From Colwellia sp. MB02u-6 (GTDB lineage Bacteria > Pseudomonadota > Gammaproteobacteria > Enterobacterales > Alteromonadaceae), in contig NZ_JACGVG010000036.1 in assembly GCF_014077095.1 (NCBI RefSeq), positions 310,001 through 374,000 on the forward strand: a stretch of 64,000 nucleotides of DNA, read 5' to 3'. A program made the translations under genes and the position numbers. Numbering within the stretch: the first letter of the stretch is position 1; each line of letters begins with the position of its first letter. Of this stretch, positions 1-64,000 are shown piece by piece. Below the pieces are notes generated by a model that was given only the letters and a program-made list of their open reading frames with translations, did no database searches and was not told the origin of the DNA.

Positions 1-1103
1 AAGGCGTTGTCTTGATCTGAGTGAGCAAATTGCTCTTGTCTTCCTTGCGAGCCTGCGGCCAACCAAGCGTAAGGCACAGGTGGTGGGCCTAATAATTTTT
101 CCGCCATTTCAATTAATCGAATAGTAAACGCCATGGTAATGGCACTAATACTTTTACCAACATGGTCAGCGGTAGTGCCTAGTTTTGCCATCCGAATTTG
201 CAGTTTCGGTATCATGCTACTGATTTCGATGAGTTCGTCGACCGATTTTGCTTTATGAGTAATGCTGGTAATGTTAATGGCATTTTGCCCTTCATTATTC
301 ATTAAATCAGTGACAGTGACCATGCCTTTGAGTTGGCTATAGGCCGTGACAGGTAAATGATGAATATGCTTTTGTGTCATCATCATTAACGCGTCATAGG
401 CGGTACTTTTAATATCAATTGTCGCCATGTCATCGGTCATGATTGCGCTAACCGGTTGCTCAATACCTAAGCCTTGCGCCACACAGCGCCGACGAATGTC
501 TTTGTCGGTTACTATGCCGAGTAATTGATCATTCTGTACAATAACCAAACATGAAAAACCTTGTTCGGTCATTAAAATAGCCGCTTGTTGAATACTGGTG
601 TCAGGGCTTACGGAAACAACAGGGTCATGACAAAGGTGAGCGATTGAGCTATTAAGTAATGAAGAATTTAAAATAGCGTCTTCATTAACTTGCAACATTT
701 TTTTATTGAGGCGTTGCTCAGATGTTTGCTGAAAAAATGCCAGCACATCGGGATATTCACTGACCAGCTGGTGAAAGTTATGGTAGTTGATGCTGTAAAG
801 CAAGGTATCTTCATCAGAGGTAACTTTAGTCTTGTCATCATTATTTAGGCAAAAAGCGGTACAAATATCACCTTCACTATATTTCCCCAATAACTCATTA
901 TTTTCAGTGACATAACTTAATGCACCTTTGCGTAATATGTAGAGGTTCGCGGCTACAATACCCTCTGGAGGTAGCGACTGCCCCCTACGCACATAACAAA
1001 TACTGATCTCTTTAACGACTTGTTCAATGATATTACTAGGCAATAAATCCATCGGAGGAATCGCTTGTATAAATTCACTGATTTCGGTTAATGCTGAGTC
1101 CAT
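1..1103 (-). CDS. Cyclic-nucleotide-binding / CBS / DUF294 nucleotidyltransferase-like protein (C-terminus outside window)
   Basis: The gene runs off the left edge; about 367 codons are visible from an ATG at 1103. The first ~140 residues resemble a cNMP-binding (Crp-type) domain. Two CBS repeats follow at roughly residues 155-270, then the start of a DUF294 putative nucleotidyltransferase domain with its GSQGRQE...SDQD signature near the window edge, like the GlnD active site. Proteins of this architecture are thought to sense nucleotides and act in signalling; the substrate is not established. It is divergent from the DUF4212/symporter pair, a neighbourhood common in Vibrio, Shewanella and Pseudomonas, which suggests a link to acetate or organic-acid uptake. 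The link is inference; the domain call is strong. Confidence 0.85.
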   Translation of the reverse strand, partial: MDSALTEISEFIQAIPPMDLLPSNIIEQVVKEISICYVRRGQSLPPEGIVAANLYILRKGALSYVTENNELLGKYSEGDICTAFCLNNDDKTKVTSDEDTLLYSINYHNFHQLVSEYPDVLAFFQQTSEQRLNKKMLQVNEDAILNSSLLNSSIAHLCHDPVVSVSPDTSIQQAAILMTEQGFSCLVIVQNDQLLGIVTDKDIRRRCVAQGLGIEQPVSAIMTDDMATIDIKSTAYDALMMMTQKHIHHLPVTAYSQLKGMVTVTDLMNNEGQNAINITSITHKAKSVDELIEISSMIPKLQIRMAKLGTTADHVGKSISAITMAFTIRLIEMAEKLLGPPPVPYAWLAAGSQGRQEQFAHSDQDNA

Positions 1104-1178
1104 GGCAATATTTCCAATAAGTATCCTTAGTGTATTTAGATGAATTGTAACCCTTAAGTCAACTATTTCACCCGTGTT

Positions 1179-1190
1179 CTAGACTAAAGT
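1179..1190 (+). promoter_or_regulatory. Candidate response-regulator site CTAGACTAAAGT upstream of the symporter operon
   Basis: The 12-mer CTAGACTAAAGT lies about 200 bp upstream of the DUF4212/symporter operon. The same word occurs in reverse orientation at 8470-8481 upstream of the crbR-like regulator, and an 11-base core recurs at 29004-29015. Acting as a CrbR binding site is an inference from the shared sequence and from the expected targets. Confidence 0.4.
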
Positions 1191-1389
1191 TTAATAGGAG
1201 AGTCGAAAAAAGATTGTTAGTGTGTAGCCTAGAGTAGGTTAAGTATTCATTTATCCACGTTTGCTTGTGCTAGCTGGTCGAATCAATAGTCAACCTTACT
1301 TTAAACAACGGGTATAAAGCGTATAAAAATCATAAAACGCTGTGCCTATTAAGCTAAACAGGTTTAATAGGAATAATCGCTAGGAGAGA

Positions 1390-1644
1390 ATGATGGAAGG
1401 TAATGCAACATATTGGTCAGAGAATCTGCGCCTAATATTTATAAGTCTTGTTATTTGGTTCGTAGTTTCATTTGGTTTTGGTTTACTGCTTGTTGAACCA
1501 TTAAATGAGATACGTCTAGGTGGGTATAAGCTAGGTTTCTGGTTTGCACAACAAGGTTCGATTTACACATTTGTCGGTTTAGTTTTTTGGTATACCAAAA
1601 AAATGAACGACCTTGATAAAAAATATAACGTGGAGGAATCATAA
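1390..1644 (+). CDS. DUF4212 small subunit of a sodium:solute symporter
   Basis: This 84-residue protein has two predicted membrane segments (about residues 12-35 and 48-67) and matches the DUF4212 family, the small partner encoded directly ahead of VC_2705-type SSS permeases. A strong ribosome site (AGGAGAG) precedes the ATG. Its TAA overlaps the ATG of the permease by one base (TAATG), so the two are very probably translationally coupled and act as one inner-membrane transporter. Its exact biochemical role is not known. The upstream gap holds a motif shared with the regulator promoter. Confidence 0.88.
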   Translation: MMEGNATYWSENLRLIFISLVIWFVVSFGFGLLLVEPLNEIRLGGYKLGFWFAQQGSIYTFVGLVFWYTKKMNDLDKKYNVEES

Positions 1645-3383
1645 TGGATGAGTTAAAACTTTATACCTACATTGCTGTGTTCGGTTCTTTCGCCGTTTAC
1701 TTTGGTATTGCTTGGTGGGCGCGTGCGGCTTCAACCAGTGATTTCTATGTCGCTGGTGGTGGTATTACGCCAATGCAAAATGGTATGGCTATCGGTGCCG
1801 ATTGGATGAGTGCTGCGTCATTCATTTCAATGGCGGGTATGATCTCATTCTTAGGTTATGGCGGTTCTGTATTCCTAATGGGTTGGACGGGTGGTTATGT
1901 ATTACTAGCCATGTTGCTTGCACCTTACATGCGTAAACACGGTAAGTTTACTGTACCTGAGTTTATTTTTGATCGTTATTATTCAAAAACTGCACGTATT
2001 GTTGCGGTTGCTTGTTTAATCATCGCTTCATTAACTTACATCATCGGTCAAATGAAAGGTGTGGGTGTTGCTTTCTCTCGCTTCTTAGAAGTTGATTATG
2101 ATTTAGGCCTTTACATCGGTATGTTCGTTGTTTGGGTTTATGCGGTACTCGGTGGTATGAAAGGTATTACTTACACGCAAATTGCTCAGTATTGTGTATT
2201 GATTTTTGCTTACACCATTCCAGCAGTATTTATTTCTTTACAGTTAACAGGTAATCCAATTCCACAACTAGGCTTAGGCTCTACCTTGGCAGATGGTAGT
2301 GGTGTTTACTTACTTGATAAGCTGGACATGGTAGTCACTGATCTTGGGTTTAAAGAATACACTACTGATAACATGGGTAGCTCAGTAAATATGTTCGCAT
2401 ATACCTTGTCACTGATGATTGGTACCGCAGGTTTACCTCACGTTATCATGCGCTTCTTCACTGTTCCTTCAGTAAAAGCAGCACGTCAATCAGCAGGTTA
2501 TGCTTTAGTTTTTATCGCTTTGTTATACACAGTTGCTCCAGCAGTTGGCGCTATGGCTCGTTTGAACTTAATGAACACTATCGAACCAGCAGCCGGTCAA
2601 AATATGGAATATGCTGAGCGTCCTCAGTGGTTTAAAGACTGGGAAAAAACGGGTTTATTACAATTCGAAGATAAAAACGGCGATGGTAAAATACAATACA
2701 ACGCTGATAAAACAACGAATGAAATGATTAAAGTTGACCGCGACATTATGGTATTGGCTAACCCTGCAATCGCAAACTTACCAAACTGGGTAATTGCATT
2801 AGTTGCCGCTGGTGGTTTGGCTGCCGCTTTGTCTACTGCAGCCGGTTTACTATTAGCAATATCCTCATCTATTTCCCATGATTTAATGAAAGGTATATTA
2901 ACGCCCGATTTAACTGAGAAAAATGAGTTACTAGCAGGTCGAATTGTTATGACAATAGCGGTTCTGGTCGCTGGCTGGTTGGGTTTAAATCCGCCTGGCT
3001 TTGCCGCAGGAACGGTTGCACTAGCCTTTGGTTTAGCTGCATCGTCAATATTCCCAGCGCTAATGATGGGTATATTTTCTAAGAAAATGAGTGGTACCGC
3101 AGCAGTATGGGGTATGTGTTCAGGTATCGGTGTAACTATGCTTTATGTGTTCCAACACAAAGGCCTTATGTTTATTCCAGGTACATCTTTCTTAGGTGAT
3201 ATGGGTCCTAACTGGTTCTTTGGTATTTCACCTAATGCCTTTGGTTCAGTCGGCGCATTTGTTAACTTTGCTGTAGCATTTACGGTATTAAGATTTACAG
3301 GTCCAGCGCCAGCTCATATCCAACAATTGGTTGAGAACTTCCGTACACCACATGGCGGTGTTTCAGCAGCACATGATCACTAA
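1644..3383 (+). CDS. Sodium:solute symporter, VC_2705 subfamily (acetate/solute permease, ActP-like)
   Basis: A 579-residue SLC5/SSS-family permease with about 13 membrane segments. The N-terminal region carries the typical family sequence around GADWMSAASFISMAG, and a soluble loop near residues 325-370 is characteristic of this subfamily. It should couple Na+ entry to uptake of a small carboxylate, with acetate the best guess because relatives lie beside acs or crbSR genes; substrate cannot be read from sequence. It follows the DUF4212 gene with a one-base overlap and is followed by a strong terminator. The kinase encoded at 4239-7676 has a domain of the same superfamily, so transporter and sensor may see the same solute. 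Confidence 0.9.
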   Translation: MDELKLYTYIAVFGSFAVYFGIAWWARAASTSDFYVAGGGITPMQNGMAIGADWMSAASFISMAGMISFLGYGGSVFLMGWTGGYVLLAMLLAPYMRKHGKFTVPEFIFDRYYSKTARIVAVACLIIASLTYIIGQMKGVGVAFSRFLEVDYDLGLYIGMFVVWVYAVLGGMKGITYTQIAQYCVLIFAYTIPAVFISLQLTGNPIPQLGLGSTLADGSGVYLLDKLDMVVTDLGFKEYTTDNMGSSVNMFAYTLSLMIGTAGLPHVIMRFFTVPSVKAARQSAGYALVFIALLYTVAPAVGAMARLNLMNTIEPAAGQNMEYAERPQWFKDWEKTGLLQFEDKNGDGKIQYNADKTTNEMIKVDRDIMVLANPAIANLPNWVIALVAAGGLAAALSTAAGLLLAISSSISHDLMKGILTPDLTEKNELLAGRIVMTIAVLVAGWLGLNPPGFAAGTVALAFGLAASSIFPALMMGIFSKKMSGTAAVWGMCSGIGVTMLYVFQHKGLMFIPGTSFLGDMGPNWFFGISPNAFGSVGAFVNFAVAFTVLRFTGPAPAHIQQLVENFRTPHGGVSAAHDH

Positions 3384-3426
3384 TAGCGTGTGATGGTATT
3401 TAATACCAATTAAATACCAATTAAAT

Positions 3427-3450
3427 AAAGGCTCCACTTGTGGAGCCTTT
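3427..3450 (+). terminator. Rho-independent terminator after the symporter operon
   Basis: A perfect 10-bp stem (AAAGGCTCCA / TGGAGCCTTT) with a 4-base loop lies 43 bp after the permease stop. The T-tract is only moderate. Confidence 0.8.
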
Positions 3451-3476
3451 AGCTTTTATTGTTAAGGATGGCTTTA

Positions 3477-3670
3477 AGCTAGATAACCAGCTGATGTCAT
3501 AGCAATTTCATTAATTAGGTGGTCTACTTTATACGCAGGAAAAATGGCCAAATATAAGACATTTATTTTAATAACTAGTTATTCTAATTATTAAATAAAT
3601 AACGCAGTAGTTGGTTATTTTAACCAGTAAAAATGATCAGGTAATTAGTGAGATTGGTATCAGATACACA
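3477..3670. repeat. Dispersed intergenic repeat, copy A
   Basis: This AT-rich stretch aligns along its length with 21380-21570. Shared blocks include TTTCATTAATTAG, CATTTATTT, TTAAATAAATAAC and TTTTAACC. The centre is an imperfect palindrome whose arms contain ATTTATTTTAATAACTAG and CTAATTATTAAATAAAT. Neither copy has a coding frame, and both lie between genes. The element resembles a short palindromic dispersed repeat of unknown origin. Confidence 0.65.
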
Positions 3671-3719
3671 GTTGTAAAATAACCTTTAAATTTGAATACT
3701 AAAGAAAATAAGGATAATC

Positions 3720-4160
3720 ATGAATCGTCATACAAGAACAGCATTAATAGTGGCACCGTTTCTTATCTTGGGTGGCTACATTGCGTCAGATTTTTATATC
3801 GAAAATAAAGCAGATCAAGAAAGAGTATTTAATATGGTACCCTTTGGTCTTTGTGATGTGATCAATGAAAAGTGTGTTTTGAAATCAGGCACATTTGAGG
3901 TCAATATTTATGATAAAGCGGGCACCACAACATTAAATTCGACTTTTCCACTCGATAGTGCAACATTTTTTTTAGTTGATAATAACAACCAAGTCAGCGC
4001 TTACCCTTTAGGTATGATGGATAGTGCCTATTACTGGCAGAGCCCAACACCTTTACGCAATAATATTAGTAACAAGGGTGATAAGCAAAAATTACGCATT
4101 ATTGCTAATATCAAAGGGGGTCAATATATTGCGGAGTTTTCTACTCAAACATTGAAGTAG
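3720..4160 (+). CDS. Hypothetical membrane-anchored protein
   Basis: A 146-residue protein with one N-terminal hydrophobic segment (about residues 8-24) followed by a soluble, probably periplasmic domain with two cysteines (in GLCDVINEKC). I do not recognise the family. The ATG has a ribosome site (AAGGATA) and the gene lies 78 bp upstream of the sensor kinase, so it could share its transcript. The predicted periplasmic domain is short and rich in beta-type sequence. No catalytic motif is visible. Confidence 0.6.
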   Translation: MNRHTRTALIVAPFLILGGYIASDFYIENKADQERVFNMVPFGLCDVINEKCVLKSGTFEVNIYDKAGTTTLNSTFPLDSATFFLVDNNNQVSAYPLGMMDSAYYWQSPTPLRNNISNKGDKQKLRIIANIKGGQYIAEFSTQTLK

Positions 4161-4238
4161 CATTAAATTTTAAGTTTAATGACATCTCTGAATAAACCCA
4201 TATAATCAGATGATTAATATCAGTTATAGAGAAATATT

Positions 4239-7200
4239 ATGTTTCCAAATTGGCAATTAGCAGGCTTAAGTTTTGCTTATATAGGTTTGCTGTTTTTTAT
4301 TGCCTATATTGGAGATAAATACCGTCATAAATTATTACGCAAAAGCCAGGCGATAATTTATGCATTAACCCTAGGCGTTTATTGTACGTCGTGGAGTTTT
4401 TTAGGCACTACTGGACAAGCGTCGAGTAATTTCATTTCACATTTACCGATATATTTAGGGCCTATACTACTCTTTATATTCGCTTGGCCTTTCATTCAAC
4501 GCATTATTAGCGTTAGTTTAAAATTAAATCTTACTTCGATCGCTGATTTATTAGCCGCTCGCTTTGGTAAATCACATAACTTAGCCATTTTAGTGACCAT
4601 AGTCGCGTTAGTGGGCACCATGCCTTATATTGCGCTGCAATTAAAAGCCATTGTTTATACTTTTCAACAGCTGCAAGCAGAGCGGAGTTTAGCTAATTGG
4701 CATTTTGGTTTAATCGTTAGTTTAGTCTTAGCCGGCTTTACCATAGTATTTGGTGTGCGTAATATCGATGTGACTGAACGTCATCCAGGTGTCATGCTCG
4801 CGATAGCCTTTGAATCTTTAGTTAAGCTGTTTGCCTTCGCGGCCGTTGGTATTTTTGTTACCTACGTACTCTTTGATTCGCCAATGGAAATTTGGCGTCG
4901 ATCGTCAACTATCCTCAATCTTGAACAGCAACTGAACTTTCCCAATATTATGTCAATGTTCGCTATGCTAGTGATCACCATGGCGGCATTTTTATCATTA
5001 CCACGACAATTTCAAGTCATGGTAGTTGAACTTAAAGATGAAAAAGATACTTGGCTTAGTCGTCGAATTTTTCCACTTTACTTATTAATATTTGCAATTT
5101 TTGCGGTGCCGTTAGGGCTAGCAGGACAGTTATTATTAGGTGATAGTGTTCCCTCTGATGCTTACGTATTATTTCTACCTTGGTATCATCAACAACCTTG
5201 GTTGACCTTGTTAACCTTTTTGGGTGCAATATCTGCTGCCAGTTCTATGGTAATAATTTCTTCTATTGCTTTGAGTACTATGCTCAGTAATGAAATTGTT
5301 TTTCCATGGTTATACCGAACAAATAAACACCATGAAACAGATTATGATAATTTCCGTTTACGATTATTAACTATTCGTAAGATATTAATTTTATTTGTTA
5401 TTTTATTAGGTTATGGCGTGTTTTTGATGACATCGCCAGATACCTTAAGTTCTTTAGGTGAAATAGCCTTTGGTGCTTTTGCCCAATTAACGCCAGCATT
5501 AGTCGCCGCTTTTTATTGGCGTAGAGCCACTTTAACTGCGGTTTATGGCGGAATTGTGATTGGTTTTGGTGCTTGGTTAACACTCAACTTTCTGCCACAA
5601 TTTGGCCTTTATCCAAATCCCTTTGAAGGCGGCTTTCTACCGGCTAATTCAATGGCGAGTCTGCTGTCATTATCAGCTAACATTATTGCCATGTGGTTAC
5701 TTTCTCATGTTAGTCGTCAAAGTGTACAAGAGCGCATGCAAGTATCCTTGTTTATGGAATACAAGGCGCCAAAAGTTTTACAGTTACAACGTAATAAACA
5801 AATCAATTATCAAGAACTTGAGCTATTACTTTCACGCTTTGTTGGTGAAGAGAAATCCAGTGCTAGTTTTATACAATTTCAGTGTTCAACAGACAAAAAA
5901 CAAATGAGCAATGTGACATATAACCAAAAATTATTGCAACACACTGAAAATACTTTGGCGAGTGTTATGGGGGCATCGTCTGCCCGTTTAGTATTATCAT
6001 CGGCGTTGGATGGTCGTGATATTGCTTTAGACGAAGTGGCGGTATTAGTGGAAGAAGCGTCGAGCCAACGCCAACAATATAGCCAAGATTTATTACAAAG
6101 TGCGATCGAAAATGCCAGTGAAGGGATTTCCATTGTTGATAGTGAGTTAAACCTTGTTGCCTGGAACAAAAAGTATGTAGATTTATTTAACTACCCCAGC
6201 GAGCTGGTTTTTCAAGGTAGCCCTGTCAGTGATTTAATTCGCTTTAACATACGTCGAGGTTTATGTGGTGTGGGTAAGGTTGATGAACAAGTTAGTAAAC
6301 GCCTAATGCATTTACGCAATGGCAGTCCGCATAGCTCTGAACGAGAAGATAGTGACGGTAGAGTCATACGTATTGAAGGTAATCCGCTACCGGGTGGTGG
6401 CTTTGTTATGCTATTTTCTGATATTACCGTCTATCGTCAAGCCGAAAGAGGTTTAATTGAAGCCAATGTGGATTTGGAAACACGGGTGCTTGAGCGAACA
6501 CAAAAATTAGAGCAAACCAACGATGCTTTAGCTTTAGCCCGTGAAAAAGCCGAGCAGTCGCATATTAAAAAAAGCTTATATTTAAAAGCTTGTAGCCATG
6601 ACTTAATGCAGCCATTAGAAGCTGCGCGGCTATTTACCTCAGCTTTAGCTAGCCAAGGCAATTTAACGGCAACACAACAACGACAGGTAGACAATATTGA
6701 CCACTCTTTAAAAGTAGCCAATAATCTAGTGGCAGATTTAGCAGAAATCTCCCGGATTGAAAGTGGTAATATAAAACTTAATATTAGCTCTTTTTCATTG
6801 AAATCTTTATTTGATGATATTGCCAAAGAGTTTTCTGCCAGTGCTGTGGAACATCAAGTAGAGTTTCGAGTACGCTGTAACTCCATGTGGTTACGTTCAG
6901 ATCGAAATTTATTACGCCGAATATTGCAAAATTTAATTGGTAACGCCTTTCGTTATGCCAGTCCAGGTAAGATATTGTTAGGGGCACGAGCGAAAGGAGA
7001 TATTGTTGATATACAAGTGCTAGATAATGGTCCAGGTATTCCTGAAGAAAAACAAACCATGGTATTTGAGCAATTTACCCAGTTAGATAATCAGCAGAGT
7101 TCATCAGCAGGAGGTTTAGGCTTAGGGCTAAACATTACCCAAAGCTTAGCTAAATTATTGGGTCACCCTTTAACGCTGAGTTCACAAGTGAATATGGGTT

Positions 7201-7676
7201 GTAAATTTACCGTTGGAGTTGAACACACTCGAGCACAACAAGAATCAGTAGCCAAAAAACCTGTGGTTAATTTGGGTTTAAGCAATGTTACGGTAATGTG
7301 TATCGATAATGACCCTGATGTCTTAGGTGGTATGGTTGAGCTATTATCAGTATGGGGTTGCAATGTATTGGCTGCGGATTCATATCATCAAGCACTGTCA
7401 ATTTTTGATGAGCACAAAAACGATATCGAAATACTGTTAGTTGACTATCAACTCGACGCTGACTTTAACGGTATCACGTTAATTAAAGAGTTAAGAAAGT
7501 TGAGTCGACACTACGTGCCTGCGGTGTTAATTACTGCAACCACAGATAGTAACCTAGAGGAAAAAGCCCTAGTAGCAGATATTGGTTTTATGCGTAAATT
7601 GATTAAACCTGCCACACTTAGAGCGATGATGAGTTCGATGTTAACGAAAAAAATGCAAGAAAAGTATGGGCACTAA
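4239..7676 (+). CDS. crbS: CrbS-like hybrid sensor histidine kinase with sodium:solute symporter domain
   Basis: A 1145-residue inner-membrane protein. Residues 1 to about 500 form an SLC5/SSS transporter-like domain. A PAS domain follows at about 620-735, a short coiled coil, then a HisKA region with the H-box SHDLMQPL (His787 as probable phosphorylation site). The HATPase spans about 885-1000 with DNGPGIPE near 929, and a C-terminal receiver has Asp1069 (LLVDYQLD) as probable acceptor. This domain order and the H-box match CrbS, which with CrbR controls acetyl-CoA synthetase and the acetate switch in Vibrio and Pseudomonas. The response regulator lies directly downstream on the opposite strand. 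Whether the transporter domain still moves solute is not visible. Confidence 0.88.
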   Translation: MFPNWQLAGLSFAYIGLLFFIAYIGDKYRHKLLRKSQAIIYALTLGVYCTSWSFLGTTGQASSNFISHLPIYLGPILLFIFAWPFIQRIISVSLKLNLTSIADLLAARFGKSHNLAILVTIVALVGTMPYIALQLKAIVYTFQQLQAERSLANWHFGLIVSLVLAGFTIVFGVRNIDVTERHPGVMLAIAFESLVKLFAFAAVGIFVTYVLFDSPMEIWRRSSTILNLEQQLNFPNIMSMFAMLVITMAAFLSLPRQFQVMVVELKDEKDTWLSRRIFPLYLLIFAIFAVPLGLAGQLLLGDSVPSDAYVLFLPWYHQQPWLTLLTFLGAISAASSMVIISSIALSTMLSNEIVFPWLYRTNKHHETDYDNFRLRLLTIRKILILFVILLGYGVFLMTSPDTLSSLGEIAFGAFAQLTPALVAAFYWRRATLTAVYGGIVIGFGAWLTLNFLPQFGLYPNPFEGGFLPANSMASLLSLSANIIAMWLLSHVSRQSVQERMQVSLFMEYKAPKVLQLQRNKQINYQELELLLSRFVGEEKSSASFIQFQCSTDKKQMSNVTYNQKLLQHTENTLASVMGASSARLVLSSALDGRDIALDEVAVLVEEASSQRQQYSQDLLQSAIENASEGISIVDSELNLVAWNKKYVDLFNYPSELVFQGSPVSDLIRFNIRRGLCGVGKVDEQVSKRLMHLRNGSPHSSEREDSDGRVIRIEGNPLPGGGFVMLFSDITVYRQAERGLIEANVDLETRVLERTQKLEQTNDALALAREKAEQSHIKKSLYLKACSHDLMQPLEAARLFTSALASQGNLTATQQRQVDNIDHSLKVANNLVADLAEISRIESGNIKLNISSFSLKSLFDDIAKEFSASAVEHQVEFRVRCNSMWLRSDRNLLRRILQNLIGNAFRYASPGKILLGARAKGDIVDIQVLDNGPGIPEEKQTMVFEQFTQLDNQQSSSAGGLGLGLNITQSLAKLLGHPLTLSSQVNMGCKFTVGVEHTRAQQESVAKKPVVNLGLSNVTVMCIDNDPDVLGGMVELLSVWGCNVLAADSYHQALSIFDEHKNDIEILLVDYQLDADFNGITLIKELRKLSRHYVPAVLITATTDSNLEEKALVADIGFMRKLIKPATLRAMMSSMLTKKMQEKYGH

Positions 7677-7736
7677 TAACTCATGATAACCTTACTTATT
7701 TTCAACTTGAGTGATTCAAGTTCAGGTAACTACACA

Positions 7737-8396
7737 TTAAAAGTCTTGTAATTGCACGTCAGAAATATCAAGTTGAGCAATAACGATAACCGCTTGTGTG
7801 CGGTTACGAACATCAAGTTTACGAAATATTGCCGTGGCATGCGCTTTGATGGTCGCCTCTGAAACATTTAAATCATAGGCAATTTGTTTATTAAGCATGC
7901 CTTGGGCGAACATCATTAAAATTCTATATTGTTGTTGAGTCAGGCTAGCAACACGCTCTGCAATATTGTTATTGTCTTGCATCGGTGACGACTCACTGTA
8001 AGCATCGGGTGTCCAAACATTACCCAATAAGACTTGTTGAATGGCATTATAAATATCTTCAACGGGGGTAGATTTTGGAATAAAGCCTGAAGCGCCATAA
8101 CCCATAGATTTATGTATGGTTTCGTGATCTTCATGAGCCGATACCACTACAACCGGTATTTGTGGAAAATGATTACGTACATGTATTAAGGTATTAAAGC
8201 CATGGGCACCAGGAATATGTAAATCTAGTAATAGCAGATCACTGTCGTTATTGTCACGCAGTTGCTGTTCTAACTCAGCTATAGTTTGTGCTTCCAGCCA
8301 ATGTGTTTGAGTTAGTTTTAATTTTAATGTCCCTAATAATGCTTGTCTAAATAATGGATGATCGTCAGCTATTATAATTTTTTCTGGCTGAATCAT
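7737..8396 (-). CDS. crbR: CrbR-like LuxR/NarL-family response regulator
   Basis: A 219-residue regulator: a receiver domain with the acidic pair Asp11-Asp12 and phospho-acceptor Asp58 (LLLLDLH), then a C-terminal LuxR-type helix-turn-helix (LNVSEATIKAHATAIFRKL). I chose the ATG at 8396 because AAAGGA sits just upstream; an in-frame start at 8432 is possible but has no better ribosome site. It converges with the kinase gene, leaving 60 bp between stops, and is its likely partner. The promoter region contains a near-palindrome, TTAGACTTTAGTCTAG, at 8466-8481, also present upstream of the symporter, which points to autoregulation. Known CrbR proteins activate acs; no acs gene is in this window. 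Confidence 0.85.
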   Translation of the reverse strand: MIQPEKIIIADDHPLFRQALLGTLKLKLTQTHWLEAQTIAELEQQLRDNNDSDLLLLDLHIPGAHGFNTLIHVRNHFPQIPVVVVSAHEDHETIHKSMGYGASGFIPKSTPVEDIYNAIQQVLLGNVWTPDAYSESSPMQDNNNIAERVASLTQQQYRILMMFAQGMLNKQIAYDLNVSEATIKAHATAIFRKLDVRNRTQAVIVIAQLDISDVQLQDF

Positions 8397-8465
8397 ATCG
8401 TTATTTCCTTTATAAAATTTATAGGATGCCAACCCTATTTTAGGTTGTTTACAATGGGTTGTTCA

Positions 8466-8481
8466 TTAGACTTTAGTCTAG
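8466..8481 (-). promoter_or_regulatory. Candidate autoregulatory operator of the CrbR-like regulator
   Basis: TTAGACTTTAGTCTAG has arms TAGACT and AGTCTA around a TT centre and lies about 70-85 bp upstream of the crbR start. On the minus strand it reads CTAGACTAAAGT, identical over 12 bases to 1179-1190. The protein that binds it is inferred, not shown. Confidence 0.45.
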
Positions 8482-8610
8482 CAAAAATTTCGTTGATCTG
8501 GTCGGATTTTAGCCAAATCAATCAAATAGTGCTAAAATCGAGTATATAACAGTAGCAAAAAAAAGGAAAAGCGAATTCTAGCGCATTAAAATAAGGCGCT
8601 ACAGCATCAC

Positions 8611-10083
8611 TTATGACTTTTCTGGAATATTGGCTAATACGGCTAATAATAACTGCCAATATCGCTCAACGGTCGCTATTTGTACTTTTTCATCAGGTGA
8701 ATGAGGGAATTTGATCGTTGGACCAAATGACACCATATCCCAATGTGGATAAGCGGTTTTGAATAAGCCACATTCAAGACCGGCATGAATGACCATAATT
8801 TCAGGGACTTTATTAAACAGTGTTTGATAAGTGTCACGCACAGTTTGCATTAATCCTGAACTGGTATCAGGTTTCCAACCAGGGTAAGCGCCAGAAAATT
8901 TAATACTCGCGCCAGCGAGCTCAAATACAGATTGCACCATAGTTTGTGCTGCTAAACGCCCGTCGTCATGTAAGCTACGGATCAAAGTCATCGCAACAAA
9001 TTTATTACCTTTGCTGCGCATAACACCTAAGTTTAATGAGGTTTCAACAATGCCTTCAATGTCATCGCTCATCCGTAACACACCATTAGGGCAGGCGTTA
9101 AGTGCACGTAAGATAGTATTTTGGCTGGCTTGCGTCCAACATTCATCAAAGGTTTCTGGCGAAATCAATAACATCTCGATATGGGTTTCGATAGCACCTA
9201 GGGATTTGCGCACTGTTGCTAAATACTCAGCTAGCTTGACTTTTAATGGCTCAATTTTTGTACGGCTAATAACAAAGCTAGCATCGGCTTCGCGCGGAAT
9301 AGCATTACGTAAACTGCCGCCATTTAATTCTGTTAAACGCAAACCTAAGGTATTGCTAGCGTCGAGTAAAAAACGCACCAATAGTTGGTTAGCGTTGGCT
9401 CGACCGGTATGAATGTCGACACCAGAGTGCCCACCTTTAAGACCCGATATTGACAAGTTAAATGATTCAACATCCGCAGGCGCACCTTCATTATTAATAG
9501 CGAAAGTGGCTGCACCATCAATGCCACCAGCGCAACCCATGTAAACTTCACCTTCTTGCTCTGAATCAGTATTGATTAACAGGTCACCGTCCAACCAACC
9601 GGCTTTAAGACCAAAAGCACCAGTCATGCCAGCTTCTTCATCAATGGTGACTAAAACCTCTAGCGGGCCGTGTACAACATTGTCACTAGCCAAAACCGCT
9701 AACGCAGATGATAAGCCAATACCGTTATCTGCACCTAGTGTCGTACCTTCAGCGGTTACCCAGTCACCATCAGCTTCGGTAATAATGTATGGCTTAATAG
9801 GGTCGATACGAAAATCATGATCAGTAGCCGCATTTTTCTGTGGCACCATATCCATATGAGCCTGTAAAATAACGCCTTTTTTATTTTCCATACCTGCCGT
9901 GGCGGATTTTTTAATAATGAGGTTGCCAATAGCGTCTTCTTTGACACTTAGCCCGAGTTCAGTTGCAAAGCTTTGAATCCACATCGATATTTTTTGCTCA
10001 TATTTTGATGGGTGTGGAATACTACAAATTTTATCAAAAATTTGCCATAACTTGCTTGGTTCTAGTTGTGCTAACGTGCTCAA
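8611..10083 (-). CDS. pepD: Aminoacyl-histidine dipeptidase (peptidase D, M20 family)
   Basis: A 490-residue cytosolic di-zinc dipeptidase. The M20 signatures are visible: QAHMDMVPQ near residue 80 and DNGIGLSSALA plus VTIDEEAGMTGA in the following 60 residues. Length and N-terminus (LEPSKLWQIFDKICSIPHPS) agree with E. coli PepD. The start is a TTG at 10083, supported by AAGGAAGG six bases upstream; no ATG fits as well. The enzyme hydrolyses Xaa-His and related dipeptides such as carnosine. It is a single gene on the strand opposite to the sensor kinase. Confidence 0.93.
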   Translation of the reverse strand: MSTLAQLEPSKLWQIFDKICSIPHPSKYEQKISMWIQSFATELGLSVKEDAIGNLIIKKSATAGMENKKGVILQAHMDMVPQKNAATDHDFRIDPIKPYIITEADGDWVTAEGTTLGADNGIGLSSALAVLASDNVVHGPLEVLVTIDEEAGMTGAFGLKAGWLDGDLLINTDSEQEGEVYMGCAGGIDGAATFAINNEGAPADVESFNLSISGLKGGHSGVDIHTGRANANQLLVRFLLDASNTLGLRLTELNGGSLRNAIPREADASFVISRTKIEPLKVKLAEYLATVRKSLGAIETHIEMLLISPETFDECWTQASQNTILRALNACPNGVLRMSDDIEGIVETSLNLGVMRSKGNKFVAMTLIRSLHDDGRLAAQTMVQSVFELAGASIKFSGAYPGWKPDTSSGLMQTVRDTYQTLFNKVPEIMVIHAGLECGLFKTAYPHWDMVSFGPTIKFPHSPDEKVQIATVERYWQLLLAVLANIPEKS

Positions 10084-10156
10084 TAGCCTTCCTTAAATTT
10101 TTACTTACTAATGACAAATAATTTCTTCTCACCATAATTTGTTTCGCAGCAATGGC

Positions 10157-10741
10157 CTATTTATCAGCCATTAAAAATTGCCATTGCTCATTAAAGTCGT
10201 TACTAGGTTTCTTGGTAAAGTCAGAACGAACATATTGGTTAATTTTACCTTCGGCGTAAGCCATTAAAATGTTGGCTAATGCCTGATCTGAAATGGTGAA
10301 ACCTTTACCTTCACGTAGCTTACGCTCTCGCAAAACTTGCTTAAATTGTAACTGAAGTTTTTCAAAAAATTGATTCACACGAGCCCGTAGACGCTCGTTT
10401 TCCCCCATTAATGCATCACCAGCAAGAATGCGGCACATACCGGGATTACGCTCAGCAAAAATAAGTAATACATGCAAAATATGATGGCAGCGAATCAAGG
10501 CTTGTTTATGGTCAGTTAGTATCAGGTTTACCCGAGAAAAAATAGATTCTTCAATAAACTCTATTAAGCCTTCAAACATCCGTGCTTTGGATGGAAAGTG
10601 GCGATAAAGTGCGGCTTCAGATACACCGACTTCAGCTGCAAGCTTTGCCGTTGTGATCCGCTGCCCTGCGCTGGTTTCTAGCATATGAGCAAGACATTCT
10701 AAAATTTGTTGTTTACGATTAGGTTTTTGAGTTGCCGACAT
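10157..10741 (-). CDS. slmA: Nucleoid occlusion factor SlmA
   Basis: A 194-residue TetR-fold protein, very close to SlmA in length and sequence. Its N-terminal helix-turn-helix lies around residues 30-55 ([20 protein letters not shown]). SlmA binds specific chromosomal sites and antagonises FtsZ polymerisation over the nucleoid, coupling division to chromosome segregation. It lies downstream of coaBC on the same strand. In many gammaproteobacteria dut lies between these two genes; here only about 146 bp separate them, and no dut is present. Confidence 0.93.
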
Positions 10742-10887
10742 AAAACTGATTCTCTATTGTTATTATATTTTCAACAGTCAGACCGAACGGATGGATAAAT
10801 TATGCCGATGGTTTTACTACTAAAAAATTAGCGTGATTGTATAGCGTTATTTAGCTGATGTTCAAGCCTGAAATTAACCACCCGACA

Positions 10888-12132
10888 TTAGTTCTTTAAT
10901 CGAGAACTTTGCCATGTTTGGTGAATATGTTGGACTAATTGTTTAGCCAGCTCATTTTTGTTCATTAAAGGTAAAACTTTTTTATCACTAGCGGTAAATA
11001 CCGTTAACGCATTGTTGTCACTGTTAAAACCTTGGCCTGCAGCAGCGACGTTATTGGCGGCAATCATATCAAGATTTTTACGGGCTAATTTATCACGAGC
11101 ATAATGTTCTACATTTTGCGTTTCAGCGGCGAAACCAATCGTAAAAGGCTTGTGCTCTAATGCAGCAACATCAGCGACAATATCAGGGTTCTTAATCAGG
11201 TTAAGCTGCATGGTATTGTGCGATTTTTTAATTTTTTCACTAGCAATATGATCAATACGGTAATCAGCCACAGCAGCACAAGCAACAAAAACATCAGCAC
11301 CAGGCGCAAGCGCGATAGCCTGTTGATACATCTCTGCGGCACTAGTTACCGCTATTTTTTGGCAACCTTGTGGGGTTACTAAGCTAACAGGTCCTGAGAG
11401 GATGGTGACCTCTGCGCCAAGGCTTTGCGCTGCATTGGCAATAGCAAAACCCATTTTTCCTGAGCTGTGGTTGGAAATATAACGCACAGGGTCAATAGCT
11501 TCGCGTGTCGGCCCAGCGGTAATTAACCATTTCTGCCCAGTTAAAGGTTTTGGTTGATTTAAGTCAGTATCATGGTTCTTCATTTTTACGATTGCTTGGC
11601 AAGTTAGTTCAACTAACTCAGGCACGTCTAACATGCGGCCTAAGCCGACATCACCGCAGGCTTGTTCACCAGCACCTGGACCAAATAACCTGTAGTGCCA
11701 TGACCTTAAGGTGTTAATATTTTTTTGTGTTGCTGGGTTATGCCACATTTGTTGGTTCATTGCCGGTGCAATAGCAACTGGCGCTGCGGTCGCTAAACAA
11801 AGTGTGGTGAGTAAATCATTTGCCAATCCGGCGGCAATCTTAGCAATAAGATCGGCTGTAGCTGGCGCAATTAAAATAAAGTCAGCCCATTTTGCCAGCT
11901 CGATATGGCCCATAGCCAACTCAGCTTGCGTATCTAATAAACTACTTGATACCGCATTGGCGGAAACCGCTTGTAAGGTTAATGGCGTGATAAAGGCTTG
12001 AGCGCCTTCTGTCATCACCACACGAATATCAGCACCTTGGTCTTTTAATCGACGCACTAGCTCTGGCGTTTTGTAGGCGGCAATGCCACCACTGATACCC
12101 AATAGGATTTTTTTACCCTGAAGAATCTGCAT
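10888..12132 (-). CDS. coaBC: Bifunctional phosphopantothenoylcysteine decarboxylase / phosphopantothenate-cysteine ligase
   Basis: A 414-residue fusion enzyme of coenzyme A synthesis. The N-terminal half is the FMN-dependent decarboxylase CoaC ([10 protein letters not shown] at residue 13; [10 protein letters not shown] with the active-site His; PAMNQQMW). The C-terminal half, from about residue 198, is the ligase CoaB ([25 protein letters not shown] and the AAVADYR and KIKK motifs). It converts 4'-phosphopantothenate and cysteine to 4'-phosphopantetheine. It is divergent from radC, as in E. coli. Confidence 0.95.
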
Positions 12133-12215
12133 AAACTGCTAATCTTAATAACGACAATGGGCAATAAGATAGCATTATCGCACTTTTATTCAAATCACTT
12201 TGCAAGGATGCACTT

Positions 12216-12893
12216 ATGTTAAAAGACTGGCCAGACTGTGAAAAACCACGAGAGAAGTTATTACACTTTGGCGCGAAAAGCTTAAGTGATGCCGAACTGC
12301 TGGCAATATTCTTGCGCACAGGTGTTAAAGGTTGCCATGTAGTTGACCTTGCAAGAAATTTATTAAAAAGTTTTGGTAGTATTTCGCAAATATATCAAGC
12401 GGGATTAGATGACTTTTGCCAGCATCATGGTTTAGGTGTTGCAAAATATGTCCAGTTACAGGCATGTTTAGAAATGTCGACACGCTATTTAGCGGAACAG
12501 ATGCAAATGGGGCAAGCGTTAACGTCTTCACTGAGCACGCAAAACTTTTTAAAATCTGAGCTGCGCCATGAAACCCGAGAAGTATTCGCTGTGCTATTTT
12601 TAAATACTCAGCATCAAGTGATAAAGTTTGAACGCTTATTTCACGGCACTATTAATGCTGCTGCAGTGTACCCACGCATTGTGGTTGAGACCGCGCTAAA
12701 ATATCAAGCGGGAGCGGTCATTCTTGCACACAATCACCCGTCGGGTATTGCTGAGCCAAGTATGGCCGATAATCAAATTACCAGTCGACTAGAACAAGCA
12801 CTGGCGTTAATTGATATAAAAGTTCTTGATCATATTATTGTGGCGGGTTGTCATTGTTATTCGTATGCTGAACATGGCCGAATGATTGAATAA
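12216..12893 (+). CDS. radC: RadC family protein (JAMM/MPN+ fold)
   Basis: A 225-residue protein with a helix-hairpin-helix-like N-terminus and a C-terminal JAMM metal site: His172-x-His174-P-S-G with Asp185. Length and motif match RadC (UPF0758). Its biological role is unsettled: the historical DNA-repair assignment in E. coli was later withdrawn. It is transcribed away from coaBC and lies before rpmB-rpmG, the usual gammaproteobacterial order. Confidence 0.92.
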   Translation: MLKDWPDCEKPREKLLHFGAKSLSDAELLAIFLRTGVKGCHVVDLARNLLKSFGSISQIYQAGLDDFCQHHGLGVAKYVQLQACLEMSTRYLAEQMQMGQALTSSLSTQNFLKSELRHETREVFAVLFLNTQHQVIKFERLFHGTINAAAVYPRIVVETALKYQAGAVILAHNHPSGIAEPSMADNQITSRLEQALALIDIKVLDHIIVAGCHCYSYAEHGRMIE

Positions 12894-12896
12894 TAT

Positions 12897-13139
12897 GTGA
12901 GTGTTTCACCAAGCTGTGTTGAGCTCCAAAGAATACATTCCGTGACAAGCAACAAGTTGCACAGGAGGGGGTGTTGTTTTCGCCTTGCCAGATTAGCCTT
13001 GCGTAAAACAGCCATAGCACAACTACAAGCATTTGCGCTTAATACCCAATTTAATACCCAAGTAGCTATGTCAGCTATTATTGACATTTTAACTCATGCA
13101 CTGGCTAAAAAAGATCAAAAAGAAAGATCACGTAAATAG
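12897..13139 (+). CDS. Doubtful 80-codon frame between radC and rpmB
   Basis: A GTG-started frame begins 3 bp after the radC stop. The first ~45 codons are GC-richer, arginine- and cysteine-rich and unlike a typical protein. The last ~35 look more protein-like (LNTQFNTQVAMSAIIDIL, then a lysine-rich tail). No ribosome site precedes the start. It may be a remnant or chance frame, or a sequence repeated elsewhere in the genome. I cannot assign a function. Confidence 0.2.
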   Translation: MSVSPSCVELQRIHSVTSNKLHRRGCCFRLARLALRKTAIAQLQAFALNTQFNTQVAMSAIIDILTHALAKKDQKERSRK

Positions 13140-13311
13140 TTAGCTGTTAAAATACACTAAAAATGTACCATTAACACTCTATTCGGATAATAATAACTCA
13201 TAAAACACGAGAGTTATATCAATTATTCAACTTAAACCATTGAATTATATTAACTTTAAAAACTATTCACTTTAAAGTTGATTAGTACTGGCATTCATTT
13301 TTCACTTTCAC

Positions 13312-13396
13312 TATAATATGCCACCTTTTTCAGGATCCCGAGGCGACGGTCTTGGGGAAATACAGCACGACCTGAAATTAATTTTGGAGTACTCAT
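13312..13396 (+). promoter_or_regulatory. Probable promoter -10 and structured leader of rpmB-rpmG
   Basis: TATAAT at 13312-13317 is followed by a ~75-base untranslated leader that is GC-rich compared with its surroundings and can pair TCAGG (13329-13333) with CCTGA near its 3' part. No good -35 was found. A role in feedback control by L28 is speculative. Confidence 0.4.
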
Positions 13397-13633
13397 ATGT
13401 CTAAAGTTTGCCAAGTAACAGGCAAAAAGCCAATGGTTGGAAATAACCGTTCGCACGCAAGAAACGCGACTCGTCGTCGTTTTTTACCTAACCTTCAAAC
13501 TCACCGTTTTTGGGTTGAGAGTGAAAATAGTTTCGTTAAATTACGCTTAACTCCGAAAGGAATGCGTATTATCGATAAAAACGGTATTGATGCAGTATTA
13601 ACTGATATCCGTGCCCGTGGCGAAAAAGTTTAA
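13397..13633 (+). CDS. rpmB: 50S ribosomal protein L28
   Basis: A 78-residue basic protein with the L28 N-terminus [20 protein letters not shown] and normal family length. A strong ribosome site (TTTTGGAGT) precedes the ATG. It is co-transcribed with rpmG nine bases downstream, as in most gammaproteobacteria. It is a structural part of the large ribosomal subunit. Confidence 0.97.
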
Positions 13634-13642
13634 GGAATTGCA

Positions 13643-13798
13643 ATGCGCGATAAAATTCGTTTAGTTTCTAGTGCTGGCACTGGCCATTTTTACACTACTG
13701 ACAAAAACAAAAAAACTATGCCTGAAAAGATGGAGATCAAAAAGTTTGATCCTCGCATCCGTCAGCATGTTATGTACAAAGAAGCTAAAATCAAGTAA
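13643..13798 (+). CDS. rpmG: 50S ribosomal protein L33
   Basis: A 51-residue frame starting ATG CGC GAT AAA, preceded by AAGGAATTG. The sequence ([19 protein letters not shown], then a lysine-rich segment and DPRIRQHV) is typical of L33. It lacks the paired cysteines of the zinc-binding L33 form, as is usual in gammaproteobacteria. It is the second gene of the rpmBG operon and is followed at once by a strong terminator. Confidence 0.96.
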
Positions 13799-13814
13799 TT
13801 GATACTGCTTATTT

Positions 13815-13840
13815 AAAAACCCGGTTTATACCGGGTTTTT
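13815..13840 (+). terminator. Rho-independent terminator of rpmBG
   Basis: An 11-bp stem (AAAAACCCGGT / ACCGGGTTTTT) with a TTAT loop and a run of T lies 17 bp after rpmG. Confidence 0.92.
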
Positions 13841-13849
13841 TATTGCCTA

Positions 13850-14170
13850 TAGAAAATAACTCAGTTAACTGCAGTTAACGAGCATGAACAGTTATCATTA
13901 ATTTTCACAGCAAACTTACGCCTTAACATTATGCTTATTTTACTATCTGATATGCCGGTTGTTAACGACTAGATTAAGTTACTATACGGCTGACATGAAA
14001 ATGCGTTAAGTCGATCTTCAGTACAGCCACAGCTAAGTTAACTGAATGATTGGAAGCAATGACAATAGCTAGCAAGCGTTTGTTATTGTCTGCGCTTAAT
14101 AACTATGATTATGACCATTAAACTTTGAAAAGTAGTTTGTTGAGCAATGTTACTTAAGCTGGGATAAGGA
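13850..14170. other. Non-coding gap, nothing recognised
   Basis: About 320 bp between two terminators, with no frame of protein-like composition and no repeat found elsewhere in the window. mutM, which follows rpmG in many relatives, is absent. Confidence 0.5.
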
Positions 14171-14176
14171 GCAAAT

Positions 14177-14213
14177 AAAAAAGAGCAACTAATTAATCAC
14201 GTTGCTCTTTTTT
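14177..14213 (-). terminator. Rho-independent terminator of the DUF885 gene
   Basis: A perfect 13-bp stem (AAAAAAGAGCAAC / GTTGCTCTTTTTT) with an 11-base loop, 24 bp after the stop of the minus-strand gene. It has T-tracts on both strands. Confidence 0.9.
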
Positions 14214-14237
14214 TGCATGATATGAATATGTTAGCCG

Positions 14238-15977
14238 TTATAACTGCTGCGCTATCCAGTCCATGGTTAACTCTTCAAGCAGCGCCATAGGTAAACTACC
14301 ATTTTTCAGCATTTGGTCATGAAAAGCTCTAACGTCGAACTTATCGCCTAATGCTTGTTCCGCTTTCGCCCGCAATTGACGAATTTTGATTTCACCAATT
14401 TTGTATGACAAGGCTTGCGCTGGCCAAGTAATATATCGGTCAATCTGGCCAATAACATCAGCCATACTTAAAGCGGTGTTCTTGGCTAGATAATCGATCG
14501 CTTGCTGACGGGTCCAACCTTTGGTGTGAATGCCAGTATCGACCACTAAGCGACAAGCACGCCATGCTTCATAGGTTAAGCGACCAAAGTCACTGTATGG
14601 GTTTTGGTAAAAGCCCATTTCCTTGCCTAAACGTTCAGAATATAACCCCCAACCTTCACCATAGGCGGCGTGGTATAAAGTTTTACGAAACTCGGCCATA
14701 TCAACTTCTTGCGCAATAGCACTTTGAAAGTGATGACCGGGCTCTGCCTCATGAAAGGTTAATGCCTCTAAGGTATATAAAGGTTGGCTTTTTAAATTTT
14801 TAGTCTCTAAAAAGTAGGTGCCGGATGTGGTACCACTGCCATCAGAGGCAACATAGTAGGCTCCACCGTTTGGACTGGATTTAATGTCAAAAGTTGAACG
14901 GGGTAATACCGAAAACCATTTCGGTAATTGTGCCGCCATTTTACGGGTGATATAGCTGGCTTTTTCCAGCATATCCATCGCACTATCGGTGTAAAATTGC
15001 TTATCGTTACGCAAAAACGCAATAAAATCTTTAAATTCACCCTTAAAGTCCACAACTTTAATAATTTGCTGCATTTCTGTACGTATGCGACTGACTTCAT
15101 CTAGACCTATTTGATGAATTTCATCAGCCGATAAATCCGTGGTAGTGTAATACTCAATTAAGTATTGGTAGTATGCTTCGCCGCCCTCAACACTGCTAAT
15201 GCCAGCAGTGTTCCGACAGTGGGTCATATATTCTTGGGTGAAAAAGTCATAAAAAGCTTGGTACTCGGGTAAAACAGTCTCTTTAATCAAGGTTTTTACT
15301 TGCTGGCGATATTGCGCTTGCTCTGTTGATGAAATGACTGTTGGCATATTCAGCATGGGCGCATAAAAAACACTGTTTTTTACATCAGCGACTAAATGCT
15401 TACTGATTGATTTTTCGTAGCCTTTAAAGCTTTCACAGTAATGGGTATGACCTAAGTCAATGGCTTGTTTTAGATCAACTATATGTGCTTGGTTATAACG
15501 TGGATAATCCGCGAGACTGATTAAATAATTACTATAGTCTTGTTCGGTTAAAAATGACATGTTGGCTGGAGCGCCGGCAAAGTAACTATGAAAGCCTGAA
15601 TAATAGGTTAATGGATAAAGGTGATCTTGAAATTGATAACTTTTTGCTTCCGCTTCGCGTTCATATTTAAATAAACGATAGCTGACCTGATCAGCACCTG
15701 AGAGTTTATTAACATCAATATCTTCAATACGCGTTAGCAATTCATTATTGTATTTTGACCGACGTTCGCGGCCATTTACTGACATTTCAGGTAACTTACC
15801 CTTCATGCGAAAGGCATCAGGATCTTTTCGAAAAAACACTTGTTCTTGATTTGCCCTTTGCCAATGCTCATTGAGTAACTGTCGAAACTGTTCACTGGTT
15901 TGGTTGGCAAACGTGCTGGTTGCGCTGAATAAGCCACAAAGTAATAATACTGCAGCACTTAACGGTTTTAGTTTCAT
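14238..15977 (-). CDS. DUF885 family secreted metallopeptidase-like protein
   Basis: A 579-residue protein with a signal peptide (residues 1-24, cleaved after TFA). It matches the DUF885 family, zinc-metallopeptidase-like proteins with the conserved HEAEPGHH motif, here starting at His409, which contains the HExxx-H zinc pattern. The likely place of action is the periplasm or outside the cell, where it would degrade peptides; no substrate is established. The gene has its own terminator and no operon partner. The start ATG at 15977 is supported by the signal peptide. Family call strong, activity inferred. Confidence 0.85.
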   Translation of the reverse strand: MKLKPLSAAVLLLCGLFSATSTFANQTSEQFRQLLNEHWQRANQEQVFFRKDPDAFRMKGKLPEMSVNGRERRSKYNNELLTRIEDIDVNKLSGADQVSYRLFKYEREAEAKSYQFQDHLYPLTYYSGFHSYFAGAPANMSFLTEQDYSNYLISLADYPRYNQAHIVDLKQAIDLGHTHYCESFKGYEKSISKHLVADVKNSVFYAPMLNMPTVISSTEQAQYRQQVKTLIKETVLPEYQAFYDFFTQEYMTHCRNTAGISSVEGGEAYYQYLIEYYTTTDLSADEIHQIGLDEVSRIRTEMQQIIKVVDFKGEFKDFIAFLRNDKQFYTDSAMDMLEKASYITRKMAAQLPKWFSVLPRSTFDIKSSPNGGAYYVASDGSGTTSGTYFLETKNLKSQPLYTLEALTFHEAEPGHHFQSAIAQEVDMAEFRKTLYHAAYGEGWGLYSERLGKEMGFYQNPYSDFGRLTYEAWRACRLVVDTGIHTKGWTRQQAIDYLAKNTALSMADVIGQIDRYITWPAQALSYKIGEIKIRQLRAKAEQALGDKFDVRAFHDQMLKNGSLPMALLEELTMDWIAQQL

Positions 15978-16085
15978 ACGAAGCCTTAATTTTGGGGTGA
16001 TATTATTGTTATTAATGTAACGCTATATTCTAATGAGCTCAATTTTTTTGTATGATAAAGACAATTGGCAGTACTGAGGGGCATG

Positions 16086-16583
16086 ATGATCAGATTATCA
16101 AAAACTGGCTGGAATAATGTCATTATCATTCTAGTAATGAGCTTTATTTTATTGATTAACACCACGAATAAAAAAATTTACTCGCCAGATGAAAATACTG
16201 AGGTCAATAGCGATCAAGAGGTTGCTTTAGTCGGATCGCAAAATATTATTTTAACGATCGATATAAGTAATGTAGTAACTATTGAGCGGATAGGCCGAAC
16301 TTGGCGGGCAGTTCCGGCCAATATTTCCGGCCAAGCATTAGCACAAATGATGGTGTCTTGGCAGCAAAGTAGCGGTGAGACTATGGCCCAAGCCCCGATA
16401 GTTGATCGACAATTTTCGCTAGATGTTAAGCTCGACATTGCCGGCCAACCACTGCCATTACAGTTAATTTTTTATGCCACAGAGCAGCAATTATTGATCT
16501 TTAATCAAACATCAGCACAATGGCTTGTTATGCCAATAGCTATGTATGGGCAATTGTTTCCAGCAGAAATTTTTACTAACTAA
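16086..16583 (+). CDS. Hypothetical membrane-anchored protein
   Basis: About 165 residues with one N-terminal membrane segment (IIILVMSFILLI) and a soluble, probably periplasmic domain. I placed the start at the second ATG of an ATGATG pair because GAGGGG lies at proper spacing; starts at 16083 or a TTG at 16065 are possible. No conserved motif is recognised. It is divergent from the DUF885 gene and 54 bp ahead of the ATP-grasp gene, so the two may form an operon. Confidence 0.6.
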   Translation: MIRLSKTGWNNVIIILVMSFILLINTTNKKIYSPDENTEVNSDQEVALVGSQNIILTIDISNVVTIERIGRTWRAVPANISGQALAQMMVSWQQSSGETMAQAPIVDRQFSLDVKLDIAGQPLPLQLIFYATEQQLLIFNQTSAQWLVMPIAMYGQLFPAEIFTN

Positions 16584-16637
16584 CCTTAGTTTCATTCACC
16601 TTAACCTTTAACCAATGTACCAGAGGTAGTAGATTTT

Positions 16638-17528
16638 ATGAGAAAATGTGCAATTTTATCCATGGACAGTTTGGCAAATTTTGAAGCTTATGATTGTTTA
16701 ATTGATCAGCCAATGCTTGCTTTAGGCTGGCAAACCGAAGTAATTTCCTGGCGTAATAGCAGCGTAAATTGGTCCGACTATGCCGCAGTTATTATTCGTA
16801 GCCCATGGGATTACCAGGATGACATGGAAAGTTTTCTCAAGGTACTGTCGGCTATTGATCAATCAAGCGCTCGGTTAGAAAACAGCTTGAATGTAGTGCA
16901 GTGGAATATTAATAAAAACTACTTAAAAAGCTTAGCCGCTGAACAAGTAACTATTGTACCGACATTATGGCCACAGGCTTTTGACCCTGACAATATGTTG
17001 GGATATTTTAACCATTTTGCTACCGAGCAAATAGTCTTAAAACCGCGAGTCAGTGCCAATGCGGATAATACATTTTGGCTAACAAAAGACACTTATCAAG
17101 ATCAAGTCGCTGAGTTAAGTCAAGCGTTTGCAAAGCGAGAGTTAATGGTGCAGCCTTTTATGGCTGCTATTTGCCAAGAAGGTGAATTTTCGTTGTTTTA
17201 TTTTAACGGCCAGTACAGTCACACTATATTAAAAACCCCAGCCCAAGGTGATTTTCGTGTTCAAGAAGAGCATGGTGGTGGCTTGTTATCGGTAATGCCT
17301 GAACCATCGTTATTGGTAGCAGCAAACCATACAATGCAAGCTATCAGCAAGCTCCATGGTGAACTACTCTACGCCCGTATTGACTTTGTTCGCTATCAAA
17401 ACACCTTTGCCCTAATGGAAGCTGAGTTAATTGAGCCTTCACTTTATTTTAATATGGACGATGCCTCAGCACTCCGCTTTGCCAACGCTTTTGATACTCG
17501 TATGACAGCGTTCACGGCTACCGCATAA
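16638..17528 (+). CDS. ATP-grasp domain protein (RimK/DcsG-like)
   Basis: A 296-residue cytosolic protein resembling uncharacterised ATP-grasp ligases related to RimK, glutathione synthetase and the D-cycloserine enzyme DcsG. Visible features are the N-terminal IIRSPWDYQDD segment, the ATP-binding stretch IVLKPRVSANADNTFWL and the metal-binding end (LMEAELIEPSLYFNMD). Such enzymes join a carboxylate to an amine or thiol using ATP; substrates cannot be deduced. The ATG has a weak AGAGGTAG ribosome site. It is followed by a bidirectional terminator shared with dsbA. Confidence 0.78.
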   Translation: MRKCAILSMDSLANFEAYDCLIDQPMLALGWQTEVISWRNSSVNWSDYAAVIIRSPWDYQDDMESFLKVLSAIDQSSARLENSLNVVQWNINKNYLKSLAAEQVTIVPTLWPQAFDPDNMLGYFNHFATEQIVLKPRVSANADNTFWLTKDTYQDQVAELSQAFAKRELMVQPFMAAICQEGEFSLFYFNGQYSHTILKTPAQGDFRVQEEHGGGLLSVMPEPSLLVAANHTMQAISKLHGELLYARIDFVRYQNTFALMEAELIEPSLYFNMDDASALRFANAFDTRMTAFTATA

Positions 17529-17548
17529 GACATAAATAGCAAAGCAAT

Positions 17549-17574
17549 AAAAAAGAGGCCATAGCCTCTTTTTT
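17549..17574. terminator. Bidirectional terminator between the ATP-grasp gene and dsbA
   Basis: An 11-bp stem (AAAAAAGAGGC / GCCTCTTTTTT) with a CATA loop and T-tracts on both strands lies between two convergent genes. Confidence 0.9.
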
Positions 17575-17648
17575 ATTTACCGGATGAACAGTCAGTTTTT
17601 TATATCAAACAAAACTAAGTTACTACATCCATCTCGGCACGGATTAAC

Positions 17649-18281
17649 TTACTTTAAGGTTAGTAAGTGATTTACTAGCTTGACATAATCTTGTTCAAAA
17701 TTATTTCTATCTAAGCCAGCCGGATCAACACGGTATTTACCATTAACAATCACAGTAGGTACTGCGGTTAAAGCACCTTTATTGGCAAAGTAGTCTTGCT
17801 GTTTCTTCATCGCATTGGCTTTGCTGACCACACTAAAGCTTTTCATTAACTTATCGAATTTTTCACCATCAGCACCGTTTAGTACGAAAACATTTCGGAT
17901 ATCTTTTTCTGAAGTAAATACCGCTTTTTGAATATGGATGTAATTAAACAGTGCACCAATAATTTTCTTCTCTAAACCCATTTGGTGGGCAACAACAACT
18001 GCTTTACTTAACATTTGTTGTACTTTAGGTGAGGCAGCACGCAAAAAGTCTACATGGTTCATTTCAAAGTCCGCATCTGCTGGTATGGCGGTTTTTAACG
18101 TCGCCATAAAGGGTTCAAATTTAAAACAATGTCCGCAATAAAAAGAGAAAAATTCACGTACTTCAGACTTCGCAGAAACGTCTTCATTCACTTTAGTGTA
18201 ATGCTCACCTTCAGTATAATCTGCTGCGAATGAGAGTACGGGTAATAACATTAAAGCGAATAAGCTCACTAACTTCTTCAT
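17649..18281 (-). CDS. dsbA: Thiol:disulfide interchange protein DsbA, CGHC active site
   Basis: A 210-residue periplasmic oxidoreductase. A signal peptide (residues 1-20, ending SFAA) precedes a thioredoxin fold with an inserted helical domain. The active site is Cys49-Gly-His-Cys52, and the cis-Pro loop is AVPTVIVNGKYRV. It introduces disulfides into exported proteins and is reoxidised by DsbB. The CGHC dipeptide is like protein disulfide isomerase, not the usual CPHC of gammaproteobacterial DsbA. It is the last gene of ccoG-srkA-dsbA; srkA-dsbA is also the E. coli order. Confidence 0.93.
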   Translation of the reverse strand: MKKLVSLFALMLLPVLSFAADYTEGEHYTKVNEDVSAKSEVREFFSFYCGHCFKFEPFMATLKTAIPADADFEMNHVDFLRAASPKVQQMLSKAVVVAHQMGLEKKIIGALFNYIHIQKAVFTSEKDIRNVFVLNGADGEKFDKLMKSFSVVSKANAMKKQQDYFANKGALTAVPTVIVNGKYRVDPAGLDRNNFEQDYVKLVNHLLTLK

Positions 18282-18334
18282 AAAATTACAATTCCTAATT
18301 ATTAATAAATCAAAATCAATAGCACTATGTGTGC

Positions 18335-19312
18335 TTAATAACCTAGCAAACTTAGCGGTGGTTGCTGTAAGGCTGACATTTGCTCTTTAAGCATCAAAAT
18401 TTGTTGTTCCCAATATTTTTCAGTATTAAACCACGGAAAGTTACGAGGAAAAGCAGGGTCTTGCCAACGTTTACATAGCCATGCCATATAATTAACTACT
18501 CGCATAGTACGCAATGATTCAATTAAAGGCAATTGATTGGTTTCAAAGCGATAAAATTCATTGTAGCCCGTTAATATGGTATCAAGTTGTAATAACTGCT
18601 GCTGGCGATCACCACTAAGCATCATCCAAATATCTTGCACTGCCGGCCCCATACGACAATCGTCAAGGTCAACAAAGTGTGGCCCAACATCAGTCCACAA
18701 AATGTTACCGGCATGACAATCACCGTGCAAACGGATCTGCGACTTAGGCTGATATTGCTGACTTGCAATGGTAATTACTTGTTCTAAAATAGTGAAAAAA
18801 GGCAAGCTTAAGCCAGCAGGAACAAAGTTAGAGCGTTCAATAATAAGCTGTGCTTGCTGGAGCATTTCTTCACTATTAAATGTTGGCCGTTCGCTAAAAC
18901 TTTTTTGCGCAGCAACAGCGTGAATTCGACCTAAAAATCGGCCCATCCACTCCAGTTGGTCTAAGTTATCAACCTCAAAAATTCGGCCACCACGACAAGG
19001 AAATATAGCAAACTGATAGCCTTTGTATGAAAACAAAGACTCGCCATCAATTTTCATTGGTGCCACCAAAGGCAGCTCACTTGCATCTAATTCAAAAGAA
19101 AAATCATGCTCTTCCCTAATTTGTGCTTCTGTCCAGCGTTGTGGCCGATAAAACTTAGTCACATATTTAGTGTTAGCCATGTCATGAAATTGATAAACAC
19201 GATTCTCATAACTATTTAATGCCAACAAACCACTATCAACCGTTAAACCTGTGCTTTCTAAACCGTCTAGAATTAAATCAGGTGACAACGAGGTAAAATC
19301 AAATACTGACAT
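18335..19312 (-). CDS. srkA: Stress response kinase A (YihE family)
   Basis: A 325-residue serine/threonine kinase-like protein of the APH/choline-kinase fold. The catalytic loop HGDCHAGNILW and the metal site FVDLDDCRMGP are visible in the second half. In E. coli SrkA (YihE) counters stress-induced death and lies directly upstream of dsbA, as here. Its ATG overlaps the stop of ccoG by one base (TAATG), indicating translational coupling. Confidence 0.92.
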   Translation of the reverse strand: MSVFDFTSLSPDLILDGLESTGLTVDSGLLALNSYENRVYQFHDMANTKYVTKFYRPQRWTEAQIREEHDFSFELDASELPLVAPMKIDGESLFSYKGYQFAIFPCRGGRIFEVDNLDQLEWMGRFLGRIHAVAAQKSFSERPTFNSEEMLQQAQLIIERSNFVPAGLSLPFFTILEQVITIASQQYQPKSQIRLHGDCHAGNILWTDVGPHFVDLDDCRMGPAVQDIWMMLSGDRQQQLLQLDTILTGYNEFYRFETNQLPLIESLRTMRVVNYMAWLCKRWQDPAFPRNFPWFNTEKYWEQQILMLKEQMSALQQPPLSLLGY

Positions 19313-20745
19313 TAGCGTTTATTAAAGAAGCGGCTTTCGTGTTCAAGCTTAACCTCATCCGTCTCAGATACTAATTCAAGCACAAAACTTATATCTGTCA
19401 TATAGTCTTCTAATTCCTTAGGGGCGACCGAAAGGCTGATCGGTAAAGTATAGACTTTAGCCGCTTTAACAAGTACCTCTTGGTCGCCGTTCCATTTAGT
19501 ATTGTTAATACCCTTTACTGACAGGCGATAACGATTATCTTTTTGTGACTTATTGAGAATCTTTAGGGTGTAAACATTCTCAATATCACCATTAAAGTTC
19601 TCTTTGGCTAACTCATTTCTATCGCGAATAATTTCCATTGATACTGGCACTCTGTTAACCATTTCTAACACCAATAAGCTGGTCATCACAAATAATACGA
19701 TGGCATAACCAATAAGTTTAGCACGGACAAAGTGCACTTTTTTCCCTTCTAACTCATGCTCAGTGGCATGACGAATTAAACCTTTATCGTAGCCCATGCG
19801 ATCCATAACACCGTCACAGGCATCAACACAAGCACCACAATTGATACATTCATATTGTAAGCCATTACGAATATCAATACCGGTAGGGCAAACCTGAACA
19901 CATAAATTACAGTCAATACAATCACCTAAACCAATATCTTTTGGTACGTCTTGTCTAGTACGTGGACCTCGGTTTTCACCACGTTTGGCATCGTAAGAAA
20001 CAGTTAAGGTGTCTTTATCAAACATCGCGGATTGAAAACGGGCATACGGGCACATATGTAAACACATAATTTCTCGCATCCAGCCGGCGTTACCGTAAGT
20101 ACAAAAAGCAAAAAACCAGACGGTTGCGGCTAAGGCAAACGAGGCCTTGAAAGTGAAAAAATCAACAAAAACCTCACGCATGGGGGCAAAATAACCGGCA
20201 AAGGTTAGCGCGGTTAAAACAGAAATTAAGCCCCAACAAAAGTGTTTTAGCGCTTTACGCCAAAACTTATTGATGTCCATTGCTTGGCTGTCGAGTTTTT
20301 TACGCTGGTTAGCTGTGCCTTCTATTTTTTCTTCAAACCAGATAAATATAAAGGTCCAAACCGTTTGAGGGCAAAGATAACCACACCAAACTCGCCCTAA
20401 AAAGGTGGTAATAAAGAACAACAAAAAAGCACTAAGAATTAAGAGCCAGGCCAATAGTGTGAGATCTTGTGGCCAAAGCGTGACACTCCATAGCGTAAAA
20501 CGTTGTTCGCTAATATCAAACAAAATCGCTTGGTGGCCGTCATATTGTAACCAAGGTAAACCAGCAAATAGCGCTAAAAAGAAGAAATTCATTTTTTTAC
20601 GTAGTTTTTGAAATACACCCTTTACTTTGCGAACATAGATTTGGTCACGAGGTTTATAGGTATCGCTTTTGGCGGGCTGATGAATTTGAACATTTTTAAT
20701 CGGAATATGCTGACTAACGTTAATGTTTTTATCTTTTGATTTCAA
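19312..20745 (-). CDS. ccoG: Cytochrome c oxidase accessory protein CcoG (FixG/RdxA)
   Basis: A 477-residue membrane iron-sulfur protein. It has several membrane segments in the N-terminal half, then two ferredoxin-type clusters (CIDCNLCVQVCP and CINCGACVDACD), then a C-terminal Ig-like periplasmic domain. CcoG is a copper reductase needed for cbb3 oxidase assembly. I placed the start at TTG 20745, where AAAGGA lies eight bases upstream and the following residues (KSKDKNINVSQH) match family N-termini; the open frame continues to 20964 with unlikely sequence. First gene of ccoG-srkA-dsbA. No ccoNOP genes are in the window. Confidence 0.92.
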   Translation of the reverse strand: MKSKDKNINVSQHIPIKNVQIHQPAKSDTYKPRDQIYVRKVKGVFQKLRKKMNFFFLALFAGLPWLQYDGHQAILFDISEQRFTLWSVTLWPQDLTLLAWLLILSAFLLFFITTFLGRVWCGYLCPQTVWTFIFIWFEEKIEGTANQRKKLDSQAMDINKFWRKALKHFCWGLISVLTALTFAGYFAPMREVFVDFFTFKASFALAATVWFFAFCTYGNAGWMREIMCLHMCPYARFQSAMFDKDTLTVSYDAKRGENRGPRTRQDVPKDIGLGDCIDCNLCVQVCPTGIDIRNGLQYECINCGACVDACDGVMDRMGYDKGLIRHATEHELEGKKVHFVRAKLIGYAIVLFVMTSLLVLEMVNRVPVSMEIIRDRNELAKENFNGDIENVYTLKILNKSQKDNRYRLSVKGINNTKWNGDQEVLVKAAKVYTLPISLSVAPKELEDYMTDISFVLELVSETDEVKLEHESRFFNKR

Positions 20746-20967
20746 AGCGGATCCTTTATGTCGGTAATGCCGAGTAATTATAACGGATTCGCACTCATTA
20801 CCCATCAAAAAAATAGCATAATATTGCTTTGTTACTACCAAATTGATTACTCTAGCGTTATTAGCATGACATTTAGCCCAAGAAAACAATAATACTATTG
20901 GTGATTGGTTAAATAACAGTAGCAAGTTGCTGGTTATTTGTACGCACATATGATTGTAAGGCAAGAT

Positions 20968-21324
20968 ATGAAAAGACTATTGATCTTGATCGTGGCCACC
21001 GCGTTATATTTTCATTATTATCCTAATGAAAAACTAAACCGCTGGATATTTAAGCAAAAGCAAGTTGTACTGAGTTATTTTTCAGAGGTGACTGACACCA
21101 GAGTACGGTTAAAGTCTGATAAAATATATCAAGATTTATCGCGTGACTTTAGTCACTTCACTAGCCAAGAAATAGCTTACGTGGCAGAAATCACCAGTAG
21201 CCGTGAACAGGTAAAAAAGTTTAACGAGCAATACTGTAGCAGTAAAAAACAAACGCCAAAACTACAGCACGATAATTTAGCCCGGGTGTGTCGAGCCATC
21301 AGCAAATATAGCAATTTATTATAA
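20968..21324 (+). CDS. Hypothetical small protein with N-terminal membrane anchor
   Basis: A 118-residue protein starting at ATG 20968, supported by AAGG seven bases upstream; a longer frame from 20938 has no ribosome site. Residues 3-16 are hydrophobic and the rest is charged, ending with two cysteines (QYCSS...ARVCRA). I do not recognise the family. It is divergent from ccoG. Confidence 0.6.
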   Translation: MKRLLILIVATALYFHYYPNEKLNRWIFKQKQVVLSYFSEVTDTRVRLKSDKIYQDLSRDFSHFTSQEIAYVAEITSSREQVKKFNEQYCSSKKQTPKLQHDNLARVCRAISKYSNLL

Positions 21325-21379
21325 TGAGCTGCTGTAGAGCTTTTATCGACTTGGACAAATTTTCAACTGGAGGTCGAAC

Positions 21380-21570
21380 AGCTAGCTAATATCCGTTTCA
21401 TTAATTAGTGGGCTACTTTACATGCATAAAAATATATGCAAAAAACAGTCAATTATAAGGCATTTATTTAATCACTCGTTAGGCTAATAATTAAATAAAT
21501 AACACCATAGTGGCTTGTTTTAACCCGTAGAAATAATCAGAAGATGAGCAATATTGTTATCATAGCCAAG
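21380..21570. repeat. Dispersed intergenic repeat, copy B
   Basis: This aligns with 3477-3670. The core palindrome has arms CATTTATTTAAT and ATTAAATAAAT around a short GC-containing centre, and shared flanks include TTTCATTAATTAG and a TTTTAACC(C/A)GTA(G/A)AAAT block. It fills most of the gap between the hypothetical gene and hutF. Confidence 0.65.
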
Positions 21571-21625
21571 GGATCAAGACGATTGTGAGCCAAGCTAATC
21601 GCCTAGTTAACCTTAAGCGAAATAA

Positions 21626-22990
21626 TTAAGCTGAAAGCTTAGCTAATAAGATCGCAAAACTATCTGCACTGGCTTGTTCTAAAGCATGTCCTGCACCTTG
21701 GATCACCCAATGACCATTGACCATCACATCTAAAACTGGGTTACTTTGGCTTGCAAAAATAACACTGTCGAGTAAGTGAATATCGTCATGGGCAAATAAA
21801 CGTAATCGCCTATCATCCAGGACCAATAAATCAGCTTGTTTACCAATAGCCAATGCGCCGGTATTACTGTTGGTGCTTTGTGCACCTCCGGCGGCGGCTT
21901 TTTGCCATAAATTAAGCCCAACAGATTTTTGCTCGCTGGTGGCTAACAGGGCACGTTGTTGCTTATTTAAACGTTGGGCATATTCAAGCCAGCGTAATTC
22001 TTCGATTGGATTAACCGAGATATGGCTGTCTGAGCCAATAGCAAAGGTGCCATTGTCTATTAAAAATTCACTGGTCGGGAATATACCATCACCTAAGTTA
22101 GCCTCTGTGGTTGGGCAAATTCCGGCTATTGCTTGGCTAGCAATAATACCTTTGCGTTCTTGTTCATCGATATGTGTGGCGTGAATTAAACACCAATGCT
22201 GGTCTAAATCTGCATTATTGAGTAACCACTGCACCGGCCGTTGACCATAATGAACTAGACAGTCTGCTACTTCTTTTTGCTGTTCTGCAATGTGAATATG
22301 AATTGGCGCTTGCGCATCAAGTGCTCTAACATGAGCCACTGCCGCTAAGAGCGAATTTTTATCAACCGCGCGTAAAGAATGTGGCGCAATACCGACATTG
22401 CAATTAGCTTGTGATTTGGCGAGCGCAAAACAATCAGTGACTAAATCATTAAACTGCTCAACTGAATTAATAAAGCGCTTTTGTCCGTCAGTCGCAGCTT
22501 GTGTGCCAAAGCCGCTGAATCTATACAGCACAGGCAATAATGTTAAGCCAATACCCGATTGCTGAGCCGCGGCAAAAATAGCTTGGGCCATAGTGGCGAG
22601 GTTTTGATGATTTTGGCCGTCAATATCATGATGAAGATAATGAAACTCAGCAACACGGGTGTAACCCATTTTCAACATTTCAATATAAAGCTGGCGCGCA
22701 ATTACCTGAACATCTTCTGAGCTTAATTGCCCCAAAAATTTATACATAATATTACGCCAAGTCCAAAAACTGTCTTGACCTTCGCTGCCTTGTTCACTAA
22801 AACCGGCAAAAGCACGTTGAAAAGCATGAGAGTGACAATTGACCATACCAGGTATAACCACACCATTAGCACGTTCCGCACCTGCGATATATCCAGCGGT
22901 AATATTAGTAATCACACCTTGATCAATCGTCAACGTTTGTTCGTTAGCCCAACCATCAGCTAATAAGATTTTTTTAGCAAAAAGTTTCAT
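21626..22990 (-). CDS. hutF: Formimidoylglutamate deiminase
   Basis: A 454-residue amidohydrolase. The metal-binding NCHSHAFQRA is near residue 52, IHIHIAEQ in the middle, and GSDSHISVNP with the catalytic Asp lies further on, matching HutF. The enzyme deiminates N-formimidoyl-L-glutamate to N-formyl-L-glutamate and ammonia in the five-step histidine degradation pathway. It is 12 bp downstream of hutG in one operon, which has a HutC-like operator in its promoter region. hutH, hutU and hutI are not in the window. Confidence 0.92.
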   Translation of the reverse strand: MKLFAKKILLADGWANEQTLTIDQGVITNITAGYIAGAERANGVVIPGMVNCHSHAFQRAFAGFSEQGSEGQDSFWTWRNIMYKFLGQLSSEDVQVIARQLYIEMLKMGYTRVAEFHYLHHDIDGQNHQNLATMAQAIFAAAQQSGIGLTLLPVLYRFSGFGTQAATDGQKRFINSVEQFNDLVTDCFALAKSQANCNVGIAPHSLRAVDKNSLLAAVAHVRALDAQAPIHIHIAEQQKEVADCLVHYGQRPVQWLLNNADLDQHWCLIHATHIDEQERKGIIASQAIAGICPTTEANLGDGIFPTSEFLIDNGTFAIGSDSHISVNPIEELRWLEYAQRLNKQQRALLATSEQKSVGLNLWQKAAAGGAQSTNSNTGALAIGKQADLLVLDDRRLRLFAHDDIHLLDSVIFASQSNPVLDVMVNGHWVIQGAGHALEQASADSFAILLAKLSA

Positions 22991-23002
22991 CGATACATTC
23001 CC

Positions 23003-23815
23003 TTACTCAGTGGCGTTTTGGGTTTTAGTGTTAATGGCAGTAAAACTTATCAGCGTATTAACCAATGCAGCAAGTTTAGGTTGCACTTGCAACGCTAAGC
23101 TTTCGTTATAAGTCATGGCTTGCTCATTCATATAGGTATGCTGTGAAAGCTCTAATTGAATAGCATGAAAATTATTATTAGGTTGACCGAATGCCCGCGT
23201 AATATAACCACCTTTAAAGCGACCATTACAGACCATAGTGTAAGGTGTGTAATCTACATCCGCTAAAGCTACCATGAGTTCAGGAGCACAACTTTTTCCA
23301 TCAGCATTACCAAAATTAAAATCAGGTAATTGTCCCTGAAAAAACCTTGGTACATGCGAGCGAATAGAATGTGCCTCAAGCAACACGGCTTGACCAAATT
23401 CAACTTTTATTGCTTGCATGGTTGAGCTCAAGGCCTGATGGTAAGGTTGCCAATAATCTTTAACGCGAGCCGCTATTTGTTCAGTACTCGGTGCACAGCC
23501 TGTTTGATATAAAGGTGATAAATCAAATGCTGTGGTGGGACAAAGTTCAGTATTATTCGCACCCGGGTATAAATCAACACCATCAGGATCACGATTTAAG
23601 TCAATCACATAACGGTTGTATTTAGGAATTAATATATAAGCGCCAAGCTCTTTTGCAAATGCATATAAACGCTCCATATACCAGTCAGTATCGGCAACTT
23701 TACGTCCTTTGGCGGTCATTATCTTCGCAATATCTGTGGGTATTTTTTCGCCATTGTGTGGCATGCTAATGAGTAAAGGCACAGAGCCTTTAATTAAGGT
23801 GTAACTGTTTGACAT
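23003..23815 (-). CDS. hutG: N-formylglutamate deformylase
   Basis: A 270-residue enzyme of the N-formylglutamate amidohydrolase family (SMPHNGEKIP, the DLNRDPDG motif, LLEAHSIRSHVP). It hydrolyses N-formyl-L-glutamate to glutamate and formate, the step after HutF. It is the first gene of the hutG-hutF operon; AGGGG lies ahead of the ATG. A 12-bp palindrome TTGTATATACAA sits 14 bp before the start codon, placing the operon under the histidine-utilisation repressor HutC by inference. Confidence 0.92.
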   Translation of the reverse strand: MSNSYTLIKGSVPLLISMPHNGEKIPTDIAKIMTAKGRKVADTDWYMERLYAFAKELGAYILIPKYNRYVIDLNRDPDGVDLYPGANNTELCPTTAFDLSPLYQTGCAPSTEQIAARVKDYWQPYHQALSSTMQAIKVEFGQAVLLEAHSIRSHVPRFFQGQLPDFNFGNADGKSCAPELMVALADVDYTPYTMVCNGRFKGGYITRAFGQPNNNFHAIQLELSQHTYMNEQAMTYNESLALQVQPKLAALVNTLISFTAINTKTQNATE

Positions 23816-23829
23816 GCAAACCCCTCAAA

Positions 23830-23841
23830 TTGTATATACAA
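23830..23841 (-). promoter_or_regulatory. HutC-like operator upstream of hutGF
   Basis: TTGTATATACAA is a perfect 12-bp palindrome 14 bp upstream of the hutG start. It matches the core TGTATATACA described for HutC, the GntR-type repressor of hut genes induced by urocanate. The only copy noticed in the window is here, in front of hut genes. Confidence 0.75.
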
Positions 23842-24163
23842 CTTTATTGCGCTTAATTTACCACTTTGCCGATAAAACAGGAAATTATTTCTATTGATAG
23901 CATCGAATTTATTTAGGCCATATGTGCTAAGTTGAGCAGTGCAAATTGACCCGTGCCGATAGTGACCGCCGCCTAATTAAATGTATTGATGCAAGCCACT
24001 AAAATTGCTTAATATCAGTGGTTACTTTTATCCATCGATTTTATTAATCGATTTTATCAATCATGAAGTGCAATATTAATCACTTTATTTAAAGTCGGAC
24101 TTATTCGATAATAGCAACATAGTCAGCGACAACATTATTTTAGAAACTATAAACGGAGCCATT

Positions 24164-24892
24164 ATGTTAGAAAACAAAGAGCAACAAAAAGTCCCTAATG
24201 TTACTTTCACATTAAGAGCCAATGACGAGTGGACAACGCGCACTAGTGACGAAATTTTTAGTGATAAAACGGTAGTGGTTTTTTCGCTGCCCGGTGCTTT
24301 TACACCGACCTGTTCATCTTCACATTTACCACGTTATAACGAATTAGCACCAAAACTGTTTAAGAATGGTGTTGACGAAATTATTTGTATGTCAGTCAAT
24401 GACACCTTCGTGATGAACGCTTGGGCAGAACACCAAAATGCAGACAGCATTAGCTTTATTCCTGATGGCAACGGCGAATTTACTGATGGCATGGGCATGT
24501 TAGTTGATAAAGCCGCTGTAGGTTTTGGTAAGCGTAGCTGGCGTTATGCGATGTTAGTTAAAAATGGCGTCATTGAAAAAATGTTTATTGAGCCTGATTT
24601 ACCCGGCGACCCATTTGAAGTATCTGACGCCGACACCATGTTAAATCATATTAATCCGTCAGCCTGTCAAACATCAGCGATTGTGGTTTTTAGCAAGCCG
24701 GGTTGCCCACATTGCAAAAATGCAAAAGCATTGTTAAATGAAAAAGGCTTAACATTTGAAGAGTTAGCAGTAGGCAAAGATGTTAACTTAACCATGTTTA
24801 AAGCGCTAACTCATGCAGACACCGTACCGCAAATTTTTATCGACGGACAACATATTGGTGGCAGTGAAGCATTGGCGGCTCACTTGAATTAA
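24164..24892 (+). CDS. Hybrid peroxiredoxin (Prx5)-glutaredoxin protein
   Basis: A 242-residue fusion. Residues 1 to ~160 form a Prx5-type peroxiredoxin with the peroxidatic Cys50 in PGAFTPTCSSS. From about residue 168 a glutaredoxin domain carries Cys181-Pro-His-Cys184 and the VPQIFIDGQHIGG loop. It is like the Haemophilus influenzae Prx5/Grx hybrid, which reduces hydroperoxides with glutathione without a separate glutaredoxin. A clean ribosome site (ACGGAG) precedes the ATG and a strong terminator follows, so it is monocistronic. The upstream gap holds no OxyR site that I could recognise. Confidence 0.93.
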   Translation: MLENKEQQKVPNVTFTLRANDEWTTRTSDEIFSDKTVVVFSLPGAFTPTCSSSHLPRYNELAPKLFKNGVDEIICMSVNDTFVMNAWAEHQNADSISFIPDGNGEFTDGMGMLVDKAAVGFGKRSWRYAMLVKNGVIEKMFIEPDLPGDPFEVSDADTMLNHINPSACQTSAIVVFSKPGCPHCKNAKALLNEKGLTFEELAVGKDVNLTMFKALTHADTVPQIFIDGQHIGGSEALAAHLN

Positions 24893-24934
24893 TAGTGACG
24901 CAAGACTAAAGCTGTTGGATTTAGCTTAACGATT

Positions 24935-24962
24935 AAAAAACGACGCCTTAGCGTCGTTTTTT
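24935..24962 (+). terminator. Rho-independent terminator of the Prx-Grx gene
   Basis: A perfect 12-bp stem (AAAAAACGACGC / GCGTCGTTTTTT) with a CTTA loop, followed by a T-rich tract. Confidence 0.93.
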
Positions 24963-25055
24963 ATTTTTTACTTTCGTCACCAATAGTGTCATTAATCCAG
25001 TAGGCATTAGTCTACGTCATGATAGAATAGTGTTTAAACTGTTAAGGCCAACAAT

Positions 25056-25298
25056 ATGGATCACCAACCCTACAACCCATTGCACGGAGTCACGTTAAAA
25101 ATTATCGTTACTCAATTAGTTGATCATTTTGGTTTTGATTATCTCGGTAAAGAAATAAAAATTCGTTGCTTTACTGATGATCCTAGCATTAACTCAAGCT
25201 TGAAGTTTCTCAGAAAAACCCCTTGGGCCAGAGAAAAAGTTGAAGCACTTTATATTCAACATAAAACCAAACTTGATAACGAAGACGACTCGGCTTGA
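25056..25298 (+). CDS. VF530 / DUF2132 family DNA-binding protein
   Basis: An 80-residue protein that matches the VF530 (DUF2132) family: [20 protein letters not shown], then [26 protein letters not shown]. The family folds as a small helical protein reported to bind DNA; cellular role unknown. It lies between the Prx-Grx gene and purU as its own short unit with a weak ribosome site. Confidence 0.85.
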
Positions 25299-25387
25299 AA
25301 TAGCATGAGCATATCGCACAAAAGTATTGAACAACATGATAATAAAATGCCAAACTGCTGAGATATAAACACCATAACGTCTAAAAC

Positions 25388-26248
25388 ATGAAAAACACCC
25401 ATCACTATATTCTTACTTGGCAGTGCCCTGATACTTCAGGCGTACTGGCAAAAGTCAGCCAGAGTTTATTCGAACACGGGGCCTTTATTACTGAAACTAG
25501 CCAATACAGTGATCCCTATACCGATACATTTTTTTCACGCATTGCTTTTGATGATAGAGAACTGACCGTCAGTTTTTCAGCATTCAGTCAAGCTATTGAT
25601 TTATTAGCCAAACCGTTAAATATGCATTATCAACTTAGAGAAAAAGAGAATTTTCCTAATGTCGTTATTGCCGTCTCTAAAGATGATCACTGCTTAGTGT
25701 CACTATTAACCAAATGGAAAGCGGGTGTCTTACCGGTCAATATTGTCGCTATTACCTCAAACCATCAAGATTGTCAGGCACTTGCCCAATGGCATAATGT
25801 TCCCTTTCATTACTTGCCGGTCAATAAAGATAATAAAGCACAGCAAGAGCAGGCATTATTAGCTATTTATCAGCAGTATAATGGTAACTTATTGGTGCTT
25901 GCCCGTTATATGCAAATATTATCAGACGAGCTTTGTCGTAGCTTACGTGGCCAAGCGATTAATATTCATCACTCTTTTCTGCCCAGTTTTAAAGGCGCAA
26001 AGCCTTATCATCAAGCGCATAAACGTGGCGTTAAAATTATTGGCGCTACGGCACATTATGTCACCGCAGACCTAGACGAAGGGCCGATCATTGTTCAAGA
26101 AGTAAAACCGATTAACCATGCTTTTACCATTGAGCAGATGGTGCATCTGGGCCACGACTTAGAAGCCATCGCCTTATGTAATGCCGTAAAAATGCATGCT
26201 GAGCAACGTATCTGCATCAATAAAGATAAAACCGTTATTTTAAGTTAA
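25388..26248 (+). CDS. purU: Formyltetrahydrofolate deformylase
   Basis: A 286-residue cytosolic enzyme: an N-terminal ACT domain (about 1-85, starting ILTWQCPDTSGVLAKVSQ), then a formyl-transferase fold with the catalytic segment INIHHSFLPSFKG and the DEGPII motif. It hydrolyses 10-formyl-THF to THF and formate, balancing one-carbon units. The ACT domain senses methionine and glycine in E. coli. The ribosome site before the ATG is poor. It stands alone between VF530 and the M61 peptidase genes. Confidence 0.92.
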   Translation: MKNTHHYILTWQCPDTSGVLAKVSQSLFEHGAFITETSQYSDPYTDTFFSRIAFDDRELTVSFSAFSQAIDLLAKPLNMHYQLREKENFPNVVIAVSKDDHCLVSLLTKWKAGVLPVNIVAITSNHQDCQALAQWHNVPFHYLPVNKDNKAQQEQALLAIYQQYNGNLLVLARYMQILSDELCRSLRGQAINIHHSFLPSFKGAKPYHQAHKRGVKIIGATAHYVTADLDEGPIIVQEVKPINHAFTIEQMVHLGHDLEAIALCNAVKMHAEQRICINKDKTVILS

Positions 26249-26314
26249 TCGCCAGGGCAATAGCTAGTCGCTAAGGCTTACTTTCAAGCTGTTTTATTCA
26301 GTTAACTCTGCTAC

Positions 26315-26353
26315 ATTGGAGCACAAATATCTTGTTAACATTTGTGCGCCAAT
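26315..26353 (+). promoter_or_regulatory. Inverted repeat ending directly at the M61 start codon
   Basis: ATTGGAGCACAAAT (26315-26328) pairs with ATTTGTGCGCCAAT (26340-26353), 13 of 14 bases, with an 11-base loop. The right arm ends one base before the ATG at 26354, and the only Shine-Dalgarno-like GGAG is inside the left arm. It could be an RNA hairpin that hides the ribosome site or an operator for a dimeric repressor. Confidence 0.5.
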
Positions 26354-28147
26354 ATGATCCAATATCAAATTTCCCCCCTTAACCCAAATAGTCATTTATT
26401 TGAGGTCTTATTGTCATTTAAAAGTACCCCAGGCCAAAGCTACACTTTATCTTTACCCGCCTGGTTACCCGGTAGTTACATGATCCGCGATTTTGCCAAA
26501 AACATTACCGAAATTTGCGCGTTTGACAGCAATGAACAAGCCATTAGCTTAAGTAAAGTTGATAAACAAACTTGGTCATTGCAGGCCAGCAATGAACAGG
26601 TGCAAGTGCGCTATCAAGTTTTCGCATTTGACTTATCCGTACGCACAGCTTACCTAGATAGCCAGCGCGGATTTTTCAATGGCAGCTCAACATTTTTGCA
26701 AGTACAAGAGCTGAGCGAGCAGGCATGTGAGCTCATCATTCATCCCTCAACGTTAGCTGAACATAGGCAATGGCAAGTGGCGACGGGTTTACCACGAGCG
26801 CAAGCCACTACAAAATACCAATTTGGTGAATATATTGCGGATAATTACCAACACTTAATCGACTGCCCAGTCGCTATTGGCGACTTTGACAGCACTGAAT
26901 TTACGGTAGAAGGGGTAGTGCACCATTTAGTATTTACCAGTAAGCACTACGGCGATACTCAGCGTTTGGCTGCTGATATTAGCAAGTTATGCCAACATCA
27001 CATTAGCTTATTTGGTGAAGCACCTTTTCAAGAGTATTGGTTTATCACTCATTTACAAGCGAATGGTTTTGGTGGCTTAGAACACAAAAACTCTACTATT
27101 TTACAAGCCAGTCGCTTCGACTTACCCAACCCACAACAAGCAGCAACAGTGCTAAATGAGGACTATAAAAGCTTCTTAAGTTTATGTTCACATGAATATT
27201 TTCATGCTTGGAATGTTTGTCGCATAAAACCGAAAGAATTTGTCCCTTACAACTTACAAAAAGAAAGTTATACCCAACAGTTATGGGCCTTTGAAGGGAT
27301 AACATCTTACTACGATGACATTTCACTTTATCGTAGCGGCTTAATTAACTTTGAAGACTATTTAACTATATTAGCAAAAACAGCCACGCGGGTTTATCGC
27401 GGTAGTGGTGAATTAAAACAAAGCGTCACCGCTTCAAGTTTTGATGCTTGGACCAAGTTTTATCAACAAGGTCCAGATGCGGTTAATAACATTGTCAGTT
27501 ATTACACCAAAGGTGCTTTAATTGCTTTATGGTTAGACTTAATTATTCGCCGAAAATCAAACAACCAGCATAGTTTAGACACCTTAATGCGAGAGTTATG
27601 GACTCACTTTGGTCGCACCAATATCGGTACCAGTGAAGCTGACTTTATCAACATTGCTAACCTGCTATGTGGTGAAGATATTTCATCAAGCTTTAAGCAC
27701 TATTTATACAGCAATGAGCGTATTGACTTAACCGCTGAACTGGCAACGTATGGCGTTGAACTGCAAAAACAAAAATTCAAAAAATTAAACAGTCTCGAAA
27801 CCACACCTGAAATGCATTACCACGGTTATTTAGGTGCACAATATAAAGTACAAGCGTTTGGCTTAACCATTACACAAGTACTGGAAAATTCACCAGCAGC
27901 CAAGGCGGGTTTCGCGGTTAACGATACGCTGATCGCGATAGATAAAATAAAAATGACTGAGCAATCAATACAAGCCCTATTTGATCATTTACCAGCAGGC
28001 AGAGAGCTAACCTGTGATTTTTTTCGTGATGACCAACTGCTGAGCTCAACATTGAAAGTTACTGACTCACCATTAGTGGGTATCGCCTTTAAAGTGGTTG
28101 ATGACAACTTAGTAAAACGTTGGCAGCATATTTTACCAAAGGGGTGA
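26354..28147 (+). CDS. M61 family (glycyl aminopeptidase-like) metallopeptidase with PDZ domain
   Basis: A 597-residue protein of the M61 family. The zinc site is His280-Glu-Tyr-Phe-His284, preceded by the family segment GFGGLEHKNST. A PDZ domain occupies about residues 490-580 (GAQYKVQAFGLTITQVLENSPAAKAGF). No signal peptide is visible, so it is probably cytosolic. The start ATG at 26354 agrees with family N-termini (MIQYQISPLNPNSHLFEV) although no free ribosome site precedes it; a near-perfect hairpin ends at the codon. The enzyme should remove N-terminal residues from peptides, preferring glycine or alanine by family knowledge. Confidence 0.9.
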   Translation: MIQYQISPLNPNSHLFEVLLSFKSTPGQSYTLSLPAWLPGSYMIRDFAKNITEICAFDSNEQAISLSKVDKQTWSLQASNEQVQVRYQVFAFDLSVRTAYLDSQRGFFNGSSTFLQVQELSEQACELIIHPSTLAEHRQWQVATGLPRAQATTKYQFGEYIADNYQHLIDCPVAIGDFDSTEFTVEGVVHHLVFTSKHYGDTQRLAADISKLCQHHISLFGEAPFQEYWFITHLQANGFGGLEHKNSTILQASRFDLPNPQQAATVLNEDYKSFLSLCSHEYFHAWNVCRIKPKEFVPYNLQKESYTQQLWAFEGITSYYDDISLYRSGLINFEDYLTILAKTATRVYRGSGELKQSVTASSFDAWTKFYQQGPDAVNNIVSYYTKGALIALWLDLIIRRKSNNQHSLDTLMRELWTHFGRTNIGTSEADFINIANLLCGEDISSSFKHYLYSNERIDLTAELATYGVELQKQKFKKLNSLETTPEMHYHGYLGAQYKVQAFGLTITQVLENSPAAKAGFAVNDTLIAIDKIKMTEQSIQALFDHLPAGRELTCDFFRDDQLLSSTLKVTDSPLVGIAFKVVDDNLVKRWQHILPKG

Positions 28148-28296
28148 ATTAGCTTTGTAAACCCCTGTTGTAAACTAAAGCGTACGTAATTACTGACAAC
28201 ATTTGGCGACTAAACTCGCCAGAAAATTAGGGCGCATTATCGAGTTATGGTAAAAAATAACTCATTCGCTTAACTACTCACTTAAGTAATAATATT

Positions 28297-28830
28297 ATGA
28301 TTAATGTAAAACGTTTGCACCATGTGGCTTATCGATGTAAAGACGCAAAAGAAACCGTTGATTGGTATGAAAAACATTTGAATATGGCACTTACTGTCGC
28401 CATTGCCGAAAATGAGGTACCGTCAACAAAAGCACCCGATCCCTACATGCATATATTTTTAGACGCCGGTATGGGCAATGTGTTGGCCTTTTTTGAGATC
28501 CCCAATTCTCCTGATATGGGCCGAGATGAAAATACCCCAGAATGGGTACAACATATAGCATTAGAAGTTGAAAATGTTGACGCGTTAATTTCAGCAAAAA
28601 GCGATTTACAAGCACACGGCTTAGACGTTTTAGGCCCAGTTAATCATGGTGTATTTAAGTCTATTTATTTCTTTGATCCTAACGGCCACCGCTTAGAATT
28701 AGCCGCTAATATCGGTACCATAGAACAATATGCAGAACTTAAACGGGTAGCGGCATTAATGGTTGAAGAATGGTCACAAACTAAACAAGCGCCAACCCAT
28801 GCAGCTTGGTTGCATCACCTAGACGACTAA
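28297..28830 (+). CDS. VOC (glyoxalase/bleomycin-resistance) family protein
   Basis: A 177-residue protein with the vicinal-oxygen-chelate fold. Putative metal ligands are His8 or His9 (RLHHVAYRC), His52 (YMHIF), His in WVQHIALEV and Glu in GHRLELAAN. It starts ATG ATT AAT with a weak ribosome site. The family includes dioxygenases, glyoxalases and resistance proteins; the substrate cannot be inferred. Single gene, followed by the Csr-type RNA. Confidence 0.85.
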   Translation: MINVKRLHHVAYRCKDAKETVDWYEKHLNMALTVAIAENEVPSTKAPDPYMHIFLDAGMGNVLAFFEIPNSPDMGRDENTPEWVQHIALEVENVDALISAKSDLQAHGLDVLGPVNHGVFKSIYFFDPNGHRLELAANIGTIEQYAELKRVAALMVEEWSQTKQAPTHAAWLHHLDD

Positions 28831-29003
28831 GGCATAAAAACAGCGCTACAAGCCTCTATTAACGCAAGATTTCGTCAATAGGGGGGAGAAAAACATTGCC
28901 ATTTGCCAACTTTGATAAACATTAAGCCATGTAATTCCATGTTAAAAAATAAATTACACTTCTTAACAAATAATTACAATTAAAAACAAAGACTTGCTAA
29001 GGG

Positions 29004-29015
29004 TTAGACTTTAGT
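29004..29015 (+). promoter_or_regulatory. TTAGACTTTAGT motif upstream of the Csr-type RNA
   Basis: TTAGACTTTAGT shares the core TAGACTTTAGT with the sites at 8466-8481 and, in reverse, 1179-1190. Here it lies about 60-70 bases ahead of the proposed start of the structured RNA, a common position for an activator. It does not resemble the TGTAAG-type GacA/UvrY box. Confidence 0.35.
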
Positions 29016-29039
29016 GCAATAAATAAGCGAAAAAATAGC

Positions 29040-29067
29040 TTGAAGCTTTACTCAACTCACGTACAGT
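29040..29067 (+). promoter_or_regulatory. Candidate sigma-70 promoter of the Csr-type RNA
   Basis: TTGAAG at 29040-29045 and TACAGT at 29062-29067 are separated by 16 bases, placing transcription start near 29074-29076. The assignment rests on these hexamers and the end of the structured RNA. Confidence 0.4.
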
Positions 29068-29074
29068 ATGGCTG

Positions 29075-29422
29075 GCTACATAGATAGCACTCAACAAAAT
29101 GGATAGCATTTGCACGGAAAGCAATAAGCGTTAATTAACGCAGTATATTATTTAAAATATGGATTGTTTACTAAAACTCAGGATGAGTACTGAAATATTT
29201 AGCCCAAAAGGGTATCAGGGATAGCCCCAAAAAGTGTCAGGATGACCGAAAAAAATAAAATTTAGTACAAAATAATAATAACAATAAAAATAAGATTAAA
29301 AATTATAAAGTTCACATGGATTGTAACAAAAGGCTAGGACAGCCACTTAAGAGTCGGAACTATAGATGTTGGCTTATGCTGCATTTCTTCCCAAAAGCGA
29401 CGTTATTAACGTCGCTTTTTTT
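29075..29422 (+). ncRNA. csrC: CsrB/CsrC-family CsrA-sequestering RNA
   Basis: About 350 bases with no protein-like frame carry nine GGA motifs (29101, 29116, 29161, 29181, 29219, 29240, 29318, 29337, 29356). Many sit in small hairpin loops: ACTC-AGGAT-GAGT, GTC-AGGAT-GAC, GGCT-AGGAC-AGCC, AGT-CGGA-ACT, ACA-TGGAT-TGT and TTGC-ACGGAAA-GCAA. CAGGATGA occurs twice. The region ends in a strong terminator. This is the pattern of CsrB/CsrC RNAs, which titrate the translational regulator CsrA. It lies directly upstream of yihI, exactly where csrC lies in E. coli. Length is close to E. coli CsrB. The 5' end is uncertain. Confidence 0.82.
29393..29422 (+). terminator. Rho-independent terminator of the Csr-type RNA
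   Basis: A perfect 12-bp stem (AAAAGCGACGTT / AACGTCGCTTTT) with a 3-base loop is followed by a run of T. No gene ends on this strand nearby, so it belongs to the ncRNA. Confidence 0.92.
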
Positions 29423-29491
29423 CTTTCTATCGCTGTTTAGCGTAGAATGACGTAAAATGAAAGCAATTGTTTATTATTTTAAGTTATTACT

Positions 29492-30067
29492 ATGTCTCGT
29501 ACTAAAAAATCACGCAAACCGGGTACCGGTTCTCTTGGCATCGTTAAAGATGACAACAAAAAATTAGTCGCACCCACACCTCGCAGAGCAAAGAAAACAA
29601 ACGGTAAAGAGCCGGGTAACCGCCAAAAAGAGGCCAGCCCTGTCATGGTTAATGGCCAGAACTCTGGCAAAAACAAGGATCCCCGCATTGGTAACAAAAC
29701 ACCTATTGATTTAGGCAAAAAAGTAACTGCGCCGATCAAAACTAAACCAACTAAAAAAGTGCAAGACAACTCACCCATTGCAGCAATTCGTGTCGTTGAA
29801 GCCAGTGAGTCATTAGCCGAGCAATTAAGCCGTATTGAACAAGATCCTAGATTGCTTGAAATACTTGAAAAGCAAGATGATGACCTAGAACTAACAGCAG
29901 AAGATGTTAGTTATTTCAATACGTTAATGGAGCAACATGAAAAAATTAGTCAAGCATTAGGTCTTGATGATGAAGATGAAGATGAAATTGTAGCACCCAA
30001 TAAAAAGTCAGACTCTGAAGATGACTTATGGGACAAGTTCGATAAAAGTGATTTATCAAAATTTTAA
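29492..30067 (+). CDS. yihI: Der GTPase-activating protein YihI
   Basis: A 191-residue protein with a highly basic, disordered N-terminus (SRTKKSRKPGTGSLGIVK) and an acidic C-terminal half, the composition of YihI. YihI stimulates the GTPase Der (EngA) and so affects 50S ribosome assembly. Gene order Csr-RNA, yihI, DUF2489, hemN follows the E. coli csrC-yihI-hemN arrangement. The ATG start follows the terminator of the ncRNA by 70 bp. Confidence 0.9.
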   Translation: MSRTKKSRKPGTGSLGIVKDDNKKLVAPTPRRAKKTNGKEPGNRQKEASPVMVNGQNSGKNKDPRIGNKTPIDLGKKVTAPIKTKPTKKVQDNSPIAAIRVVEASESLAEQLSRIEQDPRLLEILEKQDDDLELTAEDVSYFNTLMEQHEKISQALGLDDEDEDEIVAPNKKSDSEDDLWDKFDKSDLSKF

Positions 30068-30079
30068 TAGGAGTATTTA

Positions 30080-30580
30080 ATGCTATCCAACCCTTGGGTA
30101 TACCTAGCTTTATTAGCCATCGTTATTATTGGTGTATTAGCAGTCGTAGCCACTAGGCTGCTAGGCCAATTAAAACGACAAAAGCTTGAGCAAGAGCAGA
30201 AAAAAGTAGAGCAGCAACAAGCCCTACAGCAGCACGATAAAAAAATTATCTCCAGTGTTATTATTATCGTACGCGCGATGAAAGAAGAACAATGCGACAT
30301 AGGAGAGGGTTGCTGGCGCTTAAGTGTATTGCTAGATTCATTAAAGTTAAGCCAAGACTTAAATGTACAATTTCCAGCCGTATTCAAGTTTTATGAAGCG
30401 ATAAAACATATGCCTATTTTAGGGGCACGTAAAAAACTTGATAAACAGTCTCGTATGAGACTTGACTTAGAACGCATGAAACTTGAGGCAGAAATGGCAG
30501 AAGATATTCGCCAAGATATCGATTTACTGCACCAATACGCTAATGAACGAAATAGTGTGCTAAGCGAGTCCTCAGTTTAA
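30080..30580 (+). CDS. DUF2489 membrane-anchored protein
   Basis: A 166-residue protein with an N-terminal membrane segment (residues 7-28), then a glutamine/lysine-rich coiled stretch (30-55) and a helical domain, matching DUF2489. It starts 12 bp after yihI with AGGAG ahead of the ATG and is in the same operon. Function unknown; in relatives it lies between yihI and hemN. Confidence 0.85.
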   Translation: MLSNPWVYLALLAIVIIGVLAVVATRLLGQLKRQKLEQEQKKVEQQQALQQHDKKIISSVIIIVRAMKEEQCDIGEGCWRLSVLLDSLKLSQDLNVQFPAVFKFYEAIKHMPILGARKKLDKQSRMRLDLERMKLEAEMAEDIRQDIDLLHQYANERNSVLSESSV

Positions 30581-30630
30581 TTTAGCTTTTATAAAACTTA
30601 GGCTTTATCAAACTTAGCTTCAAATAATAA

Positions 30631-30655
30631 AACGGTTAGCTTACTACTAACCGTT
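30631..30655. terminator. Hairpin after the yihI operon
   Basis: A 9-bp stem (AACGGTTAG / CTAACCGTT) with a 7-base loop, 50 bp after DUF2489. The T-tract on the plus strand is poor, so termination efficiency is uncertain. Confidence 0.45.
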
Positions 30656-30803
30656 AAAATTGCACCGTTAAGCTAAGATAACAATTAATCAAACCCGTGA
30701 TAAATAACTCTAAGTGACAATGAAACCGTCAGCATTGATCTTGAGCAATGTTTGCGCGGCTAGCTTATCTATAATAGCGTCAAATAGATAAGCTGGAATA
30801 CTG

Positions 30804-31713
30804 ATGCAAGCAGCTCAATTTTTTGATAGCACACTCTTAAAAAAATATAACAGCAATGGCCCTCGATATACTTCATACCCAACCGCATTAGAATTTCATG
30901 ATCGATTTAGCCATGAAGATTTATTGCCCATGCCAAGCAAACTGGCTTCAAAGCCATTAATATTGATTTGATCTACGGCCTACTGACATCAAACTTTAGA
31001 GACCCTTACTCGTACGCTAAACAAAGCCAATGAAACGGATGTCGACCGTATTTCATTGTTTAGTTACGCCAATATTCCCTCTCGCTTTGCCGCCCAGCGT
31101 AAACTCAAAGATGAATGGTTACCTAACGCAGATGAAAAATGGTCTTTGATGAAATTAGCCATTGAAAAGCTATGTAATTTTGGCTACGACTTCACCGGTA
31201 TGTACAACTTCGCTAAGCCTGGAAATAAACTGTCAATTGCCCAAAAGTCTGGTGATCTACAGCGAAAATTTCAAGGTTATACCACCAAAGGCAGTTGTGA
31301 CTTACTCGGTTTAGGGCTGTCGTCAATTAGTGCTATTGGCCACAGCTTTAGTCAAAACACCAAAGTGTTACAACAACTACAAAGCCATACAGACTCAAGC
31401 ACACGCTCAGGTAAAAGGTGTCAGCTTATCTCAAGACGATATTATTCGTGGAGAAGTGATTCGCGAGTTGATGTGTAACCTTTATATCGATAAAAATAAA
31501 ATTAGCCAGAAGTTTGCTAGTAATTTTGATGAATATTTTGCTAAATACTTGCCCTTGCTGCAAAGCTTTATTAATGACGGATTAATAATTATTACTATTA
31601 ATGAAATTCGGGTCGAGCAAAAAGCGAGATTGCTAATACGTTATATTTGTATCAGTTTTTATGCCTATATGAAGCAAAATCTAAACCAACAGTGTTTTTC
31701 ACGGGTTATTTAA
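30804..31713 (+). pseudogene. hemN: hemN (oxygen-independent coproporphyrinogen III dehydrogenase), degraded
   Basis: The start (ATG 30804) encodes the HemN N-terminus including KKYNSNGPRYTSYPTALEF. After about 50 codons the sequence jumps to a segment equivalent to residues ~210 onward of E. coli HemN (AINIDLIYGL), so the radical-SAM core with its CxxxCxxC cluster is deleted. A frameshift follows near 30975-30995, and a second near 31375-31395. The last segment ends in the conserved FSRVI at 31711. The gene therefore cannot make an active enzyme. Position after yihI-DUF2489 is the normal hemN position. A functional copy or hemF elsewhere would be expected. Confidence 0.92.
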
Positions 31714-31714
31714 G

Positions 31715-32263
31715 TTAGCTTTCTAGTTGGCCTAAACTAAATCGATGTTTGGCGCTAAAAAATACTAATTCTGCGCCGTGACCAGCGTTATTTTCACAGG
31801 CTAAATCTACCCATTGATAATAAACATTACGATGCACCTTCGCCTGCAAATTTTGTCTGACCGTGACATATAAACCACCCTCTTCGGTAATTTCTAGTGG
31901 ATGTTCAGCATTTAAGATAAAGCTGTCGTCTAAATTGGTCGTCACTTGCATACTGGTTTTCTGTTCATCTAACCATTGCCATTGCGTTAAAATAAAGGGC
32001 GCATCAGCAACCACGATGCCAACCTTTTCGACAGGCGTGACTAAAAAATAGCGTTTATCTTCTTTTTTTAATACTGAGGCAAAGAGCTTAACCAAAGACA
32101 AACGTTTAAATACCGTGCCGTTGTAAAACCAACTACCATCTGACTTTATTTCTAAATCAATATCACCACAAAAAGGAGGATCCCATAGTTCAACTGGTGG
32201 CATTTTTTTCACATTACCCGGTTGTGAATCAGAAATTTGAGCAGAAATTTTTTCTAATGACAT
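31715..32263 (-). CDS. DUF1285 family protein
   Basis: A 182-residue protein matching DUF1285 (PPVELWDPPFCGDIDLEIKSDG near the N-terminus). I chose ATG 32263, preceded by AGGATAACT; the frame is open to 32374, but the extra N-terminus is unlike the family. The fold is known structurally in Shewanella homologues; no biochemical function is established. It converges with the hemN pseudogene, with stops two bases apart, consistent with sequence loss in the gap. Confidence 0.85.
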   Translation of the reverse strand: MSLEKISAQISDSQPGNVKKMPPVELWDPPFCGDIDLEIKSDGSWFYNGTVFKRLSLVKLFASVLKKEDKRYFLVTPVEKVGIVVADAPFILTQWQWLDEQKTSMQVTTNLDDSFILNAEHPLEITEEGGLYVTVRQNLQAKVHRNVYYQWVDLACENNAGHGAELVFFSAKHRFSLGQLES

Positions 32264-32487
32264 AATAGTTATCCTAATGACTGACTTACCTAATAGTAGC
32301 AAGTTAACAGTGAAACTTAAAATAGCCACATAAGTAAGTGTAGTTATCCGCTTATTTACCGCGTCTAAAATCATTAGACGCTAGTGTAATCTTTCGCTAA
32401 TGCACTCAATAGCGATTATACTAACTGATAATTGTTTACCCGCACCATAAAATTCAACAAAAGTAAGTCGAAAGGCAATATTTTGCT

Positions 32488-32517
32488 TGTCATGTCACTA
32501 TAAAATGCAATACAATC
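32488..32517 (+). promoter_or_regulatory. Promoter of tRNA-His
   Basis: TTGTCA (32488-32493) and TACAAT (32512-32517) are spaced by 18 bases, 40 bases ahead of the mature tRNA. The short leader contains a GCGCC / GGCGC hairpin at 32521-32539. Confidence 0.6.
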
Positions 32518-32556
32518 CTCGCGCCTTACCACTAGGCGCTTTCAGTAATATCAGTG

Positions 32557-32632
32557 GTGGCTATAGCTCAGTTGGTAGAGCCCCGGATTGTGATTCCGGT
32601 TGTCGAGGGTTCAAGTCCCTTTAGCCACCCCA
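32557..32632 (+). tRNA. tRNA-His (anticodon GTG)
   Basis: The full cloverleaf can be drawn: acceptor GTGGCTA with TAGCCAC, anticodon stem CCGGA/TCCGG with the loop TTGTGAT (GTG at 32590-32592), T arm with GGTTCAAGTCC, discriminator C and encoded CCA. The G at 32556 can be the extra G-1 that is diagnostic of histidine tRNA, pairing with C73. Confidence 0.97.
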
Positions 32633-32681
32633 TTCTTATACCCTTCAAAAAATTATAAGTTATTTATCAGGACAATAGTAT

Positions 32682-32875
32682 TGACGTGGCCAACCAAATT
32701 CAGTCAACCTAGTTAAGCAACCATTTCTAATTCTCTACCCACTGATTCAAAAACGTTAGGACTTTGATAATCCAGATATGAATTCTTTTGAATATTTTTT
32801 ACGTTTTGTCATTTTCGATCTCCAATTAAGATTATTATCTCTTAACTAGGTAGTCGAATCCATTAGACCACGTCA
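32682..32875 (-). mobile_element. 194-bp internally deleted IS3-family-like element
   Basis: The ends are inverted repeats of about 35 bp: the plus-strand left end begins TGACGTGGCCAACC and the right end, read inward on the minus strand, begins TGACGTGGTCTAAT. Both finish inside with CCTAGTTAAG. A possible 3-bp target duplication TAT flanks it. On the minus strand from 32812 a stub reads MTKRKKYSKEF, the start of an IS3-type OrfA, then stops after 18 codons. The far end keeps a short transposase-like tail. The element looks like a miniature or deletion derivative of an IS3-family insertion sequence. Confidence 0.75.
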
Positions 32876-33132
32876 TATTGCCGCTTGTAACAATTCATTC
32901 AATATTAAATTCTATTTTTCAATGTCAAAGATTTTAGATAAAACATCAAATCCATAATCCCTTCCTGTGCCTACCGTGTGTGTGTGGAAAGTAACTTAAA
33001 ACTATCAATAGTTGATAATAGTAATGAACTTTAGTAATTTCGTTAATATTGTTAAACAGAAATAGTGTTTACTGATTTTTTTGTGTTGCTGACTAACTCT
33101 GTAAAAGATAGTGTTAATATAATTATGATCAT

Positions 33133-33171
33133 AAGCGGAAATTAACCACTAGTTAATCCTAATAACCGCTT
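33133..33171. repeat. Nested palindrome in a long gene-free gap
   Basis: AAGCGG (33133-33138) pairs with CCGCTT (33166-33171), and within it ATTAAC (33141-33146) pairs with GTTAAT (33152-33157). The rest of 32876-33420 has no coding frame or other signal that I can see. Confidence 0.35.
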
Positions 33172-33420
33172 CAAGCGCTTTTCCCCTTTGCTAAAAACGA
33201 ATCACATTGTAAGATCAATAACTGAGACTTAATTGGAAAATTTGTCCGATTTACATCCGCTCGCCATTAGTTTTGTCATCGCCAATAAGTTTCGATACAG
33301 CTGTCTCTAAATTAACTGACTTACCAAATAAGTTGCCTTTAAAATTACTGTATATAAATTTAAGTATAAAACACCTTAATATAAACCTCTTCGATTATAT
33401 TGCTTCAAAAATAAGATAAA

Positions 33421-33454
33421 AAAAATCCGATGACCTTACGATTACCGGATTTTT
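33421..33454 (-). terminator. Terminator of the M36 protease gene
   Basis: A 9-bp stem (AAAAATCCG / CGGATTTTT), followed on the minus strand by a run of eight T, lies 65 bp after the stop. Confidence 0.75.
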
Positions 33455-33518
33455 AAAACTTACTTTTTGAGTATGCTAGGCGTAGTTATCTAAACCCACA
33501 CTATAACAATCGAGTCTG

Positions 33519-36500
33519 TTATTTTTGGCGTCTTCTTAAGAAAGCCAAAGGCAATAACAATAGGCCTAACCAGCCCATAGCGCCACCACCACTACTTTTA
33601 CGTGAAACAGGCACTGTAGGTATTGCTTCATTAATCACATTAACCGTTTGTGATACAGAAACTGAATCAGTTCCATCATTCACTGTGACTGTGAATGTTA
33701 AGCTTGCGTTGCTGTCAATTGATGGAGGCGTAAATGACATCACACTTTGGTCGGTATCAGTAAGAGTGGCAGCTGGACCAGACGTTTGTTGCCAGTTGTA
33801 TGACAAGGCATCGCCATTTCTGTCAGAGGCGACAGCAGTAAGCGAGCTAGTTGCTGATTCAGTTATGCTGCTGGTACCGGTGACACTGACGATTGGAAGT
33901 ACATTGTCACAAATAGCAATGTTTCCTGCTACCACTTTAGAGAAAACGGGCGAAGCAATATTGCTAATAGTCACTTGGTCAATTACCCAACCAAAGTCAG
34001 CTACAGAACCATCCGAAGCGATCCTGAAACGAAGCCTTGCCGTGTTACCATTAAGGGCGGTCCCAAAGTTAACTTTTTCCATATTACCGGCAGAAGTAGC
34101 AAGATCACCATTGATGCCAGTAAATGTGCCTCTGGTACTACCTAATGCTTGAGCAGGATTGGGTTGTAGTGTTGCAGTATAACCGACATCAAATGTTCCC
34201 CCTACCGAGGTGACATCTACCCATTCACCGCCGTTAAGACTGATCTCAATTACGCCACCATCCCACGTTTCTTCTAACCAATAGAAATGCCAGAAACTCA
34301 TTTCGAAGTTACCGCCATACCCTATCTCAAAAGTATCGGTCTCATAAGCGGCATCTGATTCAAAGTCATTGTTGTTTAAAAACATGGCTTGTGTGCCTAA
34401 GTCAACGCCAGGATTCAACGAAGCAAAGAAACCTATATTGTCACTGTTATCTATGCTTCTGGTACCTGCGGCGAATTCACCACCACGCAAGATGTTTTCT
34501 TTCCAGTTATCAAGTAAAGCGATAGACTCCATATCATCAGTGCTTTTTTGACTCACTGGCGGCAGCTTTTCAAAGGCCAGATTAACCAGAGCTGTTAGAG
34601 ATAAATCTGTTGCTTCTTGAATATCATCACCTTCCACTGCTTCTAGAAAGCTAACCTTTAATTCCAACGTATCTGCAGTTTCGGCATTATTTAGAGTGAT
34701 CATAATAGGGACACTGATGGCACTTTCAAATGGACTAACATCGGCAAACGTAACCATACCATCATTTTCTAGGGTTACATCATGATCGCTAACCACTTCA
34801 ATTTTAGCGGTTACGCCTGCAAGAAGTTCGCTACCGGCATTATTAATGGTGACACTTACTGTACCTGTTTCGCCTTGATCTAATACACCGTCATCTGAGC
34901 AGTAACCTAAAGTATTGCCGCTAAATGTGGGGTTCAAACTAAAGCTACTAGCATTATAAGTAGCGAGTTGAGTTTCAAATGACTCAATCACACCTACATT
35001 ATCTCTGCTGAATCTATCCGGTGAGACGGCTCCTAAACCTAATCCACGTTTGGCAAAAGCCGCCAGGGCTAGGGTGAAATCATCAGAGTCGGTGGCTAAT
35101 ATATTGGCTAGTATGGCGTCTCTGGCTTCAGTAAAGGTCGGTGAGATTGGCGTCATTTTATATCCAGCAACCAGGTAATTAGCCATTTTATCTTGGGCAA
35201 TGGTAAAACCATGCGTATTGATTAAAGACACATACACTTCCCACAAACTGGCGGCCCAAATTTCCCCTGCTGCATGTGGTGAACCACCATTGGTTGCAGC
35301 TAAGCCAGGAGGCGTTGAACCACTTTCAATATATTGGAAGGTTAATGGATTAACTGCCATGTCGGTAGAATAAGGTGCTCTACGAATACCGGTGTCGAAG
35401 TTTTCTACATAGGTACCGGTTGGGTATGATAGGCCAAATTCTTGGTTGTCAGGGATCGCTAAATCGGACTCTAAGGCTAAGAACATTAGAGAGTGGAAGT
35501 CTCCCCAACCTTCTCCCATGTTACGTCCCTGGAAATTGTTGAGTCCATTAGCGTTACCTATAAGACGGTTCGAAATGTAATGGCCCCATTCGTGGGCTAC
35601 GATGCCATTATCAAAGCTTGAGTCTTTTAATGGAAAGTTACTGAACATCTCCACTGTGACAGCCGTACCATTATCAATTAGGTCATATATGGCATTACCT
35701 TCGGCAAAGTTAAGACCGATGCTGGGGATAGTGACAGCAGCATCTGCGCCGCCCATAGGAGCGGGAGTTCCATCATCATTGTTATTAACAATGATCGCGG
35801 CTACAGCTCCGGCATTTTGTGCGTTAAATACTTTACCGGTAAAGTTACAGGCACCACGGTCAATTATGGCTATTTTTCCAGCTAAGTCAGGACCGTTTAT
35901 AGTAGATTCACAACCATCATTGATTGGCGCAGTATCATCTGCCAAACGTATAACATTGCCTATTATATCACTATACTGTTGGGCACCAAAAGCGGCGAGT
36001 TGAGTTGACTCTAAAAGTCCGATGCTTGCATCAGAGGTCACTGTCCCTCCAAAATCCACCCCAAGGGTTGCGTCTTTACTGTTCCACAAAAACTGCTGCA
36101 TCCTAGGGCTACCACCGTCTGCAGGGGTACTCATGTTAGCATTATTCAATCCCGAATAATCCTGTGCTTGGACTTCTAGAGGATCGCCTTCTACCCCCCC
36201 ACGACCAGAGTTTGATAACTGGGCGTTGCCCGCCGCTTCATCAAAACCATAATCATAAAAGAAATCATGCATGAAGTTGGTCATGTAAAACAGGTTAACT
36301 ATCGCTGATTTTCTGTTGGCAAAACTATTATCTCTTTCGCCTGAACGAAATTCATAGTCAAACGTCTGACTAGCCGTCACCTCTGCGGTAAAATCACCAT
36401 TGGTAAAACCTTGGGGGGGAATGACATCGGCATAGGCAAAAACGTTATTACCTGAAGTGATTACGGCATCTTCAGTTAGCCAAGGATCTTGAGTACTGAT

Positions 36501-37523
36501 TTTACTAAACTGAGAAATCGTTACCAATGGCATATCGACGATAGTCGTGGTATCTGGGCCAACAGTCAGTTTAGGGATAACATCACCGTGCGGGCCTTCC
36601 ATTGGGTAGCCGTCTTGGTTAGCGAATACCCGGTAAGTGAACTCGTTATCGTTTGCGCTAAGAGTGTGTTTAAACAATACCTTGTTAGTCTTAGAGTCTA
36701 TGACATAACTGAATAACTCACTGTCTGTACTATTTTTGTTAGCAAGGTCTATCTCAACATAATATGCACTTCTTAATCCATCGTTGGCGTCAAATATAAC
36801 CTTCTTCGCTCTCGGCTGTCCGACTATTATTTTGTTACCTCTCAGGTTTGAAATGTCAAACACTTGATATTTGCCAGCGGCTTCCACTTCGGTTAGTGCG
36901 ACATCTGTACTGTTTTTAGTCAGAGTGTTGATAGCCGTTTTTATGGCTTGCTCAGCATTTCCTAAGTTAGCAAACAGACTCAGGTCATGGCTGTTGGCTT
37001 TGTTTTTTGAGAAGTAGCCTGATGATGCAACTAAGTTAAGCTCTCTGTCTAGCATCACGTTCACTTCACGGTTGAATACTTCAATACCGTTTATTTTTTG
37101 TCTATATTTTGCAACTATTGCGCCTTTCTTGATATCATGCAAATTGACCATTTCAGCTGTTTCAAAAGCCCCTTTTACATTACTTACGCCGGTTAATGCC
37201 GTCATATAATGTGCGGCACTAAAGGCCACATGCTGCTCTTTAGCTATACCTGTCAGATTAGGCGTAGGTGTGTTTTTATTTGCCCATAAGAAAGTCGCTT
37301 TACCTAAGTTTTTATCGAAATGACTGCGCATTCCAGATTGGCTAGGTGCTTTGGCTAGTGCCTGTTGTTTACCAAAATCAAAACTGCTAAAGGCTGCAAC
37401 ACTAGATGTGTTATTTTGATTCAGCATATTTGACATTAATTTAACTTCTGTGGCATCTGCAGCAGTGGCTGCTAAAATAAGCCCAATAGAAGCAGATATA
37501 AGTGTAGGTTTAAAATAATTCAT
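33519..37523 (-). CDS. Secreted M36 (fungalysin) metalloprotease with PA domain and GlyGly-CTERM tail
   Basis: A 1334-residue exoprotease. A signal peptide (1-25) is followed by a fungalysin/thermolysin propeptide region (to ~300). A PA domain is inserted at about 510-625 (CESTINGPDLAGKIAIIDRG), and the zinc motif is His644-Glu-Trp-Gly-His648. Beta-sandwich regions follow, then a PKD/Ig-like domain near 1210-1295. The protein ends with SSGGGAMGWLGLLLLPL plus an arginine-rich tip, a GlyGly-CTERM sorting signal recognised by rhombosortase in Vibrio and Shewanella. It should degrade extracellular protein after export by a type II system. Own terminator; no partner genes. Confidence 0.93.
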   Translation of the reverse strand: MNYFKPTLISASIGLILAATAADATEVKLMSNMLNQNNTSSVAAFSSFDFGKQQALAKAPSQSGMRSHFDKNLGKATFLWANKNTPTPNLTGIAKEQHVAFSAAHYMTALTGVSNVKGAFETAEMVNLHDIKKGAIVAKYRQKINGIEVFNREVNVMLDRELNLVASSGYFSKNKANSHDLSLFANLGNAEQAIKTAINTLTKNSTDVALTEVEAAGKYQVFDISNLRGNKIIVGQPRAKKVIFDANDGLRSAYYVEIDLANKNSTDSELFSYVIDSKTNKVLFKHTLSANDNEFTYRVFANQDGYPMEGPHGDVIPKLTVGPDTTTIVDMPLVTISQFSKISTQDPWLTEDAVITSGNNVFAYADVIPPQGFTNGDFTAEVTASQTFDYEFRSGERDNSFANRKSAIVNLFYMTNFMHDFFYDYGFDEAAGNAQLSNSGRGGVEGDPLEVQAQDYSGLNNANMSTPADGGSPRMQQFLWNSKDATLGVDFGGTVTSDASIGLLESTQLAAFGAQQYSDIIGNVIRLADDTAPINDGCESTINGPDLAGKIAIIDRGACNFTGKVFNAQNAGAVAAIIVNNNDDGTPAPMGGADAAVTIPSIGLNFAEGNAIYDLIDNGTAVTVEMFSNFPLKDSSFDNGIVAHEWGHYISNRLIGNANGLNNFQGRNMGEGWGDFHSLMFLALESDLAIPDNQEFGLSYPTGTYVENFDTGIRRAPYSTDMAVNPLTFQYIESGSTPPGLAATNGGSPHAAGEIWAASLWEVYVSLINTHGFTIAQDKMANYLVAGYKMTPISPTFTEARDAILANILATDSDDFTLALAAFAKRGLGLGAVSPDRFSRDNVGVIESFETQLATYNASSFSLNPTFSGNTLGYCSDDGVLDQGETGTVSVTINNAGSELLAGVTAKIEVVSDHDVTLENDGMVTFADVSPFESAISVPIMITLNNAETADTLELKVSFLEAVEGDDIQEATDLSLTALVNLAFEKLPPVSQKSTDDMESIALLDNWKENILRGGEFAAGTRSIDNSDNIGFFASLNPGVDLGTQAMFLNNNDFESDAAYETDTFEIGYGGNFEMSFWHFYWLEETWDGGVIEISLNGGEWVDVTSVGGTFDVGYTATLQPNPAQALGSTRGTFTGINGDLATSAGNMEKVNFGTALNGNTARLRFRIASDGSVADFGWVIDQVTISNIASPVFSKVVAGNIAICDNVLPIVSVTGTSSITESATSSLTAVASDRNGDALSYNWQQTSGPAATLTDTDQSVMSFTPPSIDSNASLTFTVTVNDGTDSVSVSQTVNVINEAIPTVPVSRKSSGGGAMGWLGLLLLPLAFLRRRQK

Positions 37524-37900
37524 AATTTTCCTTTTTTATTTTTTATTTTTTATAAATTTTAACTAGCTATAGTTTTTATACTCAAACCTAACTCAAAAAG
37601 CAATAGATCAATGCACTAAGTTTAATACGGCGATTAACGTTTAGTGGGAAGAATTTGTCGGGCTTACGTTGCTGTGATGAATTTATTTGCACAGAAACTA
37701 GTGGGTTAGGAATGTCATATTCACCAGAGGCTGTCGTTCATTTATTGAGGCTAAAAGTGCTGTTGTTAAATGCATTGTTGAATATTACAGCCCGGCTAGT
37801 CCCCCTCAGCTATAACGGGGAACTAACACCAAAGGAGTCAGATAAAAGATAATAGTTTAAATATAAGTCTGTGCCCAAAATTAGTTGACCAATACAGTTA
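37524..37900. other. Non-coding gap upstream of the M36 protease
   Basis: About 380 bp that should contain the protease promoter. A 65-codon plus-strand frame at 37655 has no ribosome site and unlikely composition. Nothing else is recognised. Confidence 0.4.
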
Positions 37901-37908
37901 GAGTGTAA

Positions 37909-38395
37909 GTAAGCGCGTAATTAGCCCCACATACCAATCTTAACCGAGCTTAATCATAATTATCTCAGTAAACTAACATGAGGTAATTATGGATATTCAA
38001 CACAAAAATAAGCACTGGCAAAACGTCTTCGAGCAGCAAAAAAGTAGCGGCTTAAGTATTATTGGTTTTTGTCGAGAAAACAAAATAAGCGGTTCAACCT
38101 TCTAAGGTTGGCGAAAACGACTCGCTAGCCAAACTACGCAAACGCAAACTCAACAAATCATTCCTTTCGTTATTAATTAGCCATCTTTTGTATAATCATC
38201 CATGATAAAACTACCATGCCAAAGGGTTACCAAGTAGATTTTGATACTATGTTAGCGCAATTGTTGAAGCTACTTTGATGCATCTTCCCCAACGAATGTA
38301 TCTAGTCACTGGCTTTACCGATATGAGAAAGTCTATTAATGGCTTGAGTATTATCAATAACGTAAAAAAGGAAACTCACATCAGACTGCGCTAAC
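37909..38395 (+). mobile_element. IS66-family remnant (tnpA and truncated tnpB)
   Basis: The left end has GTAAGCGCG, the IS66-type terminal sequence. From 37989 a tnpA-like frame reads MDIQHKNKHWQNVFEQQKSS, then SIIGFCRENKISGSTF followed by a stop codon and GWRKRL. A tail VDFDTMLAQLLKLL overlaps an ATG at 38278 that starts a tnpB fragment (HLPQRMYLVTGFTDMRKSING). The rest of the element is missing: tnpB breaks off near 38355, just before the MshQ-like stop at 38399. Transposition by this copy is impossible. Confidence 0.85.
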
Positions 38396-38398
38396 AAG

Positions 38399-41300
38399 CT
38401 AATCAAAGACTTCTCCTTGATAAGTAATTCTGTCATTACCACGAAACAAACCAAATGTGGCCGTAGCAGTAGGGTTTGCATCAAATGATTTGGTATCAAC
38501 GCCATTCCAGTTCCAGTCATACTTAAGCCATGAATAAATATCATACTCAATATTTATTGTGCCCTGATGACCTGCGCCTGGAGCCGTTAAAGTTATGGCT
38601 CGGGTTTCACCTTTCTCAAGTTGTCCTGTGGCGGTATTCACACTGGCTAAATTTTTATCTAATGTACCTGAATTAAGTATGATATTGCTCGCATTATAAA
38701 GTGTACAGCTGTCTTGTTCATTGACCACATAACGTCCACTGGCATTTAAATACTCTGTCGATAATTTTTGAGGAAAATTGGCAGTTTCGGGGCCAAAGCT
38801 ATTTTCGATTAAAGCACGACCAAAGCGAAGGTTAACACTAGTTGTACTGGTAATATCTTCGGGATTAGTAATGCCAATACCATCACCATCAACAAAGTTA
38901 TCTTGATCAATTAAAAAATCAATATCATTGTCTTGTGCAATAACCTCTGAATTTTCATTACGTGGATAAAAAAAGTTATCTCCACCGTTTAGCTCATAAT
39001 GCAATATCCCTGCTTCTAGTGGTAAACCAAAGCTAAAGGTGCCAGCGAATAGGTTGGCGGTTAAAGGCAGAAAATTAGTGTCTTTACCTAAAATAGTAGT
39101 GTCTGTTGTAGGTCGTATAATAAAATTAGCCGCAGGAGTAAATTTGTTATAACCCGGTTCTGTATAATTTTGTACTGTGACACCTTGAACATTTTTTGCC
39201 GTTAGTTCAACAACAGGATTAGCAAGATAAGATATTGCCCCTTTTGCACTATCACTCACCATAACTTGTCCCGTATAGGCAAAAGTCGTATTTTGATTAC
39301 AAACGGCAAAAAGGGCTCCTTGTTCTACCACCGTTTGTTCAAAATAATCAGGGGTAAAACGTCCTATATTAAGACTGTCGGTGGTAATGATATTACCTGA
39401 GAAGCCATAGTCGAAATCTTGCAGGTCGAGCGTTAATAAGCCCACTTCAGCATAAGAGGCACTGTGAGTAGAAGACACTCCTAAATTGAAAGAACTTAAC
39501 GTAACGCTTTGATAATTCGGCGTAAGACTACTTGATATTATGCCATTACCATAGTTAAACGTACCATTAACGCCACCTGCCGTTGGACCTGTTCTCGCTA
39601 ACAATAATTGAATATCATTAGGAATATAATTAGCCGTAATGTTGGCTGGTGAAGTGCCAAGAGCGTTATAGGCTGTTACGGTAAAATCAAATAGTTGTCC
39701 CGCTTTATGTTTTATAGCTGAGCTACTCGAATTGCCAATGATAGCGCTGCCACTAGCTGTTGCAGTAACAACTAATTTTTCAGGGCTCACCCAAAAATCA
39801 TTACTCTCGCCAACTAGGCTAACACTACCCACATTGTATTTAGCATACAAACGAATTTTTCCAGCGTCTAAATACACTGGCATTGGGATGGTTGCTTTAC
39901 TCTTAGCACCAAAATCAAGTGTTATGATTGGAGTATAAGTGGGATATTTATCAATACTTGTACCTGAAGTGCCATTGACTTTAAAATTTAAGCCCGTTGT
40001 TACGCTAGGTGCAATATTTTGTTGTGACAATTCAATATCGATATTACCCCTGAACAAGCCGGTACAAACCCCGTTCACGTTCTCTACTGCTTGCAGTTTT
40101 ATTATATCTGCAAAGTTATTGCCACTTGTTTGATTGCCGATAGACGTTGTTTCAGCAGCGCCATATAAAAACCTGAAGCCTGCATCGGTAAATATCAGTT
40201 CACAACTGGTTGAGTCGCCATTTTTACATTCATACGTTTGATCTATACTTAACGTTGCTGTGCCTTTATTAATATAAGAAAAGTTAGCAACAGTACTGCC
40301 TCCAACAACAGTTACCGTTTGATCAAGTATCCCATTAATGGATAACTTCACGTCAATAGCATCAGCGTATAAAGTAGAGCACGTTGTATCCGCACAAACC
40401 TTGACCGTAAAGTTCTCGGAAGCGCAAGTCAAACCTTGGCCATCATGCTCAATTTGAAAGTGATTGAACGCAGGTGCTGCTACCGAGCAACTGGCTGACA
40501 CCGGCACGACCAGTGTGGTGTCGTTAGTTACACTGTTGGTTATGGTGACTACCCCTGCACCCGATGCAGCCACACTGCCACCCACTCGTGAGTCTGTTAA
40601 AGTGATAGCGCCTGCTATGGTGGATATATTACCTCCAATAAGATTATTCGTTGACGTCACAACACCTGCGCCTGTAACGATTATATTGCCTGCAACCGTG
40701 CTTTGACTACCGACAGTAATGGCCCCTGGAACGCTTCTGATATCACCGCCTATTTGTACATTGGTTGTTATTGTGACAACACCGGCGCCGGTGGTGATGA
40801 CGCTGCCACAAATCGAACTTCGATCCCCAACAGTGATGCCACCTGCGATAGTTTCAATATCACCGCCAACCGAAACATTTGTCAAAAGAGTGACAACACC
40901 TGCTTCGGTGGTAATACTGCCACCAACAATCGAACTTCCATCCCCAACAGTGATGCCACCTGCGATAGTTTCAATACCACCGCCAACTGAAACATTTGTC
41001 AAAAGAGTGACAACACCTGCTTCGGTGGTAATATCGCCACCGATAATAGAACTTCCACCAACAGTGACACCACCTGCAATAGTTTCAATACCACCACCCA
41101 CTGAAACACCGGGCGAAAGAGTGACAACACCTGCTTCGGTGGTAATATCGCCACTGATAATAGAACTTCCACCAACAGTGACGCCACCTGCAATAGTGTC
41201 AATACCACCACCCACTGAAACACTGGGCGAAAGAGTGACAACACCTGCTTCGGTGGTAATATCGCCACCGACAACACTCGAATCGGCGACATTAACTGCA

Positions 41301-41890
41301 CCGAGATCTGTGTGAATAAAACCACCCACAGTGCTGGTTGCACCTAGGGTAACAACGCCAGTAGTAGTGCTGGCTGTGATATTGCCGCCAATAGAACTTC
41401 TCGCGCCCAAATTAATGGCGGCAGTGCCAGTCACATTTGCATTTAAAATAGTATCGGCACCTAGTGTCAGCACCCCATTAGTGACAATATTTAAGTCCGA
41501 GGTGGTGCCTTGAGCATTAATCAAATTACCCGCGACCGTTGTGAATGCACCAGTGAAAGTAACGGTGACAGGTGTTGTTAGCAATCCTACTGTGATGGTG
41601 TCTCCATCGGCAAGCGTGAGCGCACCGCAAGTATAGGAAGTTGTGCTTGGTAGATCATCACGACTACAGCCGGCAGGCAATTTACCAGCTGGCAATTGAC
41701 CCGCTAGGGGGAATTCGTACTCTGTCGCCGCTTGCGCTGGCACTCCAGTCAGTAATATCGACAGCAGCGCAACAAAACGTAACAGCCCACAACAGGTAAC
41801 AGTGGCATTTGAAATAATGTCATAGCGGTGTATGGTTTTACTTTTTTGCATTGTTAATACCGGTTGTAAAAGTGGATTAATTGTTTTCAA
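38399..41890 (-). CDS. MshQ-like (DUF6701) surface protein with tandem-repeat beta-solenoid region
   Basis: A 1163-residue exported protein. A TTG at 41890 or the ATG at 41851 starts it; the second gives a signal-like segment ending PAQA. Residues ~80-450 are glycine/valine/threonine-rich repeats of about 38 residues (VGGSSIIGGDITTEAGVVTL, then a similar block), likely a beta-solenoid. The C-terminal ~650 residues match DUF6701/MshQ, a protein at the end of MSHA pilus operons (LRFGRALIENSFGPE, then YLNASGRYVVNEQDSC, and FGLFRGNDRITYQGE at the end). No other msh genes are here, so it is an orphan. Adhesion is the family-based guess. Confidence 0.8.
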   Translation of the reverse strand: MKTINPLLQPVLTMQKSKTIHRYDIISNATVTCCGLLRFVALLSILLTGVPAQAATEYEFPLAGQLPAGKLPAGCSRDDLPSTTSYTCGALTLADGDTITVGLLTTPVTVTFTGAFTTVAGNLINAQGTTSDLNIVTNGVLTLGADTILNANVTGTAAINLGARSSIGGNITASTTTGVVTLGATSTVGGFIHTDLGAVNVADSSVVGGDITTEAGVVTLSPSVSVGGGIDTIAGGVTVGGSSIISGDITTEAGVVTLSPGVSVGGGIETIAGGVTVGGSSIIGGDITTEAGVVTLLTNVSVGGGIETIAGGITVGDGSSIVGGSITTEAGVVTLLTNVSVGGDIETIAGGITVGDRSSICGSVITTGAGVVTITTNVQIGGDIRSVPGAITVGSQSTVAGNIIVTGAGVVTSTNNLIGGNISTIAGAITLTDSRVGGSVAASGAGVVTITNSVTNDTTLVVPVSASCSVAAPAFNHFQIEHDGQGLTCASENFTVKVCADTTCSTLYADAIDVKLSINGILDQTVTVVGGSTVANFSYINKGTATLSIDQTYECKNGDSTSCELIFTDAGFRFLYGAAETTSIGNQTSGNNFADIIKLQAVENVNGVCTGLFRGNIDIELSQQNIAPSVTTGLNFKVNGTSGTSIDKYPTYTPIITLDFGAKSKATIPMPVYLDAGKIRLYAKYNVGSVSLVGESNDFWVSPEKLVVTATASGSAIIGNSSSSAIKHKAGQLFDFTVTAYNALGTSPANITANYIPNDIQLLLARTGPTAGGVNGTFNYGNGIISSSLTPNYQSVTLSSFNLGVSSTHSASYAEVGLLTLDLQDFDYGFSGNIITTDSLNIGRFTPDYFEQTVVEQGALFAVCNQNTTFAYTGQVMVSDSAKGAISYLANPVVELTAKNVQGVTVQNYTEPGYNKFTPAANFIIRPTTDTTILGKDTNFLPLTANLFAGTFSFGLPLEAGILHYELNGGDNFFYPRNENSEVIAQDNDIDFLIDQDNFVDGDGIGITNPEDITSTTSVNLRFGRALIENSFGPETANFPQKLSTEYLNASGRYVVNEQDSCTLYNASNIILNSGTLDKNLASVNTATGQLEKGETRAITLTAPGAGHQGTINIEYDIYSWLKYDWNWNGVDTKSFDANPTATATFGLFRGNDRITYQGEVFD
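40790..41290 (-). repeat. 114/117-bp coding tandem repeat in the MshQ-like gene
   Basis: The word TTCGGTGGTAATA recurs at 40904, 41021, 41135 and 41249, giving periods of 117, 114 and 114 bp (39, 38 and 38 codons). Adjacent units are near identical at the DNA level, while diverged copies flank them. Unequal crossing-over or slippage could change copy number in frame. Confidence 0.85.
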
Positions 41891-42530
41891 TGTTTAGTAA
41901 TATTTCCTGCTTAAAAATAGGTAAAACTACAATATTTAGTATCGGTATTACAAAGGATTTTAATCGTTGATTATATTATCATTACAATTCCAAATATACT
42001 CTTAAAATTCAAATGTTAGGGCAAGATCATGAACTTTTATCTTTTGCAAAAAGTATGATCAAATAGACCCACATATTTCAGTCACCAATACGCTGAAATG
42101 GTCAAATAAACTTGGAGACTTCTTTAGGTATTTCTCTAAATTTTATCTAATAAGAAGGAAAAAAATAACAAGCGACTATCGCTAGTCGAATGTACGCAAC
42201 TGGCGAAAATGTAACTTTCATATTTTATGTCACCCTAAAAAAATAACCTGACAGATCAAATTAAGACTTATTAATATAAGGCTGTTGATTAATTAATTTC
42301 TTATATGTATGACCTTTTGTTCAGCTTCAAGTTGTTTAACTAACTTTGCTGAGTCGCATTACAAGCATCATTTTTCTATTTAAAGCTGCATAATAATTTT
42401 CTATAACTCATGGCGTTCAGTTTTATAACGTTGACATTAAATTTTTGTTAATAGTGAGCGTTATTTTTAAGCTGCCATTCATTAACCAGTATAAATAAAT
42501 CCAAGATATTGCATACTACTTCATCAGCTA
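41891..42530. other. Non-coding gap upstream of the MshQ-like gene
   Basis: About 640 bp with no protein-like frame. A small hairpin CGACTA / TAGTCG lies at 42174-42189. The promoter of the MshQ-like gene is presumably at the left end. Nothing else recognised. Confidence 0.4.
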
Positions 42531-42535
42531 ACCTT

Positions 42536-42567
42536 AAAAAAAACGATGGTTTTGCCATCGCTTTTTT
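42536..42567 (-). terminator. Terminator after the broken TonB receptor gene
   Basis: CGATGG (42544-42549) pairs with CCATCG (42555-42560), extended by flanking A and T runs. On the minus strand eight T follow the stem. Confidence 0.8.
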
Positions 42568-42604
42568 AAGATAATCCAAGTCATTAACCTAGGCTTTGAG
42601 TTAA

Positions 42605-45111
42605 TTAAAAGTTATAAGAGGTACTAATGAACATGTTTCGGCCTACCACATCATAGATACTCGGTACTGTGCCCATATCATTACCGCCAAGTACTGTCTC
42701 AGGTTCAGTATCAAAAAGGTTTTTAACGCCGCCATTAACAGCCCATTGGTCATTAATATGGTATGAGGCAGAAATGTTATGGTAGATAATATTATCAGTG
42801 GCGAATTGCTCACCGTAATATTCACCATCCATGCCACGAATAAACTGTGCACTATAAAGTACGGTTAAATCTTCAGTGGCATAGCCAGAAATCGATAAAT
42901 TAGACTTAAAGTCAGCATAACCACCAATATTGCCATCAATAGTACCGGTGTAATCTGTGTCATCTTGTTCAAATTCAATTAAGTACGTGGTATCAAAAGT
43001 AACTTTAAACAAGTCGTGGCTATAGCTGACATTCCAATCAATACCTGAAGTTTTTTGCGATCCTATATTGGTTAATTGAGCGCTTAGGTCAGATAAATCA
43101 CCACCCGCCGTAATATTTACCGCTGTACATGAAGCTTGAACACCATTAAAGCAGGCATTTAATTCTTGCTGAACATCAACGCGGCTAATGGCGTTGGTAA
43201 TATCAAATGCCCAGTAATCTATTGTCGTAGAAAGGTTGTCAGTTAACTCCAACACAGCACCCAAAGTAAATGACTCGCTTTCTTCAGGCTGTAAGTCTTC
43301 ATCACTGGTGTAATTGACTTTAATTTGTGGATCTAGCTCATTTCCCCATGGGTCACTCAAATAGTCATAAGAGCCGCTGTCGCCGCCGTATAATTCACTT
43401 ACACTCGGTGCTCTAAAACCTTTAGCGGCTACTGAACGCACCATAAAAGAATCATTCACTTGATATGTGGCACCTAGTTTCCACGTTATCTCACCACCAA
43501 AAGTAGAATACTGGTCGTAACGCGAAGTAGCTTCAAAGGTTAACTCATCAGTGACTGGCACTGAGACTTCACCGTAAACTGATTGCACAGAATAGTTACC
43601 GTCAGTAGCAAATTGCTGTGCTGCGGTACTTTCACCTTTTTGAGTCACTTCATCAGGAGTATAGTAACCACTTTCATGACGGGTTTCAAAACCCAGCGCA
43701 TAACCAATATCGCTTTCAGTTACGCCGCTATAACCGGCAGCTAAAGTGAATTGCTCATTGCCGCCTTCGTTTTCCTCATTGTATATAATGCCTTCAGACA
43801 CTAAGACACTTTTATCAAATGCTTCGCCACTGAACCAAGTGCTTTGGTCGTGGTAGATACTGGTTGCCATATTACCGGCATGAATCGAATTTTGAACACT
43901 GTCTTTCGAGTCATTTCGACCGTATGTTGCCGAAATATCCCACATAGCATCATTCTCTAAATAGCCTTTAAGGCCAATTGACGCGCGATAAGTATCAGTT
44001 TCTTGTGAGTAAATGCGTGGGCCAGCGTCAATCATACGACGTCGGTAATTTACTTTATCATCAATAACATGGTAATCATCGGGATCATCGATAGCTGAAT
44101 TAAGTTCATCAAAAACGTCTTGAATGTTGTCAATATGTATAGAATTCAACTTATTGGTGGCTAGATCTAAGTTCCTGGCTGTGGTGCTAATTGCTGATTA
44201 GATTTACGGCTTGTATACATTAAATCAACATTGAGCTCAGTATCTGAATCTAGCGAAGCATTGTAAGCCGTAAAGAAGCTTAATAATTCATTGGGTGTTT
44301 GTGCATAACTATCAACAGTATAGTCGTATGAGGTGTCTCTTGATTTAAAACCACCTGATTCATCTGCAACTAGACCCGCTAAAGAACTTTGCGGAATAAA
44401 TGACGATGCACCCGGTTCAACAAAATCACGGTCAGATTGAATGATTTCACCACGGTCAGAATACTGTAAACCTAAAACTAAATTGCCATTAGCTAGCTCT
44501 ACGCCATGTAAGATATTAATACCTTTACTGGTAGCATCACCTTTATCAGTTTGGCTGCCTTCAATAGTTAACTCAGTACCAACGAAGTCTTTTTTAGTAA
44601 TAATATTAACTACACCGGCAATAGCATCAGAACCATAAACAGCAGACGCACCATCTTTAAGAATTTCAATCTTTTTGATCATGGCAACAGGTATGGTATT
44701 CAAGTCTACGGCTGAATCAGCACCTGTGCCTGATGACACCATACGGCGACCATTTAATAGTACCAAAGTGCGTTGAGCACCCATACCACGCAAATTTACT
44801 GTTGCCGTGCCGCCTGAGCCGTTGTTAGTAGTAGCACCTAAACTCATGCCTGCAGCAGTAGGCTGTGCCGATAATATTTCTGCTACTGAGGTGTAACCAC
44901 TTTGAGCAATAAATTCTGACGATATTACCGTTATTGGGCTGGCTGTTTCAATATCAGTACGGTTAATACGTGAGCCTGTTACCTGAATACGTTCAACACT
45001 TACCATTTGCTCTTCTGCAGCACTGACCTAACCAGCAACAACTAAAGAGCTAGTTGTACCTGCGAGTAAAGCAACGCGAATAGCATGGCTTAAAAATTTT
45101 TCTGAATACAT
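42605..45111 (-). pseudogene. TonB-dependent outer-membrane receptor, broken by a stop and a frameshift
   Basis: The start ATG at 45111 begins a signal-like sequence (MYSEKFLSHAIRVALL, then TSSLVVAG), but codon 28 is TAG (45028-45030) before the expected mature start VSAAEEQ. The plug domain follows (RIQVTGSRINRTDIETASP, LRGMGAQRTLVLLNGRRMVS, DGASAVYGSDAIAGVVNI). Near 44167 the frame shifts: QPGT continues as LDLATNKLNSIHIDN one base off. The rest of the barrel is open to a normal C-terminal phenylalanine (ISTSYNF). Everything else is well preserved, so the loss is recent, unless the two lesions are sequencing errors. Substrate unknown. Confidence 0.85.
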
Positions 45112-45400
45112 TAAATTCTCCAAACATCGATTATAGCTTTTTTATAAAATGGTGTTTTATCACGTAAAGTAATTTTGCGACAAAAGTTCAGTAAGGTTTG
45201 TTATTTAATGTTGAAGAGTTGTCATCTAACGTTGGAGTATTGTAATTTTTATTGTGAACCTGTTATTTCATGTTAAAAATCAACCCTTAATCTAGGTTTA
45301 AATGGTTGTTTTATAATCATAATAATATGTTGTCGCTATAAATAGTTTTCTATTATCATGCTTTAAAGCCATGTAACCAAAACAGGCAGTTTATTTTGCA
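45112..45400. other. Gap between the TonB pseudogene and rpoH
   Basis: About 290 bp, AT-rich, holding the presumed promoter of the TonB gene. No small frame or repeat recognised. Confidence 0.4.
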
Positions 45401-45407
45401 CATAAAA

Positions 45408-45428
45408 AAACCGGCAGAAAGCCGGTTT
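45408..45428 (-). terminator. Terminator of rpoH
   Basis: An 8-bp stem (AAACCGGC / GCCGGTTT) with an AGAAA loop, followed on the minus strand by seven T, lies 20 bp after the rpoH stop. Confidence 0.9.
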
Positions 45429-45447
45429 AAATTATGTTTTTTTAGCA

Positions 45448-46311
45448 CTACGCTGCCATTGCACCTTTTAACTTTGCTAAGGCATTTTTCTCTAATTGTC
45501 GAACACGCTCTGCTGATATTTCATATTTATTCGCTAACTCTTGTAAGGTGGTTTTTTCGTCATGCAACCAACGCGTACGAATAATATCTTGGCTTCGCTC
45601 GTCAAGACCAACTAAAGCATTACTTAGCCTTTTATTGGCATGCTGCTCCCAATTCGAATCTTCTACTTCAGTAGCAAGATCGGATTGTTTATCTTCTAAA
45701 TATTGCGCTGGAGAATAAGTACTAGCGCTGGCATTATCATCATCATCAGTTGATAATTCGAATGCTTGGTCTTGATTACTCATCCGAGATTCCATTTCCA
45801 AAACATCTTTGGGTGTTACACCTAAGGTTTCAGCAACATTATGGACTTCATCGTGACTAAACCAACCTAAACGCTTTTTATTTTTGCGTAGGTTAAAAAA
45901 TAATTTTCTTTGTGCCTTGGTAGTGGCAACTTTAACGATACGCCAATTTTTTAGCACAAACTCATGAATTTCAGCTTTGATCCAATGTACAGCAAATGAG
46001 ACTAGACGCACACCCACTTCTGGATTAAAGCGTTTAACCGCTTTCATTAAGCCTATGTTACCTTCCTGAATTAAGTCAGCTTGTGGTAAACCATAGCCAG
46101 CATAACCTTTAGCAACATGGATAACAAAACGAAGGTGCGACATAATTAACTCTTGCGCCGCTTTTAAATCATTTTCAGAATATAAACGAGTTGCTAATTC
46201 ACGCTCCTTTTCAGCTGTTAGCATTGGAATGCTATATGCCGATTGCACGTATGCCTCAATGCTGCCACTTTTGGGCACAGTTAACGCCATTGATTGCATT
46301 GCTTCACTCAT
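45448..46311 (-). CDS. rpoH: RNA polymerase heat-shock sigma factor (sigma-32)
   Basis: A 287-residue sigma-70-family factor. It carries region 2 ([21 protein letters not shown]), the RpoH box [15 protein letters not shown] that distinguishes sigma-32, and region 4.2 with a helix-turn-helix ([20 protein letters not shown]). It directs transcription of chaperone and protease genes after heat or protein-folding stress. It is downstream of ftsYEX as in E. coli, with a 275-bp gap that leaves room for its own promoters. Confidence 0.96.
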
Positions 46312-46586
46312 TTAATAACTCCTCTATCTAATCTGGCCGATGATAATAACATAAACACCCAAACCACCTCAAGATGCTCATTTTAGTGATATACAAAAAT
46401 AATACGGCACAGGGTGCATGAAAGATCAACATGATTTTAATCAACTAACACTAGCTTAGAAGACAGAGTGAAACAATACTCTCTGCCAGTTTTTTCATGA
46501 ATAATTTGTTAAAATTTGTCACCAAGATGAAAATCAGTATAAATTACAAGGTGGTGAGTAAAAAAAGCAACTACAAACAGAGGATA

Positions 46587-47564
46587 TTAATCTGCGGTTG
46601 GCTCAATTGCTCGGATATGCTGACGTACAGAAATGAAACTGCCTAATAAACCTAAGCCTATTGCCGTGAGTTGTAGTATCGCTAATTCGTTAAATGATAA
46701 GCCTGATAAAACGAATTGGCTTTGATACAGATCAGTTAACTGGCGTAAAGCGCCAGAAATATAGTTAGCTAAAATAGCGACACAAATACTCGCGACAAAA
46801 CCACCGAGTAACCCGTACCAAATGCCAGCATATAAAAATGGCCGCTGAATAAAATCATCTGTCGCACCCACTAATTTCATCACAGCAATCGCATCTTTTT
46901 GGTTAAGTATGGCCAATCGAATGGTATTGCCAATAATTAAGACTACGGATAAACACAATAATATGGCGATACCGATAACAACATCTTCTATCAGAGCAGC
47001 TATGGCCTGTAATCGAGTTAGCCATTCCAAGTCTAGTTTACCTTGATCAACAGCACGCTCTTGTTCTAATTTAAGTAATAACTCATGGGCAGCTTGTGCC
47101 TGGCTAAAACGTTTAATTGGCGTTACCAATAAGGTTGCCGGCAATGGGTTTTCATCTAAATATTCCAATGCTTGGCCAAAACCAGAACTCACTTTAAACT
47201 CAGTTAATGCCTGTTCAGCAGAAATATAAATAACATTGGCTACTTCAGGGTAAAGCTGAATACGTTGCACTAGGTTTTGTGCAACTTTGTCTGAGGTTGA
47301 TAGCTGTAAAAACAAGGTGATTTCTGAGGCAGAATTCCACTGTTCGGTCACCGTTTGGGTGTTTTTTACAAACAAATGTAAAGTGGCAGGCAAGGTTAAA
47401 CTAATACCTAAAACAAGTACGGTCATCACCGAAGTAAAGGGTGTGCGCCACAAGTCACCTAAGCTTCCTATAGCTTGCTGCAAATGCCGTAAAACTCTGG
47501 CAGTAATACGTCCGGTCCAGTTTAAATGCTGACTATTATTGTGGCGAGTGTCACTAGCTGCCAT
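46587..47564 (-). CDS. ftsX: Cell division ABC transporter permease FtsX
   Basis: About 325 residues with an N-terminal cytoplasmic part, a first membrane segment near residue 45, a periplasmic domain (EITLFLQLSTSDKVAQNLVQ) and three C-terminal membrane segments. With FtsE it links the divisome to periplasmic amidase activation through EnvC. The ATG at 47564 overlaps the ftsE end by 11 bases; a GTG at 47573 is an alternative. It belongs to the ftsY-ftsE-ftsX operon. Confidence 0.95.
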   Translation of the reverse strand: MAASDTRHNNSQHLNWTGRITARVLRHLQQAIGSLGDLWRTPFTSVMTVLVLGISLTLPATLHLFVKNTQTVTEQWNSASEITLFLQLSTSDKVAQNLVQRIQLYPEVANVIYISAEQALTEFKVSSGFGQALEYLDENPLPATLLVTPIKRFSQAQAAHELLLKLEQERAVDQGKLDLEWLTRLQAIAALIEDVVIGIAILLCLSVVLIIGNTIRLAILNQKDAIAVMKLVGATDDFIQRPFLYAGIWYGLLGGFVASICVAILANYISGALRQLTDLYQSQFVLSGLSFNELAILQLTAIGLGLLGSFISVRQHIRAIEPTAD

Positions 47565-48255
47565 TACGTTCACTTATCGTTTGTAAACCATCAACAATAC
47601 CATCGGTGATCATATGACCTTGCTTTAAAGTCAGTGTGCGATACCTCATCCGGGCAATTAACCCTAGATCATGAGTCGCAATTAATACACTAATGCCCAT
47701 ATCATTAAACTCTTCAAATAATCGAATAATATCTAATGAAAGCTTAGGGTCTAAATTACCCGTAGGCTCATCTGCTAGTAATATCGGTGGCTTATTAACG
47801 ATCGCTCGAGCAATGCCGACACGTTGCTGTTCGCCACCCGAAAGCATATTTGGAAAGCACTTTAATTTACTGGTTAAATGCACTTTATCAAGTGCCGCTT
47901 CAACACGCTTACGAGTTTCTTTGTGGCTATAGCCTTCAATAATCAAAGGCAGCGCAACATTATCAAAGACAGTGCGGTCCGGTAACAAATTATGGCTTTG
48001 AAAAATCATACCAATACCACGCCGTACGTAAGGGATTTGTGCATACTTAATGGTAGATAATTCAGTACCATTGATCTCAATACTGCCCACCGTTGGCTTT
48101 TCCATCACACTCATGAGTTTCAATAAGGTACTCTTACCAGCGCCAGAGTGACCCGTTAAAAACGCCATTTCGCCAGGAGCAATAGTGAAACTCACTTTCT
48201 TAAGTGCTAAAAATCCTCCTGGGTAGGTTTTACTAACGTTATTAAATCGGATCAT
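47554..48255 (-). CDS. ftsE: Cell division ATP-binding protein FtsE
   Basis: A 233-residue ABC ATPase. Walker A is [11 protein letters not shown], the signature [14 protein letters not shown], Walker B ILLADEP with TGNLDP, and the H-loop ATHD. It pairs with FtsX at the divisome and controls septal peptidoglycan splitting. It starts 17 bp after ftsY and overlaps ftsX. Confidence 0.96.
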
Positions 48256-48272
48256 ATCAAGTCTTATTACTC

Positions 48273-49451
48273 TTATGCTTCGCGTGTGAACAAGGCATCA
48301 ATAAAGTCACTGCCATTAAATGGCCTTAGATCATCAATACCTTCACCAACACCTAAGTAGCGAATGGGAATAGCATGCTTATCCGCCACAGCAAAAACAA
48401 CACCACCTTTTGCAGTACCATCAAGTTTTGTTAATACTAATCCAGTTAAACCCACAGCTTCGTTAAAAAGCTTAGTTTGGCTTAAGGCATTTTGTCCGGT
48501 ACCCGCATCGAGCGTTAACATCACCTCATGGGGAGCATTAACATCGAGTTTTTTCATTACTCGCACCACTTTTTTCAGCTCTTCCATCAAATGGCTTTTA
48601 TTTTGTAAGCGCCCAGCCGTATCGGCTATTAACACGTCAACACCACGCGCTTTAGCGGAACTGATAGCATCAAAAATAACCGAGGCACTATCAGCACCCG
48701 TATGTTGAGCAATGACAGGCACATCATTTCGATCACCCCATACTTGTAATTGTTCAACAGCCGCAGCACGGAAGGTGTCTCCTGCTGCCAACATAACCGA
48801 CTTACCTTCGGCCTGAAATTGCTTAGCTAATTTACCAATAGTGGTAGTTTTACCCACCCCGTTAACGCCAACCATTAAAATAACATAAGGGCTATTAGAT
48901 GATGGAATCACTAGGGGCTGGGTAACAGGTTCAATAATTTTTTTCAGCTCAGCTTTTAATAAATCATATAAAGCTTCGGCATTTTTTAGTTGCTGACGCG
49001 ATGCAGATTCTGTTAACGCTGTAATAATTTTTGTCGTGGTTTCAACACCTACATCTGCTAGCAACAAATGAGTTTCGAGTTCTTCAAATAACGCTTCATC
49101 AATTTTTTTACCGCTAAATAAACTGAAAAGCCCACCCCCTAAATTTTGGCGTGTTTTAGTTAAGCCCTGCTTTAAACGAGCAAAAAAGCCAACTTTGGGC
49201 TCTGGCTCTGGCTCTGGCTCTGCAGGTAAGTCTTCAGTAACGGCACTGTCAATTGCAAGCTCTTTTGCCGGTGTTTGCTGATTATTTTGAGCCAGTTTTT
49301 CTTCATGACTCATCGCATCAGTGGTTAAATGCTCTTCAGAGGCCGCTACTTGCTCAGTCTCGTCAATAACATTCTCAACAACTGAGGCCGCGTTTTCTTG
49401 CTGTTTTTTACCTAGACCTAACCAGGAAAACATACCTTTTTTCTTTGACAT
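48273..49451 (-). CDS. ftsY: Signal recognition particle receptor FtsY
   Basis: A 392-residue GTPase. An acidic, glutamate-rich N-terminus (to ~95, including a PEPEPEPEP run from a 6-bp DNA microrepeat at about 49196-49220) is followed by the N domain and the G domain: GVNGVGKTTTIGKLA, DTFRAAAVEQL, DTAGRLQNK and TKLDGTAKGG. It receives ribosome-SRP complexes at the membrane for co-translational insertion. First gene of ftsYEX, divergent from rsmD. Confidence 0.96.
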   Translation of the reverse strand: MSKKKGMFSWLGLGKKQQENAASVVENVIDETEQVAASEEHLTTDAMSHEEKLAQNNQQTPAKELAIDSAVTEDLPAEPEPEPEPKVGFFARLKQGLTKTRQNLGGGLFSLFSGKKIDEALFEELETHLLLADVGVETTTKIITALTESASRQQLKNAEALYDLLKAELKKIIEPVTQPLVIPSSNSPYVILMVGVNGVGKTTTIGKLAKQFQAEGKSVMLAAGDTFRAAAVEQLQVWGDRNDVPVIAQHTGADSASVIFDAISSAKARGVDVLIADTAGRLQNKSHLMEELKKVVRVMKKLDVNAPHEVMLTLDAGTGQNALSQTKLFNEAVGLTGLVLTKLDGTAKGGVVFAVADKHAIPIRYLGVGEGIDDLRPFNGSDFIDALFTREA

Positions 49452-49626
49452 AAATGTATTTACAATATTAATTTGATGTAGAGGTTTACTACTAAAACCA
49501 TCTATCTAAAACATGTTCTAACTTGAACAATTCATTAGATTAATTGCTATTCGCGGGTAAACAAGGATAAAATTGTCGATATAGTATCACCTAACCTGCC
49601 GACAAAAAACAAAAGCTGTTTAAGTT

Positions 49627-50217
49627 ATGAACAAAGTCAAAAAACAATCAGAAAAAAGCGCCCCAAAAGGCCATATTCGTATTATTGCAGGCCAACACCG
49701 TGGTCGTAAATTACCCGTATTAATGGCTGATGGTTTGCGGCCAACTACCGATCGTGTCAAAGAAACGGTTTTTAATTGGCTCATGCCTTATATTCAAGAC
49801 GCTAATTGCTTAGATTGCTTTGCAGGCTCTGGTGGGCTAGGTTTTGAAGCCATATCTCGCGGCGCAAGTTCAGCAATTTTAGTCGAGTTAAATAAATCAG
49901 CAGCTCAGCAATTAAACGATAACAAAGCCTTACTCAAAGCCAATAATATCCGAGTAATACAGCAAAATGCCTTAAATTTTTTGCACAGTAACCAACAAGC
50001 TTATTCGTTAGTGTTTATTGATCCACCTTTTAGAAAAGGCCTAGCACAAAAAGCCGCTGAGTTATTAGTCGAAAAAGGCTTAACTGATGAGGCATTGATC
50101 TATGTTGAAATGGAAGCTGACGATAACCTACAAATAATGCCAAGCCATTGGCAACTTTTAAAAGAAAAGATAGCTGGCCAAGTCATGTATCGACTCTACC
50201 AAAATAGTTCAAAGTAA
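49627..50217 (+). CDS. rsmD: 16S rRNA (guanine966-N2)-methyltransferase
   Basis: A 196-residue SAM-dependent methyltransferase. It has the family start RIIAGQHRGRKLPV, the segment LRPTTDRVKETVFNWL, motif I DCFAGSGGLGFEA and the catalytic DPPF. RsmD methylates G966 of 16S rRNA in the 30S subunit. It is divergent from ftsY, the usual gammaproteobacterial arrangement. Confidence 0.95.
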   Translation: MNKVKKQSEKSAPKGHIRIIAGQHRGRKLPVLMADGLRPTTDRVKETVFNWLMPYIQDANCLDCFAGSGGLGFEAISRGASSAILVELNKSAAQQLNDNKALLKANNIRVIQQNALNFLHSNQQAYSLVFIDPPFRKGLAQKAAELLVEKGLTDEALIYVEMEADDNLQIMPSHWQLLKEKIAGQVMYRLYQNSSK

Positions 50218-50324
50218 GACCAGAACCTAAGCATTAGCCTTATTTACCCCAAGTTAAATTTATTTAAGTTGATTGAAATGTGCTAAAAATCGTCACCAGG
50301 CGCTTTTTTTATTCGTCACTCATA

Positions 50325-51917
50325 CTATTGACCCGAAGATTTAGGCCACAATTTTAGATCATGAAAATCAAAACTAAAATCTGTCGCCCAAGACACTGCT
50401 TTCATACTGACATAGCTAATACTGCCATTAGGGTTTAAATTAAAGTTCACATAAGCATCAGCTTCTAAGGTGCGATCGTCCCAACGCACAATAAAAGTAT
50501 TGTGCTGATAATGCCCTAAGGTGCCATGCAGTATTGGGGTATTAGCAAACTGCATAACTAAGTGATTGTTTTCTAAGCTAATAGCTATTTCACCATACCA
50601 ATCATCAACATAACTTTGCGCATAACTTGCTAACGGTAAAGAAAGCGTTGAACTTTTATCGGCGGCTGCAGCCACTTTGGCTAACTGTGCTTTTTTGTTA
50701 GCATTATTTTTTTTCTGCAATCTAGCATAATGCGCAACCCAATCTTTTTTAGGCTGTTCAAGATATTCAGTCAAAATTTGTTGAGATAAGGCATTAAAAG
50801 CAAAACCTGATTGTTGATTGGTTAAAATAACCATGGCTAAATTCTCTTCTGGTACCATCACCACTTTTGACACCATGCCTAATATGCCGCCGGTATGTTG
50901 TACGACTTTTACGCCATGATAATCTTTAACAAACCAACCTAACGCATAAGCATAAAAATGCGTTTTATCTTGCTCGCTAGCTTGTGATGAAACCGGTAAA
51001 AGCGTACGTGCTTGCCACATTTCATGACTTTTCTGTTCACTAAAAAGCCTTAACGCTTTAACACCATCAACACCGTATTGTCCAAGATTAAGCTGAGCTT
51101 TAAGCCATAACGCCATATCATTAACACTGGATGCAACCGAGCCTGCTGATGAAAATCTCTCTAAGAAATTTCCACCAACAACATGCAACTCACCATCTAA
51201 TAACACATGAGCGCGAGCCACATTTTGATTACTTTTAGGGATTAAAGAGAAAGTTGCGCGGGTATTATCCATGCCTAATGGCTCAAAAATACGGCTTTGA
51301 ATAACCTCTTGCCAAGGTTTACCTGTGAGCTTGGCAATGATCTCACCCGCAATAACATACATTAGGTTGTCATAAGCAAATTCACTGCGAAAGCTCGACA
51401 CTTGGGGTAAATATTTTAAACCTTTAATAACGTCTTGATTGCTTAACGTGGTTTCTGGCCAGATCATTAAGTCGCCAGCACCTAAGCCTAAGCCACTGTT
51501 ATGCGACAATAAATCAATGATAGTAAATTCTCGCGTAACATAGGCATCGGGTAGTTGAAACGCTGGAATGATATCAATAACTTTAGTTTTCCAAGTCAAT
51601 TTCCCTTCGTCTACTAAAGCCGATAACAATGCCACGGTCATGGCTTTAGTATTTGAGGCAATGCCAAATAAGGTATCGGCATTCACTTTTTCTTTACTGC
51701 CCTGCTTAAGTACACCAAAGCCTTTACTTAGCACAACTTCGTTATCTTTAATAATTGCCACAGCAATGCCGGGCACTTGAAATGCTGCCATAGCTTTACT
51801 GACTGACAACTCAATATTAGCGATCTTGCCACTGACAGTTTGATCTGCCACTTTAGCAAAGCCCAAGGGAGAACAAAGTAGTGCGCTAACCCATAACCAT
51901 GCATAAGGTAATTTCAT
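50325..51917 (-). CDS. Secreted serine hydrolase (class C beta-lactamase family) with DUF3471 tail
   Basis: A 530-residue protein with a signal peptide (1-21, ending GFA). The catalytic SxxK is Ser88-Asn-Thr-Lys91, the YxN motif is Tyr-Asp-Asn in FAYDNLMYVIAGE, and an HTGG motif (VVQHTGGILGM) follows. The last ~100 residues fit DUF3471. Such proteins are usually esterases or D-peptidases, not true beta-lactamases, acting in the periplasm. Single gene; no obvious partner. Confidence 0.88.
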   Translation of the reverse strand: MKLPYAWLWVSALLCSPLGFAKVADQTVSGKIANIELSVSKAMAAFQVPGIAVAIIKDNEVVLSKGFGVLKQGSKEKVNADTLFGIASNTKAMTVALLSALVDEGKLTWKTKVIDIIPAFQLPDAYVTREFTIIDLLSHNSGLGLGAGDLMIWPETTLSNQDVIKGLKYLPQVSSFRSEFAYDNLMYVIAGEIIAKLTGKPWQEVIQSRIFEPLGMDNTRATFSLIPKSNQNVARAHVLLDGELHVVGGNFLERFSSAGSVASSVNDMALWLKAQLNLGQYGVDGVKALRLFSEQKSHEMWQARTLLPVSSQASEQDKTHFYAYALGWFVKDYHGVKVVQHTGGILGMVSKVVMVPEENLAMVILTNQQSGFAFNALSQQILTEYLEQPKKDWVAHYARLQKKNNANKKAQLAKVAAAADKSSTLSLPLASYAQSYVDDWYGEIAISLENNHLVMQFANTPILHGTLGHYQHNTFIVRWDDRTLEADAYVNFNLNPNGSISYVSMKAVSWATDFSFDFHDLKLWPKSSGQ

Positions 51918-52091
51918 TTACCGTCCTATTTTTATTGTTGTTCCTTGTCATAACGCTAACGAAGTTGTGGTCTTTCATTCATAGTAGCATTCATCACAAA
52001 AGGATACAGACTGAACAAATGATGGCTGCAACACTAGTTTGATAACGTCATAATTTGATATGAAATTATGACGTTTAAGGAGAAGTAACAG

Positions 52092-52568
52092 TTAACTATT
52101 ATTGATTAAACCCGCTAAACCTTTTTTAACAAAGTTAGGTAAGGCAAACGCGGCGCTGTGTAAAGCTTGGTTATAATAATGAAAATCTAGGCCACTTACT
52201 GCAACAGGTTGCTTGTCAAAGTCATGCACTGGGTGATATTTTTAATGGCAAAGTAAAGCTTCACAAACCACCAGGGTAAGTTAACTTACTAAATGAATAC
52301 AAATAACTTTGTGTAAATACCGTATTGAGCACTTTTAAAAGTGCTCGCTGAATATCCATGGCCTACCATCGCATACTATGGTGAGCAAACTCATCACGTT
52401 CGGTCACCATAATTAAGCCATCCTTGAGTAACATTTTGCCATGGCCTTTAGTTTCAACCACATCAACCGTTTTAGATTCACTTTTTCCTGAAAAAAGTAC
52501 TTTTTTTACTTTAAATTTTAAACCTAAAAGTCTTGAAATTTTTCTTCTACGCAAAAATCACAGTGCAT
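52092..52568 (-). pseudogene. speE: speE (spermidine synthase), degraded
   Basis: The ATG at 52568 overlaps the stop of the upstream AdoMetDC gene and begins MHCDFCVEEKFQDF. A one-base loss in a T-run then shifts the frame to GLKFKVKKVLFSG and KMLLKDGLIMVTERDEF, clear N-terminal SpeE sequence. After that most of the enzyme, including the SAM-binding GGGDG motif, is deleted. A degraded middle piece (TYPGGL, stop, SFTL) leads to an intact C-terminus, HYYNQALHSAAFALPNF, ending at 52092. The gene has at least one frameshift, a large deletion and a stop, so it is dead. Confidence 0.88.
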
Positions 52569-53526
52569 GGTTTTCTCCTGCTAAATCAAGCACCGTTGCT
52601 TGCATAAATTTTTTCTGCGGTAAGATATAGTTAGCAAAACAAACGAAATAATTATTGCTTAAATGCTCGCTTACTAAGGATTTACTCACATAATTTTTTG
52701 GAATAAACTCATCGGTTAAGTTAGCAAAGTCAAAGTCATTAAAGCTCAGTAAATCAAACGACTTTGGTGCTAGTATCGCTAAAAAATCAGCCGCTATTTT
52801 TATTAAATTAATATTGGATTCAATACTTACGTAACTACTGTTAGCTTGAGGCGTAACATGAATAGTGAGATATTCTTTCCCTTTAATCGCATTAACAGAG
52901 TAACCAAAGGGATCAAAAACAAAATCATCTAAGGTAAAGTCAGCAAAGAATTTGTCTAATTGTAAAAATTGACGAATTTCCTGTGCTGTTAAACCCACTG
53001 TGGTCAGCTTTTCAGAAGCTCGATCGCTAATTTGATATGCAAGCAGTTCATAGGTTTTATCTAATTTATCGGCTTGAAAACTGTTATCCTGATGAAAAAT
53101 ATAGTTATGATGGCTGTCCAACTCACCAAAACGATAGGCTTTACCCATAACATATTGCCCGAGCAACTTAATGTCGTCACCAAAACTACTGGGCTGAGCA
53201 TGGGAAAAATATTCATTTTTACGTTGATAAATAACCTGCTTAATTTTATCCATGCCGATGTGCTGGATAAAAAATTCGACCGAATGTACTAATCGGGTAT
53301 TGCCACAGGTCAAAATTAATAACCTATCGTGCCAAACAAATAAGCTCGACTCTGATAACAAAAAAGCTTTACAGTCATCATTACGAATTGACGACAAAAT
53401 TTGCGCATTACAACATTGAACAAACGCGGTCCAAAAGTCATCGGTAATATCATCAAGTAGCGAAATTTTCTTGTCTTTGACCACAATTTGAGCTTTTTTT
53501 TCTGAACCTTCAAAAAACAAAAACAT
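52558..53526 (-). CDS. S-adenosylmethionine decarboxylase, eukaryotic type (PF01536-like)
   Basis: A 322-residue protein that aligns with eukaryotic AdoMetDC (human AMD1), not with bacterial SpeD. Visible are FFEGSEK (Glu6 and Glu9), the proenzyme cleavage site LLSES-SLFV with the split expected between Glu59 and Ser60 (Ser60 becomes the pyruvoyl group), LTCGNT with Cys74, FDPFGYSVNAIKG, and TIHVTPQANSSYVSIESN. All key residues known from the human enzyme seem present. It makes decarboxylated SAM for spermidine synthesis. The downstream speE overlaps it but is a pseudogene. ATG 53526 has GAGG close upstream. The protein type is uncommon in bacteria. Confidence 0.92.
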   Translation of the reverse strand: MFLFFEGSEKKAQIVVKDKKISLLDDITDDFWTAFVQCCNAQILSSIRNDDCKAFLLSESSLFVWHDRLLILTCGNTRLVHSVEFFIQHIGMDKIKQVIYQRKNEYFSHAQPSSFGDDIKLLGQYVMGKAYRFGELDSHHNYIFHQDNSFQADKLDKTYELLAYQISDRASEKLTTVGLTAQEIRQFLQLDKFFADFTLDDFVFDPFGYSVNAIKGKEYLTIHVTPQANSSYVSIESNINLIKIAADFLAILAPKSFDLLSFNDFDFANLTDEFIPKNYVSKSLVSEHLSNNYFVCFANYILPQKKFMQATVLDLAGENHAL

Positions 53527-53680
53527 ATCCTCAACGTCATAACAGCAATCGCTGATGGCGTCATATTAAGTTGCCAAATTCTATAGTAAAAACAGCACAC
53601 TATTTTACAAAAAAAAAGGTTACGAGCTTAACGTCAACTTAAATTGGGTTTAATTATTGGGCTTAATTAACCACTAAAAA

Positions 53681-54313
53681 TTAAGCGTTAATGTCTATGC
53701 CTAAATTAGATAAACCTTCTTCTAGCACCATAGCTTTTGCCTGCAAACAACTGGCTTTGTTTTCGCTAGCCGTAGTTAAAAATTCAAATAGCTCATTTTG
53801 TGTGGCTATTTCCCACTGCATTAATGGATGTTCAGCAATTTGTTGCGCTGAGATCACTATCTCTTCTTCATCAGGAGTTATTTCATCAATTTGCTGAGCT
53901 AAGCTCAACTCAACATAGTAACTGACACTATTTCCTGACAATTTACTGATATTGCTCAAGCTATCACTTTCTAGGTCTTGCATGCCTTGAAATAACGACA
54001 TTAATGCCATGGCACTATCTAAGGCTGGAAAAACACCCAAAAAATCAAAATCATCGGGATCCGGTACTTGCTCTTCAAGCTTAGCAATTTGGGCATCATA
54101 GTTAATTTTGCAACGGTTAGCTTTATCTAACCATTGCCAGATAAGATCAAGTTGATTTCTCAAGACCTTAAAGTCACCAAATTCAACATGTTCAGCAAAC
54201 ATTTGATAATTAGGTAACATGCGCTCAAGTAATGCAGCACTAAATGCCACCTGCTGCCATTGACTTAATTTGCTAAAAGGTAGGTTAATCGCCACGTAAG
54301 CTCTCATTTTCAC
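53681..54313 (-). CDS. yjaG: YjaG family (DUF416) protein
   Basis: A 210-residue acidic protein matching YjaG/DUF416: LSQWQQVAFSAALLERMLPNYQMF near the N-terminus and PDPDDFDFLGVFPALDSAMAL in the middle. Function unknown. The start may be the first or third codon (ATG AAA ATG). It is encoded upstream of the AdoMetDC gene on the same strand, with a 154-bp gap. Confidence 0.88.
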   Translation of the reverse strand: MKMRAYVAINLPFSKLSQWQQVAFSAALLERMLPNYQMFAEHVEFGDFKVLRNQLDLIWQWLDKANRCKINYDAQIAKLEEQVPDPDDFDFLGVFPALDSAMALMSLFQGMQDLESDSLSNISKLSGNSVSYYVELSLAQQIDEITPDEEEIVISAQQIAEHPLMQWEIATQNELFEFLTTASENKASCLQAKAMVLEEGLSNLGIDINA

Positions 54314-54390
54314 TGCTAAAAAGTTGGTAATTAGTATATAAGGATTCCAACGAAATTAGCAGTTTATTTACTGAGTTTTGTTAACTGCTT

Positions 54391-54555
54391 CTATGCATAA
54401 TCAAAGCGTAAGCGATACTCGGTTAATTTATCTTTAAGCGCATTAACTTGTTGTTCAAGTTTCAGGTTTAGCTCAGTATTTTCATCACCAAGATACTTTA
54501 TGGTTTCGCGTGTTTTGTTATATTCCACTTCTTGTTTGTCTTTATTTTCTTGCTG
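54391..54555 (-). pseudogene. Fragment of a coiled-coil protein gene
   Basis: A 54-codon open stretch ending at TAG 54391 reads QQENKDKQEVEYNKT..., then ENTELNLKLEQQVNALKDKL, strongly coiled-coil-like coding sequence. It begins directly after a TGA and lacks a proper start; another frame carries the likely upstream part (KKQQQESLTTKTLNL near 54590). This suggests a small coiled-coil gene broken by a frameshift near 54560. The family is not recognised. Confidence 0.45.
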
Positions 54556-54675
54556 TCAGCTGCTAGTACAAACGTTAAATTCAGTGTTTTAGTGGTTAGG
54601 CTTTCTTGTTGCTGTTTTTTCACTATCTGCCTTGAGAAAAAATTTCGGCTTAAAAAGCTAAATTTCACTCGAAAA

Positions 54676-54697
54676 AAAAGGACCAAACGGTCCTTTT
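54676..54697 (-). terminator. Terminator of the SapC-family gene
   Basis: A 9-bp stem (AAAAGGACC / GGTCCTTTT) with an AAAC loop, followed on the minus strand by eight T. Confidence 0.9.
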
Positions 54698-54719
54698 CTA
54701 AGAGTAACTTACTGTGCTA

Positions 54720-55496
54720 TTACTTTTCAGCTACAGTTTCAGCTTCAGTAGTAACAGGTGTAAATCGAATAGCATTTACTTTAGCGGTAGATTCACTCTG
54801 GTTACGTAATTGTGCGAGACGATTAATTTGACCAATTGAACCTAACATGGCGTAAATTGGCACGAATAAACCACGCTTATGGAAATCTAAAACTTTGTCG
54901 TCACTTAACTCTTGAACTTTTTTATCATTAATATTATATAAACCGACAAGTTTTTTACTTTCGCCTGAGGCAAAATTAATATTAAGTTCAAGTTCTAACA
55001 ATAAGTCATTATCAAGCAATTCTTTAATGAATTTTTCGTTCATCACTTCATTATCGTATAAACGACCTAGTGAATCTTGTACACCTTGAAAAAACTCAGT
55101 GTCTTTGCCTTCAGCATCAAATAATTCATGGTCTTTATCTTCACCCACAAACTTGCTATCTAAATCAACACAAGCCGTTAATGTTTTCTCTTTTTCTGGG
55201 TCTAAACCTAAAGAAAAGGGTGCCATTGAAATGCTTTGTGGAACATAAACTGCTTGCCAAGAATCTTCTTTATAATATAAGTTTTCGTTCGCTTCTAAAC
55301 CTAGCATTACCACACTACGGTAGCGCTCTGTACCTTGATCTTTAACAAGTACAATAGGATAGCTGCTTGCTGCTTGAGAATACTCAGGAGCGGTAATTGG
55401 TGCAATATGTTGATTAGATACATTTGATAAATCGCGCTTGGCAGCGATTTTAATTTTCTGATGAGTTTCTTTTTTAATCGGAGTAATGTTAGCCAT
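54720..55496 (-). CDS. SapC family protein
   Basis: A 258-residue soluble protein matching the SapC family (PF07277-type): YPIVLVKDQGTERYRSVVML, YYKEDSWQAVYVPQSISMAPF and LDFHKRGLFVPIYAMLGSIGQI. Relatives in marine Alteromonadales and Caulobacterales lie beside TonB receptors and tryptophan halogenase-like genes; the function is unclear. No signal peptide is visible. It has its own terminator. The neighbouring minus-strand genes (AdoMetDC, yjaG) are separated by the coiled-coil fragment. Confidence 0.85.
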   Translation of the reverse strand: MANITPIKKETHQKIKIAAKRDLSNVSNQHIAPITAPEYSQAASSYPIVLVKDQGTERYRSVVMLGLEANENLYYKEDSWQAVYVPQSISMAPFSLGLDPEKEKTLTACVDLDSKFVGEDKDHELFDAEGKDTEFFQGVQDSLGRLYDNEVMNEKFIKELLDNDLLLELELNINFASGESKKLVGLYNINDKKVQELSDDKVLDFHKRGLFVPIYAMLGSIGQINRLAQLRNQSESTAKVNAIRFTPVTTEAETVAEK

Positions 55497-55688
55497 GAAT
55501 AAGTTCTCTTTTTACTGCGTATTTTAAGCGTTGTCGTTTTTGACACTTCTTCGTTGCTATTAGTTATGGAGACACCTAATAACGCTTTCAATGGTATAAT
55601 CAAAATTAGCTGGAGTTAATTTTAATTATACTTAAACTTCTCCATAAAAATAATTAATTAAAACCATTTAAAAACAGTACTTTAATCT

Positions 55689-56039
55689 ATGAAAATCATC
55701 AAATACCTTTGTGCTACGGCATTTATTATTAGTCCAGTTATCTGGGCTTTGCCAAAAATAACCCTCACCTTTGGCGAATCTTCTAATGGTTTTAGCCAAG
55801 TAAAAATTAAAAACGAAACCGAAAAGTCCTTAGCTTACTTTGTCGCCATTGATGGCTATAAAGCTAAATTTCGGCTACGCATGAGATTGATCTCGCGCTG
55901 GATAACCACGACAGACACAGGCTATACCTACCAAGATTTAGTACTTGGTGGCTTCATCCCAACTATAAAGCTTATCAAGCTTTATTATTTAAAACGTTTA
56001 GTTAATAGCATAACTAACAACATAATCATAAAAAAATAA
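55689..56039 (+). CDS. Hypothetical exported protein, possibly frameshifted
   Basis: A 116-residue frame with a signal peptide (residues 1-20, ending IWA) and a small beta-type domain (LTFGESSNGFSQVKIKN). After about residue 66 the composition becomes odd (basic and hydrophobic). From about 55900 another frame reads HEIDLALDNHDRHRLYLPRF and ends KTFS, which looks more natural. The gene may therefore be frameshifted near 55880-55900. Family not recognised. Confidence 0.45.
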   Translation: MKIIKYLCATAFIISPVIWALPKITLTFGESSNGFSQVKIKNETEKSLAYFVAIDGYKAKFRLRMRLISRWITTTDTGYTYQDLVLGGFIPTIKLIKLYYLKRLVNSITNNIIIKK

Positions 56040-56179
56040 CTTATACATCACAGCTTGAATCATACCTTACTGACAAGCATTTAATCTGCTGATATAAGCT
56101 TTATCCTGCCTTAATTACGATTAGTAATTCGCATAAGAATTTTCTCCAAACGCCTTTTGATCAACACTTAAAAACCAAA

Positions 56180-56194
56180 TGAGAATAATTATTC
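56180..56194 (+). promoter_or_regulatory. Fur-box-like sequence
   Basis: TGAGAATAATTATTC fits the 7-1-7 Fur pattern TGATAAT-N-ATTATCA with three mismatches. It lies in a 385-bp gap, 230 bp ahead of a small membrane-protein frame. The rest of the gap has only a 34-codon frame at about 56280 that I cannot support. Confidence 0.4.
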
Positions 56195-56424
56195 GTTGTA
56201 AGTGACTATGCTATTTTCAAAAAAAGATCTGATGTGATAATCATCAGGTTTACCACATAAAACTAAACTTCAATACCATTATGGCTGCTACTATTTCTGC
56301 CACTTTTGCCGTATCAGCTTTGAGCAAGTATAAGCATTGCCAAAACTGTAAAGCTAGCAAAAATAATCTCCTGGCAAATGCATAAGTAAAGTACGGGCAA
56401 AGTCGAACTAGGAAATTCAAATCG

Positions 56425-56652
56425 ATGCAACAACGGGCGAGATTTTCACAACAGCTTTTTTGTCGGTTAGATATAACCGAAAGATTACATGATATAAGTT
56501 ATTGGCAAGACAGCGAAAACTTATGGTTTACCTTACCTATTGCCACGGTTCTACTACTAATTTCTGTTGCCGGTATCATCTTGTTTTCTCTGCTTTATTA
56601 TCACAGTTACAACAACAAAAAACGCTTGAAAAATATTGGTGAAATAGCCTAA
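56425..56652 (+). CDS. Small membrane protein, perhaps the end of a truncated PepSY-type membrane protein
   Basis: A 75-residue frame: a basic N-terminus with DITERLHDISYWQDSENLWF, one membrane helix (LPIATVLLLISVAGIILFSLLYY by position ~36-58) and a basic tail. It resembles the last helix of PepSY-associated membrane proteins found with TonB receptors, so it may be the surviving end of such a gene; the Fur-like site upstream fits. There is AGGAA ahead of the ATG. The call is tentative. Confidence 0.4.
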   Translation: MQQRARFSQQLFCRLDITERLHDISYWQDSENLWFTLPIATVLLLISVAGIILFSLLYYHSYNNKKRLKNIGEIA

Positions 56653-56720
56653 GACAGGATGTTAAATGTATGTTAAACATTTAAAAATAATATTTTCTTT
56701 TACATAATGACTAGAATAAA

Positions 56721-56750
56721 AAAGGCTCCTAAATTCAATCAGGAGCCTTT
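56721..56750. terminator. Terminator of the CsgG-DUF4810-DUF799 operon
   Basis: A perfect 10-bp stem (AAAGGCTCCT / AGGAGCCTTT) with a 10-base loop, with six T on the minus strand, between convergent genes. Confidence 0.88.
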
Positions 56751-56823
56751 ATTTATCAAGCAAAAGTCAGTCAATAAACACCTTATTAAATGTTACTCAG
56801 CTAATGAGTCAAATTTTATAAGT

Positions 56824-57471
56824 TTACTTTTGATTTTTTTCTATTTTATAAGGCCCATTAAGTAAGCCACGCTTAGGTGAATTAAATGCCGCAGTATTTG
56901 CCATTCTTGCCACTAGTGGTGAATTGTCAGAAATTTCACCTGCTATCTGTGACACAACAGCACCTACTAATGCCCCCACTAAACCGCCACCACTATTGTT
57001 ATTCGGATTGTATTGCGCACTAATAACTGAATCCCATAATATCTCACCTGTTTTAACAGAAACAAGTTTTATCTGACCTTGCACTACAGCTACCGATGAT
57101 AATATTTGGAATTTTTGCCCCCAATCTTGAATATCAACATAAAGTACGGCATCAGCACCAATAATTTCATCAATTTTATCTAAGGCGATACCATTCATTT
57201 CAGCTGGCGTAGGTAAGCCATTTTCTTTTAAAAAGCTATCAATCACCGAAACAGGGAATACATAATAGCCTTTTTCTGCAAGTGGTTGAGATATTGTTGA
57301 TAAATACGAGTATGGCGCGTTTACTTCAACTGAGCTATTCATAGGCGGAAGCACTAAAATAGAACGAGGTGCAGCTTGTTGTAAGGCATTGTAGTTATAG
57401 GGTTCAACTGAAGCACAACCAGATAAAATAAGGATTGATACGAGAGCAGTTTTGAAAATATTTGTCTTCAT
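56824..57471 (-). CDS. DUF799 (GNA1162-like) lipoprotein
   Basis: A 215-residue lipoprotein: signal with lipobox LSGC (Cys19), then a domain matching DUF799 (APRSILVLPPMNSSVEVNAPYSYL, then IGADAVLYVDIQDWGQKF). The Neisseria relative GNA1162 is an outer-membrane lipoprotein with a TolB-N-like fold. The glycine-rich GGGLVGALVGAVV is typical. It is the last gene of a three-gene operon with DUF4810 and CsgG-like genes, which often travel together; they may form an envelope complex. Confidence 0.88.
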   Translation of the reverse strand: MKTNIFKTALVSILILSGCASVEPYNYNALQQAAPRSILVLPPMNSSVEVNAPYSYLSTISQPLAEKGYYVFPVSVIDSFLKENGLPTPAEMNGIALDKIDEIIGADAVLYVDIQDWGQKFQILSSVAVVQGQIKLVSVKTGEILWDSVISAQYNPNNNSGGGLVGALVGAVVSQIAGEISDNSPLVARMANTAAFNSPKRGLLNGPYKIEKNQK

Positions 57472-57481
57472 TTTTATATCC

Positions 57482-57835
57482 TTAGCTATTAGTTAATGAG
57501 CGCTTGATTAAACCATCAATAAATTTTGCAGATTCAGGGAATAGTTCTTTTTCTTTCGTCAATGATGCTAAAGCAAGTGCTTTGTTACCATTAGCTGCGT
57601 ACATTAAACCTAGATGCGCATAGACACCAGGCGGAATTGGCTTACCTGCTGCTTGAGCTTTTTCAATATCAGTTTGTAGTTGCTCAATTTGAACACTTGG
57701 AGGCACTTCACCGGGTGTGTGATGTGTTTTATAGACTAAATTTTCATACTCTCCCCAGTAATACTGGGTATTATTTGAGACACAGCCAGAAATAAATAAA
57801 ACTGCCATACAAATAGTTAATACTTTATTTTTCAT
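57482..57835 (-). CDS. DUF4810 lipoprotein
   Basis: A 117-residue lipoprotein with lipobox ISGC (Cys18) and the DUF4810 body (YYWGEYENLVYKTHH, then GVYAHLGLMYAANGNKALAL). The C-terminal part looks like a TPR-type helical pair. It is encoded between the CsgG-like and DUF799 genes, with a 15-bp gap on one side and 10 bp on the other, and probably binds one of them. Confidence 0.88.
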   Translation of the reverse strand: MKNKVLTICMAVLFISGCVSNNTQYYWGEYENLVYKTHHTPGEVPPSVQIEQLQTDIEKAQAAGKPIPPGVYAHLGLMYAANGNKALALASLTKEKELFPESAKFIDGLIKRSLTNS

Positions 57836-57850
57836 ACATTTCTCTTATTA

Positions 57851-58528
57851 TTATAAAACGAAATTCAGCTCGCCGTTTTCTAAATCTCTTGTCATATTAT
57901 TCACACTTTCTTTAATGGCGAAGTCCAAAACCTTGCCATTAAGTGTGGCATCATAACCAGCCTTAGAGCCAAAACCGATAACTTGTCTTTCGTTTAATTG
58001 AAATTCACCAGCACCTTGCGTTGAATAGATAATCTCTGAAGTCAACACATCAATAATATTGAGTGAAACTTTAGCGTAGGCTATTTGGCTCTTTCCTGAA
58101 CCCAAGATGCCAAACAATTGCTTATCACCAATAACTTTACGACCAAATTCAGTAACGCCTCCACTTATAACGTATCGAGCACCTTTAATTTCTTGTTTAA
58201 TCCCCAATAACTCAGCTTCTTTTTTTAAATTGGCTAAGTTCTCTCTATCCACAACTTTAAAGCGGTTGGTTTGTTGTAAATGGGTTTTAAGAATGGTTTT
58301 CCCTTGATTGCCCAGTTTATCTATATTTGATGAGAACAATCCCTGCATATAGTTTGAACGATTATTAAATTCACCTAATACCAGTGTTGATTTTGGACCG
58401 TTGTAAATTGTTTTATTAGTTTCTACAGGGATGATAGTGACTTTTTGGTGGCTTTCTGTAGCACAGCCAGAGATTAATGCCGCTAACATTAAAAACAAGC
58501 TAAACGACTTTATTCTGATTAATTTCAT
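57851..58528 (-). CDS. CsgG/HfaB family lipoprotein
   Basis: A 225-residue lipoprotein: signal, lipobox ISGC (Cys22), then a CsgG-like core (VLGEFNNRSNYMQGLFSSN, GARYVISGGVTEFG, AKVSLNIIDVLTSEIIYS). CsgG forms the outer-membrane export pore for curli, and HfaB anchors holdfast. No curli subunit genes are nearby, so this copy more probably works with its DUF4810 and DUF799 partners. It is the first gene of the operon. Confidence 0.88.
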   Translation of the reverse strand: MKLIRIKSFSLFLMLAALISGCATESHQKVTIIPVETNKTIYNGPKSTLVLGEFNNRSNYMQGLFSSNIDKLGNQGKTILKTHLQQTNRFKVVDRENLANLKKEAELLGIKQEIKGARYVISGGVTEFGRKVIGDKQLFGILGSGKSQIAYAKVSLNIIDVLTSEIIYSTQGAGEFQLNERQVIGFGSKAGYDATLNGKVLDFAIKESVNNMTRDLENGELNFVL

Positions 58529-59000
58529 AATGACTTATTCCTTTAAAAAAGAAGCATTATGTATTAACTTTTCTCTTAAATAAAGAAAATATGAACATCA
58601 TCAATATCTTGCAAGAGTATGAATGAATATTTGTCCTGATGTTTAAAGATGATTCCCCCCTAATCAGCCTTTCATTATTGGCGGTTAATCTAGCCACTAT
58701 TTTTAATTTACTTTTTATTTTCATGAGAAAATCTAAAGACTGTATTCATTTTCATCTCGATTAGCTTTTTATCCTTTTGTTATGAAAATACTGGACTATG
58801 GTGCTAAATATGGCAATATTCTTAGTAGCATTATGAACTTAAATATTGTGATATAAGTAATGATAAGGTTACTAACGACACGGGCTTTAGCGACTCAATT
58901 AAAAGCAAATGCATTGAGTTGCGCCACACTCTAATGACCATGAAATGACACCTAACAGGATATTCTCTGTATCGCGACAAGCTAATAACTAATACCCTAA
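58529..59000. other. Non-coding gap upstream of the entericidin gene
   Basis: About 470 bp holding the promoters of the lipoprotein operon (left) and the entericidin-like gene (right). No frame with protein-like composition, repeat or hairpin of note. Confidence 0.4.
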
Positions 59001-59012
59001 AAGGAACAGGAA

Positions 59013-59162
59013 ATGACAGCCACAACATACTACCCAAAGATTAAATCGATATTAACGGTATTATTACTAAGTAGTGCCTTAGGTGCTTGTGCCACCATTG
59101 ATGGTGCAGGTAAGGATCTCGAAAAAGCGGGTGAAGCCATTCAAAATGCTGCTAAAGGCTAA
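59013..59162 (+). CDS. Entericidin A/B family small lipoprotein
   Basis: A 49-residue frame with AGGAACAGGAA ahead of the ATG. The signal has lipobox LGAC (Cys26), and the mature part ATIDGAGKDLEKAGEAIQNA carries the amphipathic helix typical of entericidins. In enteric bacteria these are envelope-stress and stationary-phase toxin/antidote lipoproteins. Only one copy is here, and no antidote partner is evident. Confidence 0.85.
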   Translation: MTATTYYPKIKSILTVLLLSSALGACATIDGAGKDLEKAGEAIQNAAKG

Positions 59163-59353
59163 AATAACACTGAGTATCGCTGCTTAGCTCTTCTAGTAAC
59201 GTCACTTGAAAATGCGTATTTAGCCATCATATCAAATAGAGAAAAATCATATTTCAACTGTATTTTTTGGCTATTAATGTATGCCTATCTAACTGAATTT
59301 CAATAGATAATAAAATATTTGTAATATTGGCGCTTTAAACAGTTTGCTTGTAG

Positions 59354-61612
<2,259 letters not shown>

Positions 61613-61637
61613 TGTTTAGCTAATAATCTTGCCAATC

Positions 61638-61673
61638 ATATCCTCGCACCTGAGTAATCGGGTGCGAGGATAT
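61638..61673 (+). terminator. Hairpin after katG
   Basis: A perfect 13-bp stem (ATATCCTCGCACC / GGTGCGAGGATAT) with a 10-base loop, 25 bp after katG. The following tract has few T, so it may also act as an mRNA stabiliser. Confidence 0.7.
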
Positions 61674-61727
61674 TTACACTCACTTATCATTGCTCTCTGA
61701 CTTAATGCAAAGAGTATTAGCCAAAAA

Positions 61728-61749
61728 AAAAGCCCTAAATAGGCCTTTT
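61728..61749 (-). terminator. Terminator of the amphipathic lipoprotein gene
   Basis: AAAAGCCC (61728-61735) and GGCCTTTT (61742-61749) form a short stem with one mismatch, followed on the minus strand by nine T. Confidence 0.7.
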
Positions 61750-61768
61750 AGAATTTACATACTATAGA

Positions 61769-62212
61769 CTAACAACCGTCATCTTTAGCATCTACACCCT
61801 CTTTTGTTTTTTCACAAGTATCTTTAATGGTGTTATCTGCATCTTTTTTCATTTCACCAAATTTATTGCTGACACTTTCTTTCATTGCATCTACTTTTTC
61901 GCCCACGTTTTCAATAGCCTTGCCAGCGCCTTTCTTCATTTCTTCTACTTTTTCGCCTGCATTTTCCAGAGCTTTACCCGCGTCTTTTTTCATTTCATTC
62001 ACTTTTTCGCCTGCAGCATCAATGGCCTTGCTAGCATCTTCTTTCATTTCATTTACTTTATCACCCGCACCTTGAGTCATTTTACTAGCATCTTTAACTG
62101 TTTCTTCTACTTTTTTACCCACTTCTTCTGCCTCTTTATCGCTACAAGCTGTTAAGCCGAACATGGCAACAAAGATAATAAGTAAAGTTGATAGTTTTTT
62201 TATAAAAGTCAT
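61769..62212 (-). CDS. Lipoprotein with 18-residue amphipathic repeats
   Basis: A 147-residue lipoprotein, signal with lipobox LTAC (Cys23). The mature part holds four near-identical 18-residue units of the form AGEKVNEMKKDAGKALEN, giving long amphipathic helices like apolipoprotein or LEA proteins. The C-terminus has two cysteines. ATG 62212 has AGGGAAAAA ahead; the frame is open to 62254. It follows the DUF1328 gene by 10 bp and shares its transcript. A membrane or envelope stress role is inferred. Confidence 0.8.
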   Translation of the reverse strand: MTFIKKLSTLLIIFVAMFGLTACSDKEAEEVGKKVEETVKDASKMTQGAGDKVNEMKEDASKAIDAAGEKVNEMKKDAGKALENAGEKVEEMKKGAGKAIENVGEKVDAMKESVSNKFGEMKKDADNTIKDTCEKTKEGVDAKDDGC

Positions 62213-62222
62213 AAATTTTTCC

Positions 62223-62399
62223 CTAAATTTTTGGTAATTTACCACGAACTGCATTGGCGATTAATGAGATAACCAACAACACAACGAAGATAAAAAAGAT
62301 AGTTTTTGCAATATCTACGGCTGTACCTGAAATACCACTAAAACCAAATATTGCCACAACAATCGCAACAACTAAAAAAGTAAGCACCCAGTTTAGCAT
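62223..62399 (-). CDS. DUF1328 (YtjA) family small membrane protein
   Basis: A 58-residue protein with two membrane helices, [20 protein letters not shown] and the second around residues 35-52, matching the DUF1328/YtjA family. GGAGGA precedes the ATG at 62399. Members are often stress-induced; function unknown. It is the first gene of a two-gene operon with the amphipathic lipoprotein. Confidence 0.88.
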
Positions 62400-62920
62400 A
62401 ATAGATTCCTCCGTTTATTAAATGAAAAACCTCCACCAACTTAAGACTACATTTATACCAACAACAAGCTAATCCACGGATAACTAAGTTATTATCTTTC
62501 ATTATACATTTGATTTAATAACGCTAGTTCACCGCTAAGTGAAAGTTATACAGACAAAATAGCTATAACGTTTAGCGGGAGTTAATATATTTTTGTCTTA
62601 GCTTATTGCTAAGATGACTTAATAATAGCCACATTTTTATAAAACGTACTTATTTACAGAATAAACAATATAACTTTCAGTAAAAATTAACTATCAGTAA
62701 TAGTGACCATGACTTAGTACTGATTACTCTGCCATTATCCACCACCATATTTACTGGTGAACTTTATCTTTTTATTACGATTTTCAGTACAGGCTTACCT
62801 AAGTAGCTAGCTATTTTGCTGTCTGAAATAAGCGTTGCAATGGTGAAGTTTGATTAATCAATTTATAAGTTCAATAACAGTGAAGTTAAAACGAATTGTT
62901 CATTTTCTTTGCTGTTAAAC
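62400..62920. other. Non-coding gap upstream of the DUF1328 operon
   Basis: About 520 bp that must contain the promoter of the DUF1328-lipoprotein operon. No protein-like frame, repeat or clear site was found. Confidence 0.4.
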
Positions 62921-62927
62921 ATAAAAA

Positions 62928-62957
62928 ATCCGAAATCAATTGCTTGATTTCGGATTA
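62928..62957 (-). terminator. Terminator of the right-edge TonB receptor gene
   Basis: A perfect 13-bp stem (AATCCGAAATCAA / TTGATTTCGGATT) with a TTGC loop, followed on the minus strand by six T. Confidence 0.9.
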
Positions 62958-63048
62958 TTAACTTACTGAAAAATTCATCTGTAAATAAAGCTATACCTAG
63001 ATAATTGGCAGGTCAACTTTACCCAAGAGCATACTCAGTATAGGTAAT

Positions 63049-64000
63049 TTAAAAGCTATAAGTTGCTTTTACGTAGTAGAAACCACCGTTAAAACCAAAT
63101 GGTGATGTTTCATAGTACTTACCACCAAGAAGATTGTTTGGTGTATCAGGACCAAAATCTAATGCTTCTGCATCTTGATCAAGTAGGTTTTGAGCACCAA
63201 CACTTACTTTAAAGTCATCCATTATGTGATAGCTAACTTCAAGATCAACAGTAACGGCCGCGTCTGCATCTTTGCTTAACCCGCTAGAGTCAGCATGAAC
63301 ACCTTGGTATTCGCCGTAGTAGTTTACACGTGTAAACATGCTAACTTCATCCCAGCTTTGTGACCAAGTAAAGGTCGCACGATGGTTAGGTAAGTCATTT
63401 TCTAAACGAGATACTTTAAAGTCACCCGTAACAGCAGAGAATCTATCAACTGTTGTTTCATTCCAGTTATAAGCAAGACCGAATGTAGTATCACCATTTA
63501 ACAATGAAGTAGAGTAGTTAGCAACAAAATCAACACCTTGAGTTGTAGTATCAAAATCATTAGTAAAGAAACTTACTTGTTGAATTGAATCTACGTTTGG
63601 CACGCCATCTGCTTTTAATTTCACTTTATCTGCAGGAGTTAAATTAACTTTAGCAGACTGAGAAACACGATCAGTTACTTCAATGTTATAATAATCAAGT
63701 GTGAAATGAATACCTTCTATTTCCCAAACCGCACCTAATGAAACGCTTTCTGATTCTTCAGGTGATAATTCAGTTGCACCCAACTGCTTAGCTACAGGGT
63801 TAGACGCCGCTAATAACGCAGAATCAACTAGTATGCCGTCGTCAAGAGAAGTTTGTACGTTTGAGTAGTTAGCTTGACCAACAGTTGGAGCACGGAAGCC
63901 TGAACTTACAGAGCCACGTAACGAAAAGTCGTCTGTCACATTGTATTGTGCCGTTACTTTATAGTTAGTGGTGTTACCAAAAGTACTGTAATCTTCAAAA
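63049..64000 (-). CDS. TonB-dependent outer-membrane receptor (N-terminus outside window)
   Basis: About 317 codons of the C-terminal barrel are visible; the frame is open through the right edge. Features are FRAPTVGQANYSNVQ (a conserved barrel strand), LSPEESESVSLGAVWEI, and the C-terminal strand YYVKATYSF ending in phenylalanine for BAM recognition. It would import a ligand across the outer membrane with TonB-ExbBD energy; the plug and ligand are not visible. The sequence is of the same broad class as the broken receptor at 42605-45111. No frameshift seen. Confidence 0.9.
   Translation of the reverse strand, partial: FEDYSTFGNTTNYKVTAQYNVTDDFSLRGSVSSGFRAPTVGQANYSNVQTSLDDGILVDSALLAASNPVAKQLGATELSPEESESVSLGAVWEIEGIHFTLDYYNIEVTDRVSQSAKVNLTPADKVKLKADGVPNVDSIQQVSFFTNDFDTTTQGVDFVANYSTSLLNGDTTFGLAYNWNETTVDRFSAVTGDFKVSRLENDLPNHRATFTWSQSWDEVSMFTRVNYYGEYQGVHADSSGLSKDADAAVTVDLEVSYHIMDDFKVSVGAQNLLDQDAEALDFGPDTPNNLLGGKYYETSPFGFNGGFYYVKATYSF

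Follow-up and report, generated by a model that had tools for sequence, protein, structure and literature searches.

In the marine, Colwellia-group genome of Colwellia sp. MB02u-6, the DNA between a glyoxalase-fold gene and yihI carries no annotation from position 29075 to 29422 of the window, by which the whole analyzed stretch of 64,000 nucleotides is meant. Csr RNAs were reportedly predicted in gammaproteobacteria by Kulkarni et al. as early as 2006, and the question raised by this locus is whether the unannotated region encodes such an RNA and, if so, which one.

The first property of the region is its content of GGA motifs. A preliminary description of the locus had counted nine in about 350 bases, and this count is correct, with motifs starting at 29101, 29116, 29161, 29181, 29219, 29240, 29318, 29337, and 29356. 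When the region was shuffled 2000 times with dinucleotides preserved, 3 shuffles had at least nine GGA (mean 4.2), as did 31 of 2000 mononucleotide shuffles; chance was rejected as the source of the excess on these counts. Compared with all 348-nt segments on the forward strand of the 64 kb, the region ranks first (9 GGA versus a mean of 1.8). On the reverse strand, segments starting at 35828 to 35878 (together spanning 35828-36225) also contain nine GGA and are located inside a large ORF on the same strand (33519-37523). The description had also placed many of the GGA in hairpin loops. Loops of this kind are present, while "many" was too strong: three of the nine GGA satisfy a strict rule (stem of at least four pairs, GGA within the loop), and four of nine lie in loops once conserved stems of two to three pairs are included. 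Three strict hairpins are the maximum of the 64-kb window on both strands, a number matched by 3 of 2000 dinucleotide shuffles. The features of the locus are compiled in the table.

Table. Features of the yihI upstream region in Colwellia sp. MB02u-6 (positions in the window; features of the RNA and its control region are predictions)
Feature	Position	Strand	Remarks
Glyoxalase-fold gene	28297-28830		upstream neighbor of the csrC candidate
Remnant of csrC-type UvrY box, decayed	28913..28931	+	placed by alignment; window reads TGATAAACATTAAGCCATG
A+T-rich upstream element	28950..28990	+	TTACA..TTAACA..TTACA; 90% mean column conservation, 17 genomes
Predicted promoter	29040..29067	+	-35 TTGAAG 29040-29045, 16 nt, -10 TACAGT 29062-29067
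csrC-type small RNA, predicted transcript	29074..29422	+	about 349 nt; nine GGA; upstream of yihI in 17/17 genus genomes examined
GGA in loop of conserved 2-pair stem	29116..29118	+	GGA in 17/17; stem invariant
Hairpin ACTC-AGGAT-GAGT, predicted CsrA-site type	29176..29188	+	double-sided changes in 3/4 pairs; GGA in 15/17
Hairpin GTC-AGGAT-GAC, predicted CsrA-site type	29236..29246	+	stem invariant in 17; GGA in 16/17
Hairpin GGCT-AGGAC-AGCC, predicted CsrA-site type	29332..29344	+	double-sided changes in 2/4 pairs; GGA in 16/17
Intrinsic terminator	29393..29422	+	12-pair hairpin 29393-29419, T run to 29422
yihI, Der GTPase-activating protein	29492..30067	+	Pfam PF04220; NCBIfam NF003560, 103.5 bits (cut-off 90)

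The region had further been described as lacking a coding frame, ending in a strong terminator and following a plausible promoter, and all three statements hold. Inside 29060-29430, the longest ORFs comprise 21 aa on the forward and 19 aa on the reverse strand. In the RNA rows of 17 relatives, the longest forward ORF ranges from 18 to 57 aa and differs in place and length from row to row; a coding region was rejected on the basis of these short and inconsistent frames. The terminator was located at the very end of the region and is conserved. A scan for consensus promoters did not list TTGAAG-16-TACAGT, though the corresponding -35 and -10 elements are conserved across the genus alignment. The -10 element reads TAAAGT in 14 of 17 genus genomes as well as in E. 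coli csrC, and TACAGT is found only in the window and the two nearest relatives. Judging by the spacing between -10 and +1 in E. coli, transcription would start at about 29074. Upstream of the promoter, the most conserved element is the A+T-rich stretch 28950-28990, which is intact in the window and has a column conservation of 90%, compared with 54% before the UvrY box (see below) and 63% just after it. It is possibly the site of some regulator.

Within the genus, which also includes Cognaticolwellia strains, the RNA region is present upstream of yihI in all 17 genomes examined, the genome of strain MB02u-6 being counted. In alignment A3, which comprises the RNAs of these 17 genomes and is the source of the counts for GGA conservation, each of the nine sites is present in 12 to 17 rows, and GGA triplets are 93% conserved versus 56% for the remaining triplets, a comparison in which the terminator is included. 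Outside the terminator, the alignment supports 31 stem pairs, 11 of which have changed on both sides, and 98.7% of the cells are paired. The covariation score of these stems was reached by none of 500 shuffles, a comparison that is favored by the derivation of the structure from the same alignment and inflated by related rows. The fold of the single sequence does not stand out (z -1.73) and is matched by 5 of 100 shuffles. In alignment A5, no block is better conserved than the one that includes the hairpin at 29236..29246. The comparison of yihI upstream regions that had been proposed at the outset has thus returned conserved GGA sites and stems throughout the 17 genus genomes, and the RNA is also linked to yihI in Thalassotalea and other kin.

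Searches with existing RNA models did not identify the region, for which Rfam gave no match at cut-off. The Rfam models for CsrB and CsrC, put forward earlier as a check of the candidate, did not recover it: the CsrC model reached 9.9 bits (cut-off 61) and covered the terminator only, and CsrB was not listed up to an E-value of 10. With E. coli csrC as positive control, the CsrC model gave 278.7 bits. The test is a weak one because the RNA that Erwinia endophytica carries at yihI (L172:2608-2847) also falls short of the cut-off of this model, with 46.7 bits. The yihI-linked RNA of Yersinia aldovae (L174:2408-2675) reached 225.7 bits with its own family RF02767, the cut-off of which is 279. In 20 named yihI loci including enteric ones, neither CsrC nor CsrB was found at cut-off with Rfam. 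The cut-off of the CsrC model is a detection threshold rather than a biological definition, and the csrC candidate lies below it.

The distribution of the RNA beyond the genus was analyzed with a model termed R1, which represents about 235 nt of the 3' part and was built from 28 yihI-linked RNAs of Colwellia, Thalassotalea, Thalassomonas, and kin. These rows come from the named yihI loci, which are the best 80 of 308 from one genome-contig scan; they were picked for a placeable terminator, and several row ends were set by hand. R1 is blind to synteny, and the window's own sequence was left out of its training. On the window, it scored 197 bits and covered 29177-29421. Among the best 80 of 308 yihI loci, the closest of which belong to Colwellia sp. 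MB3u-45 and C1TZA3, R1 matches upstream of yihI and on the same strand were obtained at 43 loci (E ≤3e-5), 28 of which are the training loci; at the other 37, R1 gave no clear match. A terminator following at least six A(n)GGA motifs was found upstream on the yihI strand at 43 of these best 80 of 308 loci and at 0 of 80 for each of the control positions (opposite strand and two downstream), a contrast that is weakened because the terminator scan found none in most control stretches. The scan also fails at obvious loci, among them L110, L116, and L162. The yihI locus of Photobacterium marinum scored 48.6 bits with R1.

In whole genomes outside the genus, R1 found full-length matches in 17 of 43 (E ≤1e-5). 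Wherever an R1 match and yihI were both present, the match was located 61-823 nt upstream of yihI on the same strand (14 of 14 genomes, including G017 and G023 from the training set); three further genomes have an R1 match without a yihI match. Half of the outside genomes with yihI (14 of 28) gave no R1 match at E ≤1e-5, which is not proof of absence because the filters were stricter and only part of the candidates was scored; in some of these genomes (L020, L026, and L027), the DNA preceding yihI is GGA-rich by eye. In ten outside genomes, the R1 match precedes yihI by 669-823 nt, one of these (G049) with an E-value of only 0.056. At locus L029, the one of the ten in which the gap was scanned, a methyltransferase gene (PF13489; L029:799-1440) is located between the Csr-type RNA and yihI. 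These spacings bear on the possibility that the region is not a free small RNA but a long, CsrA-bound 5' leader of yihI, as the common strand and the distance of 69 nt to the yihI start might suggest. Such a leader would be interrupted by the conserved intrinsic terminator, it is at odds with the wide gaps in the ten outside genomes and with the gene that fills the gap at L029, and E. coli csrC, which occupies the same place, is annotated as a separate ncRNA. A yihI leader is extremely unlikely, and it was rejected on account of the terminator and the intervening gene at L029.

A different situation is found at 13 of the best 80 of 308 named loci, where a conserved ORF of 83-92 aa precedes yihI and R1 finds no RNA. 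All of these loci are labelled Colwellia (psychrerythraea, piezophila, demingiae, and others; e.g., L125:2619-2876, the rest among L099-L178), and the two ORFs that were scanned had no Pfam match. Judging from these loci, csrC seems to have been lost or replaced in the Colwellia group carrying the small ORF.

The predicted small RNA upstream of yihI has a probable counterpart in enteric bacteria. In E. coli K-12, the gene order is spf-yihA-csrC-yihI-hemN; csrC is on the same strand as yihI and 65 nt away from it, in agreement with the statement in the preliminary description that csrC lies just upstream of yihI. CsrC of E. coli and Salmonella (RF00084) shares with the candidate its place directly before yihI on the same strand, multiple GGA, and an intrinsic terminator, and the likeness extends to the control region, since the E. 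coli csrC control region aligns with the genus upstream region. According to the available text of PMC4682653, UvrY binds upstream of csrC at TGTGAGACATTGCCGATA in E. coli and at TGTGAGACATTGACCATT in Salmonella, and both sites are less symmetric than the csrB box. In the genus, an imperfect UvrY box of this csrC type has the consensus TGTAAGACATTGACCATT. Thirteen of the 17 genomes retain it, with no more than three of the 18 positions altered, at -567 to -578 relative to yihI. The box precedes the predicted start by about 155 nt; in E. coli, the center of the site and the annotated start of csrC are about 160 nt apart. There are also differences to CsrC: the predicted RNA is longer (about 349 versus 246 nt), its upstream neighbor is the glyoxalase-fold gene rather than yihA, the RNA body is beyond the reach of the Rfam model, and in strain MB02u-6 the box is decayed and the -10 element changed.

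On E. coli csrC, R1 gave a match of 17.8 bits (E 0.05) at the correct place and on the correct strand. The similarity of the RNA bodies is weak, and the case for orthology therefore relies less on it than on place, box, and promoter. This weak similarity would also be compatible with the independent arrival of a CsrB-type paralogue beside yihI, in which case the place shared with E. coli csrC would be a coincidence; the outside genomes with yihI and without an R1 match would fit such an origin, as would the duplication and relocation of csrB genes in Vibrio, which is described in the accessible part of PMC6262261. It is difficult to reconcile with the yihI-linked RNAs in 14 outside genomes and in Photobacterium marinum, and with a csrC-type box, a box distance, and a TAAAGT -10 element that are common to the genus and E. 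coli csrC and unlike the csrB box. Such a coincidence is very improbable.

Other components of a Csr circuit are encoded in the same genome. CsrA has one match (G000:C35:424283-424438), and UvrY, encoded directly before uvrC, was detected with NF007018 at 397 bits (cut-off 280). A second Csr-type RNA, which is CsrB-like, is located at G000:C38:146793-147119; it scored 23 bits with the Rfam CsrB model (cut-off 71), and the surrounding 826 nt contain 15 GGA. It is preceded at C38:146629-146646 by the box TGTAAGACATGTCTCACA, which is one letter off TGTAAG-N6-CTTACA; no other site in the genome matches TGTRAGACATNNCTYACA when two mismatches are allowed. According to the portions of PMC3171408 and PMC4682653 that were available, csrB genes have a box similar to TGTAAG-N6-CTTACA. 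CsrB (RF00018), including CsrB1 and CsrB2 of Shewanella, is the same kind of RNA and presumably acts in the same way, but the box of this type belongs to the RNA at C38 and not to the one at yihI.

Csr/Rsm RNAs are recognized by conserved GGA motifs above chance, by the position of these motifs in hairpin loops or single strands, by noncoding status with an own promoter and an intrinsic terminator, and by a CsrA in the same genome. The candidate combines a conserved GGA excess, four of nine GGA in the loops of conserved stems with covarying stems among them, a noncoding transcription unit as judged by sequence, and a genome with one CsrA. The linkage to yihI, the R1 matches, the place and strand shared with E. 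coli, the control region, and the presence of CsrA, UvrY, and a CsrB-like RNA make a csrC orthologue missed by Rfam the most likely explanation. The original proposal of a csrC orthologue that kept its position and diverged in sequence has gained support from the place, the -10 element, and the UvrY box of the relatives, and the low score with the Rfam model is on record beside these. Very probably, 29074-29422 is csrC of strain MB02u-6 and encodes a putative CsrA-sequestering RNA of about 349 nt, which makes the candidate a genuine, though not unexpected, addition to a known family.

One feature of CsrC, the csrC-type UvrY box, was not found upstream of the RNA in the window; it is a control feature and lies outside the RNA. 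A search of the whole genome of strain MB02u-6 that allowed two mismatches found no csrC-type box. The box is decayed in the window and in the two nearest relatives (G012 and G008), and a fourth genus genome (G016) is boxless too. The csrB-type box is present with no mismatch in strain MB02u-6 and both nearest relatives, and with at most one mismatch in 16 of 17 genus genomes. The number of GGA is 8-9 in the four boxless genomes and 9-13 in the other 13. An exact one-sided rank test of these counts gave p 0.0017, a value that is too favorable because three boxless genomes are close kin. This lower GGA number, together with the lost box and the altered -10 element restricted to the window and its two nearest relatives, might indicate that csrC is decaying in this lineage. 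However, the RNA body, its stems, and the terminator are conserved between the window and these relatives, all nine GGA are still there, and the element at 28950-28990 is intact. Decay of the gene is very unlikely. Given the decayed box, csrC probably depends on UvrY to a small degree in these genomes or is controlled in another way. A decayed box and a changed -10 element next to a retained RNA and a retained upstream element would be consistent with two CsrA sponges responding to different signals; as a tentative reading that falls somewhat short of an even chance, csrC may have been uncoupled from the BarA-UvrY switch in this lineage, with csrB still coupled to it.

The proposed action of the RNA follows that of known Csr RNAs. 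Transcription would start at about 29074 and stop at the terminator. The resulting RNA would present a maximum of nine GGA sites to CsrA dimers, including the four in loops of conserved stems, and CsrA bound in this way would be withheld from its mRNA targets. It would act jointly with the CsrB-like RNA at C38. Activation of csrC by phosphorylated UvrY, via the imperfect box near -155, would be expected in most of the examined genomes of the genus. In strain MB02u-6 and its two nearest relatives, this activation would probably be weak or replaced by other control.

Csr-type RNAs with GGA motifs have been described for other marine bacteria, namely Pf1, Pf2, and Pf3 of Pseudoalteromonas fuliginea and Aln1a-c of Alteromonas macleodii Te101 (PMC9927453, PMC11882849, and PMC5864184, each as far as its text was available). 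In the same texts, the authors found no match to Pf1 and Pf2 outside Pseudoalteromonas and partial matches to Pf3, including one in Thalassotalea sp. LPB0316. The name yihI does not occur in the available portions of these three sources, which give the places of the RNAs as locus tags, and adjacency to yihI is possible. A csrC predicted in Shewanella between mutM and SO_4727, the transcript of which is UvrY-independent, is cited in the accessible part of PMC3171408. The accessible passages on Colwellia in connection with CsrB, CsrC, or CsrA contain no description of the RNA at this locus.

The assignment would extend the range of csrC from enteric bacteria to a marine family in which its position and, among relatives of strain MB02u-6, also the box and promoter have been preserved. 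In the loci of this family that were scanned, Rfam models found nothing at cut-off, and synteny can serve as an anchor in the search for fast-diverging Csr RNAs. The yihI loci provide a natural series of states: the UvrY box is kept, it has decayed as in the lineage of strain MB02u-6, or the RNA has seemingly been replaced by a small ORF, as at 13 of the best 80 of 308 loci. Such a series allows a comparative approach to the question of why bacteria retain two CsrA sponges.
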